Below, one piece after another: positions 1 through 64,000 of a stretch of DNA of 64,000 bases (positions within the stretch are counted from its first letter, which is position 1; every line of letters starts with the position of its first letter). Source of the DNA: Oxalicibacterium faecigallinarum (GTDB lineage Bacteria; Pseudomonadota; Gammaproteobacteria; Burkholderiales; Burkholderiaceae_D); assembly GCF_014635705.1 (NCBI RefSeq), contig NZ_BMDI01000004.1:1-64000 (forward strand). The letters run 5' to 3'. The notes beneath the pieces are model-generated. The model did no database searches. It saw only the letters and a program-made list of their open reading frames with translations, and was not told the DNA's origin. Position numbers and translations under genes: made by a program.

Positions 1-333
1 GCAAGTCAGGAGCAGACCGATGGCATCGAGCAGATCAATCAGGCGGTGATGCAGATGGATACGGTGACCCAGCAAAATGCAGCGCTGGTAGAAGAAGCGG
101 CTGCAGCGGCCGCCTCGCTGCAGGATCAGGCGGCCAATCTGTCACAGGTTGTCAGTGTGTTCCGCCTGAATCATCAGGCTGCGGTATCCATTGCGCCTTC
201 GCGTCCTGTTGTTGCCGTCAAAGCACCGGCTGTGCCGCGTCAACGTGCCGAACCCTCAATGCGTGCCATCGCGAAGCCGGCCAAAAAAGAACCAATGCCG
301 CCAGCTTCGGATGATGATTGGGAACAGTTCTAG
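1..333 (+). CDS. Methyl-accepting chemotaxis protein, C-terminal end (partial)
   Basis: The frame is open from the first base, so only the last 110 codons of a chemoreceptor are present. It begins inside the cytoplasmic signalling helix; [14 protein letters not shown] is the hallmark sequence just after the hairpin tip of such receptors and is followed by an alanine-rich coiled-coil stretch. A tail of about 60 residues rich in Pro, Ala and Val follows and ends in DDDWEQF. That end resembles the NWETF-type pentapeptide that tethers CheR and CheB in some receptors (inference). The sensory and membrane parts lie outside the window, so the ligand cannot be guessed. A terminator follows directly. 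Confidence 0.9.
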
Positions 334-351
334 GCGCTATGTAGCCAGATT

Positions 352-383
352 GAAAAAGCCGCGAATATCGCGGCTTTTTTTGT
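352..383. terminator. Bidirectional rho-independent terminator
   Basis: AAAAAGCCGCGA and TCGCGGCTTTTTTT form a strong stem with a short AT loop and a T run on both strands. It lies between the convergent chemoreceptor gene and ettA and can serve both. Confidence 0.85.
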
Positions 384-396
384 TGATACCTCAGAC

Positions 397-2064
397 TTAG
401 GTCGTCAGTGGCTTGTAGCGGATACGCTTCGGTTTGGCACCTTCTTCACCCAGACGTTTCTTCTTGTCGGCTTCGTATTCCTGATAATTGCCGTCAAAGA
501 AAACGACTTGCGAATCGCCCTCGAACGCGAGGATATGCGTCGCAATGCGATCAAGGAACCAGCGATCGTGCGAGATCACCATCACGCTGCCTGCAAATTC
601 CAGCAGCGCATCTTCGAGTGCGCGCAGGGTTTCCACGTCGAGATCGTTCGACGGTTCATCGAGAAGGAGTACGTTGCCGCCTTTGAGCAGGGTCTTCGCC
701 AGATGCAGGCGGCCGCGTTCACCGCCGGACAGATTGCCGACGATCTTTTGCTGATCGCCACCCTTGAAGTTGAAGCGCCCCAGATACGCACGCGATGGCA
801 TCTCGAAGCGGCCTACGCTCAGAATGTCGGCGCCGCCTGAAACGTCTTCGAACACTGTCTTGGTGTTTGCCAAATCGTCGCGCGACTGATCGACCAGCGA
901 GATTTTCGCGGTCTGGCCGATCACGACCTCGCCGCTATCCGGTTTGTCGATGCCGGCAATCATCTTGAACAGCGTCGATTTACCGGCACCGTTGGGGCCG
1001 ATGATGCCGACGATGGCGCCCGGTGGAATCGTGAACGACACATTGTCGAGCAACAGACGATCGCCAAAGCCTTTCGAGACATTCTTGAACTCGATGACTT
1101 CGTTACCCAGACGCTCAGCGACGGGAATGAAGATTTCCTGCGTCTCGTTGCGCTTCTGGTATTCGTATTCGCTCAATTCATTGAAGCGCGCCAGACGTGC
1201 CTTCGACTTGGCTTGGCGTGCCTTCGGATTCTGGCGTGCCCATTCCAGTTCTTTCGCAAGGGCTTTCTGGCGTGCGGACTCGGTGGCTTCTTCCTGTTTC
1301 AAACGTGCCTGCTTCTGATCCAGCCATGACGAGTAATTGCCTTTCCATGGAATGCCGCTGCCGCGATCCAGTTCGAGAATCCATTCGGCAGCGTTGTCGA
1401 GGAAGTAGCGATCGTGGGTGATGCCGACCACGGTGCCGGGGAAGCGCAGGAGGAATTGCTCGAGCCATTCGACCGATTCTGCATCCAGATGGTTGGTCGG
1501 TTCGTCGAGCAGCAGCATGTCCGGCTTGGAAAGTAGCAACTTGCAGAGTGCGACGCGACGCTTTTCACCGCCGGACAGCACGCCGATCTTGGCATCCCAT
1601 GGCGGCAGGCGCAACGCATCGGCAGCCATTTCGAGCTGCAGGTTCAGGTTGCCGCCGTCGGATGCAGCGATGATGGCTTCCAGACGTGCCTGTTCGGCAG
1701 CGAGGGCATCGAAGTCGGCATCTTCTTCCGCGTAGGCGGCGTAGACGGCATCCAGCTTGGCCTGCGCCTCGAAAGCTTCGCCGAGGCCGGATTCGACTTC
1801 CTGGCGCACGGTCTTTTCCGGATCGAGTTGCGGTTCCTGCGGCAGGTAGCCGATGTTCAGACCCGGCATCGGGCGTGCTTCACCCTGAATGTCGGTATCG
1901 ATACCGGCCATGATTTTCAGTAGCGTCGATTTGCCCGAGCCGTTCAGGCCGAGGACGCCGATCTTGGCGCCGGGAAAGAAAGAGAGCGAGATGTCCTTGA
2001 GGATCTGGCGTTTGGGCGGGACGATCTTGCCCACGCGGTTCATGGTGTAGACGTAATTTGCCAT
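397..2064 (-). CDS. ettA: Energy-dependent translational throttle protein EttA (ABC-F ATPase)
   Basis: This soluble ABC-F protein has two ATPase domains and no membrane part. EttA binds the ribosomal E site and gates entry into elongation according to the ATP/ADP ratio. The protein is 555 residues, the usual length. The first Walker A is GLNGSGKST at residues 39-47, the first signature LSGGEKRR is near residue 165, the second Walker A is GPNGAGKST, and the second signature is LSGGERGR. The Walker B segments end in LLLDEPTNHLD and LLLDEPSNDLD. I chose the ATG at 2064 because the protein then starts MANYVYTMNRVGK, the conserved EttA start; the frame is open 33 codons further upstream but that extension is unlike the family. 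Confidence 0.95.
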   Translation of the reverse strand: MANYVYTMNRVGKIVPPKRQILKDISLSFFPGAKIGVLGLNGSGKSTLLKIMAGIDTDIQGEARPMPGLNIGYLPQEPQLDPEKTVRQEVESGLGEAFEAQAKLDAVYAAYAEEDADFDALAAEQARLEAIIAASDGGNLNLQLEMAADALRLPPWDAKIGVLSGGEKRRVALCKLLLSKPDMLLLDEPTNHLDAESVEWLEQFLLRFPGTVVGITHDRYFLDNAAEWILELDRGSGIPWKGNYSSWLDQKQARLKQEEATESARQKALAKELEWARQNPKARQAKSKARLARFNELSEYEYQKRNETQEIFIPVAERLGNEVIEFKNVSKGFGDRLLLDNVSFTIPPGAIVGIIGPNGAGKSTLFKMIAGIDKPDSGEVVIGQTAKISLVDQSRDDLANTKTVFEDVSGGADILSVGRFEMPSRAYLGRFNFKGGDQQKIVGNLSGGERGRLHLAKTLLKGGNVLLLDEPSNDLDVETLRALEDALLEFAGSVMVISHDRWFLDRIATHILAFEGDSQVVFFDGNYQEYEADKKKRLGEEGAKPKRIRYKPLTT

Positions 2065-2312
2065 TGGTTTCCGGTGATTGAGTCTTGCAAAAAGGTGGTG
2101 CAAGGATACCCGATCATGGCCGGTAATGCGATGTTGATTCCCGAGCCGGACGGGAGCCGCCATCCTCTCATTTGCGTCGTTTGTAAAGGGGGAAGGTGAC
2201 GATTCAACGTCGGCGCAACAGGTCGTTCAGCACGGTTTGCGAATTTCTTGCATGATGATGGCCGGTGCGACTACTGTGCGTACCAACTTGTCCGTTTTTC
2301 CCGGAGTATTAC

Positions 2313-4190
2313 TTGTCTGCCTCTGCAAAGAAAAGCAGCACCGCCGCGCTGACGCTGGCTGCCGTCGGCATTGTTTATGGCGATATTGGAACCAGTCCGC
2401 TGTATGCCATGAAAGAAGTCTTCGCCGAAGGGCATGGGCTTGCTTTGACAGCGGAAAACATTCTTGGCGTGGTTTCCCTCATTATCTGGGGCCTGATCAT
2501 TGTCGTCTCGCTCAAATACGTCGTGCTCGTGCTGCGAGCGGATAACCGCGGCGAGGGCGGCATCATGGCGCTGCTGTCACTTGCGCTTTCGTCCGTCGGA
2601 CGCAATTCCAAGGCGTACTTCCCGTTGATGGTCATGGGCGTGTTCGGCGCAACGCTGTTCTACGGTGATAGCGTGATTACACCGGCGATCTCGGTCTTGT
2701 CTGCTGTCGAAGGTTTGAGCGTGGCGGCGCCCGGGTTCGATCCGTACATCATGCCGCTGGCGGTCGTCGTGCTCGGCATCCTGTTTGCCATGCAGAGTCG
2801 TGGCACGGGCGGTCTGGGGCGATGGTTCGGCATCATCATGGTGATCTGGTTTGCCGTACTGGCAATGATGGGATTGGTCAACATCATTGAAAACCCGGGC
2901 GTGCTGCAATCGCTGAATCCCTGGCACGCCTTGCACTTCCTCGAAGGTCATCCGCTACTGGCGTTTATTGCACTGGGCGCGATCGTGCTGGCATTTACAG
3001 GCTCGGAAGCCTTATACGCCGACATGGGCCATTTTGGTAAGCGTCCGATTCGTCTTGCGTGGTTCATGGTTGCTTTCCCGGCGCTGGGTTTGAATTACAT
3101 GGGACAAGGCGCGTTGCTGCTGGCGCGTCCGGAAGTGGTGTCGAACCCGTTTTACCAGCAGCTTGGCGAATGGAGCATCTATCCGCTGGTTGGTCTGGCA
3201 ACACTGGCGACCATTATTGCCTCGCAGGCGACGATTTCGGGCGCGTTCTCGATGACCAAGCAGGCGATTGCGCTGGGTTTCCTGCCGCGCATGAAGATCG
3301 AATACACCTCGGCCAGCGAGATGGGCCAGATCTATGTGCCCGCGGTGAACTGGTCGCTGATGATTGTCGTGATGCTGGCTGTGATCGGGTTTGGTTCATC
3401 GTCCAATCTGGCAGCGGCCTACGGCATCGCGGTGACGGCGACCATGACAGTGACGACGATTTTGACTTTCTATGTGATCCGCTTCCGCTGGAAGTACAAC
3501 CTGCTGTTGTGCATTCTGGCGACAGGGTTTTTTCTTGTGATCGACGTCAGTCTGTTGGCTGCCAACATGCTCAAGCTGCTGCATGGCGGCTGGTTCCCGC
3601 TGTTGCTGGCAGTGGTGCTGTTCGTCATGATGCTGACCTGGAAGCGCGGGCGTGAACTGGTGTTTGAGAATCTGCAGAAGCATGCAATTCCACTCGATGA
3701 TTTCCTGACCTCGCTGTTTATCGCGCCCCCGACCCGCGTGCCGGGAACGGCGATCTTCATGCGGAGCGAATCGGATGGTGTGCCGCACGCGATGCTGCAC
3801 AATCTGCTGCACAACAAAATTCTGCATGAACGCGTGGTTTTCCTTTCGGTGAACATGCTGGAAGTGCCGTATGTGCCGACCGAAGAGCAGGTACGCGTGC
3901 AGGAGCTTGGCAACGATTGTTATCAGATGACCGTGCAATACGGTTTCAAGGACACGCCGGATGTACCGATGGCGATGGAGCTTGCCGCGGAGCAGGGACT
4001 GGTATTCGACATGATGGAGACATCGTTTTTCATTGCTCGCCAGACCGTGGTGCCGAACCCGGAACGCGGCATGGCGCTGTGGCGTGAACACCTGTTTGTC
4101 ACCATGTCGCGCCATGCACGCGATGCGGCAGATTACTATCAAATCCCTTCCAACCGCGTGATCGAACTGGGAACCAAGATCGAGATTTAA
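2313..4190 (+). CDS. kup: Potassium uptake protein Kup (KUP/HAK/KT family), TTG start
   Basis: Proton-coupled K+ importer of the inner membrane, with about 12 membrane segments in the first 430 residues and a cytoplasmic C-terminal domain. The signature GDIGTSPLYA sits at residues 23-32. I place the start at TTG 2313: GGAG lies at 2303-2306 with good spacing and the protein then begins (M)SASAKKSSTAALTL, as Kup homologues do. The upstream in-frame codons from 2265 encode a sequence unlike the family. Length is 625 residues, normal for Kup. It stands alone, divergent from ettA and convergent with rarD. Confidence 0.95.
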   Translation: MSASAKKSSTAALTLAAVGIVYGDIGTSPLYAMKEVFAEGHGLALTAENILGVVSLIIWGLIIVVSLKYVVLVLRADNRGEGGIMALLSLALSSVGRNSKAYFPLMVMGVFGATLFYGDSVITPAISVLSAVEGLSVAAPGFDPYIMPLAVVVLGILFAMQSRGTGGLGRWFGIIMVIWFAVLAMMGLVNIIENPGVLQSLNPWHALHFLEGHPLLAFIALGAIVLAFTGSEALYADMGHFGKRPIRLAWFMVAFPALGLNYMGQGALLLARPEVVSNPFYQQLGEWSIYPLVGLATLATIIASQATISGAFSMTKQAIALGFLPRMKIEYTSASEMGQIYVPAVNWSLMIVVMLAVIGFGSSSNLAAAYGIAVTATMTVTTILTFYVIRFRWKYNLLLCILATGFFLVIDVSLLAANMLKLLHGGWFPLLLAVVLFVMMLTWKRGRELVFENLQKHAIPLDDFLTSLFIAPPTRVPGTAIFMRSESDGVPHAMLHNLLHNKILHERVVFLSVNMLEVPYVPTEEQVRVQELGNDCYQMTVQYGFKDTPDVPMAMELAAEQGLVFDMMETSFFIARQTVVPNPERGMALWREHLFVTMSRHARDAADYYQIPSNRVIELGTKIEI

Positions 4191-4206
4191 TCGGCGTGCC
4201 GTAAGC

Positions 4207-4237
4207 TAAAAAGACAGCCAGTGGGCTGTCTTTTTTA
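4207..4237. terminator. Bidirectional terminator between kup and rarD
   Basis: AAAAAGACAGCC and GGCTGTCTTTTTT pair around an AGT-type loop, with T runs on both strands. The rarD stop codon lies inside the flank of the stem. Confidence 0.85.
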
Positions 4238-5125
4238 TTGGATGATGGTGCTGCGATTTTTGCTGTAAGTCATCCACAAACCATCGATTGAATACAGTGC
4301 AAGTGCGATCCAGATCGCGATAAAGCCGATCAGTCGCGCGCCGCCGAATGGCTCGTTATAGAGCCAGATGCCGAAGATCAGTTGTAGTGACGGCGTGATG
4401 TACTGCAGCAGTCCCATGGTCGAGAGCGGTACCAGACGTGCACCGCTGGCAAACAATAGCAACGGGATTGCCGTGATCGGGCCGGACAGCATCATCAGAA
4501 TCTTTGTTGTCCATGAGGCATCCACAAATCCATGCGCGCCATTGGCCGTCATGAACGCGAGCGAGATCACCGCTAACGGAAACAGCAACAGTGTTTCCAG
4601 CGACAAGCCTTCCAGGGTGCCTAGTGATGCGGTCTTGCGTAAGAGTCCGTACATGCCAAAGGTGATGCCCAATAGCAGGCTGACCCATGGCGGATGACCG
4701 CTTTGCCACGTCAACCACAGCACGCCGATCGCAGCCATGGCGACTGCTGCCCATTGCAGCTTGCGCAGCCGCTCGCGCAGGATTACGGCACCGAGCAAAA
4801 CATTAACTAGCGGTGTCATGAAGTAACCGAGGCTGGCATCCACCACGCGGCCTTCATTGACCGACCAGATATACAGGAACCAGTTGCTGGATAACAGCAA
4901 TGCGCTCGCGGTAAAGCCGAACAACACTTTTGGTTGTCGCAAGGCTGGTTTCAACCAGGCCCACTGCTGACGTGCACTAAGCACCAGCGCAAGAAACACC
5001 AGTGCCCACACCATGCGATACATCAGTACTTCGAGCGGAGGAATCTCCTGCAACGACTTGAAGTAAATCGGGAACATGCCCCAAATCACATAGGCGCAAA
5101 AGGCGTAGAGGATGCCGGGGTTCAT
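4235..5125 (-). CDS. rarD: RarD-type EamA/DMT family transporter
   Basis: Inner-membrane protein of the drug/metabolite transporter superfamily with about ten predicted membrane segments from two EamA repeats. The N-terminus (YVIWGMFPIYFKSL, then EVLMYRMVWALVF) matches RarD, named for the chloramphenicol-sensitive phenotype of E. coli; the substrate is unknown. I chose the ATG at 5125, giving MNPGILYAFCAY and 296 residues, as in homologues. An upstream in-frame ATG at 5161 would add 12 residues, and neither start has a strong ribosome-binding site. It is a single gene ending in the terminator shared with kup. Confidence 0.88.
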   Translation of the reverse strand: MNPGILYAFCAYVIWGMFPIYFKSLQEIPPLEVLMYRMVWALVFLALVLSARQQWAWLKPALRQPKVLFGFTASALLLSSNWFLYIWSVNEGRVVDASLGYFMTPLVNVLLGAVILRERLRKLQWAAVAMAAIGVLWLTWQSGHPPWVSLLLGITFGMYGLLRKTASLGTLEGLSLETLLLFPLAVISLAFMTANGAHGFVDASWTTKILMMLSGPITAIPLLLFASGARLVPLSTMGLLQYITPSLQLIFGIWLYNEPFGGARLIGFIAIWIALALYSIDGLWMTYSKNRSTIIQ

Positions 5126-5226
5126 GGCAGAAATAATCGCGGAGAAAAGACAATCCCGCACATGCGGAATCGGGATGGCGATTATCCCAGTTATCGGGAA
5201 AAGCTGCCGGAGGGGTGCAGGAAAAG

Positions 5227-5256
5227 AAAAACGCCCTGACAGAGCAGGGCGTTTTG
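5227..5256 (-). terminator. Terminator of the TonB receptor gene
   Basis: On the minus strand, AAAACGCCCTG pairs with CAGGGCGTTTTT across a six-base loop, followed by a T-rich tail, just past the stop codon of the receptor gene. Confidence 0.8.
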
Positions 5257-5270
5257 AAGGTGCTTACTTC

Positions 5271-7427
5271 TTAGAACTCGTAGTTTGCCGAGAGCCATAA
5301 GCGACGACGTTCGAAATTGCCGCGGTAGTAGGATTGGTAGCTCACTACGTTGTTTGCTGCAACAACACGCTGGTAATCTGCAAAGTTGTGATCCAACAGA
5401 TTGTTAATGGCAAAGCCAAATGTCAGATTCTTGCTAACTTTGTAGTTAGTGCCAATATCAACGAGTGTGTAGCTTTTGTAATCGCCCAAGGTAGCTTTTA
5501 CGCGAGAGTTACCAGTATCCTCACTACGATAACGTGTGCCGGTATAGCTCGCGCGTGCCCATGCCGACGTCTTGTCATTGACTTGCCAGTTCACACGTGT
5601 ATTCAAAACGTGTTTAGGTGTCGCATTAAGTGGGCGGCCTGCGTTGGCCCCACTTTTTTGTTCACTATCGATCCAAGTATAGTTGGCAGACAGTTTCCAA
5701 TCTTTAGCAAAATCCCAGCTACTTCCCATTTCAACGCCTTGAATGCTGGCTTCATCAACGTTGATTGGACGTGAGCGGTTGGTGGTGACGCCACCGACGA
5801 CCAAGGGTGCAAGCGATTCGCTAGAGATCGCATTTTTAAAGTCTGTTTGGAAAACCGTCAGATTTGCACGGAACCCGTTCAAAGTATCAAAGTAAGCACC
5901 GATTTCTTTACTTGTACTGGTTTCAGGTTTGAGATCTGGATTACCCAAGGTCTGATTTGTACCTTGTCCGCTGTAGCCAACCACACCTTCATGCAATTCT
6001 TCCAAGCCTGGCGTGCGGTAGGCTTTAGAGATGCCGCCTTTTACTGTCCAATTGTCATTGGTATTCCACACCAAGTAGGCACGTGGCGATGTTTTTCCAC
6101 CAAAAGTGCTATGGTCATCGCGACGGACTCCCAGAGTTAAAGCCAGGTCGTCACGGATACGCCATTCATTTTCTGCAAAAATTGCTGCTTGTCGGTATTT
6201 GAATTTTTGTGTTGCAACACCTTCAATCATTTCTGCTTCCAGCCATTGACCACCAAGGCTTAGCATATTGCGTCCAATTGCCGTGACTAACTTGGTGTCA
6301 AAGATCGTCGATGCAGATTCGAGCGTCCGTGGGGAGCCCGGTACAACGCCTGGTGGTGGTGTCGTTAGGTTTGGAACGGTACGACCAAGTGTTTCGGTGG
6401 TATTTCGCATCAAACTGGTATCCCAAATGCTATTGCTAAAGCGCCAAGTGTGGGCCAGAGTAATTTGATCTCGGTTGAATTTCTGTGTTGGACCGTAGCC
6501 AGCAAAGTTTGTCGCGGTGTCCAATGTTCCCAGTTGTCCGCGTTTGTTGTCATAAGTTTGACGACTTTGATCGATATCCAACGACAGTTCGTGGTTCTTG
6601 TTGGGTGTTAATGTCAATTTTGCGCCGACTGTTTCAATATCTGCACGAGTTGGGCTTGAACCAGTAACAAGCGTTGCCGTTGGATTTCTGCCATTCCATT
6701 GAATGTCGGAATTGTCGCGATGGAACTTCCGTGCACGAACTTGCAAACCCAGCAAATCAGTTTTGATTGGACCATTAAAGAAAAGGCTCACAGATTGTGA
6801 ATCGCCATAGTCACGATGCTCGTTGATTGTTCCATCAACTGTGATAGACCCAGCCCATTCCTTTCCGACTTTTCTGGTGATGATGTTAATTACACCGCCC
6901 ATTGCATCTGAGCCATACAACGTTGCCATCGGACCGCGAATGATTTCGATTCGTTCGATTGCAGATGTCGGCGGAATGAAGGAGGTAGATGTTTCACCAA
7001 ATCCATTTGGGGTAACGTTGCCGGCAGCATTTTGGCGACGTCCATCAATCAGAATCAATGTGAACTTACTCGACATACCACGCATTTGGATATTCAGGCC
7101 GCCGGTTTTGCCGATGCCATCTGTGACGTCAATGCCCTCTACATGGGCAACTGCTTCCGCGATACTGCTAACACGATTTGACTCCAGTTCTTCGCGGGTG
7201 ATGACGGAGATGCTGGCAGGCGCATCTTTAACTTGTTGTTCAAAGCCGGAAGCACTAACGACAACCTCTTGCAGTTGCTGCTCAGGCGCTGCCGTCTGCG
7301 CATGCGTCATCGTTGATGCGACAAACAATACTGCCGCTAACGGCCATGTACGGGATGCATAGGATTCGAGTGCGTTTTCCTTGCGGGCAAGGAAAGGCAG
7401 GCGCGAAGCGCCGGGGGATTTCAACAT
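5271..7427 (-). CDS. TonB-dependent outer-membrane receptor, catecholate-siderophore type
   Basis: Outer-membrane gated channel taking up iron-siderophore complexes with TonB energy. Of 718 residues, the first 45 or so are a signal region ending in THAQ. A TonB box EVVVSAS follows, then a plug domain with DAPASISVIT, TLILIDGRRQ and RGPMATLYGSDAMGGV, the diagnostic string of FepA/CirA/IroN-like receptors. The remainder is a beta barrel ending in the usual terminal phenylalanine (NYEF). The ATG at 7427 has CGGAG upstream. The exact ligand is not determinable. The gene is visibly more A+T-rich than its neighbours. A Fur-like site about 120 bases upstream suggests iron repression. Confidence 0.92.
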   Translation of the reverse strand: MLKSPGASRLPFLARKENALESYASRTWPLAAVLFVASTMTHAQTAAPEQQLQEVVVSASGFEQQVKDAPASISVITREELESNRVSSIAEAVAHVEGIDVTDGIGKTGGLNIQMRGMSSKFTLILIDGRRQNAAGNVTPNGFGETSTSFIPPTSAIERIEIIRGPMATLYGSDAMGGVINIITRKVGKEWAGSITVDGTINEHRDYGDSQSVSLFFNGPIKTDLLGLQVRARKFHRDNSDIQWNGRNPTATLVTGSSPTRADIETVGAKLTLTPNKNHELSLDIDQSRQTYDNKRGQLGTLDTATNFAGYGPTQKFNRDQITLAHTWRFSNSIWDTSLMRNTTETLGRTVPNLTTPPPGVVPGSPRTLESASTIFDTKLVTAIGRNMLSLGGQWLEAEMIEGVATQKFKYRQAAIFAENEWRIRDDLALTLGVRRDDHSTFGGKTSPRAYLVWNTNDNWTVKGGISKAYRTPGLEELHEGVVGYSGQGTNQTLGNPDLKPETSTSKEIGAYFDTLNGFRANLTVFQTDFKNAISSESLAPLVVGGVTTNRSRPINVDEASIQGVEMGSSWDFAKDWKLSANYTWIDSEQKSGANAGRPLNATPKHVLNTRVNWQVNDKTSAWARASYTGTRYRSEDTGNSRVKATLGDYKSYTLVDIGTNYKVSKNLTFGFAINNLLDHNFADYQRVVAANNVVSYQSYYRGNFERRRLWLSANYEF

Positions 7428-7542
7428 GACTGACTCCGGGAGAGAAAAATGAAGCTGGCTACGTCGTCAGGCGGGGGAACCGGTGATGCGGGGGACCGAA
7501 TGCGATTGGCTTGCTAACAACAATATGCAGAAATCTTAACTT

Positions 7543-7561
7543 AATATTGAGAATTATTCGC
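7543..7561 (-). promoter_or_regulatory. Possible Fur box upstream of the TonB receptor
   Basis: Read on the minus strand, GCGAATAATTCTCAATATT resembles the classical Fur site with its AATGATTCTCATTAT core (about 12 of 15 positions). It lies in an A+T-rich stretch upstream of an iron-type receptor gene. Match and context only; the assignment is inference. Confidence 0.5.
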
Positions 7562-7664
7562 ACTATTATTCTTGTTTTCAGGAAATTATTTAAGGATGGA
7601 ATACGTAGATTGATGATTTAAAAGAATTTTTCTTAATTTTTGCGTGTCGTCCATGTGCAACAAA

Positions 7665-7692
7665 TAAAAACGGCACCCGCAGGTGCCGTTAA
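7665..7692 (-). terminator. Terminator of the diguanylate cyclase gene
   Basis: On the minus strand, AACGGCACC and GGTGCCGTTTTTA form the stem with a TGCG loop and a T run, about 20 bases after the cyclase stop codon. Confidence 0.8.
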
Positions 7693-7711
7693 GAAATTGT
7701 AAAAAAATGGA

Positions 7712-8779
7712 TTAGTCGAAGAACAATTCTTCGACCGATTCGCTTTGCTTGCCGCCAACCTGGATCAAACCCTGCTCCACCAGCTCATCGTAGTGGCAAA
7801 CCTGATTGCGGCCGTGGTCTTTGGCGTGATAAAGCGCCTGATCGGCATGGCCCAGAATAACGACAGGGGTTTCTTGCGTGATGGCAGCAAAGCCGAGGCT
7901 GACAGTCACCTGCCCCACTTGCGGGAAGGTGTGCTTTTCGACGTTCTGGCGGAACCGCTCAAATACCATGCGGGCATCCTTCAGCGTGGTGGCGCGTAGC
8001 AGGATGACAAATTCTTCGCCGCCGAAACGGAAGATGCGGTCTTGCGAGCGAAACGAGGCACGCAGAATGTTGGCAACCAGAATCAGTACTTCGTCGCCAT
8101 ACAGATGGCCGAAGACGTCGTTGACGCGTTTGAAGTGATCGATATCAACCACGGCCAGCCACTGCGACTTGTCATCTGATCGGCGGCGGTCATCTTCCTT
8201 ATGCTCTGCAAACTTGGCGCTGGCCAGACGGGCAAAACGTTCGTCGAAGGTCTTGCGATTCAGCAGGCCAGTCAGGGAATCGCGTTCGCTGTATTCAAGC
8301 AGGCTCTGATAATTACGATAGACGCTCAGAATGCCTTCCATCACCTGCAGCGTGTGCATGGGGAAAGGCTTGTCGTGAACGATTTCCAGACAGGTGGAAA
8401 CCTTGTCGTTTTGCCAAATCGGAATCCATAGTGCGTGTTGTTGCTCACGCATTTCTTCAAAGCGATTCTTGCGTTGCGCGATACAGGCAACCAGACCCGG
8501 ATACGCGACGATCGGCTCGCCAGTATCGGAGGCCAGCATCTCATTCTCGATCGTGTAGACCTTGCCATTGGCAATCCAGACGCGTGGACGAACGAGTAAT
8601 TCGCCGCGTGCCTGAAACAATTCGAGCACGCGTGCTTCGGCAACGCCAACCATGTTGATAAGTGCGCTCATGACCGAAATATCGAGCAAATCATGATCGC
8701 GATGACCGGTGATCTCTACCAGATGATCCAGCAGAGACTCCATCTTGAGGGGTTCGGTGTTGCTCACGGTGTCGTCCAT
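7712..8779 (-). CDS. Diguanylate cyclase with N-terminal GAF-like sensor region
   Basis: Makes cyclic di-GMP from two GTP. The C-terminal half is a complete GGDEF domain starting at DSLTGLLNRKTFDERF, with active-site loop FGGEEF and an inhibitory-site RxxD (RSQD) exactly five residues before it, so product inhibition is likely. The N-terminal 160 residues have no membrane segment and look like a GAF-type sensory fold (weak call). Length is 355 residues. It is a single gene transcribed alone, with its own terminator. Confidence 0.92.
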   Translation of the reverse strand: MDDTVSNTEPLKMESLLDHLVEITGHRDHDLLDISVMSALINMVGVAEARVLELFQARGELLVRPRVWIANGKVYTIENEMLASDTGEPIVAYPGLVACIAQRKNRFEEMREQQHALWIPIWQNDKVSTCLEIVHDKPFPMHTLQVMEGILSVYRNYQSLLEYSERDSLTGLLNRKTFDERFARLASAKFAEHKEDDRRRSDDKSQWLAVVDIDHFKRVNDVFGHLYGDEVLILVANILRASFRSQDRIFRFGGEEFVILLRATTLKDARMVFERFRQNVEKHTFPQVGQVTVSLGFAAITQETPVVILGHADQALYHAKDHGRNQVCHYDELVEQGLIQVGGKQSESVEELFFD

Positions 8780-9196
8780 ATCAATTTCATCAGTCCGCGT
8801 CTGACGGCTTTCTGCCTGCTCCGTACTCGACGCCGCGCATACGTAGAGATGGATTAGCTTCCTGTTATCGAATCTTAGGTCTGCTTTGCCGCTGCCCTGC
8901 GCGGATGAAAGTCAAGGTACGTTCCGGGCAAGCGGTGGATCGGATGCATTGTCATCGTTGGTGCGAATAATTTCCTTGTGGAAATTAAATCAATCACTTG
9001 CACTTGTGACGCGCATTCGTTCCTCACACAAAAGCTCACAATTGATGTCAAGCAATAGTCGGGCCAAAGCGAATAGTACGGTTGCTCCATTGCATCTTTG
9101 TGACATTAGCAATCAAATGCTTACACGCACCTTACTTGACTCTCCCATGGTGAGAAGGTTTAACCTTTCTTCACATTGATGAGAAAGGATTCAACC
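8780..9196. other. Intergenic region between the cyclase gene and copZ
   Basis: About 420 bases separate these divergent genes. I see no convincing gene; short open frames lack ribosome-binding sites and homologous-looking sequence. The only clear element is the CueR-type promoter at the copZ end. Confidence 0.6.
9136..9166 (+). promoter_or_regulatory. CueR-type copper-responsive promoter of copZ
   Basis: TTGACT (9136-9141) and TAACCT (9161-9166) are separated by 19 bases, the overlong spacer typical of MerR-family promoters. Inside it, ACTCTCC and AGAAGGT form the imperfect dyad around CATGGTG. The copA promoter carries a closely related sequence. Confidence 0.8.
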
Positions 9197-9403
9197 ATGT
9201 ATACCTTGCAAGTAGAAAAAATGAGCTGTGGTCACTGCGTCAAGGCCGTGACAAGCGCGGTACAAACGATCGATCCGCAAGCAACCGTGCAGGTCGATCT
9301 GGCGCAAAAAACAGTCAAAGTGGAATCTGCGGTGCCGGTGGATCGCATCGCTGCAGCCATTGTGGATGCGGGCTATCCGGTGCCGGCCGCAGAGGCTGGT
9401 TGA
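9197..9403 (+). CDS. copZ: Copper chaperone CopZ (heavy-metal-associated domain)
   Basis: Small cytoplasmic Cu(I) carrier of 68 residues made of a single HMA fold. The metal-binding loop is MSCGHC, with cysteines at residues 11 and 14. It would pass copper to the CopA ATPase and to CueR. The ATG at 9197 follows AAGGATTCAACC, a good ribosome-binding site; the frame is open seven codons further upstream but those lie over the promoter. It is convergent with cueR and shares a terminator with it. Confidence 0.93.
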   Translation: MYTLQVEKMSCGHCVKAVTSAVQTIDPQATVQVDLAQKTVKVESAVPVDRIAAAIVDAGYPVPAAEAG

Positions 9404-9445
9404 GCGCGTGATACTGCCCAACCGTGGGTGTTGGTCGGAAAATCA

Positions 9446-9476
9446 CATGGCGAATGCGCGGTGCATTCGCCATTTT
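9446..9476. terminator. Terminator between copZ and cueR
   Basis: ATGGCGAATGC pairs with GCATTCGCCAT around a GCGGT-type loop and ends in TTTTC on the plus strand. It overlaps the very end of cueR. Confidence 0.75.
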
Positions 9477-9895
9477 CAATTATTTGAACAGCAATGCCGG
9501 TCTTGCGCCGGATCGGACAGCCCAAGCAGGATAGGGCAATCGGCACGTTCGTCGCCACTGCACGAGCGTGCCAGATCGGCAAGCGTATCGCGCATCTCGC
9601 TCAGCGCCGTGATACGTTGATCCAATGCGTGCACATGCTCAAGTGCCAATGCTTTGACATCGGCACTGGCACGATGGGTGTCCTGCCAGAGCGAAAGCAG
9701 CGTGCGAATCTGTTCCAGCGAAAAATCCAGCGCACGTGCACGCTTGATGAAGCGCAGGGTATGCAAATCCTTGTCGTTGTAGATCCGGTAGCCGGCATCG
9801 GTACGCGGGCCGGGTTTGATCAGATCAATCGATTCGTAATGGCGGATCATCTTGGCAGAGATGCCGGACGCCGCTGCAGCCTGACCGATATTCAT
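9476..9895 (-). CDS. cueR: Copper-sensing MerR-family regulator CueR
   Basis: Cytoplasmic dimeric activator that distorts overlong-spacer promoters when Cu(I) binds. Of 139 residues, a winged helix-turn-helix occupies the first 70 or so (MNIGQAAAASGISAKMIRHY), followed by the dimer helix and the metal loop C112-SGDERAD-C120. Both cysteines fall at the same positions as in E. coli CueR. A short tail contains a second Cys pair at 135-136. The gene lies 61 bases downstream of copA on the same strand and may be co-transcribed with it. Likely targets are the dyads at 9136-9166 and 12359-12389. Confidence 0.93.
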   Translation of the reverse strand: MNIGQAAAASGISAKMIRHYESIDLIKPGPRTDAGYRIYNDKDLHTLRFIKRARALDFSLEQIRTLLSLWQDTHRASADVKALALEHVHALDQRITALSEMRDTLADLARSCSGDERADCPILLGLSDPAQDRHCCSNN

Positions 9896-9956
9896 GACAT
9901 GTCCTCAGTATGAGAAGAGTGCAGTGTAGCGCGTCAGCGCTCACACTGCTGCCTGC

Positions 9957-12329
9957 TCATCGCCCTGGTTTCCAGCGCCGTAACAGCAAGGCATTGCTGA
10001 TCACGCTGACGGAGCTGAACGCCATTGCCGCACCGGCAAACATCGGATTGAGCAAACCGAATGCCGCCAGAGGAATGCCGACCACGTTGTAGATGAACGC
10101 CCAGAACAGATTCTGGCGAATCTTGTTGTAGGTGCGGTGTGAAATCTCGATGGCGTCGGCCACCAGGGCAGGATCACCGCGCATCAGTGTGATGCCTGCC
10201 GCGTGCATTGCAACGTCCGTGCCGGTCGACATTGCAATACCGACGTCTGCTGCGGCCAAGGCGGGCGCATCGTTAATGCCGTCGCCGACCATCGCAACGA
10301 TCTGGCCGGTTTGCCTGAGCTCGTCAATCTTTGCTGTCTTTTCCGCTGGCAAAACCTGTGCAATGACACGATCAATGCCCAGTGTTTTGCCGACTGCATC
10401 TGCATTGCCCTGATTGTCGCCGCTCAAGAGCACCGTATCGATGCGCTGTGCATGCAGTCGTGTGATGGCACGTTGGGCACTGTCTTTGATCGTGTCGCTG
10501 GCGGTAATGAAGCCAAGCAGCTGGTGCGACGGCGTCAGTTGTGCTAGCCATGACAGGCTACGACCGCGACCTTCGAGGGCGTGTGCCTGTGCGTTGGCCG
10601 TATCGTCGATGGAAATGCCTTCTTCCCGCATCAGTCGTGAAGTGCCAAGCAGATACTGTTCGCCATTGATCGTTGCGCGCAGACCAAGTCCGGCTAACGC
10701 CTGCACTGCGCTCGCTTCTCCCGGCGTGATACCTAGCTCGGCTGCGTGCTGCATGACGGCAAGGCCGAACGGATGTTCACTGCCACGCTGGATGGTCGCC
10801 GCCAGTTGAAGCAATTGCTGCTCGGTGATGTCGAAAGCTTGCGTTTCCGCAACGCGCGCTTTGCCTTCAGTCAGTGTGCCGGTTTTGTCGAACACGACGG
10901 TTGTCACGCGATGCATGCTCTCCAGCGCTTCCGCATCCTTGATCAGAATGCCGAACTTCGCCGCGACACCCGTGCCCGCCATGATGGCGGTCGGTGTGGC
11001 GAGGCCAAGTGCGCACGGGCAGGCAATGACGAGCACCGTGACAGCATGAATGATCGCCGCTTCGACATCGCCATTTGCAATCCACCAGCCAACAAAGGTG
11101 AGCGCGGCAATGCCGAGCACGACGGGTACGAAGATCGCGCTGACGCGATCAACCAGGCGCTGGATTGGTGCCTTGGCAGATTGCGCATTTTCAACCATGC
11201 GGATAATGCGCGACAACGTGGTCTCGGCACCGATGGCTTCCGTGCGTACCAACAGCATGCCTTCTGCATTGATGGAGGCGCCGGTTACATGATCGCCTTC
11301 GCGCTTGACGACCGGCATACTTTCGCCGGTGATGAGCGATTCATCCACGTGACTGCGGCCATCGACGATACTGCCATCGACGGCGATCCGTTCGCCCGGG
11401 CGCACGACGATCAGATCGCCAACACGTACCGATTCGATGGCGACATCGACGTCCTTGCCATCGCGTCGCACGCGTGCCGAGTCAGGCCGCAACTTTTGCA
11501 AGGCACGGATAGCGGCCGTAGTTTGCTTCTTTGCACGTGCCTCCAGCCATTTGCCTAAAAGAATGAGCGTGATGACGACCACCGACGCTTCAAAGTACAG
11601 ATGCGGTTCGTGACCCTCGTGTGCATTGAGCAAAAGATAGATGCTTAGGCCGTAAGCGGCACTGGTGCCCAGGGCGACCAGCAGATCCATGTTGCCGGTG
11701 CCGGCCTTCAGTGCATACCAGCCCGCGCGGTAGAAACGTGCGCCGAGCCAGAACTGTACCGGCGTCGCAATCAGCCACTGCAGCCAGCCATTTGGCATCC
11801 AGTGCACGCCAAACGGTTGCAGCAACATGGGGGCAACCAGGGGGAGGGATAACACCGCACCAACCGCAACCGGCCACCAGTCATGCGATGGTGACGAGGT
11901 CTCTGTGGTGGGAGACGCAGCAGGCAGCGTGGCGGTGTACCCGGCTGCGGTCACAGCGGCGACCAAGGTCGATGCCTTGGTGCCCGGCACAACCTGCGCG
12001 TGCGCCTGCTCGGTGGCGAGGTTGACGCTGACATCCAGCACGCCGTCGACCTGACGCAAGGCTTTTTCCACGCGACCAACGCATGACGCACATGTCATGT
12101 CGCCAACCTGCAATAGCACTTCTTCGGTCGGGACTGCGTAGCCTGCATTCTCAATCGCTTGTGCCAGCACGGGAAAATCGAGCAGTTGTGCCGATTCTAC
12201 CCGGGCCTGTTCCGTGGCGAGATTGACGGTTACCTTCTCGACACCTGCCACCGCCGAGAGTGCACGCTCAACCCGACCCACGCACGATGTGCAGCTCATG
12301 CCATCAATTCTGATCGTTTGCTCATTCAT
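9957..12329 (-). CDS. copA: Copper-exporting P1B-type ATPase CopA
   Basis: Inner-membrane pump exporting Cu(I) to the periplasm at the cost of ATP. Of 790 residues, two N-terminal HMA domains carry CTSC (13-16) and CASC (80-83). Then come eight predicted membrane helices, with the transmembrane metal site CPC in [14 protein letters not shown], the phosphorylation motif DKTGTLT, and the hinge [16 protein letters not shown]. All catalytic features are intact. It starts at ATG 12329, about 35 bases after the CueR-type promoter. Together with cueR and copZ it forms a self-contained copper detoxification unit. Confidence 0.95.
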
Positions 12330-12358
12330 GGGACACCTGATGCTGTTGAAGTATCGAC

Positions 12359-12389
12359 AGCTTCAACTATCCCATGATTGGAAGGTCAA
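12359..12389 (-). promoter_or_regulatory. CueR-type promoter of copA
   Basis: On the minus strand TTGACC (12389-12384) is followed after 19 bases by the weak hexamer GAAGCT. The plus-strand dyad ACTATCC-CATGATT-GGAAGGT (12366-12386) closely matches the copZ operator, supporting joint control by CueR. Confidence 0.75.
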
Positions 12390-12409
12390 GTCTTTGACGC
12401 ATTGTGCAA

Positions 12410-13360
12410 TCAAACGGGAATATCGGCCGCGTGTTTTTTCCAGAATGCGGCATCCGGCAGGCGCCCGAAGCCGGCACGCGCATTGTCGGCCATGTGTTCC
12501 GGGCGACTGGTACCGGGAATGACGCAGGTTACCGCAGGGTGGCTCAAAGTGAACTTCAGCAGGAGTTGCGCCCAGCTTGTGCAGTCGATTTCCGCGGCCC
12601 AGGCCGGTAACGGCCTGTCACGCAGATTGCGGAGTAGTCCGCCGCCGCCAAACGGCTTGTTGATGATGACAGCGACGCCGCGTTCTGCTGCCAGCGGTAA
12701 TAAACGCTGTTCGGCTGCGCGATCATCGAAGGAATAGTTGATTTGCAGGAAATCGAGTTTTTCGGCACGCAGCACGGCTTCCACTTCTGCATACGCGGAA
12801 GCGGTGTAATGCGTAATACCCAGAAAGCGGATGCGGCGCTGCGATTGCCAATCGCGCAAGGTGGCAAGCTGCGTTTTCCAGTCCACCAGATTATGGATCT
12901 GCATCAGATCGATGGTCTTTGTACGCAGGTAGGCAAAGGATTGTTCCATCTGATCGATCCCGGCTTGCCGGCCACGTATCCATACTTTGGTGGCGAGAAA
13001 CGGTTTGGTTGCAGCAGGCAGCGTTGCCAGCAGTTCACCCGTTGTCTGTTCCGAGCGCCCATACATGGGCGAGCTGTCGATGACGCGTCCTCCTGCCGCA
13101 AATAGTGCTTGCAATACCGCGGGGAGTCGCTGGTACTCGGCACTCCCAGGGGCATGACCAAACCCGACCCAGGTTCCACAACCGATGACAGGCAGAGTTT
13201 CGCCACTGGAAGGGATGGCACGCGCATGCATTGTGGCGTTCGTTTGCGCCTGGCCGATCAATGGCAGTCCGGTGGTGCCGGCAAGAGCGGACAGTTCAAG
13301 CAATCGTCGTAGCGCTTGTCGACGTGTGTGATCGATATCGGAAGAGAAGGATGAATGCAT
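12410..13360 (-). CDS. Aldo/keto reductase with Tat-type export signal
   Basis: NAD(P)H-type oxidoreductase with a TIM-barrel fold, 316 residues. The N-terminus has a twin-arginine signal (TRRQALRRLLELSALAG, RR at 13-14), then a hydrophobic stretch ending near QAQ, suggesting folded export to the periplasm. The catalytic set is visible: Asp and Tyr in VIDSSPMYGRSE, Lys in FLATKVWIRG, His in MQIHNLVDW. Substrate unknown. It lies between copA (divergent control region on its side) and a transporter gene on the same strand 34 bases upstream, possibly co-transcribed. Confidence 0.85.
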   Translation of the reverse strand: MHSSFSSDIDHTRRQALRRLLELSALAGTTGLPLIGQAQTNATMHARAIPSSGETLPVIGCGTWVGFGHAPGSAEYQRLPAVLQALFAAGGRVIDSSPMYGRSEQTTGELLATLPAATKPFLATKVWIRGRQAGIDQMEQSFAYLRTKTIDLMQIHNLVDWKTQLATLRDWQSQRRIRFLGITHYTASAYAEVEAVLRAEKLDFLQINYSFDDRAAEQRLLPLAAERGVAVIINKPFGGGGLLRNLRDRPLPAWAAEIDCTSWAQLLLKFTLSHPAVTCVIPGTSRPEHMADNARAGFGRLPDAAFWKKHAADIPV

Positions 13361-13394
13361 GAAAGCTCCTTGTATGTCTGGATGATCAACATGT

Positions 13395-14738
13395 TCATGA
13401 AGGAAATGCAGCGTCGCTGGATGCTGCCGTGGCTGATGTCGATGTCGTGGTTGAGGTCATCGTGTGCAGTTGCTTTTCTTGCCGGCGTGCCAGCCACAGC
13501 GATACGCTTGCCCAAACCCCGGCGAGTGGAATCGCAAGCAGGGCCAGACCCGCAAAGCCGATGCCCAGCATGCCCACGCCAGCCGATATCCAGCCGCTGA
13601 TTGCATCGCCACCGCGATAGACGACGGTTTCGATCGCATTCTTGGCTTTGTACTTGGCTTCGCGTCGTATGACGGTAAACAGGACTTCGCGTGCCGGTCG
13701 CGCAATGGCGTAGTCGAAAGCACGTCGCAGACTTTGCGCGGCAGCGAGGACCAGAATGGTTGGCGAGAGTGCGACGGCTGCAAATGCCAGAGCGGAGGCA
13801 ATGGGCAGCACCAGCAAGGCAGTGGCGAGCCCGAAACGTTTGATCAGGCGACCAGTGATGCAGATTTGCAGAATGAGGGTCAGGGTGGAGACGCCGAGAT
13901 CGACCAGTGCAAAGAAACGGGTGCGAGAGGCGGTATCGCCAAACGCTGCTTCCACAATGCGACCCTGCTCAAAATAGAGAAACGTCGAAGCGGCTGTATG
14001 GAGTAACAGATAGCCACACAGTGCCATCAGATACGGGGACCGCGTGATCAGGCTCAGACCTGCAAAAACACCGCCGCCGATCGGACGCGGCATCGTGTTG
14101 CCGCTGGCGAACGCCTCGTTTTTCGGATACAAACGGTAAAAACACTGCAAGGCAACTTCCAACAGCAGTGCGGCTGTCACCGTCAACGCCACGGGCCCTA
14201 TCGTTGTCACCAGTGTTGCCGCCAGCATCGGGCCGAAAAATGTACCTGCGGTGCCGCCCGCAGCAATGAAGCCGAACAGGCGTCGCCCTTGCGCATTACT
14301 GAAGCAATCGGCCAGCACACTCCAGAAAATGCTGATGACGAACAAGTTGAAGACACTGATCCAGACAAAAAAGATGCGACCGACCCAGATGCCTTTGGTG
14401 TCGGTCGCGATCAGAACACTAAACAAGAGAATGCTGGCTGTGAAAAAGCGATAGGCAATCGGAACAAAGCGACGCGGCGGGAACCTTGATACCAGCGTGC
14501 CGAACACAGGTACGAGTGCCAGCATCGCAAGGAAGGTCGCGGTGAAAAGCCATTGCAACTCATCCGCACCACCAGCCAGACCCATCGCATCGCGTAGCGG
14601 ACGCAACAGATAGTAGCCGCCCAGCAAGCAAAAGAACCACGCAAAGCCGAGCAGGGTGGCTCTGACCTCATGCGGAGCGATCTCGATGAAGCGACCGAGA
14701 AAGCGATGCAGCGGGGCAATGTGGCTGGATGCGCGCAT
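13395..14738 (-). CDS. MFS-fold transporter resembling NTP/NDP exchangers
   Basis: Inner-membrane protein of 447 residues with about 12 hydrophobic segments. The opening pattern (a cytoplasmic helix EVRATLLGFAWFFCLLGGYY, then LRPLRDAMG) is typical of a bacterial group annotated either as MFS transporters or as ATP/ADP-translocase-like (TLC) carriers. I cannot choose between them from sequence alone, and the substrate is unknown. The Tat-exported reductase gene follows 34 bases downstream on the same strand. Confidence 0.75.
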   Translation of the reverse strand: MRASSHIAPLHRFLGRFIEIAPHEVRATLLGFAWFFCLLGGYYLLRPLRDAMGLAGGADELQWLFTATFLAMLALVPVFGTLVSRFPPRRFVPIAYRFFTASILLFSVLIATDTKGIWVGRIFFVWISVFNLFVISIFWSVLADCFSNAQGRRLFGFIAAGGTAGTFFGPMLAATLVTTIGPVALTVTAALLLEVALQCFYRLYPKNEAFASGNTMPRPIGGGVFAGLSLITRSPYLMALCGYLLLHTAASTFLYFEQGRIVEAAFGDTASRTRFFALVDLGVSTLTLILQICITGRLIKRFGLATALLVLPIASALAFAAVALSPTILVLAAAQSLRRAFDYAIARPAREVLFTVIRREAKYKAKNAIETVVYRGGDAISGWISAGVGMLGIGFAGLALLAIPLAGVWASVSLWLARRQEKQLHTMTSTTTSTSATAASSDAAFPS

Positions 14739-14827
14739 GTGTAACGATCATTGAGGGTGAACGGGTAAGGTGTGGACTCGTTTCAACAAGGTCCGTTCCG
14801 AACGCGTCTGGTTTGGATGCCGGCAAA

Positions 14828-14858
14828 ACAAAAAAGCGGCCAGATGGCCGCTTTTCTA
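14828..14858 (-). terminator. Terminator of the two-component operon
   Basis: On the minus strand, AAAAGCGGCC and GGCCGCTTTTTT pair across an ATCT loop and end in a T run, about 75 bases past the kinase stop codon. Confidence 0.8.
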
Positions 14859-14932
14859 CTTGATTGCCGTGGAGTTCGACAGGAGTCGTGTGGCGCGCTG
14901 GCAATATCCACATCGCGGGAGAAGCGATGTGC

Positions 14933-16897
14933 TTACGTCATGGGCGTGGCAGCAGGGAGCTGCAGCGTAGCGATCAGAATGGTGTGTCCGGGGATGGACT
15001 GCACGTCCAGTGTGCCACCCACCGCAGCAATGCGGGCATGCATGCTGCGCATACCGATACTAATGCCCGCCTGTCTCACGGCATCGACATCAAAGCCCAC
15101 GCCATCGTCTTCAATCAGCAGCTTGAGTTCATTGGCATCCGGTTGCCACAGGCGCAACTGCACATGATGTGCGCGACTGTGCTTGACGATGTTGATCAGC
15201 GCTTCCTCAACCAGACGGGTGAGCGCCAGACATTGCAGAGCATTGGGTGGGGTTTGCCATTGTGCGGGCAAGGACCATGTGGCCTCGATGTCGCGATCAT
15301 CAAATAGTTGCATGAAGCGATGCCGCAGGGGGGCAATCCATTCACCGGGCGTGGCAGGTACCTTGATGCCGCTGCTGGAGCCGGTATCGATGGTTTGTCG
15401 CAAATCGTCACGGATCAGCTTGAGAAGAGAAAGAAATTGCTGGTTTTGCAAAGGTTTGTCGGCCTGTTCGACCATCGCCATCATGCGGACCAGCGTGCCG
15501 CCCAGACCATCGTGCAGATCGTGTGAGATCTGCAGTCTTTCCTGCAAGCGCGTGTTGGTCAGCACAAGTTCATGTTCACGGGCAATGGTGGCGCTGAGGG
15601 CGGTGCGGGCGCGGTCGATCCCTTGTTCCAGTTCCTCATTGAAACGTTCGATGCGCTGCATATTGATGGCATGCCGCAAGCCCAATACGCCTGACATGCA
15701 CAGCATGGAGGCAATGCTGCTGATGGGCGTCAAGGGTTTGCCGCCGGTGATGATGTGCAGCATATGCAGAAAATCGTAGAGCGCCACGCCGAAGAAGATC
15801 AGTAGAGCGATCGCCAGAAGGCGATGTTCCAGTTTGCGCGTTCGTAACGCGTGGATCGGAAACTGCAGACAATTCAGGAAGAAGAACGTGGTCGGTAGCC
15901 AGATGCTGAATGCGAGAACTTCCTTGAGTGCGGTTGCCGGTGCCACCAACAATGCAATCAGCAAGATGAAGGAAACGAACCACAGGCCGTTTTCGAGATA
16001 GGGCATGTGCTGTTCGCCGAATCGCCAGGTAAACATGCAGAAACACGCCACGTACAGCACCAGTGCCGCGGCATTTGCCTTGGCGGCGGATGCGGTGTCG
16101 GGAAACGGCCACGGACTGGTCGACAATACATTGGAAATAAACAGCACCCAGAACAGCGTCATTAATGCATACCAGCCGTAATCACTTTGCTTGCGGTTGC
16201 ACAGCCAAAGACAGAAAAACAGGCTGCCTAGTACGGATGAAATAACGATGTTGATGAAGAACAGGGTGCGATTGCGCCACCAGAGGTCGTCGTGCAGTTC
16301 GCGAATGGATTGGGCTTCGCCTAGTTGGACCTGTCCCATGCCAGGGGTCTGCCCGGCCACGCCGACTACACGGACCCACAATGAATTCACGCCATCCTTG
16401 AGCATGCTGGGCGAAAGACGCCAGTAGCGTGGCATGTTCCAGCTGCGCGAAAGCGGTTCGGTCAGGCTGTCATCGCGCCAGATCAGGTGGTCGTTGACGT
16501 AGATCTCTCCGGCCATCACGATGGAATGCGTAAGCAGCGCCAGCATGTCGCCGGAGGCGGTATCGCAATTCGCTTTCCAGTCGATGCGATACCAGACGGT
16601 ACCGCTGTAGCCGGGCCAGCGATCGACCCAGTTATCAGGCAGGGTAACGGCTTGCCACTGCGGGTTGAGCGGGCGCTTGCCATCGTCCCCGCCTTGGGCG
16701 GCATGGACCGACAGAACGGTGGCGTTGCAGCTGGATGTACTGGTTTCACTCGGCTGCGCGTGCGCAGCAGAAAGCATGGCAATCCATAACAGGATTGCCA
16801 GACCGATCAGCCAATCAAGCCGCGCGAACGCGCTTCGTTTATCGCCCGCGTGCGGGAAGAAACGGCGAGCTTGCGATAGATGTGTTTGATGTGACAT
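14933..16897 (-). CDS. Sensor histidine kinase, 7TMR-DISM / HisKA_3 type
   Basis: Membrane sensor of 654 residues. A signal or anchor helix at residues 26-48 precedes a periplasmic jelly-roll-like domain (WYRIDWKANC onward). Seven predicted helices of the 7TMR-DISM type occupy about residues 210-410. A coiled coil and the HisKA_3 dimer domain with phospho-acceptor His in SHDLHDGLGG follow, then an ATPase domain (NIVKHSRAHH, EDDGVGFD, IGMRSMHARI). It pairs with the NarL-type regulator immediately upstream. With the ATG at 16897 the gene overlaps the regulator by 91 bases; no later ATG, GTG or TTG would keep the signal helix. Confidence 0.88.
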   Translation of the reverse strand: MSHQTHLSQARRFFPHAGDKRSAFARLDWLIGLAILLWIAMLSAAHAQPSETSTSSCNATVLSVHAAQGGDDGKRPLNPQWQAVTLPDNWVDRWPGYSGTVWYRIDWKANCDTASGDMLALLTHSIVMAGEIYVNDHLIWRDDSLTEPLSRSWNMPRYWRLSPSMLKDGVNSLWVRVVGVAGQTPGMGQVQLGEAQSIRELHDDLWWRNRTLFFINIVISSVLGSLFFCLWLCNRKQSDYGWYALMTLFWVLFISNVLSTSPWPFPDTASAAKANAAALVLYVACFCMFTWRFGEQHMPYLENGLWFVSFILLIALLVAPATALKEVLAFSIWLPTTFFFLNCLQFPIHALRTRKLEHRLLAIALLIFFGVALYDFLHMLHIITGGKPLTPISSIASMLCMSGVLGLRHAINMQRIERFNEELEQGIDRARTALSATIAREHELVLTNTRLQERLQISHDLHDGLGGTLVRMMAMVEQADKPLQNQQFLSLLKLIRDDLRQTIDTGSSSGIKVPATPGEWIAPLRHRFMQLFDDRDIEATWSLPAQWQTPPNALQCLALTRLVEEALINIVKHSRAHHVQLRLWQPDANELKLLIEDDGVGFDVDAVRQAGISIGMRSMHARIAAVGGTLDVQSIPGHTILIATLQLPAATPMT

Positions 16898-17490
16898 TCG
16901 ACGGTATAGCGCGACAGGATGAGTTGCTCGGCGATTTCGCGGTTACCCAGACCTTGTGCAACCAGCCCGAGAATTTCGCTTTCGCGCGGGCTGAGTGTCT
17001 CATTGGTCGAGGTTTCCGCCTGCGGTCTGGTTCTGGGATGCAACTCGTCGATGATGCGTCGCGCGATAAAGGGGTCGATCGGTGCGCCGCCCCGCAACAC
17101 ACTGCGGATCGACAGGGCGACTTCCATATCGTCGCGTTCCTTGAGCACGTAGCCGGTGGCACCGGCGCGTAACGCAGCAAGAATTGCATCTTCGGTACTC
17201 CACGCGGAAATGACCAGAATCGGCAAGGCCGGATCGGTGGCATGCATGCTGTGGATCAGATCGATCCCGCTGCCATCGGGCAGGCCAAGATCGACGAGGG
17301 CCAGTGCAAATGGCTGCCGCGCAAGACAGGCACGCGCTTCGTGCAGTGATGCCGCCGACACCACCGCATCGGAAGCATAGCCGAGTTGCTGGAGCAGGCT
17401 TTCAAGCCGGCGGCGTATGAGGGGTTCATCCTCGACCAGCAGAACGGGAGCGAGCAGGCTGGATTCGGCAGGAAAAGTGTCAGCGGACAT
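16807..17490 (-). CDS. NarL/FixJ-family response regulator
   Basis: DNA-binding response regulator of 227 residues. The receiver domain has the acidic pair VEDEP near residue 20, phospho-acceptor Asp67 (ALVDLGLPDG) and the conserved Lys in GYVLKERDD. The C-terminal LuxR-type helix-turn-helix is LSPRESEILGLVAQGL to VECHIKHIYRKLAV. Partner of the overlapping downstream kinase. Targets are unknown; a perfect 16-bp palindrome 71 bases upstream is a candidate self-binding site. Confidence 0.9.
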   Translation of the reverse strand: MSADTFPAESSLLAPVLLVEDEPLIRRRLESLLQQLGYASDAVVSAASLHEARACLARQPFALALVDLGLPDGSGIDLIHSMHATDPALPILVISAWSTEDAILAALRAGATGYVLKERDDMEVALSIRSVLRGGAPIDPFIARRIIDELHPRTRPQAETSTNETLSPRESEILGLVAQGLGNREIAEQLILSRYTVECHIKHIYRKLAVSSRTRAINEARSRGLIG

Positions 17491-17560
17491 GGGCGGGAAA
17501 GCAGTGAAAGCAGAACGTACTCTGGATGAATACTGGGTGTTTGACCATCACTGAAACTTG

Positions 17561-17576
17561 TTATTTCGCGAAATAA
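17561..17576. promoter_or_regulatory. 16-bp perfect palindrome upstream of the response-regulator gene
   Basis: TTATTTCGCGAAATAA is its own reverse complement. It sits between the CzcE-like gene and the regulator start. NarL-family dimers bind short inverted repeats, so this may be an operator (inference). Confidence 0.4.
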
Positions 17577-17626
17577 TCACAACGCATGCAACGAAATCGT
17601 TTTCTGCAGAAATGCCGTCTGATTCA

Positions 17627-17965
17627 TCAGTCCGGGCCGCGGTAGCGCGGGTCCGGCGAGATGTACGCGGTGACGCGTTGTTGCAGGATGCCGGGTGGCG
17701 CCACCAGGTTCAGATCGAAATGGCTGACGGTAAAGCCGACATAGAAATCCCACGCAAACATCTTGTCGCCAACGACGAAGTTGATGACTTCGCCGCCTTC
17801 CACATTGACCCAGCGGGTTTCCGGTGTGATGACGATAGTGCGCTGGGCAGCGGCTGACGGTGCCGGACTGCCATACAGTTCAACGCGTGGTGCCGAGGCG
17901 CACCCTGCCAGTAGCATCAATGTGCCGGCCAGCAGCAAGGCCGAAGGGAGAGAGTAAAGGCGCAT
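17627..17965 (-). CDS. CzcE-family lipoprotein (putative periplasmic metal-binding)
   Basis: A 112-residue exported protein. A lipobox LLAGC places the lipidated cysteine at residue 22. The mature part contains TPETRWVNVEGGEVINFVVG, then FAWDFYVGFTVSHFDLNLVAP, and ends YISPDPRYRG, a pattern like CzcE of Cupriavidus metallidurans, a periplasmic copper-binding protein of heavy-metal resistance. ATG 17965 is chosen because it gives a clean signal peptide; the frame is open 42 codons upstream but that part is unlike the family. It lies just upstream of the two-component genes on the same strand, so they may be linked. Confidence 0.75.
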   Translation of the reverse strand: MRLYSLPSALLLAGTLMLLAGCASAPRVELYGSPAPSAAAQRTIVITPETRWVNVEGGEVINFVVGDKMFAWDFYVGFTVSHFDLNLVAPPGILQQRVTAYISPDPRYRGPD

Positions 17966-18156
17966 GCGAGCTCCGTTGTGTCGGTACGAAAAGGGCGGGC
18001 TGTCGTTGGATCTCGGGCGGATCGCGGCGGTTCCCGCCGTATTGTCGCAGGTATGGACGGTGCGGGTGCAAGCGCAAACAGCATTGATCATTTACATTAC
18101 ACCTTTGCAGAGCCATTGTTCAGGCTGTGTGCGACACGATTTTGCAAGGAGAGAGT

Positions 18157-19737
18157 ATGTTCAAAAGCAGACGCAAAACCATTTCCGCATGGATACTGGC
18201 ACTGACAATCGGTATGAGTACCAGCGCTGCCTCCAGTCTGGCAGCCGATTTGCGACTGGGTCTGTCTGCACATGTTTCCTCCCTCGACCCGCATTACCTG
18301 AACATTGCGCCGAACGTCGCGATGTCGGCACATTTTTTCGATGCGCTGGTTAACATCGATGCCGACGGCAAGCTGGTACCCGGGCTGGCCACATCGTGGC
18401 GCGCAGTGGATGCGACGACCTGGGAATTTACCCTGCGCAAGGGTGTGAAGTTTCACGACGGTTCCGATTTTACGGCGCAGGATGTGATTTTTTCGCTGGA
18501 TCGGCCTGCGGCACTGACGAACAGTCCGGGTCCATTCACGGCCTATACCAAACAGATCATCGGCAAGAAAATCGTCGATCCCTACACTATCCGCCTGACC
18601 ACCGCTGCACCCTATGGTCCGATGGCGCTGGATGTGAGCGCCATCTTCATTGTCTCGAAAAAGGCCGCAGAAAAAGCTTCGACCGATGACTTCAACAATG
18701 GCAAGGCACTGATCGGCACGGGTCCGTATAAATTTGCCAGCTTCAAGCGCGGTGACCGCATCGAGGTTGTGCGCAACGACAGCTACTGGGGCGGGAAGTC
18801 GGATTGGGACAAGGTCACGTTCCGTATTATCGCCAACTCGGCGCCACGTCTTGCAGCGCTGTTGTCCGGTGACGTCGATGCCATCGAGAATGTACCGACT
18901 GCCGATCTGTCGCGACTGAAGCGCAACGATAAATTCAAGTTCGAGCAAAAGATTTCATGGCGCACGATCTTCTGGCATCTCGATCAGCAGGGCGGCACGT
19001 CGAAGTATGTGACCGATAAGGCTGGCAAGCCGCTGGCAAAGAATCCGCTCAGCGATCCACGCGTACGTCAGGCGATCTCGATGGCGATCAATCGCAAAGC
19101 CATGGTTGAGCGTACGATGGAAGGACTGGCCGTGCCGGCATCCAACATCGTTGCGCCCGGGCTGGTTGGCTATAACGATGCGCTGAAAGTCGATGCCTAT
19201 GATCCGGAAGGCGCGAAGAAGCTGCTGGCCGAGGCCGGCTATCCCGACGGTTTCGGATTGACGATTCATGGCCCGAACGATCGTTACATCAACGACGAAC
19301 AGGTTGTACAGACCGTAGCGCAGTTTCTCAATCGCATCGGCATTCAGACCAAGGTGCAGACCTTGCCGCTATCGGTCTATTTCGGTCGCGCACGTACCGG
19401 CGAATTCAGCATGGCCCTGCTGGGTTGGGGCACTCTGGCGGGCGATTTCGGATTGCGTACGCTGGTTGGCACGCCCAATCAGACGACTGGCTGGGGAACG
19501 TGGAATTGGGGAAAATACAGTAATTCGGCGGTGGACAAGCTGATCGCGTCTTCGCTGGGTTCGGTTGATCAGGCCAAGCGCAATGACTTCGCCAAGCAGG
19601 CCGCTGCGGTGGCACTGCAGGATCACGCTGTCATTCCCTTGCATCATCAATATGCAACCTGGGCCATGCGCAAAGGTCTGAAGTACACGGCGCGCACGGA
19701 TGAATTTACCTTTGCCAACCAGTTTCATTCCGAATGA
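18157..19737 (+). CDS. Peptide-type ABC transporter substrate-binding protein (family 5)
   Basis: Periplasmic receptor of the importer encoded by the next four genes; 526 residues. The signal peptide ends near ASSLAA. The family 5 pattern is clear: SSLDPHYLN, LVPGLATSWRAVD, WEFTLRKGVKFHDG, ALIGTGPYKF, and RQAISMAINRKAMVE. Start ATG 18157 follows AAGGAGAG. Members carry oligopeptides, dipeptides, nickel or opines; the ligand cannot be decided here. A 98-base gap separates it from the first permease gene. Confidence 0.92.
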   Translation: MFKSRRKTISAWILALTIGMSTSAASSLAADLRLGLSAHVSSLDPHYLNIAPNVAMSAHFFDALVNIDADGKLVPGLATSWRAVDATTWEFTLRKGVKFHDGSDFTAQDVIFSLDRPAALTNSPGPFTAYTKQIIGKKIVDPYTIRLTTAAPYGPMALDVSAIFIVSKKAAEKASTDDFNNGKALIGTGPYKFASFKRGDRIEVVRNDSYWGGKSDWDKVTFRIIANSAPRLAALLSGDVDAIENVPTADLSRLKRNDKFKFEQKISWRTIFWHLDQQGGTSKYVTDKAGKPLAKNPLSDPRVRQAISMAINRKAMVERTMEGLAVPASNIVAPGLVGYNDALKVDAYDPEGAKKLLAEAGYPDGFGLTIHGPNDRYINDEQVVQTVAQFLNRIGIQTKVQTLPLSVYFGRARTGEFSMALLGWGTLAGDFGLRTLVGTPNQTTGWGTWNWGKYSNSAVDKLIASSLGSVDQAKRNDFAKQAAAVALQDHAVIPLHHQYATWAMRKGLKYTARTDEFTFANQFHSE

Positions 19738-19835
19738 GTCGTTGATGCGCCTGCAGCGTCGTGCTGCTGCGCAAGGTTTCATCCGATGCTTTATCCGGTC
19801 CGCCAGCGAGCCGCCAGCCATGATTTGCCATCACC

Positions 19836-20822
19836 ATGCTTGATTTTCTGATCCGACGTCTGCTGCAAAGTGTGCTCGTGCTGGTCGCGATGTCCGTGCT
19901 GGTATTCATCGGTATCTACGCGATCGGCAATCCGATCGATATCTTGCTGAGTCCCGATGCCGATCAGATGGAACGTGCACGCATCATCGCCGCCTTCGGA
20001 CTCGACCGGCCTCTGTGGCAGCAGTATTTTCTGTTTATCCAGAATGCGCTGGCGGGCGATCTCGGTCGTTCCTTTGCATTTGGTACGCCTGCGCTTGACC
20101 TGATTCTCGAACGATTTCCCGCCACCATGGAACTTGCCGTATCGGCGATCCTGATCGCGATTGTGCTGGGTATTCCGCTGGGTTTGCTGGCAGGTTTGTA
20201 TCCCAGGGGCTGGATCGGCCGCAGCATCATGACGGTATCCATCCTTGGATTCTCGTTGCCGACGTTCTGGGTTGGACTGATGCTGATCCTGATTTTTGGT
20301 GTGCAACTGGGTTGGCTGCCAGCCAGCGGCCGTGGTGAGACGGTAGCCGTATTCGGTGTGCCACTGAGTTTTCTGACCGTAGATGGCCTCAAGCACTTGT
20401 TGCTGCCTGCCTTCAATCTGGCGCTGTTCAATATTGCGCTGGTGATTCGGCTCGTGCGCGCCGGCGCGCAGGAAGCATTGCTGCAGGACTATGTACGTTT
20501 TGCGCGTGCCAAGGGCTTGTCCAGCACTCGCATCATCGGCGTCCATGTGCTGAAGAACATCCTGATTCCGGTCGTGACCGTGATTGCGTTGCAGTTTGGT
20601 TCCATCATCGCTTTCGCCATCGTGACCGAAACGGTATTTGCCTGGCCGGGCATGGGCAAGCTCATCATCGATTCGATCCGTGTACTCGATCGTCCGGTGA
20701 TCGTGGCGTATCTGATGTTGATCGTGGTGTTGTTCGTCTTCATCAACCTGATTGTGGACGTGGTGTACTCGCTGCTTGATCCGCGTGTGCGTCTGTCGGA
20801 TGCCGAAGGAGCGCGCGGATGA
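19836..20822 (+). CDS. ABC permease, DppB-like
   Basis: Inner-membrane permease of 328 residues with six predicted helices. The N-terminus MLDFLIRRLLQSVLVLVAMS is the typical DppB/OppB start, and the EAA-type coupling loop appears as VRFARAKGLSSTRIIGVHVLKN near residue 225. It forms the translocation pore together with the next gene, whose start overlaps its stop by four bases (ATGA). Confidence 0.92.
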   Translation: MLDFLIRRLLQSVLVLVAMSVLVFIGIYAIGNPIDILLSPDADQMERARIIAAFGLDRPLWQQYFLFIQNALAGDLGRSFAFGTPALDLILERFPATMELAVSAILIAIVLGIPLGLLAGLYPRGWIGRSIMTVSILGFSLPTFWVGLMLILIFGVQLGWLPASGRGETVAVFGVPLSFLTVDGLKHLLLPAFNLALFNIALVIRLVRAGAQEALLQDYVRFARAKGLSSTRIIGVHVLKNILIPVVTVIALQFGSIIAFAIVTETVFAWPGMGKLIIDSIRVLDRPVIVAYLMLIVVLFVFINLIVDVVYSLLDPRVRLSDAEGARG

Positions 20823-21742
20823 GCATCGTCGATCACAGCATGCCGGATACCACGGTACCCGTCGTCGACACGCCGTTGCGTCGTTTTGCACGTGACTTTG
20901 CCAGCAGCCGTGTGGCGACGGCCGGTGCGGTGTTGCTGCTCTTGCTCATTCTGGCGGCGATATTTGCGCCTGTCATCGCCCCGCAAAATCCGTATGACTT
21001 GTCGCAGATCGACATCATGGATTCGCGTCTGGCGCCGGGTGAGGCTGCGATGGATGGCGAGACGCGCTATCTGCTTGGCACGGACGAGCAGGGACGCGAC
21101 ATGTTGTCGGCGATTCTGTACGGCTTGCGGATTTCGATACTGGTGGGTGTCAGCAGCACGGTAATTGCATTGGCAATCGGCCTGACGCTGGGTTTGCTGG
21201 CCGGTTACTTCCGCGGCCGTGTCGACGCTGTCATCATGCGCGTCGCTGACATCCAGTTATCGTTCCCGCCGATTCTGGTTGCCCTGATTCTGCTGGCGCT
21301 GACCGGGCCAGGCGTCGGCAAGATCATCATTGCGCTGGTTGCCGTGCAATGGGCCTATTACGCGCGCACGGCGCGCAGTGCCGCGCTGGTCGAGCGCGGG
21401 CGTGAATACATTGAGGCAGCAAACGGTCTGGGCTTGTCGCCCATCCGCATTGTGTTTCGTCATTTGCTGCCTAACTGCCTGCCGCCGTTGATCGTGATCG
21501 CGGCCTTGCAGGTGGCGTCGGCGATTTCGCTGGAAGCAACCTTGTCCTTTCTGGGACTTGGCCTGCCGGTGACCGAGCCATCACTCGGTCTGCTGATCGC
21601 CAATGGTTTTGACTACATGATGTCCGGCAAATACTGGATCAGTCTGTTTCCCGGCCTGATGCTGTTGTTGACCGTCGTTGCGATCAATCTGGTGGCGGAC
21701 CAGTTGCGTGATGTACTCAATCCGAGGTTGCAGACACAATGA
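20819..21742 (+). CDS. ABC permease, DppC-like
   Basis: Second permease, 307 residues. It has an N-terminal OppC-type helix (ASSRVATAGAVLLLLLILAA), the conserved LLGTDEQGRDMLSAILYG segment and an EAA loop at YIEAANGLGLSPIRIVFRHL. Starts in a four-base overlap with the upstream permease and itself overlaps the ATPase gene by four bases, indicating tight translational coupling. Confidence 0.92.
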   Translation: MSIVDHSMPDTTVPVVDTPLRRFARDFASSRVATAGAVLLLLLILAAIFAPVIAPQNPYDLSQIDIMDSRLAPGEAAMDGETRYLLGTDEQGRDMLSAILYGLRISILVGVSSTVIALAIGLTLGLLAGYFRGRVDAVIMRVADIQLSFPPILVALILLALTGPGVGKIIIALVAVQWAYYARTARSAALVERGREYIEAANGLGLSPIRIVFRHLLPNCLPPLIVIAALQVASAISLEATLSFLGLGLPVTEPSLGLLIANGFDYMMSGKYWISLFPGLMLLLTVVAINLVADQLRDVLNPRLQTQ

Positions 21743-22770
21743 AATCGCCATTGAGTAAACAGATGAGGACCCGACAGCAGCCGGTTCTGGATGTGCAGAA
21801 TCTGCAGATGCACTTTGCGTCACGCGATGGTGTGGTCAGGGCGGTTGATGAGGTGTCGTTTTCGATTGGCCGTGGCCGGGTGCTGGGTATCGTCGGCGAA
21901 TCGGGTTCCGGCAAATCCATGACGGCCTATTCGATCATGCGCCTGATTGATGCACCGGGAAAAATCGTGGGTGGCCGGGTGCTGTTGCACGGAGAAGATC
22001 TGCTGCAGAAATCATCGCAGCAGATGCGCAGCGTGCGTGGCAACCGGATCGCGATGATCTTTCAGGATCCGATGATGACGCTCAATCCTGTGTTGCGCAT
22101 CGATACGCAAATGATCGAGGCCGTACGTGCGCATCATGCGGTGAGTCGTGATGAAGCGCTCCGGCGCGCGCGCGAGGCCTTGGTGCGCGTGGGCATCGCC
22201 TCACCCGATGAACGCCTGCAATCCTATCCGCACCAGTTTTCCGGTGGTATGCGGCAGCGGGTGGCGATTGCGATTGCCTTGCTCAACCAGCCCGATCTGA
22301 TCATTTGCGACGAGCCGACTACCGCGCTTGACGTCACGATTCAGGGGCAGATCCTGTATGAGATGCAAACCTTGTGTCGTGAAGCCGGTACTGCGCTGAT
22401 CTGGATCACGCACGATCTGTCGGTGGTAGCCGGGCTGGCTGACGAGCTGTGCGTCATGTATGCCGGCCGCGTGGTCGAATACGGCAGCGTGGAGCAAGTG
22501 ATCAACTCGCCACGTCATCCTTACACGCACGGTCTGATCGCCTCCTCACCATCGCGCAATCAGCGCGGTCAGCCACTGCATCAGATTCGTGGCGCCACAC
22601 CATCCTTGTTGTATCTGCCGTCCGGTTGTGCGTTTCGGTTGCGTTGCGAATGTGCCACAGATCAATGCAAAGTGACGCCTGCGTTAACCGTGGAAGAAGG
22701 CGCGCAGATGCGGAGCTGGCGTTGCTTTCATCCCCTGCAGGAAGCAGGCGCGGAGGCCGGTCATGTCTGA
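21739..22770 (+). CDS. ABC transporter ATPase, DppD-like
   Basis: Cytoplasmic ATPase of the importer, 343 residues. Walker A is GESGSGKS, signature FSGGMRQRV, Walker [14 protein letters not shown]-loop WITHDLSVV. The C-terminal Opp/Dpp extension carries a cysteine cluster ([14 protein letters not shown]) that in this subfamily can bind an iron-sulfur cluster. Shares a four-base overlap with the upstream gene and an eight-base overlap with the next. Confidence 0.93.
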
Positions 22771-23764
22771 TGCTGTCCTGCTGGCACTCCGTCGTGTTTC
22801 CAAGCGTTTCACCAGGCCACTGGATGCGGCAGCCCGTATAGCCAATCTGTTTGGTGCCGGTAGGCAGCCACAGGTCGTGCATGCAGTTGATGATGTGTCG
22901 TTGACGATTTCGCGTGGCGAGGTAGTCGGTCTGGTCGGCGAATCGGGTTGCGGCAAATCGACGTTGGGTCGCATGGCAGTGGGTTTGCATACCTTGTCCG
23001 ATGGCAGGCGTGAATGGAAAGGGCAGGATCTCGCCACGCTGACTGTCGCGACACGACGGCGTATGCAGCTCGGCATGCAGATGATCTTTCAGGATCCCTA
23101 TGCATCACTCAATCCACGTCTGCGCGTGCGTGACATCGTGGGTGAGGCGCCGGTGGCGCATGGCATGACCTCTGCTGCAGAACAGGATGCGCTGGTAGAG
23201 AGCTTGTTGCAGAAAGTCGGGCTCGATCCTGCTGTGGCGCGGCGCTTTCCCCATCAGTTTTCCGGCGGGCAGCGCGCACGTATCGGTATTGCACGGGCAC
23301 TGGCAGTCAATCCGGAATTGCTGGTTTGTGACGAAGCCGTCGCCGCCCTCGACGTTTCGATTCAGGCGCAGGTACTGAATCTGTTCATGCGCCTGCGTGA
23401 AGAGCTGTCGCTGACCTATCTGTTCATCAGCCATGATCTGGGTGTGGTGCGCCACATCGCGGATCGCGTTGTCATCATGTATCTGGGGCGCATTGTCGAA
23501 TCGGCTCCCACCGATGTCCTGTTCGCACAAGCCAATCACCCGTACACCACCGCCTTGCTGGCATCGGCACCAAAGCTCGAAGCGAAAAAGGTCAGCTTCT
23601 ATGCCGTGCAGGGTGAAATACCGTCGCCGCTGCATCCGCCATCAGGCTGTCATTTCCATCCACGTTGTCCGCACGCCATGCCGCGTTGCCGTGAAGAGGT
23701 GCCGCAGTTGAAGGAAGTCGCACCACAGCACTTCTCGGCATGCCATCTGAACGATATGCCATGA
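22763..23764 (+). CDS. ABC transporter ATPase, DppF-like
   Basis: Second ATPase subunit, 333 residues. Walker A GESGCGKS, signature FSGGQRARI, H-loop FISHDLGVV, and the C-terminal Cys motif CHFHPRCPHAMPRC. The Walker B segment reads LLVCDEAVAALD; most homologues have DEPVSALD, so the proline after the catalytic Glu is an alanine here, probably without loss of function. Last gene of the operon; I see no strong terminator before the convergent DUF418 gene. Confidence 0.93.
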   Translation: MSDAVLLALRRVSKRFTRPLDAAARIANLFGAGRQPQVVHAVDDVSLTISRGEVVGLVGESGCGKSTLGRMAVGLHTLSDGRREWKGQDLATLTVATRRRMQLGMQMIFQDPYASLNPRLRVRDIVGEAPVAHGMTSAAEQDALVESLLQKVGLDPAVARRFPHQFSGGQRARIGIARALAVNPELLVCDEAVAALDVSIQAQVLNLFMRLREELSLTYLFISHDLGVVRHIADRVVIMYLGRIVESAPTDVLFAQANHPYTTALLASAPKLEAKKVSFYAVQGEIPSPLHPPSGCHFHPRCPHAMPRCREEVPQLKEVAPQHFSACHLNDMP

Positions 23765-23804
23765 TGCCATGCAACGAGGCTAAACGCGCGGCTTGACGTA
23801 CGAC

Positions 23805-25049
23805 TTAACGTACGACTGACCGATGGATGAAGCGGCGTGACCAGCTTTCCAGCGGGCCTTGCGCATGGCGGGACAGCCACCAGCGGCTGAGGAGAATCTG
23901 GCATGCCATGATGGCAAAAGCAATCGCCATCCATGATGCCGGGCGCAAGTTTTGTCCCAGCCCGAAGCCAAATCCCTGAAACAGAATCACGCCGAGCAGC
24001 GACTGGGCGAGGTAATTGCTCAGCGCCATGCGGCCGACCGGCGCCAATACGAAAGCGATGTTGCGCATCCATGCCGCACTTGCAAGCATGAAGAGTGCAA
24101 CGATCGCGGCTGCCATGAACGAGCCACCGACCGGCAACAAGGCATACGTCAGGTAGTCCCAGCGCCATGGCTGCAAGGGATCGGCCGCTTCTGTCACTTT
24201 CAGCACGGCCCACAACACATTGAACGGCAAGCCGATCAGCAGGCCTGCAATCAGCACGCGCTTCCATAGCCGACGATGTCGATGCGGTCGTGTCAGCCAG
24301 CCGCGTCGTACCGACCAGGCACCCAGCAGAAACAGCATTGCCAGATGTGGCAGGATCAACAGCGACTGGGCGGTGACGGTGAGGTAATCCTGCAGACGTT
24401 GCCATCCAATGCTGAGAAAATTGCCGTACGTGTACACCTGACGGGCCGCTTCGACGTGTTCGACGGCACTGGTGGCAAGGAGATACGCTTCCTCTGGCCC
24501 CAGCGATTGCATGCCGAGCCAGACGCCGATCGCAACCAGCACGATAAACGCCAGGGTCCACCAGCGCAGATGTGACAGCAGTGTGCGGGCACGCACACCG
24601 ACGATACCCAGTAAGACCCAGAGGCCGACGAGTGCATAGAACGTCAGGATGTCGCCAAACCAGATCAGGACGCCGTGTACGACACCACATGCCAGCAGCC
24701 ATAACAGACGCCGGCGATACAGACGCTGCGCTTCACTCCAGCGGCCGGTCTGGCGGAAAACGGATTGCGTGATCAGGATCGCGCTGGCACCAAACAGAAA
24801 GGCAAAGATCGGATAGAACTTTTGTTCGGCAAAAAATGCGGTAAAGGCAATCGCCATCACATCCAGCAAGCTGGCATCCGGTTGCAGCACACCATAGCGC
24901 AAAGATTCGAAGCCCCAGACGTACGACCAGAGATTGACCAGCAGAATGCCGAACACGGCCAGTCCGCGTAGCGCATCGATGCGTTCGATGCGTCTTGTCA
25001 TCGGGGCTGCCGGGGGCGAGGGCGGCGGATCGGCGGTTAAGGTATTCAA
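23805..25049 (-). CDS. DUF418 (YeiB-like) membrane protein
   Basis: Polytopic inner-membrane protein of 414 residues with about ten hydrophobic segments. The start motif RIERIDALRGLAVFGILLVN and the C-terminal DUF418 block (GRMALSNYLAQSLLGVILF to GPLESWSRRF) are diagnostic. The function of the family is unknown; such proteins resemble acyltransferase-type membrane enzymes. A small tandem duplication of a 12-base unit straddles its stop codon. Confidence 0.88.
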   Translation of the reverse strand: MNTLTADPPPSPPAAPMTRRIERIDALRGLAVFGILLVNLWSYVWGFESLRYGVLQPDASLLDVMAIAFTAFFAEQKFYPIFAFLFGASAILITQSVFRQTGRWSEAQRLYRRRLLWLLACGVVHGVLIWFGDILTFYALVGLWVLLGIVGVRARTLLSHLRWWTLAFIVLVAIGVWLGMQSLGPEEAYLLATSAVEHVEAARQVYTYGNFLSIGWQRLQDYLTVTAQSLLILPHLAMLFLLGAWSVRRGWLTRPHRHRRLWKRVLIAGLLIGLPFNVLWAVLKVTEAADPLQPWRWDYLTYALLPVGGSFMAAAIVALFMLASAAWMRNIAFVLAPVGRMALSNYLAQSLLGVILFQGFGFGLGQNLRPASWMAIAFAIMACQILLSRWWLSRHAQGPLESWSRRFIHRSVVR

Positions 25050-25131
25050 GCTATATGGTGTGCAGGCGATTCAATGCAATCTGTGGAAAAACAAGATGCA
25101 AAGAATAACCGAAGCGGAGGGTGACCGGTCA

Positions 25132-26073
25132 TCACAGAACGGGTGGTGATTCCGCCAGTTCCTTCTTGATGCGCGCAAGCGAGCCATAGCGCAAGGCAAA
25201 CACGCGTGTGAATTCGGCACCAAGCAAAAAAATCTGCGCCGAGTAGTAGACCCAAGCCAGCAATACAACCAGCGAACCGGCGGCGCCGAAGCTCGAGGCA
25301 ATCGATGCCTTGCCCAGATACAGGCCGATGATGAACTTGCCGATCGTGAACAGCAGTGCGGTGACGATGGCACCGACCCAGACATCGCGCCACGGAATCG
25401 ACGCACGCGGCATGAACTTGTAGATCATCGCGAACAGACCGGTCACGATGGCGAATGAAACCGTGACGTTCAGGCCTTCCAGCACGATGGTCCAGCCGCC
25501 CAGCATGCTGCTCCACCATTTGCCGAGCGCAGCGAGTACCGCACTGAGTACGAGAGAAATCAGCAGCATGAAGCCCAGTCCCATCACCATGCCGAACGAC
25601 AGCAGGCGCTTGCGCAGCAGGCCGACCACGCCGCCCTTGTTGTCAGGCGGGATTTTCCAGATACGGTCGAGTGCGCTTTGCAGTTCAGCGAAGACCGCGG
25701 TTGCACCAATCACCAGTGTCGCGATGCCGAGTGTGGCGGCGATGATGCCCTGTCCGGGCTCGCTGGCGGATTTCAATAAACCTTCCACTGCGGCTGCAGC
25801 GGTGGGGCCCACGATGTCACGCAGCTGCATGACAATCTCGCCTTGTGCGGCTTCCTGTCCGAAAAAGAAGCCGGCAATTGCGATCACAATGACCAGCATC
25901 GGTGCCAGTGAGAAGATCGTGTAGTAGGCCAGTGCCGCTCCCATGCTGGGCGCAAAATCGCCAAACCACGCCATCACCGCGTCTCGTGTCAGCAGCCAGG
26001 CTTTCTTTGGCAGAGAATCGTCTGATCCGTCCGGCATGATGTCCTGCGCATTGTTGTTGGGTTGGTTATTCAT
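25132..26073 (-). CDS. YihY/BrkB family inner-membrane protein
   Basis: A 313-residue protein with about six membrane helices. ALAYYTIFSLAPMLVIVIAI and the later WRDVWVGAIVTALLF and YLGKASIASSFGAAGSLVVL are the conserved YihY blocks. The family was once called ribonuclease BN by mistake; its real function is unresolved. It is a single gene, divergent from the small GIY-YIG-like gene. Confidence 0.9.
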   Translation of the reverse strand: MNNQPNNNAQDIMPDGSDDSLPKKAWLLTRDAVMAWFGDFAPSMGAALAYYTIFSLAPMLVIVIAIAGFFFGQEAAQGEIVMQLRDIVGPTAAAAVEGLLKSASEPGQGIIAATLGIATLVIGATAVFAELQSALDRIWKIPPDNKGGVVGLLRKRLLSFGMVMGLGFMLLISLVLSAVLAALGKWWSSMLGGWTIVLEGLNVTVSFAIVTGLFAMIYKFMPRASIPWRDVWVGAIVTALLFTIGKFIIGLYLGKASIASSFGAAGSLVVLLAWVYYSAQIFLLGAEFTRVFALRYGSLARIKKELAESPPVL

Positions 26074-26134
26074 CTTGTTCTTTTCCGGTTGGCAGTTGAA
26101 GACTGCGTGGGTGTTTCATTATCATCCGTTCTGT

Positions 26135-26461
26135 ATGTCGCGTCGTCACCATCATCACGTCTATGTCGTTGCCCTGTCGCCGCTTGTGCTGGACGAGGCA
26201 CGGTTTCGCAAGGCGAATCCGGATTATGTGCCGGGCAGACCTTGCGTCTATGTCGGCATGACGGGTCTCGACCCGGATCTGCGTTTCGACAAACACAAGG
26301 CCGGTATCCAGTCCAATCGCTTTGTCTTCACATACGGTACGCATTTGCTCCCCGAACTATACGAGGTGTACAACCCGATGCCGTATGCGGCTGCCTGCGA
26401 GATGGAGGTCGAGCTTGCCATTGCATTGCGTGAGGCCGGATACGGCGTGTGGCAAGCGTGA
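26135..26461 (+). CDS. Small GIY-YIG-like nuclease-fold protein
   Basis: A 108-residue soluble protein. HVYVVAL followed by CVYVGMT, an Arg in LRFDKHK and a Glu in CEMEVELA match the order of catalytic elements in the GIY-YIG fold (two Tyr strands, Arg, Glu). It is divergent from well-studied members and could have another role. ATG 26135 is preferred because the frame upstream overlaps the yihY coding strand; no strong ribosome-binding site is seen. It starts with an unusual HHHH run at residues 4-7. Confidence 0.6.
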   Translation: MSRRHHHHVYVVALSPLVLDEARFRKANPDYVPGRPCVYVGMTGLDPDLRFDKHKAGIQSNRFVFTYGTHLLPELYEVYNPMPYAAACEMEVELAIALREAGYGVWQA

Positions 26462-26490
26462 CATGCAAAGGACAGTGGGCTCGTTGCGTG

Positions 26491-27417
26491 TCATGTTGAC
26501 GGCGCTTGTTCAAACCAGCGCAAGGCGGCCGGAATATCGTCAGCGATTTCACGTGCCAGAAAACCCAGCGGACCAATACGTTCGGCCAGTTGCTGACCGG
26601 CACGCGCATGCAGCATTACTCCCCATGCGGTGGCCTGTTCCACGCCGGCACCGCGCGCTGCGAGTCCGGCAATGACGCCAGCCAGCACATCGCCGGAACC
26701 CGAACTGGCCAGGCCGATGTTGTCGCCATCGTGCTGCCACAACTGGCCATTGGGTGAGGCAATGCAGGTCATGGCGCCTTTGAGCGCGACGACGGCATTC
26801 CAGTTTTTCGCCGCATCACGTGCTGCCGTATGGGGGGCCGAGCGGATCGCGGTTTTGTCTTCTCCCAGCAGACGCGCCATCTCGCCGGCATGTGGCGTCA
26901 GAATCAGGCGCGTCGGTCCTGTATTTTCAGCGTCTTCCTGATACGACTGGCTGCCGCGTACAACACTCATGGCGCAGGCATCCAGCACAATCTTCGCTTC
27001 GGGGAAGACCGGCATCAGCGCGCGGACGAACGTTGCGATGGCCGCTTCATCCTGCATGCCGGGCCCGACCAGAATGGCATCGATATTGCGTTTGGCAAGC
27101 GGTTGCAGGGCGTCCACGCAATGCGGAGGAATGCCACCCGCTTCGGTTTCAGGCAAGCCAATGACACGCGATTCCGGCAGTGCCGACGCAATCAACTGCG
27201 CCACGCTCTGTCCGGTGGCAACAGTCAGCTTGCCGGCACCGGCACGCAAGGCTGCAGTGGCGGCCAGAATGACAGCGCCCGGCATCTGGTGCGAACCGCC
27301 GATGATCAGTACGTGTCCGCGATCTTCCTTGTCGCCATCCGGCGATGGCACAGGCAGTGGCCACGCCTGCAACAGCTTGGTGTCGAGTACCTGGATAAGG
27401 GGCAGGTTGGCAGACAT
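26491..27417 (-). CDS. nnrD: ADP-dependent NAD(P)H-hydrate dehydratase
   Basis: Repairs hydrated, inactive NADH/NADPH using ADP. A 308-residue stand-alone ribokinase-fold domain (YjeF C-terminal type). Motifs include HVLIIGGSHQMPGAVILAA, ILVGPGMQ, LTPHAGEMARLL, and the catalytic GSGDVLAGVIAGLAARG. The usual N-terminal epimerase domain is absent, so the epimerase must be encoded elsewhere. The stop of the upstream phosphatase gene lies two bases before its start, suggesting one transcript. Confidence 0.93.
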   Translation of the reverse strand: MSANLPLIQVLDTKLLQAWPLPVPSPDGDKEDRGHVLIIGGSHQMPGAVILAATAALRAGAGKLTVATGQSVAQLIASALPESRVIGLPETEAGGIPPHCVDALQPLAKRNIDAILVGPGMQDEAAIATFVRALMPVFPEAKIVLDACAMSVVRGSQSYQEDAENTGPTRLILTPHAGEMARLLGEDKTAIRSAPHTAARDAAKNWNAVVALKGAMTCIASPNGQLWQHDGDNIGLASSGSGDVLAGVIAGLAARGAGVEQATAWGVMLHARAGQQLAERIGPLGFLAREIADDIPAALRWFEQAPST

Positions 27418-27419
27418 GG

Positions 27420-28190
27420 TCAGGGTTTGGGTGCGCCGGTCTTGTCGGGAGCATCAGTGATGGCTGCGCCGGCTTCCAGCAGCGGGGCGACGAAGTTGGC
27501 AGCCCGCAATTCCAGCTGACCAAACTTGCCGATGTTGGGATTGAAGCGATAACTGGTCACCGAACAGTTGGGGACATCGCTGGCCTTGTCGATTCCCAGA
27601 ATCTTCTTTTCATCCATATGCTCGAGCAGATAGCGAAAGCACTGCACGATCACCTGATGCGCCACAATCAGCACACGTTCGCCAGGATAATCACGCGTGA
27701 TGGTATCGATCACATTGCGCAGCCGCAGAATCACATCGCACCAGCTCTCGCCACCGGGCGGGCGGAAGTAGAACTTGCCGACATGTTCGCGCTGCTCATA
27801 CAGTTGCGGATGATGTTTGGCGATGCCGAATTGCGTCAGCCGGTCGAGGATGCCGAATTCCTTTTCACGCAGGCGCTCATCGTTGATGAAAGTGTGGGGC
27901 GGGTGACGGTCACCAATGCCTTCCAGAATCAGTTGGGCAGTATGACGCGCACGCAGGTAAGGCGAGGACAGCACGACAGTGGGCTTGTGCTCTGGCGCCA
28001 GATTGTTGAACCAGTGCCCGAGTGCTGCGGCCTGTTGTTCGCCCAGTTCGGAAAGCGGGACGTCAATATCGCGTTCGGCGATATCGATAATGGCAAAGCC
28101 GCCGGCTTCGGCAACTTCACGGGCGACATTGCCCGCACTCTGGCCATGTCGTACCAGCCAGATTTGCTCCGGCCATTTCTGATTGGTCAT
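27420..28190 (-). CDS. Histidine phosphatase family protein
   Basis: Phosphoglycerate-mutase-like phosphatase of 256 residues. The phospho-histidine motif RHGQ is at residues 14-17 (WLVRHGQSAGN), then SELGEQQA, SSPYLRARHTA, and the second His in VLIVAHQVIVQC. Longer than minimal members, with an insert around GRPPGGESWCDVI-type residues. The substrate is unknown. It is probably co-transcribed with nnrD. Confidence 0.88.
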   Translation of the reverse strand: MTNQKWPEQIWLVRHGQSAGNVAREVAEAGGFAIIDIAERDIDVPLSELGEQQAAALGHWFNNLAPEHKPTVVLSSPYLRARHTAQLILEGIGDRHPPHTFINDERLREKEFGILDRLTQFGIAKHHPQLYEQREHVGKFYFRPPGGESWCDVILRLRNVIDTITRDYPGERVLIVAHQVIVQCFRYLLEHMDEKKILGIDKASDVPNCSVTSYRFNPNIGKFGQLELRAANFVAPLLEAGAAITDAPDKTGAPKP

Positions 28191-28737
28191 ATGCGCATGC
28201 TCCAGCAGATCAAATCCTGAGCCTCCACTCTACAGCCGATGGGCCGCCATGACGACACAGTCTGGCATGACGACTTCCGCCGGTCTGTGCGAAATCGCGC
28301 ATTCTCGGAGGGCCGACTGCCGTAGGATGCGGGAATGGAACTTGCTCGAGTTCGATGTCTCTTAGAGAAGAGTTTCATTTTTCACTACAATACTGGGCTT
28401 TCGGCATGCTGTGGCGCGCGACAGGCATTGTCCCTGCGCAGTATGGGGTTGTTGCGGAACCAATCAGACGAATAGCATGTCGAAGGACACTGCCGTCTGG
28501 GTCGCGCGCAAAGCCAGAAGAATAGTCAAAGGAATGGCGCGGCCGCTGTTTGTGCCGCATAGCCGTCTGCATTGCAGGATCTTGCAGTCGATAGCGGGTG
28601 GCACATGTATCCGTGCTGGTCATGTTCTGCATTGTCCCCCGCTGCCGTTTCTGGAATCAGGCACCCTCCGTCAGGAGCGTGTGTCGCCGCATGGTCGGGT
28701 GTGACCCGTTTCATGCGTGAAGTTTGGATTGGAAAAC
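28191..28737. other. Intergenic region upstream of opgGH
   Basis: About 545 bases between divergent genes. Short open frames on both strands lack ribosome-binding sites and protein-like composition. TACAAT at 28386-28391 could be a -10 element, but I see no good -35 partner. The size suggests a long leader or a regulatory region for the glucan operon (inference). Confidence 0.4.
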
Positions 28738-30270
28738 ATGTTCAGAAGTTTCTCATTGCCGTCAGCCGTCCCGCACCGCCTGCTCGTTCTGATGCTGGCG
28801 CTGATTCCCTCAACACACGCACTGGCATTCGACTTCGACGATGTCGCCAAAAAAGCCAAGCAGCTCTCGACGACTGCATTCAAGGAACAGAAACCGAAAC
28901 TCCCCAAGGGATTGGTCAATCTGGATTATGACCAGTATCGCGATATTCGCTACAACCTCGATAAATCCTACTGGCGCGCGCAAGGCCTGCCATTCGAACT
29001 GAGTTTCTTTCATCAGGGCCGTCAGTATCAGCATCAGGTCAAGATCAACGAGATCGTTGCCAATCGTGCGCGCGTGATTCCTTTCGATCCGCGTGCTTTT
29101 GATTATGGCGACAACAAAGTCACCTCGAATGAACTGCGCGGTCTGGGTTTTGCCGGCTTCCGCGTGCATTACCCGATCAACACGCCGAAGTACAAGGACG
29201 AAGTGGTGGTGTTCCTTGGTGCCAGCTATCTGCGTGGTGTTGGCAAGGATCAGGTCTATGGGTTGTCGGCACGTGGTCTGGCGGTCGATACTGCGCTCAA
29301 TTCCGGTGAAGAGTTTCCACGGTTCACCGAGTTCTGGATCGAACGCCCTACCGCGCGCAGCAAGCAAATCGTGGTGTATGCGCTACTCGATTCCAAACGC
29401 GTGACCGGCGCGTATCGTTACACCATCAAGCCCGGCGATCCGACCGTAACGGAAGTGAAGTCGCAACTGTATCTGCGCGAAAACGTGACCAAGCTGGGTA
29501 TTGCGCCACTGACCAGCATGTATTTCTTCGGCGAAAATCAGCGTCCGGTGGTCGAGGATTTTCGTCCGGAAGTCCATGATTCCGACGGCTTGTCGATTGC
29601 CTCCGGTACGGGCGAATGGATCTGGCGGCCATTGGTCAATCCAAAACGCTTGCTGGTGACCTCGTATGCACTGAGCAATCCGACCGGATTCGGTCTGATG
29701 CAGCGTGATGAAAAATTCACCAGCTACGAAGATCTGGAAGCGCGTTACGAAGCGCGCCCAAGTGCCTGGATCGAGCCGGTGGGCAAGTGGGGTTCGGGAC
29801 GGGTAGAGCTGATCCAGATTCCGACGCCGGATGAGTTCAACGACAATATCGTTGCCTTCTGGGTGCCGGATCAGCTACCGAAGCCGGGCGCACCGATCAA
29901 TTTCGATTACAAGATGTCTTGGGGCAAGGAAGCCCAGCAACGCCCGCCTCTGTCGTGGGTTGTGCAGACCCGGCGCGGGCATGGCTATATCCGCAAGCCC
30001 GATTCGACAATTGGCCTGTTCATCGATTTTGAAGGCCCTGCCTTCAAGCAGCTGAACAAGAATGCCAAGGTCGGTTTCCGTGTTTCCGCTGATGCCAATG
30101 GTCAGATCGTGGAGTCGCATGCCTATCCAAATCCGAAGACCGGTGGCTGGCGTGCGTCGGTTCGCGTCAAACGGACGGATGACAGCAAGCCGGTTGAGCT
30201 GCGTGGCTTCCTGCAAAACGATAATGCCACGTTGTCTGAAACGTGGAGCTACATTTTGCCGGCGGACTGA
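28738..30270 (+). CDS. opgG: Periplasmic glucan biosynthesis protein OpgG (MdoG)
   Basis: Periplasmic protein needed for branching or processing of osmoregulated periplasmic glucans. 510 residues. Signal peptide [16 protein letters not shown], then the MdoG domain ([55 protein letters not shown]). ATG 28738 gives a normal signal peptide; an in-frame GTG at 28717 would add seven residues. The stop overlaps the opgH start by one base (TGATG), so the two are coupled. Confidence 0.93.
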
Positions 30271-32795
30271 TGACGACAAGCCGCCTACCTTCGTCCTGTC
30301 TGCAGTATCTCGATCTGCTGAAGTTACCCGCGGCAGCGCGTAAGCAGATCGAATCGCAATTGCTGGCGCGCATCAATGCCAGCAGCTCGGACCACGAGAC
30401 AATGATCGCCCTGCATGCCATTTTGGCCGGTCACGAAGCATCACCTGATCATGCGGCGCAGGCATCGATTCGTGCGCGTGCGCAACTGGCGGTGGATCAG
30501 GATGCGACCTGGTGCGACGAAACCGGCACAGTCGTGCCAGATGCCGCACAAGCCGCATCGCTGTATGTCGCACCGCCGATCAATCGAGCTTCCATGGTGC
30601 CGCATCCATGGGGTGCCCTGAATCCGCTGGTGCGCTGGTGGCAATCCCGATTCCACCGTGAAGAAGCGGCAGCAGAAGAGGCCGAAGCCGCGCCGGATGC
30701 CGATGTGCCAGTGGCCAGTAAGGATACCGGCGGTTCGCGCCGCATCGTCCTGTTGTTGCTGATGCTGGGCCAGACCGCGATGGCGACCTATTACATGAGT
30801 CGCGTGCTGCCCTATCAGGGTAGCGAACCGTTGGAGATGGCGATTCTGGCGCTGTTTGCGCTGCTGTTCTGCTGGGTGTCAGCCGGTTTCTGGACGGCGA
30901 TGACGGGCTTTCTTTTGCTGGCACGCGGCAAGGACCCGTTCCTGATTACGCGCAATGTTAAGACGGGGGCACCAATCGATGCAGGGGCACGCACGGCGAT
31001 CGTGATGCCGATCTGCAATGAAGATGTGACGCGTGTGTTTGCAGGTTTGCGCGCGACTTACGAGTCGGTGGCCCGCACCGGGCAACTCGATCGTTTCGAT
31101 TTCTATGTGCTGAGCGATACCAATGGCAGCGACACCTGCGCTGCCGAGGTCGCCGCATGGACGCAGCTATGTAACGCGGTCGATGGTTTCGGGCGTCTGT
31201 TCTATCGTCGTCGCCAGCGTCGTGTCCGTCGCAAGAGCGGCAACATCGATGATTTTTGCCGCCGCTGGGGTAACAACTATCGTTACATGGTGGTGCTGGA
31301 TGCCGACAGTGTGATGAGTGGCGATTGCCTGACGAAGATGGTACAGGCGATGGAACAGAATCCCGACGCAGGCATCATCCAGACCGCGCCGCGTGCGGCT
31401 GGCCGAGATACCCTGTATGCACGAATTCAGCAGTTCTCGACACGCGTGTATGGTCCGCTGTTTACCGCCGGTCTGCACTACTGGCAACTCGGCGAGTCGC
31501 ATTACTGGGGGCACAACGCCATCATCCGCATGGCACCGTTCATCCGTCATTGCGGGTTGGCGCTGTTGCCGGGCAAGGGCACGTTCTCCGGTGAAATTCT
31601 CTCGCATGACTTTATCGAAGCGGCGCTCATGCGTCGCGCCGGATGGAAGGTGTGGATTGCCTACGATCTGGATGGCAGTTACGAAGAGATGCCGCCGAAT
31701 CTGCTGGATGAGCTCAAGCGGGATCGTCGCTGGTGTCAGGGCAACCTGATGAACTTCCGTCTGTTTATGTCGCGCGGCATGCACTCCGTACATCGCGCAG
31801 TGTTTGTGACGGGCGTACTGGCATATCTGTCGGCACCACTATGGTTCCTGTTCCTGATTCTGTCGACGGGTCTGCTGGCGCAACACACGCTGGTCGAGCC
31901 CACCTACTTTACCGAGCCCTGGCAGCTGTTTCCGACCTGGCCGCAATGGCATCCGGAAAAAGCGATGGCCTTGTTCAGCGCCACGGTGACCTTGTTGTTC
32001 CTGCCGAAGGTATTGAGCGTTTTTCTGATTTGCTTTCAGGGCGCCAAGCATTTCGGCGGACGCGTCAAACTGTTTTTCAGCATGCTGATCGAGATGCTGT
32101 TCTCGATGCTGCTGGCACCGGTACGCATGCTGTTTCACACGCACTTTGTGATTGCGGCCTTCATGGGCTGGGCGCTGCGCTGGAAATCGCCGCCGCGTGA
32201 AGATACGGAAACCACGCCGGGCGAAGCCTTCCGTCACCATGGTTTCCATACGCTGTTGGGTCTGGCCTGGGGTGGTGCCGTGTTCTGGCTGAATCCCACT
32301 TTCCTGCCGTGGCTGCTGCCGATCGTTGGTTCGCTGGTGATTGCGATTCCGGTCTCGATTTATTCAAGCAAGGTATCCAATGGCTTGCGTTTTCGTCGTG
32401 CAGGTTTATTCCTGATTCCGGAAGAAGACGTGCCGCCGGTCGAACTGACGGAGACGGTGCGCTATGTGAAAGAAACGCCGCTGCAGCCCGACTTCATTCA
32501 GGCCGTGGTCGAGCCGCAGTTCAATGGCTTGATGTGCGCCACCGGCAAATATCATCCACGTCGCTCGTTACGGGCACGCAAGATTCGTGACGATATGGTG
32601 CATACGGCTTTGATCAAGGGGCCGGCCGGCTTGCCGGACGCGCAGAAAAACAAGCTGCTCGCTGATCCGGTTTCGCTGTCGCAGCTGCATCTGGCGGTAT
32701 GGACATCGAAGGAAGCGCATCCGCACTGGTTCCGTGATCTGCTGCCACCGGATCGTCTGGAAGAAGCGCAACGACAATTGCGACACGCAGCCTGA
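30270..32795 (+). CDS. opgH: Glucans biosynthesis glucosyltransferase OpgH (MdoH)
   Basis: Inner-membrane processive glycosyltransferase that polymerises UDP-glucose into the glucan backbone and moves it to the periplasm. 841 residues. A long cytoplasmic N-terminal part, two helices near residues 150-220, then a GT2 catalytic domain with [28 protein letters not shown] and [15 protein letters not shown] (the QxxRW-like site), then C-terminal helices. Starts in a TGATG overlap with opgG, which fixes the start although the frame is open nine codons upstream. A terminator follows. Confidence 0.95.
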
Positions 32796-32805
32796 TGATG
32801 GCTCA

Positions 32806-32838
32806 CAAAAACCGGCGTCTGATACGCCGGTTTTTTTA
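32806..32838 (+). terminator. Terminator of opgGH
   Basis: AAAACCGGCGT and ACGCCGGTTTTTTT form a strong stem with a CTGAT loop and T run, immediately after opgH. Confidence 0.88.
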
Positions 32839-32952
32839 TGGAAATCTGAAGACTTACCAGCTGAGCGTCTGCAGGCTTTCAAACTGATGCAGCTTGCCGG
32901 AGAGCGGATCGGTAAAGCGGACGGATTTGGCAAGGAGCTGCAGCGGCTTGCT

Positions 32953-33804
32953 TTAGTCCGGATTGTCCGCATCATCGGGCAGCAAGGTCGGATAGATGCG
33001 GTCGTTGAGAATCGGCATCCCGAGCGAGGCCATGTGTACACGCAACTGATGCTTTTGCCCGCTGACCGGATGCAATTGATAACGCGCCAGTTCTCCACGT
33101 GTCTCCAGCAGGGCGATGCTGGTTTCCGCATTGGGTTCGCCAGCCACTTCCTGCATCTGCATGAAAGCATCGCTCTCTGCCAGACGACTCCGATACACCG
33201 TTGGCAGGTGCCGGTCATCGCGCCATGGCGCAATCGCCTCGTAGACTTTGCTGACCGACCGTTCGCGGAATAGCATCTGATACAGATTGCGCGTGGCAGG
33301 CTGGATCGTAAACAGCACCAGCCCGGCGGTGTCCTTGTCGATGCGGTGCATCGGAGCCAGCGTATCGATGCCGAGCTTGCGTTTAAGACGCACCAGCAAG
33401 GTCTCCTGCAGATAGCGGCCGGCGGGTGTCACGGGAAGAAAATGCGGCTTGTCGGCCACGACCAGATAATCATCTTGATACAGCACGACTTCATCAAACG
33501 GAATTCGCGGCTCGTCCGGCAAATCACGGTAATAGAACAGAAGACTGTTGGGCTGGTAAGCCGTATCCGGCCGGACGACCTGCCCGGCTTGATCAATCAC
33601 CTCGCCGCGCAGCATGCGGACCTGCCATTCATCAGCAGGAATCGTCGGGAAGTGATGCACCAGAAAATCAAATACGGTGTGCCATGTACCGGCCGGCAGT
33701 GCCACCTTGCTCGGTCCGACGCCATTGCGGTCCGGTGGGCGAAACGTCTTGTTCAATCGCTGTCTTCTTCCAGACGGCGTGCGCGTTGCAGGCGCCATTC
33801 CCAT
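32953..33804 (-). CDS. RluA-family RNA pseudouridine synthase
   Basis: Isomerises a uridine in rRNA or tRNA; the exact site is not predictable. 283 residues from ATG 33804. The catalytic Asp lies in HRIDKDTAGLVLF (usually HRLDRDTSGL), and KVYEAI, ARYQLHPVSGQKHQLRVHM and GDRIYP-like blocks follow. There is no S4 domain. Two starts are plausible: ATG 33804, which overlaps trhO by 52 bases, or TTG 33756, whose codon overlaps the trhO stop (TTGA) and follows GGAAGAAG. The second would give 267 residues and tight coupling. I keep the longer one with low certainty. Confidence 0.88.
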   Translation of the reverse strand: MGMAPATRTPSGRRQRLNKTFRPPDRNGVGPSKVALPAGTWHTVFDFLVHHFPTIPADEWQVRMLRGEVIDQAGQVVRPDTAYQPNSLLFYYRDLPDEPRIPFDEVVLYQDDYLVVADKPHFLPVTPAGRYLQETLLVRLKRKLGIDTLAPMHRIDKDTAGLVLFTIQPATRNLYQMLFRERSVSKVYEAIAPWRDDRHLPTVYRSRLAESDAFMQMQEVAGEPNAETSIALLETRGELARYQLHPVSGQKHQLRVHMASLGMPILNDRIYPTLLPDDADNPD

Positions 33805-34601
33805 TCGGGCTCACCGCCGTACACGTCGTCCGGCGTGGTTGCCGTTTCCTGCAGATGCGTGTCGAGCGCGATGCGATTGTCGAATACAAAGCATTCGCCT
33901 TCCCAGTCCTTGTCGGCATCCGGCATCTCTTCAAAGTACCGCAGAATGCCGCCTTCAAGCTGATAGACCGGCACGCCCATGTCGCTCATCCATGCGCTGG
34001 TTTTCTCGCAGCGGATGCCACCCGTGCAATACATGGCAACGCGTTTGCCTTCCTTCTGCCAGAGCGGCACGTTGTCTTCGATGAACTTCGGAAAATCGCG
34101 GAAGTTGTCGACCCCGGGATCGATGGCATTCTTGAACTTGCCGAGTTTGAATTCGAAGCTGTTGCGGTTATCGATAACAACCACATCATCCTGCGCAATC
34201 AGTTCGCGCCATGCTTGTGGCGAGACATCAATTCCCTTTTTGCTGATGGCATCGACGTTGTCGACACCCAGCATCACGATCTCCGGCTTGCGATGCACCT
34301 TGATGCGCGCAAAGGGCGGCGTGGTACAGGCACTGTGCTTGAAGGTCACATCGGCAAAACGGCCAGCGAACAAAGGATCGGTATGCAAGGCTTGTTCAAA
34401 AGCGTGGACAGCGGCAACGGGTCCTGCCAAGACACCGTTGATACCTTCTTCCGCAACCAGAATACTGCCCAATACGTCCTGGGTCAGTTCGCGCAGGCGT
34501 GCCGTCACGGCGTCGGCATCGTCGAGGCGTACGAACTTGAAGAACGCCGTATGCAGCAAATCGTTGTCAGCAACAGGAGCGGGAAGAGTCGGAGTAGTCA
34601 T
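33753..34601 (-). CDS. trhO: tRNA uridine(34) hydroxylase TrhO (rhodanese-like, YceA)
   Basis: Catalyses oxygen-dependent formation of 5-hydroxyuridine at the tRNA wobble position. 282 residues: an N-terminal ferredoxin-like part (GSILVAEEGINGVLAG) and a rhodanese domain with the active Cys192 in YCTGGIRCEK, plus the second conserved Cys198. ATG 34601 gives MTTPTLPAPV; an upstream extension of 115 codons in the same frame has no family similarity. The pseudouridine synthase gene follows on the same strand with overlap, so two RNA-modifying enzymes are linked. Confidence 0.93.
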   Translation of the reverse strand: MTTPTLPAPVADNDLLHTAFFKFVRLDDADAVTARLRELTQDVLGSILVAEEGINGVLAGPVAAVHAFEQALHTDPLFAGRFADVTFKHSACTTPPFARIKVHRKPEIVMLGVDNVDAISKKGIDVSPQAWRELIAQDDVVVIDNRNSFEFKLGKFKNAIDPGVDNFRDFPKFIEDNVPLWQKEGKRVAMYCTGGIRCEKTSAWMSDMGVPVYQLEGGILRYFEEMPDADKDWEGECFVFDNRIALDTHLQETATTPDDVYGGEPEWEWRLQRARRLEEDSD

Positions 34602-34744
34602 AGCCGGAATTGTCGCAGATTTGCCCGGCAGAAGGTGTCCGACAGAAAGCCGTCTCACGCTTAATCTGACAATGTTTGCGGTCAATGTCTGATAGGCATC
34701 GGACAGGGCGCCGGATACAGTGCAATGTAAAAGCGGAGAATGCG

Positions 34745-34954
34745 ATGAACACAAAACCGGATGACCCAGATGCAACGGAGGATGCTGCCTTGCCCAGCGG
34801 CGAGCGTAGTCATGTTGACGGCAGTACGGGCGTCGACAACCGCATTGATGGTGAGGAAGTGCCGGTGCCACCAGATACCTTGACGCCGGAGCAGGAGCGC
34901 CAGCGACAGCACGATAAGCGCCTGCCCGAGCAACGTAAGGCACCAATCGTCTGA
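34745..34954 (+). CDS. Small hydrophilic hypothetical protein
   Basis: 69 residues, highly charged, rich in Asp, Glu, Pro and Gln, with no hydrophobic segment and probably disordered. ATG 34745 follows GCGGAGAATGCG. I do not recognise the family. The well-placed ribosome-binding site and the following gene on the same strand make it believable. Confidence 0.55.
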   Translation: MNTKPDDPDATEDAALPSGERSHVDGSTGVDNRIDGEEVPVPPDTLTPEQERQRQHDKRLPEQRKAPIV

Positions 34955-35017
34955 TCGTGAAAAATGCCTTGCTGCGGCAATGATGTAGACGTTCGAAGAA
35001 AAACGAAAGGAGTGGAG

Positions 35018-35290
35018 ATGGATGCTGATCTCATCGGTTGGCTGGCGGCGTTCATGCTATTGCTGACTTTGTCCATGCAAGTGCGGCAACAATGGGTCAG
35101 TCGCAGCTGTGCGGGTGTTTCCCCATGGCTGTTTCTGGGACAAATCAGCGCATCGACCGGTTTTCTCATCTACAGCTATCTGCTCGATAACCTGATCTTT
35201 GTACTGACGAATGCATTACTGCTGCTGGCAGCGATAGTGGGCCAGGGCTTGTACATGCGTAATCGAGTGCGGACGCAGCGCACAAAGTAA
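35018..35290 (+). CDS. SemiSWEET-like three-helix membrane protein
   Basis: 90 residues with three hydrophobic segments. The pattern QVRQQWVSRSCAGVSPWLFL, then a Tyr (FLIYSYLLDN) and FVLTNALLLLAAI follows the MtN3/SemiSWEET repeat (basic residue, S..GVS, aromatic, TN). Members form dimers that transport sugars; the substrate here is unknown. The typical PQ pair is not obvious, so the call is tentative. ATG 35018 follows AAAGGAGTGGAG. Confidence 0.65.
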   Translation: MDADLIGWLAAFMLLLTLSMQVRQQWVSRSCAGVSPWLFLGQISASTGFLIYSYLLDNLIFVLTNALLLLAAIVGQGLYMRNRVRTQRTK

Positions 35291-35315
35291 GAACAATGTG
35301 CGCTGGGATGAAAGA

Positions 35316-36395
35316 TTAGTCCGGGCGATGCAGTTTGTCGGCTTCATGTTTCTGATTGCCGGCAGAGAACATTTCCCACATCGTGATGCACATGGCGGCA
35401 ATCACCGGGCCGATCACAAAACCGTTCAGGCCCAGCAACGCCATGCCGCCGACAGTAGAGATCAGGACGATAAAGTCAGGTAGCTGGGTTTCCTTGCCAA
35501 CCAGAATCGGACGCAGAATGTTATCGACAAGACCAATGACAACCACGCCGTAAATGATCAGACCGGCACCTTCCCAGATCGAGCCGGTCAGGATGAAGTA
35601 GATCGCGACCGGAAGCCAGATCAGCGCGGCGCCGACTGCCGGCAGCAGGGACAGAAAGGCCATCAGCACCGCCCACAGCAAGGCACCTTGTACGCCGAGA
35701 AACCAGAAAGCGATGCCACCAAGCGCGCCTTGCACCGACGCCACGATGATGTTGCCTTTCACCGTGGCGCGGATGGCGGTCGTCAGATTGTTGAACAGGG
35801 CGCGCTTGTGGTCGTGATTGAGCGGTGTGGCTTGCTTGATCTGCACTACCAGGCGATCGCCGTCGCGCAGCAGAAAGAACAGGATGTACAGCATGATCGC
35901 AAAGCTGACCATGAAATTGAAGGTGTTCTGTCCGATATTGATGGCCTGACGCGTGATGAATTCACTGCCTTGCACCGCAGCAGTCGTCAGTTTTTCCTGC
36001 AGGGCGGACAGATTGCCGATGCCAAATCGATCCAGAATGTTAACCACCGATTCTGGCAGTGCGGCAAAGGCACGCTGGATGAAGCCGACGATATCGATCT
36101 GTCCGGACCGGATATTGACGTAAAGCACGGATGCCTCACGAATCAGTGAGAGAGAAATCAGGACCAGCGGCAGCACGACGAGCAGAATGCAGATCAGCAG
36201 GGTGACGGCAGCGGCCGTATTCGGCCGCTTGTTCATTTTGGCGGACAGGCGCCGATAGAACGGTGCAAACAGGATGGCGAGAACGATCGCCCAGAATACG
36301 GCACCGTAAAACGGCGTCAGAATGACGAGGAAGGCAATGGTGAAGGCAATCAGCAGGACCAGAAAAGTCTTGTGCCTGATCTCGGGATAATTCAT
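35316..36395 (-). CDS. AI-2E family transporter (PerM/YdiK-like)
   Basis: Inner-membrane protein of 359 residues with seven to eight hydrophobic segments. GAVFWAIVLAILFAPFYRRL near the start and LPAVGAALIWLPVAIYFILTG, then VDNILRPILVG are family blocks. Some members export autoinducer-2, others act in Na+(Li+)/H+ exchange; no assignment is possible here. ATG 36395 preferred over an in-frame start 13 codons upstream, which lies over an AAGG-containing leader. Confidence 0.9.
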   Translation of the reverse strand: MNYPEIRHKTFLVLLIAFTIAFLVILTPFYGAVFWAIVLAILFAPFYRRLSAKMNKRPNTAAAVTLLICILLVVLPLVLISLSLIREASVLYVNIRSGQIDIVGFIQRAFAALPESVVNILDRFGIGNLSALQEKLTTAAVQGSEFITRQAINIGQNTFNFMVSFAIMLYILFFLLRDGDRLVVQIKQATPLNHDHKRALFNNLTTAIRATVKGNIIVASVQGALGGIAFWFLGVQGALLWAVLMAFLSLLPAVGAALIWLPVAIYFILTGSIWEGAGLIIYGVVVIGLVDNILRPILVGKETQLPDFIVLISTVGGMALLGLNGFVIGPVIAAMCITMWEMFSAGNQKHEADKLHRPD

Positions 36396-36604
36396 GAAAA
36401 AGGGCCTTGCATTCGGCCTGCATTTTAGGTGCATCCATCGTACCCGAAGTTAACGATGCTGAGAGCGGTATGCCGCACAAAGCGATGCGAGGTGGGGTTT
36501 GTTGAACGCAATCGTCGCGCATGTGTCACACGCTCAAGGCCATAAGCGGTACCGCCGAGCAGATCCAAATCACGATTTTGTCGTCACCCTGACTGGAGCC
36601 CGCC

Positions 36605-37321
36605 ATGTCCTATCTGATGAAGCCAAACCTGATCCTGTTGCCTGGGTTGCTCAATGATGCGCGACTCTGGCAAGCGCAGGCCGAGAAGCTGGGCGCGGTT
36701 GCCAATGTCTCGGTGGCCGATCTGACGCGCAGCAACACCATCGCCGAACTGGCGGCCGATGTACTGGAACAGGTGCCGGCCGGCATGTTTGCCCTGGCCG
36801 GATTGTCCATGGGCGGTTACGTCGCATTGGAAGTCATGCGGCAGGCGCCGGAACGCGTCATGTCGCTGGCGCTGCTGGACACAAGCGCACGGCCGGATAC
36901 GCAGGAAGCGACTGAAAACAGGCACAAGCTGATGGAACTGGCAAAAACGGATTTTCCTGCCGTCTCGCGCGGATTGCGGGAAAAGCTGTTGCATCCGGCG
37001 CATCTGGGCGATGTGGCGCTGGCAGAGCTACTGGATGACATGGCGGTCGTGGTGGGAAAGGATGGTTTCATTCGCCAGCAGCAGGCCATTCTGGCGCGCA
37101 TCGACAGCCGACCTTCGTTGGCTGCGATTCAGTGTCCGACCATGGTGCTGTGCGGCAGAGAAGACAAGCTCACGCCGGTGGAAGTGCATGAGGAAATGGT
37201 TGCGCTGATTCCGCGTGCCAGCCTGACGATCATCGAACAGTGCGGTCATCTATCGCCGATAGAACAACCAGATCGGGTGACGGATGCCATGCATCTCTGG
37301 TTACAGCAGCGGACCACATAA
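36605..37321 (+). CDS. Alpha/beta hydrolase
   Basis: Cytoplasmic serine hydrolase of 238 residues. Nucleophile elbow GLSMGG, oxyanion region LLPGLLNDARLW, Asp in CGREDKLTPVEVH and His in EQCGHLSPIEQP complete the triad. The substrate is not known; the fold is that of small esterases and MenH-like enzymes. Single gene with its own terminator. Confidence 0.88.
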   Translation: MSYLMKPNLILLPGLLNDARLWQAQAEKLGAVANVSVADLTRSNTIAELAADVLEQVPAGMFALAGLSMGGYVALEVMRQAPERVMSLALLDTSARPDTQEATENRHKLMELAKTDFPAVSRGLREKLLHPAHLGDVALAELLDDMAVVVGKDGFIRQQQAILARIDSRPSLAAIQCPTMVLCGREDKLTPVEVHEEMVALIPRASLTIIEQCGHLSPIEQPDRVTDAMHLWLQQRTT

Positions 37322-37334
37322 GCCATCCTGAAAA

Positions 37335-37366
37335 TAAAAAAGCCGGCAGCAAGCCGGCTTTTTTAT
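37335..37366 (+). terminator. Terminator of the hydrolase gene
   Basis: AAAAAAGCCGGC and GCCGGCTTTTTT pair around AGCAA, with a T run. It sits just upstream of a second, separate terminator for the convergent gene. Confidence 0.85.
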
Positions 37367-37382
37367 TCGCATGCAGTACAGA

Positions 37383-37413
37383 TAAAAAAAGACCGGCGCG
37401 AGGCCGGTCTTGA
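37383..37413 (-). terminator. Terminator of the first oxlT gene
   Basis: On the minus strand, AAGACCGGC and GCCGGTCTTTTTTT form a stem with a CTCGC-type loop and long T run, 24 bases after the oxlT stop. Confidence 0.85.
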
Positions 37414-37436
37414 ATTTTCCTGTCAAGGAGAAGCGA

Positions 37437-38714
37437 TTAGTTGGTCGCTTCAACAGCAGGTTTGCTCATGTGCTTGGCACGCATTGGCTTCAGAACGAAC
37501 CATGCCATCAGCGCAGCGATTGCATTCAGGATCGATGCCAGAACGAACACCGAGTACCAGCCACCGGTTGCGGTTGCCAGAACAGCCGACAGAGGAACCA
37601 GCAACGAAGCAGTACCTTTCGCGGTGTACAGCAGACCAGCGTTAGCCGATGCAAACTTGGAGCCGAACGTATCAGCACAGGTCGATGGGAACAGCGAGTA
37701 GATCTCACCCCATGCGAAGAACACGATACCGGTCAGGATAACGAATGCGTATGGGTTGTGGCCGTAGTGGAACAGCGCCAGGATACCCACAGCTTCGATC
37801 GCAAACGCGATGAACATGGTTGGTTCGCGACCGATCTTGTCCGATACCCAGCCGAAGAATGGACGGGTCAGGCCGTTCAGAACGCGGTCGATTGCCAGAG
37901 CAAACGTCAGTGCAGGCAGGGTCAGACCCATCATGCTGACTTCAACGTCGAAGACTTTGAAGTCACGAGCGATCGAGCCCAGCTGAGCGGTTGCCATCAG
38001 GCCACCAGCAGCAACCATCACGAACATCGAATACATGATCCAGAACACTGGCTCTTTCAGAACCTGGCTTGGGCTGTAATCGCGTTTGGTTTGCTGAACG
38101 GTTGCAACCTGTTCCGACTTCTTGTGCTCAGGCGGACGAACCAGCAGCAGCGCGATGATGACAACAACGATACCTTGACCAATACCGAAGTACAGGAATG
38201 CATCTTCGTAGCCGCGGTTAGCGATCATTGCCGAGATAGGCAGAATGGTGATTGCCGAACCAGCGCCGAAACCGGCAGCGGTCAAGCCAGCAGCCAGACC
38301 ACGACGATCAGGGAACCATTTCAGCGCATTACCAACGCACGTACCGTAGACGGCACCAGCACCGATACCGCTGATGACGGCTGCAAAGTACAGCATGGCC
38401 AGCGTGTCAGCGAACGAGTTGATGAACCAGCCCAGACCGCAGAGAATACCGCCGACCAGAACCACTGGACGTGGGCCGAATTTATCGACGAACCAGCCTT
38501 CGATTGGTACCAGCCAGGTTTCGGTCAACACGAAAATCGTGAAGGCGACCTGAATGGCGGCACGGCTCCAGCCGTGTTTTGCTGCGATCGGATCGACGAA
38601 CAGCGTCCAGCCGTATTGCAAGTTAGCGATCATCGCCATCGCGATGATACCGAAGACCAGCTGACCCCAACGGAAGCCGTCGGAGCGAGCAGGTGTGTTA
38701 GCTGCTTGAGTCAT
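37437..38714 (-). CDS. oxlT: Oxalate:formate antiporter OxlT, first copy (OFA family MFS)
   Basis: Twelve-helix inner-membrane exchanger of 425 residues, expected to swap external oxalate for internal formate, which coupled to oxalate decarboxylation generates proton-motive force. NLQYGWTLFV in helix 1, KWFPDRRGLAAG between helices, and the two residues essential in Oxalobacter OxlT are present: Arg284 in NGLTRPFFGW and Lys366 in YTAKGTAS. ATG 38714 follows GAGAGG. Codon use is extremely biased: no in-frame TTA, CTA or TCA occurs, which points to high expression. No frc or oxc gene is in the window. Substrate assignment rests on family and key residues. Confidence 0.85.
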   Translation of the reverse strand: MTQAANTPARSDGFRWGQLVFGIIAMAMIANLQYGWTLFVDPIAAKHGWSRAAIQVAFTIFVLTETWLVPIEGWFVDKFGPRPVVLVGGILCGLGWFINSFADTLAMLYFAAVISGIGAGAVYGTCVGNALKWFPDRRGLAAGLTAAGFGAGSAITILPISAMIANRGYEDAFLYFGIGQGIVVVIIALLLVRPPEHKKSEQVATVQQTKRDYSPSQVLKEPVFWIMYSMFVMVAAGGLMATAQLGSIARDFKVFDVEVSMMGLTLPALTFALAIDRVLNGLTRPFFGWVSDKIGREPTMFIAFAIEAVGILALFHYGHNPYAFVILTGIVFFAWGEIYSLFPSTCADTFGSKFASANAGLLYTAKGTASLLVPLSAVLATATGGWYSVFVLASILNAIAALMAWFVLKPMRAKHMSKPAVEATN

Positions 38715-38773
38715 TTTTGCCTCTCTCAAAACTATCAAGTATCAAAAAGCACTGCGTGGATGTGAACAGTGCG

Positions 38774-38858
38774 CCGTTGCAATAAACAGCTGATTCGAGT
38801 CGATCACTTTCACCGTTGCAGTCCACCGATCAAGCTCGTAGCTCTTTTGGCTGCAACG
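38774..38858 (-). promoter_or_regulatory. Possible alternative-pairing leader of the first oxlT gene
   Basis: In the presumed mRNA leader (minus strand), CGTTGCAG (38858-38851) can pair with CTGCAACG (38821-38814) or, less fully, with TGCAACGG (38781-38774). The two partner copies share CCGTTGCA on the plus strand and lie 39 bases apart. Mutually exclusive stems are possible; the function is inferred only from complementarity. Confidence 0.3.
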
Positions 38859-38884
38859 TTGTGTTTATCTGTTTCAACGACGTC

Positions 38885-38913
38885 ACTATCGACAAAGAAA
38901 AGACTGTTCGCAA
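38885..38913 (-). promoter_or_regulatory. Candidate sigma-70 promoter of the first oxlT gene
   Basis: On the minus strand TTGCGA (38913-38908) and GATAGT (38890-38885) are 17 bases apart. A start near 38878 would give a leader of about 165 bases. The three TTGTGGATA repeats lie immediately upstream, where an activator would bind. Confidence 0.5.
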
Positions 38914-38934
38914 TAGGAATATGAGATATTCAGG

Positions 38935-39013
38935 TTGTGGATAACACGTAATCTGTCGCAAATAAAAAATGAACATTGTGGATAGCGCGTACGTTTTTTG
39001 TGGATAGTACGTA
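38935..39013 (+). repeat. Three direct repeats TTGTGGATAnnnCGTA upstream of the first oxlT gene
   Basis: Copies begin at 38935, 38976 and 38998; the 41- and 22-base spacings are close to four and two helical turns. Thirteen of 16 positions are identical. Each contains TGTGGATA, and the first contains a perfect DnaA-box complement (TGTGGATAA). The third carries TAGTACGTA, also found upstream of the second oxlT gene. Confidence 0.75.
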
Positions 39014-39056
39014 AAAAGCGGAGAGCTAGGCCCCATCAGCGTTAGCGCGACGTTAA

Positions 39057-39068
39057 GTTAAGTTTTCG
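39057..39068 (-). promoter_or_regulatory. CGAAAACTTAAC element shared with the second oxlT upstream region
   Basis: Read toward oxlT (minus strand) the 12 bases CGAAAACTTAAC are identical to 48588-48599 upstream of the other oxlT gene, in the same orientation relative to the gene. Confidence 0.45.
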
Positions 39069-39267
39069 TTAAACGTGTTCGAATATTTTGAAATGATTTC
39101 TGGTGCATTGTGCGGGTGTGTTTCCAACGATTTTTGGTGATGAAAAAATAGGCAATGGAATAGATCGCACGTCGCGTGCGTATACCTGAACGTCGGTTGA
39201 AACGACATTGCGGCGCCCGATCAATGATGGTGCTGAACCTCAACGATGCATAAATCAAGGAGTGAAT

Positions 39268-39630
39268 ATGAAAACCCGATCCCTCATGGCGTGTGCCATG
39301 CTTGTGCTGGGCACGGCAGCAGTGAACGCGCAAACGCTGAAAAAGGTCGATGGCGTGCTGGTCGATGCCAATGGCATGACGGTGTACACCTTCGACAAGG
39401 ACACCGCCGGCAATGGCAAGAGCGCTTGTCATGGTCCTTGTGCGACCAACTGGCCGCCGGTTGCTGTCGGTGACAAGGTGACCGAGCCTTATTCGGTCGT
39501 CACGCGTGATGATGGCAGCAAGCAACTTGCCTATAAGGGCAAGCCGCTTTATCTGTTTATCTCGGACAAGAAGCCGGGTGATCGCACCGGGGACAATGTC
39601 AAGGACGTCTGGCACGTCGTCAAGGACTGA
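39268..39630 (+). CDS. Secreted COG4315-type repeat protein
   Basis: Exported protein of 120 residues with a signal peptide ending at AVNAQ. The body has two copies of the family repeat: DANGMTVYTFDKDTAGNGKS with CHGPCATNWPPV, and DDGSKQLAYKGKPLYLFISD. The function is unknown; similar genes often precede an ECF sigma and anti-sigma pair, as here. ATG 39268 follows AAGGAGTGAAT. Likely the first gene of that operon. Confidence 0.85.
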   Translation: MKTRSLMACAMLVLGTAAVNAQTLKKVDGVLVDANGMTVYTFDKDTAGNGKSACHGPCATNWPPVAVGDKVTEPYSVVTRDDGSKQLAYKGKPLYLFISDKKPGDRTGDNVKDVWHVVKD

Positions 39631-39653
39631 ACGTCTGATGGAGGGAGGCATGC

Positions 39654-40154
39654 ATGTCTGACGCGCGCGAGCAGTTGATCGCCTGTTTGCCGCGCCTGCG
39701 GCGTTATGCACGCGCGCTGACAGGGGATCGCACACGCGCCGATGACCTGGTGCAGGACACGGTGGAGCGCGCGTGGCGCCATCTGGCGTCATGGCGTTCT
39801 GATGGCGACATGCGTGCCTGGCTGTTCGGCATCATGCACAACGTCCATGTCGATCAGTTGCGACGTCCGCATCTGCAGACGGAGGCCCTGGACGACACGC
39901 TGCCTGACGCCAGGGCGATTTCGCAAGCCGATCTGACACTCGATGAAATGGCGCGTGCCTTGCGTGCGCTGCCGGACGAGCAACGTGAAGTGTTATTGCT
40001 GGTGGTGCTGGAAGACATGCAATACGACGAAGTCGCGGCATTGCTGAATGTGCCCATCGGTACCGTGATGTCGCGTCTGTCGCGTGCGCGACAGCGTCTC
40101 AAGGTCTATCGTGAAGGAGGGCCGCAGGTGCCGGCCTTGAAGGTGATCAAATGA
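39654..40154 (+). CDS. ECF-family RNA polymerase sigma factor
   Basis: 166 residues. Region 2 (DDLVQDTVERAWRHLASWR, then MRAWLFGIMHNVHVD) and region 4 (LRALPDEQREVLLLVVLEDM, then VPIGTVMSRLSRARQRL) are complete. ATG 39654 has GGAGGGAGG upstream. Its stop overlaps the start of the anti-sigma gene by four bases (ATGA). Probably redirects polymerase to envelope-stress or similar genes, perhaps including the upstream secreted protein. Confidence 0.92.
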   Translation: MSDAREQLIACLPRLRRYARALTGDRTRADDLVQDTVERAWRHLASWRSDGDMRAWLFGIMHNVHVDQLRRPHLQTEALDDTLPDARAISQADLTLDEMARALRALPDEQREVLLLVVLEDMQYDEVAALLNVPIGTVMSRLSRARQRLKVYREGGPQVPALKVIK

Positions 40155-40948
40155 AAGACCCGTTGATTTCGGAAGACATGCTGCATGCCTATGTCGACAG
40201 GCAGTTGCCTGCCGAAGAGCGCCGCGACGTCGAACAAGCCTTGTCGACAGATAGGGAAATGCATGCACAGGCAGTGACCTGGCAGCATCAGAACGATGCG
40301 CTGCATGCGCTGTTCGATCCGGTGCTGGATGAGCCCATGCCGGCACGCCTGCTGCCGCAGGCTGCGGTCGTGCCGCCCGGTTCGGCATGGTCAGGCAACG
40401 GATACTGGCGCGTTGCTGCGGGGATCGCGATTGCCGTGGTCAGCGGTATGGCGGGCTGGAGCTTGCATGGTCTGCATGGCAGCGAACGTGTCGCATCGAT
40501 TCCGGTCTTTGCGCAGCAGGCCGCGATCGCACACGTGGTATTCAGTCCGGACATGCGTCGTCCGGTTGAAGTCGGCGCGGATCAGGAAGCGCAACTCGTT
40601 ACCTGGTTATCCAAACGGACGGGCGTCGCGATGCATCCGCCCAAACTGGGCGCGGCCGGTTATCAGCTGGTGGGCGGGCGTTTGCTGCCGGGACAGCATG
40701 GTCCTGTTGCGCAGTTCATGTATGAGGATGTCAGCGGTCAACGCCTGACCTTGTATATCTCCACGGACCAGAAGGAAAACAGCGATACGGCATTCCGGTT
40801 TGCCCGGGAAGGCAAGGTCAATGTCTTTTACTGGATTGATGGCCATCAGGGATATGCCTTGTCGGCAGGGATCGATCGTCCTGCCTTGGCGGAGATTGCC
40901 CATCTTGTATACGCTCAACTTGAGGCAAAGTCGCAACAGTCGCCCTAG
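40151..40948 (+). CDS. Membrane anti-sigma factor
   Basis: 265 residues: an N-terminal cytoplasmic sigma-binding part (SEDMLHAYVDRQLPAEERRD), a single membrane helix around residues 85-105 (VAAGIAIAVVSGMAGW), and a periplasmic domain. The usual zinc motif HxxxCxxC is absent, so it is a non-zinc variant. Translationally coupled to the sigma gene, which it presumably holds inactive. Confidence 0.85.
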   Translation: MKDPLISEDMLHAYVDRQLPAEERRDVEQALSTDREMHAQAVTWQHQNDALHALFDPVLDEPMPARLLPQAAVVPPGSAWSGNGYWRVAAGIAIAVVSGMAGWSLHGLHGSERVASIPVFAQQAAIAHVVFSPDMRRPVEVGADQEAQLVTWLSKRTGVAMHPPKLGAAGYQLVGGRLLPGQHGPVAQFMYEDVSGQRLTLYISTDQKENSDTAFRFAREGKVNVFYWIDGHQGYALSAGIDRPALAEIAHLVYAQLEAKSQQSP

Positions 40949-41046
40949 GCATCCGGCTTGCCTTGCCGGGACGGATGCGATTCAATGGCAGACATCATTG
41001 TTGATGCGGGCCAATTGTTCACGGCCCGACGCCCCCGGAGTTTCCC

Positions 41047-41706
41047 TTGCCTTTCAAGCCGCCGCAGGATCTGGATCCGCTTAGCAGTCATCTCGAAGCA
41101 TTGTTGAAAAAAGTGCAGGATGGCGCGTCGCAGGACGACATCGTCTGGGATCTGGAAGAAGCGCTGGTCATCATGGGCGAAGCCGGCATCGTCGATCCCG
41201 TTACCGGCGTATTGAATCGTCGCGGTCTGATTTCCAGTCTGGATGCCGAGCTCGATCGCGCACGTCGTACCGGACATACCTTTTCGATTGCGGTGATCAG
41301 CGTGGATGGTTTTCCGCAACTTAATATGCAGTACGGTAGCGCGGTTGGTCAGCAGATCCTGCGCGGGGTGGCGCAGGAAGCCGCACGACAACTGCGTGTG
41401 CTGGATGCCATCGGTCTGATTAATGAGGACGAGTTCGCCATCATCTTGCCAACCACCTGGCTGGATCAAAGCGGGATTCCGCTGGCGCGCATTGCCCGCG
41501 GCGTGGCCGGTCTGGACTGGGACAGTGTCATGCCAGGGTTGAACGTGACCTTGTCCGGCGGCCTGACGCCAAACGCGTTTGGCGATACGTCGTCCACCAT
41601 GCTGGCTCGCGCATCCGAAGCGCTGGCGATAGCCAAGGCCAAGGGGCCGGGATCGACTGCCGAACTGGAAAAGGATTTGCCGCCGATCGATCCTGATTTA
41701 CTGTAA
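41047..41706 (+). CDS. Degenerate GGDEF-domain protein
   Basis: 219 residues with a GGDEF fold (DPVTGVLNRRGLISSLDAEL at the domain start), but the active loop reads INEDEFAII instead of GG(D/E)EF, and no RxxD inhibitory site is seen. It is therefore probably catalytically dead and may bind nucleotide or act as a scaffold. Starts at TTG 41047 with CGGAG six bases upstream; no ATG fits. Single gene between the anti-sigma gene and the convergent pirin gene. Confidence 0.75.
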   Translation: MPFKPPQDLDPLSSHLEALLKKVQDGASQDDIVWDLEEALVIMGEAGIVDPVTGVLNRRGLISSLDAELDRARRTGHTFSIAVISVDGFPQLNMQYGSAVGQQILRGVAQEAARQLRVLDAIGLINEDEFAIILPTTWLDQSGIPLARIARGVAGLDWDSVMPGLNVTLSGGLTPNAFGDTSSTMLARASEALAIAKAKGPGSTAELEKDLPPIDPDLL

Positions 41707-41740
41707 GCGGCAACGCAGGGCTCGGCGATTGCCCTGACTA

Positions 41741-42658
41741 TCAGGGATAGCCGACAGGCTTGCCCGGGAGATCGGGCATGGGGATAAATTCGGACTCGCC
41801 TGGCACACGTGCAAAGCGTTGTTCGCGCCAGTCTTCCTTGGCTTGTTCAAGCCGGTCCGGAGAGCTGGAAACGAAGTTCCACATCAGATAGCGCGCGCCA
41901 TCCATCGGTTCACCGCCCAGCAGCATCAGACGTGTCGGCGCAAGGCCACCCCCGCGTAAAGTGACGGCCGTATCGGGTTTGAGTACCAGCAGCTGTCCCG
42001 CTTCGAAGATGCCATCGCGCCCCAGATCGAGCGAGCCTTCCACGACATAGACCGCCTGTTCCGGATAATCGGCCGGCATGTCCAGTCGCGCGCCCGGTTC
42101 CAGTCGCACATCAACATAAAACAGGTCGGACAAGGTGGGAACGGGCGCCTTTTTCCCGAAGAAGTCGCCGGCAACGATGACAGCCGATGCGCCATCGCCC
42201 TGAATGACAGGTAATGCTTCAGCAGCAATATGGGCGAAAGATGGGGCGACTTCCTCGTATTTCTTCGGCAAGGCCACCCAGCATTGCAGGCCGAACAGCG
42301 AACTCGGATGCTGGCGCGTCTGGAGATTGGTCCGTTCAGAATGCACGATGCCGCTGCCTGCCGTCATCCAGTTGACGGCACCCGGCCTGATGATCTGCAC
42401 CGAACCAACGCTGTCGCGATGTTCGATTTCGCCATCCAGCAGGTAGGTAACGGTGGCTAATCCGATATGTGGATGCGGGCGGACGTCGAGGCCATGCCCG
42501 GCTTCAAAACCGTGCGGCCCCATCTGATCCAGAAAGACGAATGGACCGACCATGCGCTTGCGCGTGGTGGGCAGCGCGCGGCGCACTTCAAAGTTGTCGC
42601 CCAGATCGCGGGTGCGCGGGACGACGACGGTTTCAAGTGCGCTCAGGTCGGGCTCCAT
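41741..42658 (-). CDS. Pirin family protein
   Basis: Cupin-fold iron protein of 305 residues. The metal-binding His pattern is visible in GLDVRPHPHIGLATVTYLL, IEHRDS and GSGIVHSER. Some pirins have quercetin dioxygenase activity, others are redox sensors; no choice can be made. The OsmC gene lies 24 bases upstream on the same strand, so the two may be co-transcribed. Confidence 0.9.
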   Translation of the reverse strand: MEPDLSALETVVVPRTRDLGDNFEVRRALPTTRKRMVGPFVFLDQMGPHGFEAGHGLDVRPHPHIGLATVTYLLDGEIEHRDSVGSVQIIRPGAVNWMTAGSGIVHSERTNLQTRQHPSSLFGLQCWVALPKKYEEVAPSFAHIAAEALPVIQGDGASAVIVAGDFFGKKAPVPTLSDLFYVDVRLEPGARLDMPADYPEQAVYVVEGSLDLGRDGIFEAGQLLVLKPDTAVTLRGGGLAPTRLMLLGGEPMDGARYLMWNFVSSSPDRLEQAKEDWREQRFARVPGESEFIPMPDLPGKPVGYP

Positions 42659-42681
42659 GCGGCTCTCCTTGATGGATGTAC

Positions 42682-43077
42682 TTAGTTGGACTCGGTCACG
42701 ATCTTGATCTCGCCGGACAGGGCTTTATGCACAGGGCACTTGTCAGCGATCTTGTTCAGGCTTTCCTTCTGTTCTGCGCTGAGGTCGCCGTAGTACTTGA
42801 TCGTGCGGTTGAAAACGTAGGCGCCATCCTGTTCGCCAGCGGTAACGTCGACGTCGACCTTTTCCAGTGGCATTTCCTTGCGGCCCGCATACATATTGAG
42901 GGTGACTGCGGTGCAGGCGCCCAGTGCGGCCGCCAGCAGATCATGCGGTACGAAACCTGCATCGTCACCACCGAATGCGGATGGTGCGTCGGCGATCAGT
43001 TTGTGCGGACCGACTTCGACGGTGTGCTGGTATTTGCCTGCGGCTGCTTTGGTGACCTTGATTACGTTGTTTGCCAT
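42682..43077 (-). CDS. OsmC family peroxide-detoxifying protein
   Basis: 131 residues. The two reactive cysteines lie in LGACTAVTLNMYAGRK and ADKCPVHKALSG. OsmC/Ohr proteins reduce organic or fatty-acid hydroperoxides using dithiols. ATG 43077 follows GGAGAAACAG; a 17-codon upstream extension is unlike the family. Upstream partner of the pirin gene. Confidence 0.9.
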   Translation of the reverse strand: MANNVIKVTKAAAGKYQHTVEVGPHKLIADAPSAFGGDDAGFVPHDLLAAALGACTAVTLNMYAGRKEMPLEKVDVDVTAGEQDGAYVFNRTIKYYGDLSAEQKESLNKIADKCPVHKALSGEIKIVTESN

Positions 43078-43403
43078 CTGTTTCTCCAATCGTTCATGAA
43101 ATAAGTCTCTTCTGTGACACGGCCTCATGTGTCTGCATCACGTGTGAATGACTCGCTGCCCGCTACTATAGCGCACCAGGCTACAAGGCTTTGTCGCGCC
43201 GGTCAGGCGCCTGGCATCGGCATGGCATCCGACTGTTGGTCATGACGGGACGATGTCGTACTTTTCATGTCAACAATGGGAAAGATTCATCTGACACACT
43301 TGCCTTGATCGGTGTTGACGCTACACTGGCAAGATTCGTTTGCCGGCAAGCAGACAAGCCGCTTTGCCCCGTTTTTCCCCTTTTAGATTTTTCAGGATTG
43401 ACC
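43078..43403. other. Intergenic region upstream of osmC and the dehydrogenase gene
   Basis: About 325 bases between divergent genes. On the minus strand TATAGT near 43165 may be a -10 element for osmC. On the plus strand TTGCCT and TACACT mark a promoter candidate for the dehydrogenase. No gene seen. Confidence 0.5.
43300..43327 (+). promoter_or_regulatory. Candidate promoter of the isocitrate dehydrogenase gene
   Basis: TTGCCT (43300-43305) and TACACT (43322-43327) are 16 bases apart, about 75 bases before the start codon. Confidence 0.4.
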
Positions 43404-44441
43404 ATGACCAAAGAAGTAGCCCGCAAGATTCCTGCCACGCTGATTCCCGGCGATGGCATCGGTCCGGAAATTGTCGATGTTGTCGAGCGCGTCTTCGATG
43501 CGCTGGGCAATCCGTTCATCTGGGAAAAGCATCAGGCCGGCCTGAACGCACTGGAAAAGAGCGGTGATCTGTTGCCCGAATCAACGCTGGACAGCATCCG
43601 TCGTACCGGACTGGCACTCAAGGGGCCGCTGACGACGCCAATCGGTGGCGGTTTCCGTTCCGTGAACGTGCGTCTGCGCGAAGCCTTTCAACTGTATGCC
43701 AACGTCCGGCCTGCACGCACCATCATTCCGGGAGGGCGATACGACAAGATCGATCTGGTTCTGATTCGTGAAAATCTGGAAGGCTTGTATGTCGGACACG
43801 AGCACTATGTGCCGATTGACGGCGATCCCCACGCCGTGGCGATGGCGACCGGTATCAATACGCGTGCCGGCAGCCGCCGCATTGCAAAGTTCGCCTTCGA
43901 TTACGCCGTCCGTAACAGCCGCAAGAAAGTAACCATCGTCCACAAGGCCAATGTCCTGAAGGCGCTGACCGGATTGTTTCTGGAAACGGCCAAGCAGGTC
44001 TCGGCGGACTACGCGGGCCAGATCGAAACCAATGAACGCATCGTCGACGCCTGCGCCATGCAGCTGGTGCTCAATCCGTGGCAGTTCGACGTGATCGTAT
44101 CGACCAATCTGTTCGGTGACATTCTGTCGGACCAGATTGCCGGTCTGGTCGGTGGGCTGGGCATGGCTCCGGGCGCGAATATCGGCGAGCACGCGGCTAT
44201 CTTTGAAGCTGTCCACGGTTCGGCGCCCGATATCGCCGGGCAGGGCAAGGCCAATCCAAGTGCCTTGCTGCTGGCAGGTGCGCTGATGCTCGAGCATAAG
44301 GATATGTATGCGGAAGCGCAGTGGTTGCGCAGTGCGATTGATTCGGTGCTGTCGACTGAAGAGGGGCGCACCCATGATCTGGGCGGTTCGGTATCGACTT
44401 CCTTGTTTGGTGACATGGTGATCGATCGTATCCGCGGATAA
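43404..44441 (+). CDS. NAD-type isocitrate dehydrogenase (isocitrate/isopropylmalate dehydrogenase family)
   Basis: 345 residues, short bacterial or mitochondrial-like type. Motifs [47 protein letters not shown] and [21 protein letters not shown]; the [14 protein letters not shown] form is that of NAD-dependent isocitrate dehydrogenases rather than LeuB ([12 protein letters not shown]). It would convert isocitrate to 2-oxoglutarate. ATG 43404 follows AGGA; the open frame starts 71 codons earlier but that portion is not protein-like. A terminator follows. Confidence 0.88.
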
Positions 44442-44459
44442 TACTCGTCTTCTACGTCA

Positions 44460-44492
44460 AATAAAAAGCCTCCGTAAGGAGGCTTTTTATTT
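44460..44492. terminator. Bidirectional terminator after the dehydrogenase gene
   Basis: AAAAAGCCTCC and GGAGGCTTTTTATTT pair around GTAA. It serves the dehydrogenase gene and overlaps the stop codon of the convergent DUF454 gene. Confidence 0.88.
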
Positions 44493-44906
44493 GATTGCAT
44501 CCAGTTTGCGCGTTGGAATTCGTAGCACACAAAAGGCGCCGATCGCACCAAGCAAAAGCGTGACGCCTTGTAGCCATGGACGATCATGCAGATGCCAGGC
44601 CGAGATGGAGAGCATCAGCACCATCGTGCCAATCGCAAAGCATTTGGTGCGTAGTGTCAGGCTGCGATGTTCTTCCCAGTTGCGGATAAAGGGGCCGAGG
44701 AGGCGATGGTTAAGCAGCCATTGGTGCATGCGTGGGGATGCCTTTGAAAAACAGGCAGCAGCGAGTAGCACAAAGGGGGTGGTTGGCAGTCCGGGTACAA
44801 AGACGCCCACGATGCCGAGTGCCAGCGAAATCCAGCCAGCCGCGCCATACAGCAGGCGGATGACGCGGGATTGCGCCGGACGGATATCAGGAAGGTTGCG
44901 AGTCAT
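44487..44906 (-). CDS. DUF454 (YbaN) small membrane protein
   Basis: 139 residues with three to four hydrophobic segments. The signature [20 protein letters not shown], then [14 protein letters not shown] is that of YbaN/DUF454; the function is unknown. Single gene. Confidence 0.88.
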
Positions 44907-45139
44907 GTGGATCGTGGTCAGCCATGAGCAGGTGATGCGTGCACGGATTCATCATACCCCGCACTCGTTGCTTCACTCGGATGCGAGAGGCTTTTATTCT
45001 TGCCGATACAGGGAATGTGCCCTTGATCCAGCGCAAATATCGATCGCAATGCTGTTGGCATATCAGCAGTGGCTAGGAAAGGTAGCTGTCAACGGCATCA
45101 AATGATCGTGTTGCAGCGTAGTTGCGCCATGTAACGCCG

Positions 45140-45907
45140 TTACGGCGCGGGTAGAGGGGCGGACGGGACAGTCGCTTTATCCGCTGATTGCACTGTTGGT
45201 GTCGTCGCAGGTTGCAAGGGTGCAGGTGTGGCCGTGGGCGGCTGTGTTTGCGCGGAGGCGGCTTCCGGCTTTTGCGTGACAGTCTGCTGTTGCTGCAATT
45301 GCTGCGGTTGTTGTTGCGTTGGCGTATCGCGCACAATCGGTTCGCGTACAGCCGACTGCTCTACGCTTGGCGGAATTTCATCACGGCGCGTGCCGAGAAA
45401 TTTTCCGACCAGATCAAAAAAGCTCTCATAGAAATGGCCGGCGGAAATCGTTTCGCTACCGACCTTGACCAGCGAGTCATCGCTGGAAGAGAAGGGCAGC
45501 GAGACCGAACCAAGCGCACCTACCCCCAGACTGGCCGCGGTGTTGACCTTCTTGAGGGTGTAGCGGTCTTCCATGGCGTTGACGAACATCGAGGTCGCTT
45601 TGCCCGCAACGCCGTCGTCGGCGCAGACGACGCGGAACGCAATCTGCACGTGTGCATTCGCAAGCGGTTGAAAGTTCTTGCGCGCATCGATTTGTGTCGA
45701 GTTGTAGGCGCTGATTACATAACCCTGACTCAGCAAGGTGCGGCGCGCTGCCTCGCAGGCGGTCGCTGACGGGAATGCGTAGTTCCGTGAGTAAATCCCG
45801 GCCGAATCGAATTTCTCCGTTTCATACGTTGCAGTCGGCATGGTCTGGCAGCCGGTAAGGGCTAGCAAGACGGCGACAGACAATAAGACGCGGAACGGAG
45901 AAGACAT
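45140..45907 (-). CDS. DUF2242 lipoprotein
   Basis: Outer-membrane or periplasmic lipoprotein of 255 residues with lipobox ALTGC (Cys20). The DUF2242 domain covers about residues 30-170 (ATACEAARRTLLSQGYVIS, IAFRVVCADDGVAGKATSMF). A C-terminal tail of about 80 residues is Gln-, Pro-, Thr- and Ala-rich, likely disordered. ATG 45907 follows GAGGAAATC and gives the clean signal peptide. Function unknown. Confidence 0.82.
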   Translation of the reverse strand: MSSPFRVLLSVAVLLALTGCQTMPTATYETEKFDSAGIYSRNYAFPSATACEAARRTLLSQGYVISAYNSTQIDARKNFQPLANAHVQIAFRVVCADDGVAGKATSMFVNAMEDRYTLKKVNTAASLGVGALGSVSLPFSSSDDSLVKVGSETISAGHFYESFFDLVGKFLGTRRDEIPPSVEQSAVREPIVRDTPTQQQPQQLQQQQTVTQKPEAASAQTQPPTATPAPLQPATTPTVQSADKATVPSAPLPAP

Positions 45908-46156
45908 GATTTCCTCAAGGATCGACAAGGATGGACTGCGTGCCTGCCGGAAAATTCCAATTATCTCGGATCACCACAGTTTCAGGGGATGGATTGCAGG
46001 CAAAAGGATAATAATTTATTGCCCTGCCTGCTGTTTCCGTGTGTAACGACTTGCTCCGGCGGGTGTTGTCATTACTCGCATGCGCACGAGAATTGCATGA
46101 CGCATACCGGCAATCTCGGTTAATCTTCAGCCTTGTCGCATAAACAAGAGAGCAAG

Positions 46157-46879
46157 ATGGGTAATCTGGTCATCGTTCGCCACGGCGAGTCACAGTGGAA
46201 CCAGCAGAATCGCTTTACCGGCTGGACGGATATTGACCTTACCGATAACGGACAACAGCAGGCGCGGCGCGCAGGTCGCGCGCTGGCAGAAGCGGGTATC
46301 CGTTTTGACCTTGCCTTTACCTCCGTCCTCAAGCGTGTCATCCGTTCGCAATGGCTGATCGTGGACGAGATGGATTGCATGTATATCCCCGTTATCAGTC
46401 ACTGGCGACTCAATGAACGTCACTATGGCGCATTGACGGGTCGCAGCCGTGCCGATGTCATTGCAGAATTTGGCGAAGATCAGGTATGGGAATGGCGTCG
46501 CGGTTACGCCAGCCGGCCGCCGCTGATGGATCGTCAGGATGCGCGTGCGCCAGCACGGGAATCACGGTATCGCGATATCGCTCCGGACGTATTGCCGCTC
46601 GGCGAATCGCTGGAAGATACCGTCGCCCGTGTGCAGGTTTTCTGGCAAGAGGCCATCGAGCCGGTCTTGCGACAAGACAAGAATGTGCTGATCTGTACGC
46701 ATGGCAACAGCCAGCGTGCGCTGGTGCGTCTGCTGGAGCCCAGAATGTCGGATGCCGATGTCGCCCGCTTCGATGTGCCGAATGGCGTGCCACTCGTTTA
46801 TCGTCTGGATCGCGATCTTCGTATTCTGGATCGCCGTTCCTTGCCGATTGCCGAAGCCACCAGCTCTTCCATTCTTTAA
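46157..46879 (+). CDS. gpmA: 2,3-bisphosphoglycerate-dependent phosphoglycerate mutase, divergent
   Basis: Interconverts 3- and 2-phosphoglycerate in glycolysis. 240 residues; RHGES with phospho-His9, NRFTGWTDIDL, LNERHYGALTG, and second His in THGNSQRAL (usually HGNSLRAL). The LKRVIRSQW segment and the C-terminal part differ from the standard GpmA, so it may be a paralogue. ATG 46157 chosen because it gives MGNLVIVRHGES; an in-frame TTG at 46133 lacks a ribosome-binding site. Confidence 0.85.
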   Translation: MGNLVIVRHGESQWNQQNRFTGWTDIDLTDNGQQQARRAGRALAEAGIRFDLAFTSVLKRVIRSQWLIVDEMDCMYIPVISHWRLNERHYGALTGRSRADVIAEFGEDQVWEWRRGYASRPPLMDRQDARAPARESRYRDIAPDVLPLGESLEDTVARVQVFWQEAIEPVLRQDKNVLICTHGNSQRALVRLLEPRMSDADVARFDVPNGVPLVYRLDRDLRILDRRSLPIAEATSSSIL

Positions 46880-46900
46880 CTGTTCACCGGACGTCGATAA

Positions 46901-47398
46901 TCATGTATCGGCGTCTGCAGTCAGTGCCAGTCGCGCATGCCATTCGGCCAGCGACTCTTCTGGATAGACGCCAAAAGTCTTGTCCTTCTTCCCCGCCTTT
47001 ACCTCGACCCAGTCCGGTTTGAAATCCAGCATCAGATGCGTGTGCTCGGGCGGCATCGGTAAGGGCGTATCGATGGCGGACGCAAACGGATGGACAAGCT
47101 CGGGCCATTCAGGATCAAAGAGCCACAGCGCACTGCCGCACCGTTGACAGAAGTGTCGTTCAGCGGTGCTGGCGTGGTTGGTCTTGCCGTCCTCGCGCAG
47201 TACGGCGTGATAAACCGTAATGTCATCGTGTCCGCTGATTTGCAGCGTCCGCGCATCGCCACCAATATTGATGGCATAGCCGCCGCCACCCTGCGTCTTG
47301 CGGCAGATCGAGCAGTAACAGCGTTGATAGGGGTAGGGCGTCGTGCTTTCCAGCGAGAATTGCACGGCACAGCAATGGCAGGATCCTTCGAGTCGCAT
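46901..47398 (-). CDS. GFA (glutathione-dependent formaldehyde-activating)-like zinc protein
   Basis: 165 residues. Zinc-binding cysteines are visible in GSCHCCAVQF, CYCSICRKTQGGG and FCQRCGSALW. Related to Gfa, proposed to speed S-hydroxymethyl-glutathione formation; most members are uncharacterised. ATG 47398 follows AAGGAGAAGCC; a 24-codon upstream extension is unlikely. Confidence 0.85.
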   Translation of the reverse strand: MRLEGSCHCCAVQFSLESTTPYPYQRCYCSICRKTQGGGGYAINIGGDARTLQISGHDDITVYHAVLREDGKTNHASTAERHFCQRCGSALWLFDPEWPELVHPFASAIDTPLPMPPEHTHLMLDFKPDWVEVKAGKKDKTFGVYPEESLAEWHARLALTADADT

Positions 47399-47518
47399 GA
47401 TGGCTTCTCCTTTCAATGAACAAAAAGGATAGCTGCGGATTTTTGCGGCGACTTGTGCGGTGGCGCGCATTGCCGATGGATTTGGCTTGCGGTGCGGAAA
47501 ATCGGGTGCCAGCCTGCG

Positions 47519-48334
47519 TTACATGAATTCCTTGATCAGGAAGGCTTCCAGATCGGCGCTGTCTTTCAGGCGTGCCGACAACGTCACCACGCGACCGAGC
47601 CGGCGAGATTCCCACGTGAAATCCCCGCGTTCGAACTGGCGGATGATCTCGATCATGCGACGGGCAATTGCCACATCCACATCGCCGCCCAGACCGGCAT
47701 CCACCTGAATCAGCTGCCGCATGTTGCGATTACGTTGCGTACTCCAGCCGCGGAAGATGAATTCGGCATTGCGCACGCCTTTATGCGTGATCTGGAACAC
47801 GCCGCCCGATTCGGTGCGACCACGGGCCTGACGATCCATCAGCTCCTGCACATTTGCGCGTGCGATCGCACTGTCATCCTGCGGGGCCTGCTGGCTGCTT
47901 TCCGGCTCGGGAATGCCGGCCGCTTTCCGGCGATCACGTGCTGCCTGCAACATATCGGCCATATCCATATTCGGGTCGAACTTGCGTTCGGCCACGGGCG
48001 CGGGCGGTGGTGTTGTGGCCGTTTTTGGCTCGCTCGGCTTTTGCGCTGGCCGCGGCGACTTGCGCGCGGTTGGCGGCGTGGTCTTTTCGCGAACAGGTTT
48101 ATCCGGTTTGGGGGCGGGCGGCGCAATCACGACGCGTTGGGCGGGTTGTGACGCGGGTGCCGGTGCCAGAAAACGGACTTCAATCGGGGCAACACCTTCA
48201 TCCCCCCGTTCCGTCAGCGGAAGGGGAGGACGATCCAGATAAAACAGCAGGATCAAGCCATGTAGCAGCAGGGAAAGTGCCAATCCCATGTAAAACCGGG
48301 CGTTGGCACTATGCAGGTCGAATCGCAACTTCAT
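47519..48334 (-). CDS. TonB-like single-helix membrane protein with proline-rich linker
   Basis: 271 residues. A short cytoplasmic start (MKLRFDLHSA), one membrane helix (FYMGLALSLLLHGLILLFYL) with the His typical of TonB helices, then a long Pro/Ala/Lys-rich linker and a C-terminal domain of about 120 residues (FQITHKGVRNAEFIFRGW to AFLIKEFM). The layout is that of an energy transducer, but the C-terminal domain is not recognisably TonB. Function unknown. No exbBD genes adjacent. Confidence 0.65.
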   Translation of the reverse strand: MKLRFDLHSANARFYMGLALSLLLHGLILLFYLDRPPLPLTERGDEGVAPIEVRFLAPAPASQPAQRVVIAPPAPKPDKPVREKTTPPTARKSPRPAQKPSEPKTATTPPPAPVAERKFDPNMDMADMLQAARDRRKAAGIPEPESSQQAPQDDSAIARANVQELMDRQARGRTESGGVFQITHKGVRNAEFIFRGWSTQRNRNMRQLIQVDAGLGGDVDVAIARRMIEIIRQFERGDFTWESRRLGRVVTLSARLKDSADLEAFLIKEFM

Positions 48335-48443
48335 GAACGGCGTGGCAAGAAAACAAGGCACATTATGGCGGCGCCGCGGATGCTTAGGGTGGTCTCGGCA
48401 AAGTTTTAGACGACATTTTTTCCAGAAAATCCCCAGTCATCAC

Positions 48444-48470
48444 GCAAGTAAATATCAGATATTTACTTGC
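48444..48470. repeat. 27-bp inverted repeat upstream of the second oxlT gene
   Basis: GCAAGTAAATATC and GATATTTACTTGC are perfect complements separated by one base. No T run follows, so it is an operator candidate rather than a terminator. Confidence 0.75.
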
Positions 48471-48479
48471 TTTAAGTGA

Positions 48480-48491
48480 TAGTAATTACTA
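48480..48491. repeat. 12-bp palindrome TAGTAATTACTA
   Basis: Perfect dyad ten bases after the 27-bp inverted repeat, in the same A+T-rich upstream region. Confidence 0.5.
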
Positions 48492-48528
48492 ACAAACTGA
48501 GAAAGTCAAGCAAATATATAAGGGTTAG

Positions 48529-48581
48529 TACGTACATTAATACGTATAACTACGTATTGAGAGCATGAGGGTAAATACGTA
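48529..48581 (+). repeat. Cluster of four TACGTA sites upstream of the second oxlT gene
   Basis: Perfect TACGTA hexamers start at 48529, 48541, 48551 and 48576. The first is within TAGTACGTA, identical to 39005-39013 upstream of the first oxlT gene. Confidence 0.65.
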
Positions 48582-48587
48582 TTGTCT

Positions 48588-48599
48588 CGAAAACTTAAC
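48588..48599 (+). promoter_or_regulatory. CGAAAACTTAAC element shared with the first oxlT upstream region
   Basis: Identical 12 bases occur at 39068-39057 read toward the first oxlT gene. Here it lies about 415-425 bases before the start codon. Confidence 0.45.
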
Positions 48600-48978
48600 G
48601 CGAACCTAACAACTTCTTAATAAGTGCCTTAGTTTCGCCTCTTTTGTTTCTCCCGATTTATGCCGCCCTATAACCCACGGGCAACCTGAATCTGTTCCCG
48701 GTGACCCCGGTATGCAGATGGCAAGAAATCAGGAAGGCGAGGACCGTGCCATAAGGCGGCTTCTTCCCTGAAAAGTGAGGTGTCTTACCGAAATTGCAAT
48801 ACCTGTCGAAACCATCCTCGCGATCAATCGGCAAAAGGCGGAACGGCGCTCGACCGGTCCAGTATTGGCTGCCTTCAACATCCTTGCGGACGTCTTCCAG
48901 TCGTAAAGACGAACAAATTTATTATCAATTATCGCTTTGATCTTTGGGTCAAAACGATGCTTTGGCAAGAGGAACATT

Positions 48979-49020
48979 ATGGCAAAAGTAACAACCATGA
49001 AAGGAGCGCGCAATGTCTGA
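48979..49020 (+). CDS. Possible 13-codon leader ORF overlapping the second oxlT start
   Basis: ATG 48979 preceded by AGAGGAAC encodes MAKVTTMKGARNV and stops at TGA 49018-49020, seven bases into oxlT. The oxlT ribosome-binding site (AAGGAG) lies inside it. This arrangement would allow translational coupling; it may also be chance. Confidence 0.3.
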   Translation: MAKVTTMKGARNV

Positions 49021-50344
49021 GCTCTCCGCATCGGCAATCCGTACTGATCAACCGATCAAAGAAAGCACCCGCTGGCTCCAACTGATCGTTGGTATCGTCT
49101 GTATGGTTGCAACCGCGAACATCCAGTATGCATGGACCCTGTTCGTTCCTGAAATTCAAGGTACCTTCGGCTGGGCTCGCGCAGAGATCCAGATCGCATT
49201 TACCATCTTCGTCCTGGTTCAAACCTGGCTGGCACCGATCGAAGGCTTCTTCATCGATAAATTCGGTCCACGCGTCATGGTTGCCTTCGGTGCACTCGGC
49301 ATCGGCCTGGCTTGGATTCTGAACTCGCAAGCAACGACCCTGATGGGCTTCTACGTTGGCGCAGCAGTTGGTGGTGTTGGCGTTGGCTGTATCTACGCAA
49401 CCTGTATCAACAACGCGTTGAAATGGTTCCCTGATCGTCGTGGTCTGGCTGTTGGCCTGACCGCTGGTGGTTACGGTATGGGTTCGGCTGCAACGATTCT
49501 CCCGATCGCTGCGATGATCAAATCCGACGGCTTCCAGGAAACGTTCTTCTTCTTCGGTCTGCTGCAAGGTGGCCTGGCGTTCATCGCTGCATGGTTCCTG
49601 CGTTCGCCAAAGTCGCATGAAGTCAAAGCGTCCTCGAAACTGGAACAATCGCGTCGTGACTACACCCTGAAAGAAGCACTGGGTACCAAACTGTTCTGGC
49701 TCATGTTCTCCATGTTCATCATGGTCGTGACCGGCGGTATGATGGCCGTGGCTCAGCTGGGCGTGATCGCACAAGATCTGGGCGTCAAAGAGTTTGAAGT
49801 CAATATGTACTTCTTCACGATGGCTGCACTGCCACTGGCACTGATGCTTGACCGTATCATGAACGGTATCTCCCGTCCTCTGTTCGGCTGGATTTCGGAC
49901 AACATCGGCCGTGAAAAAACCATGGTCATCGCGTTCACGCTGGAAGGCTTCGGCATTATCGCTCTCGGCTACTGGGGTCATAACCCGTACGCGTTCCTGA
50001 TCCTGTCGGGTATCGTGTTCCTGGCATGGGGTGAGGTCTACTCGCTGTTCTCGGCACTGGCAGGCGATGCCTTCGGTACCAAGCACATCGCAAAAATCTA
50101 CGGCGTGCTGTACTGCGCCAAAGGTATCGGCGCGCTGTTCGTCCCAGTTGGTAACCTGATGATGGAAGCAACCGGCACCTGGTCTTCGGTTCTCTACACG
50201 GTTGCGTGTATGGACTTGACCGCAGCGGTTCTGGCAATCGTCGCACTGCGTCCAACGCTGGCGAAACACGTTGCCTACTCTTCGGATCTTCTGAAGAGAG
50301 AGCAGGCAGCTGCTGCAGCTGGTCAACCAGCACCGGCTGTGTAA
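49013..50344 (+). CDS. oxlT: Oxalate:formate antiporter OxlT, second copy (OFA family MFS)
   Basis: Twelve-helix exchanger of 443 residues, paralogue of the gene at 37437-38714. NIQYAWTLFV in helix 1, KWFPDRRGLAVG, Arg288 in NGISRPLFGW and Lys370 in YCAKGIGA preserve the essential basic pair of Oxalobacter OxlT. Compared with the first copy it has a longer N-terminus and a C-terminal tail rich in Ala and Gln. Codons are highly biased (no in-frame TTA, CTA or TCA over nearly the whole gene). AAGGAG at 49000-49005 fixes the start. Confidence 0.85.
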   Translation: MSELSASAIRTDQPIKESTRWLQLIVGIVCMVATANIQYAWTLFVPEIQGTFGWARAEIQIAFTIFVLVQTWLAPIEGFFIDKFGPRVMVAFGALGIGLAWILNSQATTLMGFYVGAAVGGVGVGCIYATCINNALKWFPDRRGLAVGLTAGGYGMGSAATILPIAAMIKSDGFQETFFFFGLLQGGLAFIAAWFLRSPKSHEVKASSKLEQSRRDYTLKEALGTKLFWLMFSMFIMVVTGGMMAVAQLGVIAQDLGVKEFEVNMYFFTMAALPLALMLDRIMNGISRPLFGWISDNIGREKTMVIAFTLEGFGIIALGYWGHNPYAFLILSGIVFLAWGEVYSLFSALAGDAFGTKHIAKIYGVLYCAKGIGALFVPVGNLMMEATGTWSSVLYTVACMDLTAAVLAIVALRPTLAKHVAYSSDLLKREQAAAAAGQPAPAV

Positions 50345-50373
50345 TTCGTTCTCTCGTTATTCGTCGCAAGTTT

Positions 50374-50403
50374 GACGGGCTCTTCGGAGCCCGTTTTTTA
50401 TTG
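50374..50403 (+). terminator. Terminator of the second oxlT gene
   Basis: ACGGGCTC and GAGCCCGT pair around a stable TTCG tetraloop, then TTTTTTA, 30 bases after the stop codon. Confidence 0.9.
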
Positions 50404-50620
50404 TGATCTGGCTTTGTATGTTGTGCGCTCTATATATAGAGCGAAGAATGAGTCGCGCAAATACGGCACAAATAATACTGTCCGGAAAATAACGGGGGCT
50501 TCACATCCTTCCCCGAAATCCTCACATCTGCAGACAAGGGCAGGTGTATATTGTCAAAGTTGAACTGTTCGGCATTCCACGGTTCATAGTCATCAATATC
50601 ACGTCACAGGTTTAGCAAGT

Positions 50621-51460
50621 ATGAGTTCATCCGTCGGCTGGGGAGAAGCCGCATTCTTGGGATTGATTCAGGGACTCACCGAGTTTCTGCCCGTTTCTTC
50701 AAGCGCCCACCTCCGTATTCTTGGTCCTTTTCTTCCTTCCGGCACAGACGCCGGCGCCGCTTTCACCGCCATCGTGCAGATTGGCACCGAGCTGGCCGTG
50801 CTGCTGTACTTCCGAAAAGATATCTACCGCATCGCCGCCGCATGGATCACCGCCTTGTTCAATCCCGCTGCGCGCAACGATCCGGACGTACGGCTTGGCT
50901 GGCTGGTGATTCTCGGCTCGTTCCCGATTGCAATACTGGGTCTGCTGTTTCAGAACGCGATTGAAACCTATCTGCGCAACCTCTACATCACGGCCACCAT
51001 GCTGATCGTGTTTGGTCTGATCCTCGGCCTTGCCGACAAGGTGGGCAAGCAGACCATCACACTCGACAAGATGACCTGGCGCGACGGCATCATCTTTGGC
51101 TTTGCGCAGGCGATGGCATTGATCCCGGGCGTGTCACGCTCGGGCGGTACGATCACTGCCGGCCTGTTGATGGGTTATACGCGCGAGGCCGCAGCACGTT
51201 ATTCCTTCCTGCTGGCAATTCCTGCCGTGCTGGCCTCCGGTTTCTATCAGCTTTATAAAAGCTGGGGCGTGGAAGGGCCGGTCAGTCATGGCGCAACGGC
51301 GCTGGCGGCGGGGATTTCGTTTGTGGTGGGTTACGGCGTGATCGTGGTGTTCCTGCGTATCGTCAGCAGCAAGGGTTACTGGCCATTCGTGATCTATCGC
51401 GTCATTCTTGGTGTGGGTGTGCTGGCGCTGCTGATGCTCGGCATCATCGCACCGCACTGA
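50621..51460 (+). CDS. uppP: Undecaprenyl-diphosphatase UppP (BacA)
   Basis: Integral membrane phosphatase that recycles undecaprenyl pyrophosphate for cell-wall synthesis and confers bacitracin tolerance. 279 residues, about eight helices. Motif 1 [17 protein letters not shown] includes Glu21 and His30; motif 2 is [11 protein letters not shown] with the catalytic Arg. ATG 50621 gives [14 protein letters not shown]. Single gene with its own terminator. Confidence 0.95.
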
Positions 51461-51476
51461 TCATGACGTGACCCAT

Positions 51477-51507
51477 AAAAAAAGCAGACCGAGCGGTCTG
51501 CTTTTTT
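51477..51507. terminator. Bidirectional terminator after uppP
   Basis: AAAAAGCAGACC and GGTCTGCTTTTTT pair around GAGC with T runs both ways; serves uppP and the convergent EAL gene. Confidence 0.88.
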
Positions 51508-51527
51508 GTTGACGGTGCCTTTGCTTG

Positions 51528-53102
51528 TCATGATGCAGGCACGTCGCTATCAAGTTGACGCCGGCTCTTGTGATAAAAGGCGACAAAGTCGTTGGCCGGC
51601 ATCGCCTTGGCAAACAACCATCCCTGCCCATATTCCACATCGCGCGCGCTCAGATAGTCGGCTTGCGCTTGTGTTTCCACCCCTTCCGCAACGATCTTCA
51701 GATTCAGCGTCTTGGCGATGTTGATGATATGCGTCGTCACGCTGGCGGTGGCGGCATCGGTGCCAATGGTGTCCACAAAGGATTTGTCGATCTTCAATGC
51801 ATCCATCGGCAGGCCTTGCAGGTAGGACAGGCTGGAATAGCCCGTGCCAAAGTCATCAATGGCGACCGCATGACCACGCGTGCGGGCAATATCGATTGTG
51901 CTGCGTGCTGCCTGGACATCCATGAAGCCGCGCTCGGTGGCTTCCAGCCAGATTTGATGATTGTCGATGCCGGTGCCGTACAGCGTCTGCTGCAGCACGG
52001 GCAGAATGCGACCGCTCTTGATGTCCTGCGCACTCAGGTTGACGGCAATGTGCGCATCGCGGTTGGCGTTGAGGAAAGGCTTGAGTTCACGCACCAGAAT
52101 ATCGAGCACCTGATCGGTGATCTGCATGATGAGCCCGCTTTCTTCCGCCAGCGGGATGAACAGATCCGGACGTGTCATGCTGCCATCCGGGCGCTGCCAT
52201 CGCACCAATGCTTCGGCGCCAATACAGGCACCGGTCTTGAGCGACACGATGGGCTGATAGTGCAGCACAAACTCCTTGTGTTCGACTGCAATCTTTAGCT
52301 CCCCCAACGGTGACAGTCGGCGGCGCGAGAACCAGATCACCACACTCACCGTAAAAATCGCCATCAGAATGCCCAGCGGCAGCAGAATCAGCAACTCCTG
52401 TCGCAACTGCTTGAACAGGCGGAAGTCCGGTTCGATCGTCACGGCGATCAGATCGCCTTCTCTCGCCAGCGCATGCAGTACCTCATCATCACGCTGGGCA
52501 TGCGGTGATGCGACAAGCGACTTGATGAAAGCCTGATCGGGATCGTGCACGCTGCCCAGCAGGCTGCCATCCGACAGACCGACCGCAAGCTGCATGTCGT
52601 CATCCAGAATGATGTCGGCAAAGCGCACCGGATCAAGCAGTGCCTTGTGCGCGTTATAGGCCAGCCCGATCAGACGGCGTCCATCGCTGATCACGGGTGA
52701 CATCGTCAGGCTGAAACGAATGCCGTCCTGCGAAGTGTACTGCTCCGGCGCCAGCGCAATCTTGTCCACCATCATGCCGGTCGAGGTGCATTTCAGATAG
52801 CCATCTTCAAAATAACCAATGTCATCCACACTGCGCGTCGTGATCGTGGCCACGCGCATCTGCCGGATGTGTTCGGGCGAACAGGGCGCAAAGCTCGCAT
52901 GATCCAGTTGCTTGAGCGTCAGGCTCGCATCGCGGAACGAAATATGCGCGCGCTCCAGCGCCCGCTGCGCAAAAAACATCAGGCGATCTTCCTCCACCTG
53001 ATTGGCGCGGACCCAGGACAGATAAACAGTAGCGGAAAGGGGAATGGCAATGCCGATCAGGGCAAGTACGGTAGCAAGGATGATGACGCGTGAGCGGTTC
53101 AA
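51528..53102 (-). CDS. CSS-motif EAL-domain cyclic-di-GMP phosphodiesterase
   Basis: 524 residues. Membrane helix near residues 8-30, a periplasmic CSS-type redox domain (including SFAPCSPEHIRQM and LKCTSTGMMVD cysteines), a second helix around 235-258 (LLPLGILMAIFTVSVVIWF), and a complete EAL domain: AEALVRW, AVNLSAQD, EATERGFMD, IDDFGTGYSSLSYL, LKIDKSFVD. Predicted to hydrolyse c-di-GMP under control of periplasmic thiol state. Confidence 0.9.
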   Translation of the reverse strand: MNRSRVIILATVLALIGIAIPLSATVYLSWVRANQVEEDRLMFFAQRALERAHISFRDASLTLKQLDHASFAPCSPEHIRQMRVATITTRSVDDIGYFEDGYLKCTSTGMMVDKIALAPEQYTSQDGIRFSLTMSPVISDGRRLIGLAYNAHKALLDPVRFADIILDDDMQLAVGLSDGSLLGSVHDPDQAFIKSLVASPHAQRDDEVLHALAREGDLIAVTIEPDFRLFKQLRQELLILLPLGILMAIFTVSVVIWFSRRRLSPLGELKIAVEHKEFVLHYQPIVSLKTGACIGAEALVRWQRPDGSMTRPDLFIPLAEESGLIMQITDQVLDILVRELKPFLNANRDAHIAVNLSAQDIKSGRILPVLQQTLYGTGIDNHQIWLEATERGFMDVQAARSTIDIARTRGHAVAIDDFGTGYSSLSYLQGLPMDALKIDKSFVDTIGTDAATASVTTHIINIAKTLNLKIVAEGVETQAQADYLSARDVEYGQGWLFAKAMPANDFVAFYHKSRRQLDSDVPAS

Positions 53103-53300
53103 ATGACAATTCCAGGCACGTAGATCGATGGCACTAATTATTTGCGAAGGGAAACATTAACCGCTTTCGGTCAGGCTGTGTCATTTTTACAAACAGAATT
53201 TTCCATGACGGTGGTGGCATCACAACGACTGTTTCAGAGCGGTGAAGGTCATCCTTTATACTGCACCACCTTATCGCATTACCAGAGAAAAAATCCCTTC

Positions 53301-53642
53301 ATGAGTGCATATCCTGCTTGTCCGCGCTGCCAGTCTCCTTACACGTATGAAGACAATGGCCTGTATAACTGCCCTGAGTGTGCGCACGAATGGTCACCGC
53401 ATGCCGTGCAGGAAGACGGCGACACACAACGCATCTATCGCGATGCCGTCGGTGCCATCCTCAACGATGGCGATACCGTCAGCATCATCAAGGATCTCAA
53501 GCTGAAAGGTGGTGGTGGCGTGCTCAAGATTGGCACCAAGGTCAAAAACATCCGGCTGGTCGATAGCGATCACGATATCGACTGCAAGATCGATGGCTTC
53601 GGCGCCATGAGCCTCAAGTCAGAGTTCGTCAAAAAAGTCTGA
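53301..53642 (+). CDS. PhnA/YjdM family zinc-ribbon protein
   Basis: 113 residues: an N-terminal zinc ribbon with CPRCQSPY and CPECAHEW, then a small beta domain ([27 protein letters not shown]). Named after alkylphosphonate operons but the true function is unclear. ATG 53301 gives the family start [10 protein letters not shown]; the frame is open 53 codons earlier without similarity. Confidence 0.9.
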
Positions 53643-53731
53643 CGCATTCCCGCACAATGTGGGTTGCCGCGCACACGTCTTGCATGCAGCACCGGTAGAA
53701 TCACCTCGGCCTCATCAAAGGATTTACCGTC

Positions 53732-54262
53732 ATGCCTGCCGCATCGTCTCCTGCATCAAAGACTGCTGTTCGATCCAGCAATGTTCCCTACATCGTCAAG
53801 AGCTCGTCGATCCATGGTCGCGGCGTATTCGCGCGCCGTGCCATCGCGCCCGGCGACGCCATCATCGAATACACGGGAGAACGTATCAGCTGGGACGAAG
53901 CCAATCGCCGTCGTGACGACAACGATCCGCTCAACCTGACCTACTTCTTCACGCTCAACGATGGTCGCGTGATCGATGGCGGCGTCAACGGCAACGAGGC
54001 GCGATACATCAACCATTCATGCGAGCCCAATTGCGAAGCGATCGAGTACGAAGACGGCAGCGTCTGGATTCATGCGCTCTATGGCATCGCGCGCGGCGAT
54101 GAACTCAGCTATGACTACACGCTGGTGTATGAAGGCCGTCACACACCCGCGATCAAACGCGCCTTTGCCTGTCATTGCGGGGCGCCGACATGCAGCGGCT
54201 CGATGCTGATGAAAAAGAACTCCGCGCGCTATCGTGCCAACATCAGGCTGATGCAGGGCTGA
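53732..54262 (+). CDS. SET-domain protein (putative protein-lysine methyltransferase)
   Basis: 176 residues forming a compact SET domain. The N-terminal IHGRGVFARRAIAPGDAIIEYTGE, the cofactor-site RYINHSCEPNC (NHSC at 94-97), ELSYDY (124-129), and a post-SET cysteine set CHCGAPTCSG (147, 149, 154) are all intact. With Cys97 these could bind zinc as in eukaryotic enzymes. It would methylate a protein lysine using S-adenosylmethionine; the substrate is unknown. Normal neighbours and similar composition argue against a very recent acquisition. Confidence 0.88.
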   Translation: MPAASSPASKTAVRSSNVPYIVKSSSIHGRGVFARRAIAPGDAIIEYTGERISWDEANRRRDDNDPLNLTYFFTLNDGRVIDGGVNGNEARYINHSCEPNCEAIEYEDGSVWIHALYGIARGDELSYDYTLVYEGRHTPAIKRAFACHCGAPTCSGSMLMKKNSARYRANIRLMQG

Positions 54263-54393
54263 GCGCCCCGTTAGGCAAGGTGCCGGCAGACGGCGCGACA
54301 TCAACGCTGACATCCATCCGCGTTTCTCGCCGACAGATTTGCGCAAGACGTTTACCTACCATGCAAGAAGCCAATTGCATACAAGGAGACGTC

Positions 54394-55245
54394 ATGGATC
54401 AGGCCACACTGCAACCGCCCCAGCAGCAAACACCGCCCGGCAAGGAAGCATTGCTGCAACCGCGTGCCGACCACGGTGAGAAGAGTTACAAGGGATCGGG
54501 CCGCCTTTTGGGTAAGGCCGCCATCATCACCGGCGGCGATAGTGGCATCGGTCGTGCCGTCGCACTGGCCTATGCACGCGAAGGTGCGGACGTCCTGATC
54601 TCTTACCTGAACGAAGACGAGGACGCGCAAGAAACAGCGCGGCTGGTTAATGAGGCAGGGCGCAAAGCCGTGCTCGTGCCGGGTGATATTTCCAAACCGG
54701 CGCACTGCAAACTCATCATCAACAAAGCCATCGCGGAATTCGGTAGGCTCGACATCCTCGTCAACAACGCCGCCTATCAGATGTCGCACGAATCACTGGA
54801 CGACATTTCCGAAGAAGAGTGGGACTACACCTTCCGGACCAATATCTCGGCCATGTTCTATCTGGTCAAGGCGGCCGTGCCCCACATGAAGCGCGGCGCC
54901 TCCATCATCAACACCGCCTCCATCAATTCGGACACACCCAACCCGACCTTGCTGCCCTACGCCGCCACCAAGGGCGCAATCCAGAACTTCACCGGCGGCC
55001 TTGCACAACTGCTTGCAGAAAAAGGCATCCGCGCCAACGCCGTCGCACCTGGCCCGGTATGGACGCCATTGATTCCATCGACGCTACCGCCTGATGCCGT
55101 TGCCAGCTTTGGCGAGAAATATCCAATGAAGCGTCCAGCGCAACCGGCGGAGGTTGCGCCACCGTATGTGATGCTGGCGAGTGATGAAGCGAGTTATATC
55201 TCGGGCGCGACGATTGCGGTGACGGGTGGAAAACCGATGATTTGA
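54394..55245 (+). CDS. Short-chain dehydrogenase/reductase, YghA-like
   Basis: 283 residues. Cofactor motif TGGDSGIGRA, NNAAYQ, catalytic Ser in NTASINSD and YAATK thirteen residues later, followed by GIRANAVAPGPVWTPL. The N-terminal extension of about 45 residues with PPQQQTPPGKEALLQPRADH is typical of the YghA group of glucose-dehydrogenase-like enzymes. ATG 54394 follows AAGGAGACGTC; the upstream open frame overlaps the SET gene and is not coding. Confidence 0.9.
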   Translation: MDQATLQPPQQQTPPGKEALLQPRADHGEKSYKGSGRLLGKAAIITGGDSGIGRAVALAYAREGADVLISYLNEDEDAQETARLVNEAGRKAVLVPGDISKPAHCKLIINKAIAEFGRLDILVNNAAYQMSHESLDDISEEEWDYTFRTNISAMFYLVKAAVPHMKRGASIINTASINSDTPNPTLLPYAATKGAIQNFTGGLAQLLAEKGIRANAVAPGPVWTPLIPSTLPPDAVASFGEKYPMKRPAQPAEVAPPYVMLASDEASYISGATIAVTGGKPMI

Positions 55246-55327
55246 TCGGGTGAACATGAGATTGATACGAAATTCTTCTACTCATGGTTTCTGCAAGAGT
55301 GAGAAAGAACTGGATTGCTCACTTTGG

Positions 55328-57157
55328 TCAGATCGCTATTGCTTTACTCATTTTTTCTACCAGTGGCGATGTAGTCGAATGTGTCATGATCAATTCATTG
55401 GTTGAGCGTGTCATTGCGACGTATAGCAATCGTGCCTCTTCTTCAAGCGTGTTCGCATGTTTTGGTGTGAAGTCTATTCCCGGAATGGCAACGAACGGAA
55501 ACTCCAATCCTTTGCTGCTATGCATCGTCACAATTTTCACGCTATTGTGATTCGGGTTGAGGCCTTTTTTCTTGTCTCCAGACCATTCAAACGGAATACC
55601 TTTTTTCTTGAGCATCTCCATCGCGATGCTGTCGACGGGCCTACCTCGATAAATGATTGCCATGTCGCACCAAGGCATTCCAATTTTATGGGCATCTTGC
55701 AAACGCGAAATCAGATGTGCGATTTCATCTCTAAGACTGGGTAGTTTGATCAATAGAGGTTTGGGGCCGCGTCGTCCTGTGCTCATTGGTTGTACTGTTG
55801 GGGCCTGATCCTCTTCGACATCTTTAGGATTCAGTAGCTCATCGGCAAAGGCACGAGCAACGGCCAAAATTTCTGCGGTATTGCGGTAATTGAGCTTGAG
55901 AACGGTTGTGCGTCCTTTTGCTTGGATACCAACGCTGGAGAAAGAAAACTTGATTTTCTTGGCGCCGCCGTAAATCGATTGTGCATCGTCGTATAAAACG
56001 AGCAGAGGGTTACTGTCAGGGTGGATCATTTGAACGATCAGCTTGAACCACTCAGATTTAAAATCGTGGCCTTCATCAATGAGCACAGCATCGTATTGGG
56101 CAGAAGGAATAAGTTTATTGTCGACAGAACGAATAACTTTTTCGACAGAGGAAGAAAAGTATTCTTCTAAATTTCCTGTATCTGGTGGCAGGCCAACGTT
56201 GTAAGTGTCGAGTTGCCTGCGGCACCAAGCGTGAAAGCTAATGACATGTACTTTGTTTGAAACGCCTTTGGTTTGCATCAAACTTTGCAGTTTGGTTGCA
56301 AGCGTTCGGTTGTAGCAAAGAACCAAAATAGGACGGCTACAAACTTTTGCTAAATGTTCGGCTCGATAGCCGAGTATCAATGTTTTCCCTGAGCCGGCGA
56401 CTCCATGAATAATGCGATGACCTTCGCCTAGACTGCGTGCCAGTTGTTCCTGCTGTAAGTCCATGACGCGGATCAGGTCGGGTATTTCGACTTCGCTGTT
56501 TTCGTCAGTGCTGAACAATTCTGCCTGCCCGCCGATACGAATCTCTGGAAACATGTGCCATCGGATGCGATCGATTTGCGGTAAGGAGAGCTGGCGTTGA
56601 AATTTGAGAGGGAACATGTCCCACAATCGTTTCTGAAATGCTTCTGCGTCAACGCTCGGCACCATCTCATCTTTGCAGATCACAAGATGTGATGGGATTG
56701 CGTTTCCCATTTCGTGCGCATCAAACTGGGCTCGATCAATATTAGTCAGTACGACGCCGTGTCCATATGAAAAGGCAACCTTCCCTTTTAGTGAGCCGCT
56801 GGGAAATACAAGTTGAGGATCGCGCTCCAGTTTGCTTGTGATGGCAAACATGTATTGCCGCGCTTGTTCGATTGGATTGATCAGTGTCTTGAGCGTGCCA
56901 TCAAAGGCCAGCATGACGTGCTGTTTATCGAGACTTTGAATTGATGTCAGCTTCCAGTCTTTTACTTCAAGAACGAGTAAGCCGCGATTGGGATGAAAGA
57001 CGACAAAATCTGGATGTCTTGTCTGTTCGCCGATAGAAACGTCATACCAGCATAAGTAATCGTCTTCTAGCTTTTCTTCTAGACGTTCGGCAAAACGTCT
57101 TTCTCCCGCTGTCATGCGGGATACAACGCTGCCAATTGCCGGAATCAGAATTGCCAC
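55328..57157 (-). CDS. NERD nuclease-domain / UvrD-like helicase fusion
   Basis: 609 residues. A NERD domain at 15-130 with the PD-(D/E)xK elements Asp50 (RHPDF), Glu64 and Lys66 (LEVKDWK). A superfamily 1 helicase follows: Walker A GVAGSGKT (252-259), LIDEGHDF, NYRN, VTMHSSKGLEF and LLYVAMTRS. GTG 57157 with GGAG upstream is chosen as start. The gene is more A+T-rich than its neighbours and stands alone between housekeeping-like genes, suggesting transfer. The domain pair occurs in DNA repair and in phage-defence proteins; no further gene of a known defence system is beside it. The nuclease residues look intact. Confidence 0.88.
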   Translation of the reverse strand: MAILIPAIGSVVSRMTAGERRFAERLEEKLEDDYLCWYDVSIGEQTRHPDFVVFHPNRGLLVLEVKDWKLTSIQSLDKQHVMLAFDGTLKTLINPIEQARQYMFAITSKLERDPQLVFPSGSLKGKVAFSYGHGVVLTNIDRAQFDAHEMGNAIPSHLVICKDEMVPSVDAEAFQKRLWDMFPLKFQRQLSLPQIDRIRWHMFPEIRIGGQAELFSTDENSEVEIPDLIRVMDLQQEQLARSLGEGHRIIHGVAGSGKTLILGYRAEHLAKVCSRPILVLCYNRTLATKLQSLMQTKGVSNKVHVISFHAWCRRQLDTYNVGLPPDTGNLEEYFSSSVEKVIRSVDNKLIPSAQYDAVLIDEGHDFKSEWFKLIVQMIHPDSNPLLVLYDDAQSIYGGAKKIKFSFSSVGIQAKGRTTVLKLNYRNTAEILAVARAFADELLNPKDVEEDQAPTVQPMSTGRRGPKPLLIKLPSLRDEIAHLISRLQDAHKIGMPWCDMAIIYRGRPVDSIAMEMLKKKGIPFEWSGDKKKGLNPNHNSVKIVTMHSSKGLEFPFVAIPGIDFTPKHANTLEEEARLLYVAMTRSTNELIMTHSTTSPLVEKMSKAIAI

Positions 57158-57247
57158 CTTCGTGCTCCAAAATCATGAAGCACTAATGATCAGTGAAAAC
57201 TGCCTTAATGCAATTATTCTATTAGGGAAATTTGACAGTATTTGACG

Positions 57248-57273
57248 TTTTATCCCATATATATGGGATAAAA
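57248..57273. repeat. 26-bp perfect palindrome upstream of the NERD-helicase gene
   Basis: TTTTATCCCATAT is followed directly by its reverse complement ATATGGGATAAAA, with no spacer. It lies about 90 bases before the helicase start and 14 bases after the acetyltransferase stop. The A+T-rich, loopless form suits a protein-binding site more than a terminator. Confidence 0.7.
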
Positions 57274-57286
57274 ATGAAAGACGTTG

Positions 57287-57865
57287 TTAGATTTGGCGAA
57301 CAACCTTCGCCGGATTCCCCACCGCAACCACATTCGCCGGCACGTCCTTCGTCACCACCGCCCCCGCGCCAATCACACTGTTCTCGCCGACTGTCACACC
57401 GGCGAGAACAATCGTGCCACTGCCGATCCAGACGTTGTCGCCGATGACGATGGGTTTGGCGGCTTCCAGTCTTTTCCAGCGTAGTTCCGGTTCGACCGGA
57501 TGCGTGGGCGTCAGCAATTGCACGTTGGTGCCGATCTTGACGTTGCGGCCGATGGTGATGGGGGCGACGTCGAGAGCGACGAGGCCGTAGTTGATGAAGG
57601 TGTCGTCACCCACGTGGAGAAAACGGCCGTAATCGATATAGAGCGGCGGGCGGATGTTGACGTTGTTGCCCAGACTGCCAAGCAGCTTTTCCAATACCTT
57701 GTTACCGGCTTCGATACTGACGGCGTATTGCGTGTCGAACTCGCGCATCAACAGATAGGCGCTGCGCTGTTCGGCGGCGAGTTCTTCATCGTCGGCGGTG
57801 TACAGATCGCCGGACTGCATGCGTTCGAGCTGGCTGCGGGTATCGGTCGGGTTGTCGTGCGACAT
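57287..57865 (-). CDS. Maltose/galactoside O-acetyltransferase-like protein
   Basis: 192 residues. The N-terminal Mac domain (RMQSGDLYTADDEELAAEQR) and a left-handed beta helix with hexapeptide repeats (TIGRNVKIGTNVQLLTPTHP, IVIGDNVWIGSGTIVLAGVT) identify a LacA/Maa-type acetyl-CoA sugar acetyltransferase. The catalytic His is in LTPTHPVEP. ATG 57865 follows AAGGAGAATCGC. Confidence 0.92.
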   Translation of the reverse strand: MSHDNPTDTRSQLERMQSGDLYTADDEELAAEQRSAYLLMREFDTQYAVSIEAGNKVLEKLLGSLGNNVNIRPPLYIDYGRFLHVGDDTFINYGLVALDVAPITIGRNVKIGTNVQLLTPTHPVEPELRWKRLEAAKPIVIGDNVWIGSGTIVLAGVTVGENSVIGAGAVVTKDVPANVVAVGNPAKVVRQI

Positions 57866-57964
57866 GCGATTCTCCTTGTCTGGTGCCTTGATGGCCATGA
57901 CTGCATCTTCAGATAAGGCGGCAAATCGGCGCGTTGGTTCCTTGCCGGTTGTCTGCTTGCTGCC

Positions 57965-58291
57965 TTACGTTGTCTGACTGCTGTTTTGCAGGCCGAGCCC
58001 GGACTGACCGTATTCGCGAATGACTTCACTGATGACCACGCGGTAGCCGTCGAGCCAGTTGCTTTGTGCGGCTTTGGCTTGCAGATGTGCTGGGTGTTGC
58101 ATCAGGGCTTACAGCGCTTCCATCGATTGCCAGTAGTAGACGTTGGCGTAGAGACCGGTGTCGGGGTTCTCCCATGCTTCTTCACCCAGATAGCCGGGGA
58201 TTTCCTTTGCTGCGGCTGCGATGGTTTGATCGAGACGATGAAAGGCATCGTCAAAATTCTTTTTGCCGAAGATGAAGGTTGACGCATACAT
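57965..58291 (-). pseudogene. Antibiotic-biosynthesis-monooxygenase-like gene interrupted by one stop codon
   Basis: Reading from ATG 58291 (GGAGTCGCC upstream) gives MYASTFIFGKKNFDDAFHRL and on to VYYWQSMEAL, then TAA at 58111-58109. The same frame continues ALMQHPAHLQAKAAQSNWL and DGYRVVISEVIREYG to a natural stop at 57965-57967. The continued part is the expected second half of an ABM-domain monooxygenase, so a single CAA-to-TAA change has split the gene. The first 60 codons alone would lack half the fold. Confidence 0.8.
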
Positions 58292-58310
58292 GGCGACTCC
58301 ACAAGAACGA

Positions 58311-58341
58311 AAAACGGCAGGCACATTGCTGTGCCTGCCGT
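58311..58341 (-). terminator. Terminator of sugE
   Basis: On the minus strand CGGCAGGCACA pairs with TGTGCCTGCCG around GCAA and ends in TTTTTCG. It separates sugE from the broken monooxygenase gene. Confidence 0.8.
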
Positions 58342-58358
58342 GCGCGATGGTGTTGCGA

Positions 58359-58673
58359 TCAGGAAGACAGCTTCATCAGCACGATGCCGCAGATGATGAG
58401 TGCAGCAGCAAGTATCCGCATGAGGCTGGCACCTTCGCCCAGCACAAAGACGCCCACCGCAAAGGCGCCGACCGCGCCGATGCCGGTCCAGATCGTGTAC
58501 GCAGTACCAAGTGGCAGCGTGCGCATGGAGATCGACAGTAGCGCAAAGCTGGCAGCCATGAACACAAAGGTGATGATGGTTGGCGTGAGGCGGGTGAAGC
58601 CTTCGGACTGCTTCATGGAAAATGCCCAGACAACTTCGAGCACGCCGGCGATGACAAGATAAATCCAGGCCAT
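58359..58673 (-). CDS. sugE: Guanidinium exporter SugE/Gdx (SMR family)
   Basis: Four-helix small multidrug-resistance protein of 104 residues working as an antiparallel dimer, exchanging guanidinium for protons. The essential Glu is in GVLEVVWAFSMKQSEGFTRL; the GFTRL and LPLGTAYTIWTGIGAVGA segments distinguish the Gdx/SugE branch from EmrE. ATG 58673 has AGGAGGGCC in front. A two-hairpin guanidine-II riboswitch lies in its leader, which strongly supports the guanidinium role over general drug efflux. Confidence 0.93.
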   Translation of the reverse strand: MAWIYLVIAGVLEVVWAFSMKQSEGFTRLTPTIITFVFMAASFALLSISMRTLPLGTAYTIWTGIGAVGAFAVGVFVLGEGASLMRILAAALIICGIVLMKLSS

Positions 58674-58698
58674 AGGGCCCTCCTGTAGAAAGAAAGGT

Positions 58699-58744
58699 TG
58701 GGCCGTCCCAGACTGATTCCCAAAAGCGGGGGAGGTCGTCCTCC
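58699..58744 (-). promoter_or_regulatory. Guanidine-II (mini-ykkC) riboswitch
   Basis: On the minus strand two small hairpins appear 20 bases apart: GGAGG-ACGA-CCTCC (58744-58731) and TGGG-ACGG-CCCA (58710-58699). Both loops fit the ACGR consensus of guanidine-II. The second hairpin is about 15 bases from the ribosome-binding site, so ligand binding would release or expose translation of sugE. Confidence 0.88.
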
Positions 58745-58752
58745 TGCACAAA

Positions 58753-58781
58753 ATTATAGCTCGCAGGCAAAGTTGTGGCAG
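58753..58781 (-). promoter_or_regulatory. Promoter of sugE
   Basis: On the minus strand a perfect TATAAT (58758-58753) has CTGCCA 17 bases upstream. Transcription would begin just before the first riboswitch hairpin. Confidence 0.65.
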
Positions 58782-58919
58782 GGCCATATCAAATTTTGCA
58801 TGTGTGGTTGCAAGGCGTTGCACCACAGTTGTATCCGGTTGTATCAGTACGTGCGATCCGGGGAACGTCTGCCATCATGGCTGTCCAATTCAAGTATCCC
58901 TACTTTCAGGAGACATGAC

Positions 58920-59564
58920 ATGAATCAACAGGACCGCCAGGCTATTGATGCCCTCTTTCAACGCATTGGCGACGTGGAACGTCAGGGTGCGTCACGCGAT
59001 CCCGAGGCAGAACAATTGATCGCCGAGCATCTGCGCGCCAACCCGGCTGCCGCCTACTATCTGGCGCAAACCGTGATCGTGCAGGACCAGGCACTCAAAA
59101 ATGGCCGTCAGGAAGATGGCATCACGCCGCCACATGGCGATACCTTGTCGGCTGCCGGTACGCCGTTGCGAGGCAATCCCTTGAACAATACTGCGCAAAA
59201 TACCGCCACCAGCGATGGTTTCGGTCAGGGGTTTGGTCGTTCGGCACCGAACTACGCACCGCAACAACCCGCCATGTCCACGCAGTTTGGCAATAGCGCA
59301 CAAGGCGGAGGGTTTTTGGCAGGTGCGGCACAGACAGCAATGGGTGTGGCGGGCGGCATGATGCTTGGATCCATGCTGGGCGGCATGTTTGGCGCAGGCA
59401 ACGCCCACGCAGCAGAGGCCGGCAAGGATCAGGCAAGCAACACCGACAGCACGGCTGCAAGTGATCAGGGCAGTGGCGCAGGCGAGGCCGATGCGGGTGG
59501 CGGCGGCTTCTTTGACGGTCTGTTTGGCGGTGGCGATGATGGCGGTGGGTTCGACGACATCTGA
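58920..59564 (+). CDS. DUF2076 family protein
   Basis: 214 residues. An N-terminal helical part (MNQQDRQAIDALFQRIGDVE, PAAAYYLAQTVIVQDQAL) is diagnostic of DUF2076; a Gly/Ala/Gln-rich middle with GGFLAGAAQTAMGVAGGMM follows, and an acidic Gly-Asp-rich end. The periplasm-like composition is suggestive but no signal peptide is seen; function unknown. ATG 58920 follows AGGAGACATGAC. It is divergent from sugE. Confidence 0.85.
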   Translation: MNQQDRQAIDALFQRIGDVERQGASRDPEAEQLIAEHLRANPAAAYYLAQTVIVQDQALKNGRQEDGITPPHGDTLSAAGTPLRGNPLNNTAQNTATSDGFGQGFGRSAPNYAPQQPAMSTQFGNSAQGGGFLAGAAQTAMGVAGGMMLGSMLGGMFGAGNAHAAEAGKDQASNTDSTAASDQGSGAGEADAGGGGFFDGLFGGGDDGGGFDDI

Positions 59565-59578
59565 CCGGACGTTTGACG

Positions 59579-59607
59579 GGAAACGGCTGCATTGGCAGCC
59601 GTTTTTC
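59579..59607 (+). terminator. Terminator of the DUF2076 gene
   Basis: AAACGGCTGC and GCAGCCGTTTTTC pair with an ATTG loop and T run, 15 bases past the stop. Confidence 0.85.
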
Positions 59608-59792
59608 TTTGTGGCGTAACGCGTCGAGTTTGTCGGTAGCGGTTATCGGCTTGTATCCAATCGGTGGCAAAGCAAGGCAAACACAGTTTTTTCAGTCGCT
59701 TTTGCGTGAATGCCATCAGTGTGCTGCGGCAAAGAGAGTAGACTGCGAGCATCTTCGCGCTTTTGCGCCTCTTCCTCATTCTGCGAGTCATC

Positions 59793-62105
59793 ATGTCCGA
59801 TACATCCTCCCCACTGTTTGCCGACCTTGATCTGGGCGAGCCTATCCTGCGCGCGCTGACCGATCTGGGTTACGAAGCTCCTTCGCCGATTCAGGCCGCG
59901 ACGATTCCGCTGTTGCAAGCCAATCGTGATGTATTGGGGCAGGCACAAACGGGTACCGGCAAGACGGCGGCGTTTTCGTTGCCGATCCTGTCGCGTCTGA
60001 ATATCAAGCAGACAACGCCACAGGCGCTGGTGCTGGCACCAACGCGTGAGCTGGCGATTCAGGTGGCCGAGGCATTCCAGACTTATGCGAGCCATATTCC
60101 CGGTTTTCATGTGTTGCCGATCTATGGTGGTCAGAGTTATGGCGTGCAGCTGAGTGCGCTGCGTCGTGGTGTGCATGTGGTGGTCGGGACCCCGGGGCGG
60201 GTGATCGACCATCTGGAAAAAGGCTCGCTCGATCTGTCCAAACTCAAGACGCTGGTACTCGATGAGGCCGACGAAATGCTGCGCATGGGCTTTATCGACG
60301 ATGTGGAAACGATTCTGCAAAAGACGCCCGCGTCGCGCCAGACCGCGCTGTTCTCGGCCACCATGCCGCCAGCGATCAAGCGCATCGCCACCACCTATTT
60401 GAACAATCCCGAACAGATTACCGTCGCAGCCAAAACCGGTACCGCCGACAACATTCGTCAACGCTACTGGCTGGTGAGCGGCATGCACAAGCTCGATGCG
60501 CTGACCCGCATCCTGGAAGCGGAAACCTTCGACGGCATGATCATCTTTGCGCGTACCAAGCTGGGCACCGAAGAGTTGGCGAGCAAGCTGCTGGCGCGCG
60601 GGTTTTCTGCCGCAGCGATCAATGGCGACATCCAGCAGCAACAGCGCGAACGCACGATTCAGCAACTGAAGGACGGCAAGATTGATATTCTGGTGGCGAC
60701 CGATGTGGCGGCACGTGGTCTGGACGTCGAGCGCATCAGCCACGTCATCAACTATGACGTGCCGTACGATCCGGAAAGCTACACCCACCGTATCGGTCGT
60801 ACCGGTCGTGCCGGTCGCAGTGGCGAGGCGATTCTGTTCATCTCGCCGCGCGAGCGCAATCTGTTGAAGGTCATCGAGCGCGCGACGCGTCAGCCGGTGG
60901 CACCGCTGACGCTGCCCAGCGTGCAGGACGTCAACAATGTGCGGATTGCCCGCTTCAAGCAGCAGATCAGCGACACGATTGCAGCCGGTGAACTGGATAT
61001 CTTCCAGTCACTGATCGAGGATTACGAGCGCGAGCACAATGTGCCCGCAGTGGAGATCGCGGCGGCACTGGCCAAGATTGCCCGTGGCGATGTACCGCTG
61101 CTGCTGGATAAGAAATCCAGCGCACGTGAGTTTGACGAGCGCCCTGCAACCCCGGCACGTTTCGAACGTGAGCGCGGTGACCGGCCAGAGCGCTTTGATC
61201 GTACCGAGCGTGCCGAGCGGACTGAACGTCCGGCCATGCCACGCAAGGAGCGCGTCATCCGTGCGCCGGACGAAGGCATGGAAACCTTCCGTATCGAAGT
61301 CGGCCACAATCACGGCGTCAAGCCGGGCAACATCGTTGGGGCGATTGCGAATGAAGCCGAACTGGACGCCAAGTTCATCGGTCGCATTGAAATCTACGAC
61401 GATTACAGCACGCTCGATCTGCCGCAGAACATGCCGGACGATCTGCTCGACCATCTGAAAAAAGTCTGGGTCGCCGGACAACAATTGAACATCAGCCGCG
61501 ATAGCGAAGAGGCTGCGCCAGCATCTGCCAGCAGACCGGCCCGCAAGGAAAAGGCGGGAGGCAAGGAAAAAGCCGCAGCGAAGTCATCGCCACTGGATCG
61601 CTTTGCCGAGGAAGACAGCAAGCCGGCGCGTCAGGAGCGGGAGCGCAATCCGGTCAGCGACGACGTGTCTGAGGACGACCCTGCGCCATCGAAAAAGGAG
61701 CGCGCCGCACGCAAGACCAATGCGCCGGCAATGGATGCCTATCGTATCGAGGTGGGGCGTCACCATAACGTCAAGCCCGCCAACATCGTCGGCGCGATAG
61801 CCAATGAAGTCGGACTGGATGCCAAACACATCGGCCGTATAGAAATCTTTGACGACCACAGCCTGCTCGACCTGCCGCAAGGCATGCCGCCGGAAGTGTT
61901 CCGTCAATTGCAGGGCGTGATTGTGGCAGGGCAAAAACTGCGTATCAGCCCGTCCGGTGATCGTCGTCCGCAGGAAGTCACGCCAGCCAAAAAGATTGCG
62001 CTGGCCGGTCCCAACCAAGGTGGTGATCGTCGCGTCCGCGAAAAGGAAAAACGCGGTTACGAAGGCAACGTGCCGTTCCGCACCAAATCGCCCCGCAAGG
62101 GTTGA
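59793..62105 (+). CDS. deaD: DEAD-box ATP-dependent RNA helicase, DeaD/CsdA-like, with two RNA-binding domains
   Basis: Unwinds structured RNA in ribosome assembly and cold adaptation. 770 residues: AQTGTGKT, PTRELAIQV, VLDEADEML, SAT, ARGLDVERI and HRIGRTGRAG in the helicase core (to about 370), a linker, then two DbpA-type RNA-binding domains at about 495-571 (FRIEVGHNHGVKPGNIVGAI) and 646-722 (YRIEVGRHHNVKPANIVGAI). E. coli DeaD has one. Charged linkers rich in Arg, Glu and Lys join them. ATG 59793 gives MSDTSSPLFADLDL; an in-frame TTG at 59763 is less likely. Confidence 0.92.
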   Translation: MSDTSSPLFADLDLGEPILRALTDLGYEAPSPIQAATIPLLQANRDVLGQAQTGTGKTAAFSLPILSRLNIKQTTPQALVLAPTRELAIQVAEAFQTYASHIPGFHVLPIYGGQSYGVQLSALRRGVHVVVGTPGRVIDHLEKGSLDLSKLKTLVLDEADEMLRMGFIDDVETILQKTPASRQTALFSATMPPAIKRIATTYLNNPEQITVAAKTGTADNIRQRYWLVSGMHKLDALTRILEAETFDGMIIFARTKLGTEELASKLLARGFSAAAINGDIQQQQRERTIQQLKDGKIDILVATDVAARGLDVERISHVINYDVPYDPESYTHRIGRTGRAGRSGEAILFISPRERNLLKVIERATRQPVAPLTLPSVQDVNNVRIARFKQQISDTIAAGELDIFQSLIEDYEREHNVPAVEIAAALAKIARGDVPLLLDKKSSAREFDERPATPARFERERGDRPERFDRTERAERTERPAMPRKERVIRAPDEGMETFRIEVGHNHGVKPGNIVGAIANEAELDAKFIGRIEIYDDYSTLDLPQNMPDDLLDHLKKVWVAGQQLNISRDSEEAAPASASRPARKEKAGGKEKAAAKSSPLDRFAEEDSKPARQERERNPVSDDVSEDDPAPSKKERAARKTNAPAMDAYRIEVGRHHNVKPANIVGAIANEVGLDAKHIGRIEIFDDHSLLDLPQGMPPEVFRQLQGVIVAGQKLRISPSGDRRPQEVTPAKKIALAGPNQGGDRRVREKEKRGYEGNVPFRTKSPRKG

Positions 62106-62183
62106 TCGACGGGTCTCTGTTGTCGCGGGAGGGTGGGAACAATGCGAGGCGCGTATGGCGTGGGCCAACGCGATGATGCCGAC

Positions 62184-62540
62184 TTAATTGGGCAGCAGTG
62201 ACTGTACCGTCTGCATCAGTTCATCAAACTGAAACGGCTTTTTGAGGAAGCGGTCTACCGTGATGCTGGACAGATCATGCCGGTCCGGTGCGGCGCTCAT
62301 CAGAACAAAGGGAACGTCGGCCAGGCGAGCATCGTTCTGAACGTGCTTGCGAAAACTCACGCCATCCATCACTGGCATCATGCAGTCCGAGATGATCAGA
62401 TCCGGTACGCGGTCCTGCAGCAGTGCGAGGGCCGCGCTGCCATCCGATGCCGTAATGACGGCATAGCCGTACACTTCGAACAGCAAGCTGAACGTTTCGG
62501 TGATGTCGATTTCATCATCGACGATCAGGATCAGCTTCAT
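62184..62540 (-). CDS. Single-domain response regulator (CheY-like)
   Basis: 118 residues with only a receiver domain: acidic pair VDDEID, phospho-acceptor Asp in LIISDCMMPVMDG, Thr/Ser in LMSAAPD and Lys in FLKKPFQFDEL. No output domain, so it acts through protein contacts. Its start overlaps the stop of the upstream KaiC-like gene by four bases (ATGA), implying that the two work together. Confidence 0.9.
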   Translation of the reverse strand: MKLILIVDDEIDITETFSLLFEVYGYAVITASDGSAALALLQDRVPDLIISDCMMPVMDGVSFRKHVQNDARLADVPFVLMSAAPDRHDLSSITVDRFLKKPFQFDELMQTVQSLLPN

Positions 62541-63994
62541 TGAGGTTGATCCGCCTGCTTGCCGCTCTTGATGTCGGAGATGTAGCCGTCAATGGTCACG
62601 CCCTGATCGGAAATGATGACCAGATGGTTGGCGTTGTCGTAACCGTTCTCACGCAGTTTCATTACCGACATCTGGCGCAGATGTGCATCGTTGTGCTCGA
62701 CGAATTCGAGTAGCAGGATGTTCTCGTACAGCGCGGAGGCGCTGGAATCATTGCCGCGGCCGGGATCAGTGATGTAGTTGAGCTGCTCGGTCACAAAGGT
62801 CGTCACGTCCTTGACGCGCAACTCGTTCAGCAATGCGATCATGAATGACGGTGCGCGTCCGGGATGCATGCAGATCTGGCGAATCCCTTCCACACCATCG
62901 ATGAACAGACGGCGGACACCGCGCTGCCTGACGGTGTCGAGGATGCAGCTTGCCAGCTCGTCAGGCAACACTTCCAGAGGCAGTTGCCACATGATCTCAA
63001 GTTGCCCGCGTGCGACCGGTGTTGCCAGATCGATGCCGATGCGACGCGCCTTTTCGATCAGACGTTGGGGCGATTCATAGAAGCCGACGATCAGGCCCGG
63101 TTCACCATTTTTCAAACCCTGATCGATAAAGTGCAGGCCCATCGACGTTTTGCCGACCCCCGGACTGCCCAGCAGGTTGGTCACGGACGCCTGCACGATG
63201 CCACCGCCGACGACCCGATCCAGACTCAGAATGCCGGTACTGATGTAGTTGCCGGTGGCGGCAGGCGGGGCATTTTTCTTGCCCACGATCGTTTCCAGCC
63301 TTGGATACATGACGATACCTTCCGGGCGAACCGCAAAGGCATGTTTACCCAGCAGATGGTTGGCACCGCGCATCTTGAAGACCTTGACCTCGCGTACCAG
63401 ACGCATGCCTTGCTCATACTGGCTCAATTCGATCAGACCATCGACCAGCGTGTTTTCCGAATCCGGGATATTGCCCTCGATCGGCGACAGCAAAAAGGTC
63501 GTGCACCCCATCGAGGCAACCAGCGAATTCAGCGAATGCATGAATTCCGACAGGTCCAGATCCGATGGGCTGGAGTTGCGGATCGAGCGGAAGCCGTCGA
63601 CGAGCAGAATGCTTGGCTTTTGCTCCGACAGCGATGCCGTAATCAGCTTGAGCAATTCACGCAGGCCGCCGCGGGCCAGACTTGGATACGCGCCGTGAAA
63701 CATGATCTGGTTGCCGATCAACGTTTCGTCATAGAACGAAAAGTTACTGACGTGGTTGATCATTTTGGCGTGCGATTCGGCAATCAGCGTCAGGATCAAG
63801 ACCTTCTCGCCCTTCTTGGCGTGCGCAAATCCCATCTGGCAGGCCAGCGTGGTCTTGCCGCTGCCGGCCAGGCCCTGAATCAGATACAGGCTGTGCTTCG
63901 GCAATCCGCCGCCGACAATCTCGTCAAACCCGGGAATGCCGGTTTCCATCAGTTGGATACGCCCTTGTGACTGTGTTGAGGCACTGGTCGTCAT
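62537..63994 (-). CDS. KaiC-like double RecA-fold ATPase
   Basis: 485 residues with two RecA/KaiC domains: Walker A GLAGSGKT near residue 42 and GSPGVGKT near 280, with IQLMETGIPGFDEIVGGGLP and GILSLDRVVGGGI starts. The catalytic Glu pair of KaiC is reduced to IAES and YESP (one Glu each). At the KaiC phosphosite the second domain has SASA: the position of Ser431 is kept but Thr432 is Ala (alignment by eye). No kaiA or kaiB is in the window. Such stand-alone proteins often pair with receivers and kinases; the rest of this operon may lie beyond the window. Confidence 0.88.
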   Translation of the reverse strand: MTTSASTQSQGRIQLMETGIPGFDEIVGGGLPKHSLYLIQGLAGSGKTTLACQMGFAHAKKGEKVLILTLIAESHAKMINHVSNFSFYDETLIGNQIMFHGAYPSLARGGLRELLKLITASLSEQKPSILLVDGFRSIRNSSPSDLDLSEFMHSLNSLVASMGCTTFLLSPIEGNIPDSENTLVDGLIELSQYEQGMRLVREVKVFKMRGANHLLGKHAFAVRPEGIVMYPRLETIVGKKNAPPAATGNYISTGILSLDRVVGGGIVQASVTNLLGSPGVGKTSMGLHFIDQGLKNGEPGLIVGFYESPQRLIEKARRIGIDLATPVARGQLEIMWQLPLEVLPDELASCILDTVRQRGVRRLFIDGVEGIRQICMHPGRAPSFMIALLNELRVKDVTTFVTEQLNYITDPGRGNDSSASALYENILLLEFVEHNDAHLRQMSVMKLRENGYDNANHLVIISDQGVTIDGYISDIKSGKQADQPQ

Positions 63995-64000
63995 GGATGC

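Follow-up and report, generated by a model that had tools for sequence, protein, structure and literature searches.

Guanidine-II (mini-ykkC) riboswitches are defined by two stem-loops with ACGR loops, separated by a linker of 7–40 nt (PMC7544219). They have been described as translational switches in which guanidine is bound cooperatively and the Shine-Dalgarno (SD) sequence is exposed (PMC12186494, PMC5486947). In published models of the E. coli switch the anti-SD lies in the linker (PMC9300104, PMC9094411), and Huang et al. described a Gloeobacter stem that overlaps both P2 and the ribosome-binding site (PMC5486947). Gdx exporters have a known set of residues, namely E13, W16, S42, Y59, W62 and a Gly-Ile-Gly motif (PMC7695847, PMC9574504). 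W16 is conserved in Gdx, whereas the Qac subtype has G or A at that position (PMC7695847). Some tolerance to quaternary ammonium compounds has been reported for Gdx proteins linked to Guanidine-II (PMC12186494).

We analysed a 64,000-nucleotide stretch of DNA from Oxalicibacterium faecigallinarum (hereafter, the window), which contains a leader resembling that of E. coli gdx (sugE, b4148). Both leaders have two ACGR hairpins (ACGA, then ACGG) joined by a short linker, with the SD and the gdx start immediately 3′ of the hairpins. The window differs in its 20-nt linker with CCC..GGG, in its P2 stem (UGGG/CCCA, compared with GGGG/CCCC in E. coli), in its SD context (AGGAGGGCCC), and in its protein, which is only 56% identical to E. 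coli Gdx. The system is an ordinary and well-studied one, and the locus is a good new example of the known Guanidine-II/gdx arrangement.

Structure of the gdx locus

The features of the locus, all on the minus strand, are as follows.

58753..58781, minus strand: sigma-70-like promoter (CTGCCA 58781–58776, 17 nt, TATAAT 58758–58753)
58698..58747, minus strand: aptamer of a Guanidine-II (mini-ykkC) riboswitch, matching RF01068 over its full length
58731..58744, minus strand: P1 hairpin GGAGG-ACGA-CCTCC, read from the sequence and from compensatory changes in relatives
58711..58730, minus strand: linker CCCGCTTTTGGGAATCAGTC, 20 nt, with no CUCC anti-SD; a small additional hairpin could form between its CCC and GGG
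58699..58710, minus strand: P2 hairpin TGGG-ACGG-CCCA, read in the same way as P1
58679..58698, minus strand: segment from P2 to the SD, and the SD AGGAGG itself (58684–58679)
58359..58673 including the stop codon, minus strand: gdx (sugE), 104 aa, predicted SMR-family guanidinium exporter (NF008512, PF00893, Gdx-Clo structures, residues)
58314..58341, minus strand: intrinsic terminator 3′ of gdx, a 12-bp stem followed by TTTT

An earlier note on this DNA had described TATAAT, P1, a 20-base spacer, P2, AGGAGG and a sugE reading frame on the minus strand, and all of these pieces were present base for base. The promoter contains 10 of 12 consensus bases (0.5 expected in shuffles of the region), and its TATAAT ends six bases 5′ of the aptamer; the predicted transcription start, ~6–7 nt past the −10 element, would be the aptamer's first base. 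Sites resembling TATAAT (5 or 6 of 6 bases) at most ~20 nt 5′ of P1 were found in 17 of 71 gdx leaders, compared with 2% of control stretches. The gdx start codon ATG (58673–58671) is 25 nt from the end of the P2 stem, and the terminator stem begins 17 bases beyond the gdx stop codon. Because a promoter lies just 5′ of the aptamer and a strong terminator lies 3′ of gdx, a one-gene unit looks likely; that is, the mRNA probably starts at P1 and carries gdx alone.

Identity of the riboswitch

The assignment of the leader to Guanidine-II in the earlier note was borne out by a covariance-model search. RF01068 matched 58747–58698 (minus strand) over model positions 1–48 with 33.7 bits, against a gathering score of 32 bits. 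The E value was 0.0055 when all 4227 Rfam families were searched over the 64 kb, and 6.7e-5 when the family alone was searched over the whole 3.3-Mb genome. The margin over the cut-off was only 1.7 bits, and the score was modest because P1 has 5 bp (8 in the model) and P2 has 4 bp. The loops (ACGA and ACGG) and the 20-nt linker fit the published definition, and the gene 3′ of them (gdx) is predicted to belong to the guanidine efflux and metabolism genes that Guanidine-II precedes. This match was the only one that the whole-genome RF01068 search gave, and a second Guanidine-II copy was therefore rejected; no Guanidine-I riboswitch was found elsewhere in the genome.

Could the leader instead consist of two chance hairpins, or of a decayed riboswitch that has stopped sensing guanidine, before a constitutive SMR gene? 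The score near the cut-off, a P2 of just 4 bp ending in U-A, and folding that shows no switch would each agree with this explanation. The 91-nt leader was no more stable than its shuffles (z = 0.16). In contrast, the pattern GGACGRCC-N15..40-GGACGRCC had a single occurrence in the window, and 100 dinucleotide-preserving shuffles gave none. A DNA-pattern search for CGGGACGRCCCG in 398 genomes gave no discrimination, because GC-rich genomes often contain the pattern by chance. When 16 related leaders were aligned, 94.4% of the P1/P2 pair cells were standard pairs, and 9 pair cells had changed on both sides compared with 2.2 in shuffles; four pairs had such two-sided changes, and the covariation score was reached by no shuffle. 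The window's own P2 adds one compensatory change, a closing U-A where the 15 others have C-G. Every loop position is intact, and Oxalicibacterium flavum and one further genome of the genus retain the element alongside an exporter of the same type. We rejected chance or degeneracy on the shuffle test and the compensatory changes, and consider it extremely unlikely. Wherever the anti-SD may lie, we are confident from the sequence that a Guanidine-II riboswitch very probably controls a Gdx exporter here.

By family membership we hold firmly that the element would act as an ON switch; the binding of guanidine, the kissing loops, the ON direction and the export of one Gdm+ against two H+ are all drawn from the published family. 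RNA polymerase would start at or beside the first aptamer base, and guanidinium would be bound cooperatively by the ACGR loops of P1 and P2, holding a kissing complex. This complex would keep the P2 3′ arm (CCCA and the following bases) off the SD region, and the free SD would let ribosomes start on gdx, whose product may export guanidinium against protons as an SMR dimer.

Identity of the exporter

The identification of the gene as sugE in the earlier note held. The protein passed the NCBIfam SugE equivalog NF008512 (128.7 bits; cut-off 126) and matched PF00893 (SMR) with 101.5 bits, whereas it failed every Qac and EmrE cut-off; the best non-SugE drug-exporter model gave 83 bits against a cut-off of 200. 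Its best solved relatives were 8vxu (100 bits) and 6wk5 (98 bits), compared with ~51 bits for EmrE. Structure 6wk5 is Gdx-Clo, and 8vxu is a one-residue variant of it. The match to Gdx-Clo is full-length and the substrate-site residues are the same, although Gdx-Clo belongs to a different Gdx lineage. E13, W16, S42, Y59, W62 and the Gly-Ile-Gly fulcrum are all present in the window protein.

The alternative is a multidrug exporter of the Qac type, with a riboswitch that serves drug tolerance. It draws on membership of the SMR family, on a SugE score close to its cut-off, and on a clade set well apart from E. coli Gdx (support 100/99, branch 0.93). We know of no member of this clade that has been tested. 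Against these points stand W16, which is neither of the Qac residues, with the other Gdx residues, the failure of all Qac and EmrE models, and the repeated pairing of this exporter with a guanidine riboswitch. The genome also has a separate EmrE-like gene without such a riboswitch. We regard a Qac-type exporter as very unlikely. The earlier note had gone further, taking the riboswitch to indicate guanidine export rather than drug resistance. The SugE equivalog, W16 and the failed cut-offs support the first half of that statement, but its exclusion of drug tolerance is somewhat overstated, because Gdx tolerance to quaternary ammonium compounds has been reported (PMC12186494) and because the characterised Gdx clades in the tree do not include the window's.

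The genome contains four other full-length SMR genes, of which one is EmrE-like, one is Gdx-like, and two are divergent and similar to each other; no Guanidine-II was found at their loci. The second Gdx-like gene (L119:1462–1782, minus strand, contig C1) is 61% identical to E. coli Gdx and has no ACGR hairpins upstream. It lies near two matches to Betaproteobacteria toxic sRNA (RF02278).

Relatives and distribution

Guanidine-II was found in 12 of 13 genomes of the genus. Among the 80 nearest gdx loci, 23 had an Rfam-level Guanidine-II match within ~80 nt of gdx, and 37 had paired ACGR hairpins before gdx. A tree of 73 Gdx proteins placed the window's protein together with those of O. flavum and one other genome of the genus in the one separated clade; E. 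coli Gdx and the Gdx of the remaining readable members of the genus fell outside it. The clade has a scattered distribution that takes in Pseudomonas, Mesorhizobium, Massilia, Janthinobacterium, Comamonas and others. O. flavum Gdx shares 85% identity with the window's Gdx, which is 47–52% identical to the standard Gdx of its own genus. We infer that exporter and riboswitch probably moved or were exchanged together.

The O. flavum locus (L032) shares with the window a near-identical P1 and promoter, a DEAD-box helicase gene upstream, and monooxygenase-like and acetyltransferase genes downstream. It differs in its P2 (CCGGG/CCCGG), in a cupin-like gene before gdx, and in a PaiB-like gene (L032:2326–2967) between gdx and the monooxygenase-like gene. 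The PaiB-like gene is absent from the window even though the flanks are otherwise much alike. The small monooxygenase-like gene 3′ of gdx in the window (58291–57967, minus strand) has an in-frame TAA (~58110), whereas its O. flavum counterpart is intact (within the ORF at 2517–3308); the window copy is either a pseudogene or the product of a sequencing error.

Linkers of the clade often read CCCAT..GGGAA (e.g., window 58730–58718, L034, L040), which might fold into a small third hairpin lying between P1 and P2. Many leaders of this kind scored just above or below the RF01068 cut-off, and Rfam may under-call this subgroup of Guanidine-II leaders.

Location of the anti-Shine-Dalgarno

In most gdx leaders of the genus the linker reads CGCUCCA, which fits UGGAG-like SDs; the linker model thus suits these leaders, but not the window, whose linker lacks CUCC. 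Leaders of the window's clade show a match between the 3′ arm of P2 with its flank (CCCGGCUCU and variants) and the region of the SD (AGGAGAGCCG and variants). The window has a GGGCCC overlapping its SD region that is able to pair with the GGCCC of the P2 loop and 3′ arm; the pairing comprises GGCCC with GGGCC, plus CCU with AGG.

We compared cognate with swapped pairings among 30 distinct leaders. The P2 arm paired better with its cognate SD than with swapped ones (−10.48 vs. −9.43 kcal/mol, z = −3.15, p = 0.0017), a signal that dropped to z = −0.7 to −1.8 once similar leaders were removed. The same test showed no cognate signal for the linker (z = −0.13) and z = −1.07 for the P1 arm. An earlier, coarser test on mixed leaders gave weak signals only, with P1 or P2 favored by different groupings. 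These results weakly favor the P2 3′ arm with its flank as the anti-SD of the window's clade. We put forward tentatively, as a possibility well short of even, that in this distinct Gdx clade the P2 3′ arm and the bases that follow it serve as the anti-SD, such that P2 formation and SD masking would be mutually exclusive.

A genuine Guanidine-II aptamer could also be combined with an anti-SD in the linker or in the P1 3′ arm (CCUCC), as drawn for E. coli, and we consider this a serious possibility, somewhat short of even. The published models use the linker (PMC9300104, PMC9094411), most gdx leaders of the genus carry CGCUCCA there, and the P1 CCUCC can pair with GGAGG in the window (−9.3 kcal/mol). 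The window's own linker and the swap values for linker and P1 speak against it. Moreover, GGAGGACGACCTCC is aptamer sequence, and its fit to GGAGG is therefore hard to avoid.

Folding of the window leader left the SD 15% open when unconstrained and 5% open with P1 and P2 enforced. The SD was hidden in both folded states because of a CCUUUCU/AGGAGGG hairpin. Mean SD openness over 38 folded clade leaders was 0.34 both free and with P1 and P2 enforced. Thus, neither the window leader nor those of the clade gave support for a simple thermodynamic switch between two folds.

Other genes associated with Guanidine-II

Seven alphaproteobacterial loci, fetched as relatives of gdx, had Guanidine-II matches (33.2–39.2 bits, Rfam-level) upstream of a second atpB gene that itself lies directly upstream of gdx. 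The hosts are Nitratireductor, Rhizobium, Phyllobacterium, Kaistia and three Afipia, and the intervals concerned are L053:1084–1899, L043:1073–1886, L092:1082–1895, L035:1094–1906, L039:991–1908, L066:989–1906 and L074:987–1901. The product is subunit a of the F1Fo ATP synthase; four copies tested against NCBIfam gave 350–373 bits (cut-off 225). There are exactly two atpB genes in each of these genomes, and in three of the seven loci gdx has its own second pair of riboswitch hairpins. Comparison of the seven gdx-linked copies with six readable main copies showed that the conserved Asn beside the essential Arg is Val in all seven (RLFANM/RLFGNM to RLFAVM/RLFSVM), and ~20 further positions differ. 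Such a pair of genes is rare, as two strong matches to subunit a were seen in only 1 of 385 alphaproteobacterial genomes sampled. None of the papers that we consulted connects a second atpB with a guanidine riboswitch or gdx. Our guess is that the gdx-linked copy could be induced by guanidine as a substitute subunit a, one able to tolerate guanidinium close to the Arg of the proton path.

Three loci from the same class as the window (L174, L166, L181) had Guanidine-II directly upstream of fatty-acid-desaturase-like membrane proteins of 324–335 aa (PF00487 for L174), with ORFs starting ~20 nt past the riboswitch. To our knowledge, fatty-acid desaturases are not a known guanidine-linked gene type. 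In the Alphaproteobacteria, Guanidine-II was found upstream of PACE-type efflux proteins at L215, L217 and L225; this assignment was tested for L215 (Pfam BTP, chlorhexidine efflux transporter, PF05232) and made by look for L217 and L225.

Implications

The atpB arrangement is more surprising than the window's own riboswitch. The related leaders form a natural comparison set for locating the anti-SD of Guanidine-II. For O. faecigallinarum itself, an SMR gene that might have been taken for a drug-resistance pump can be named with confidence as a guanidine-induced exporter of guanidinium.
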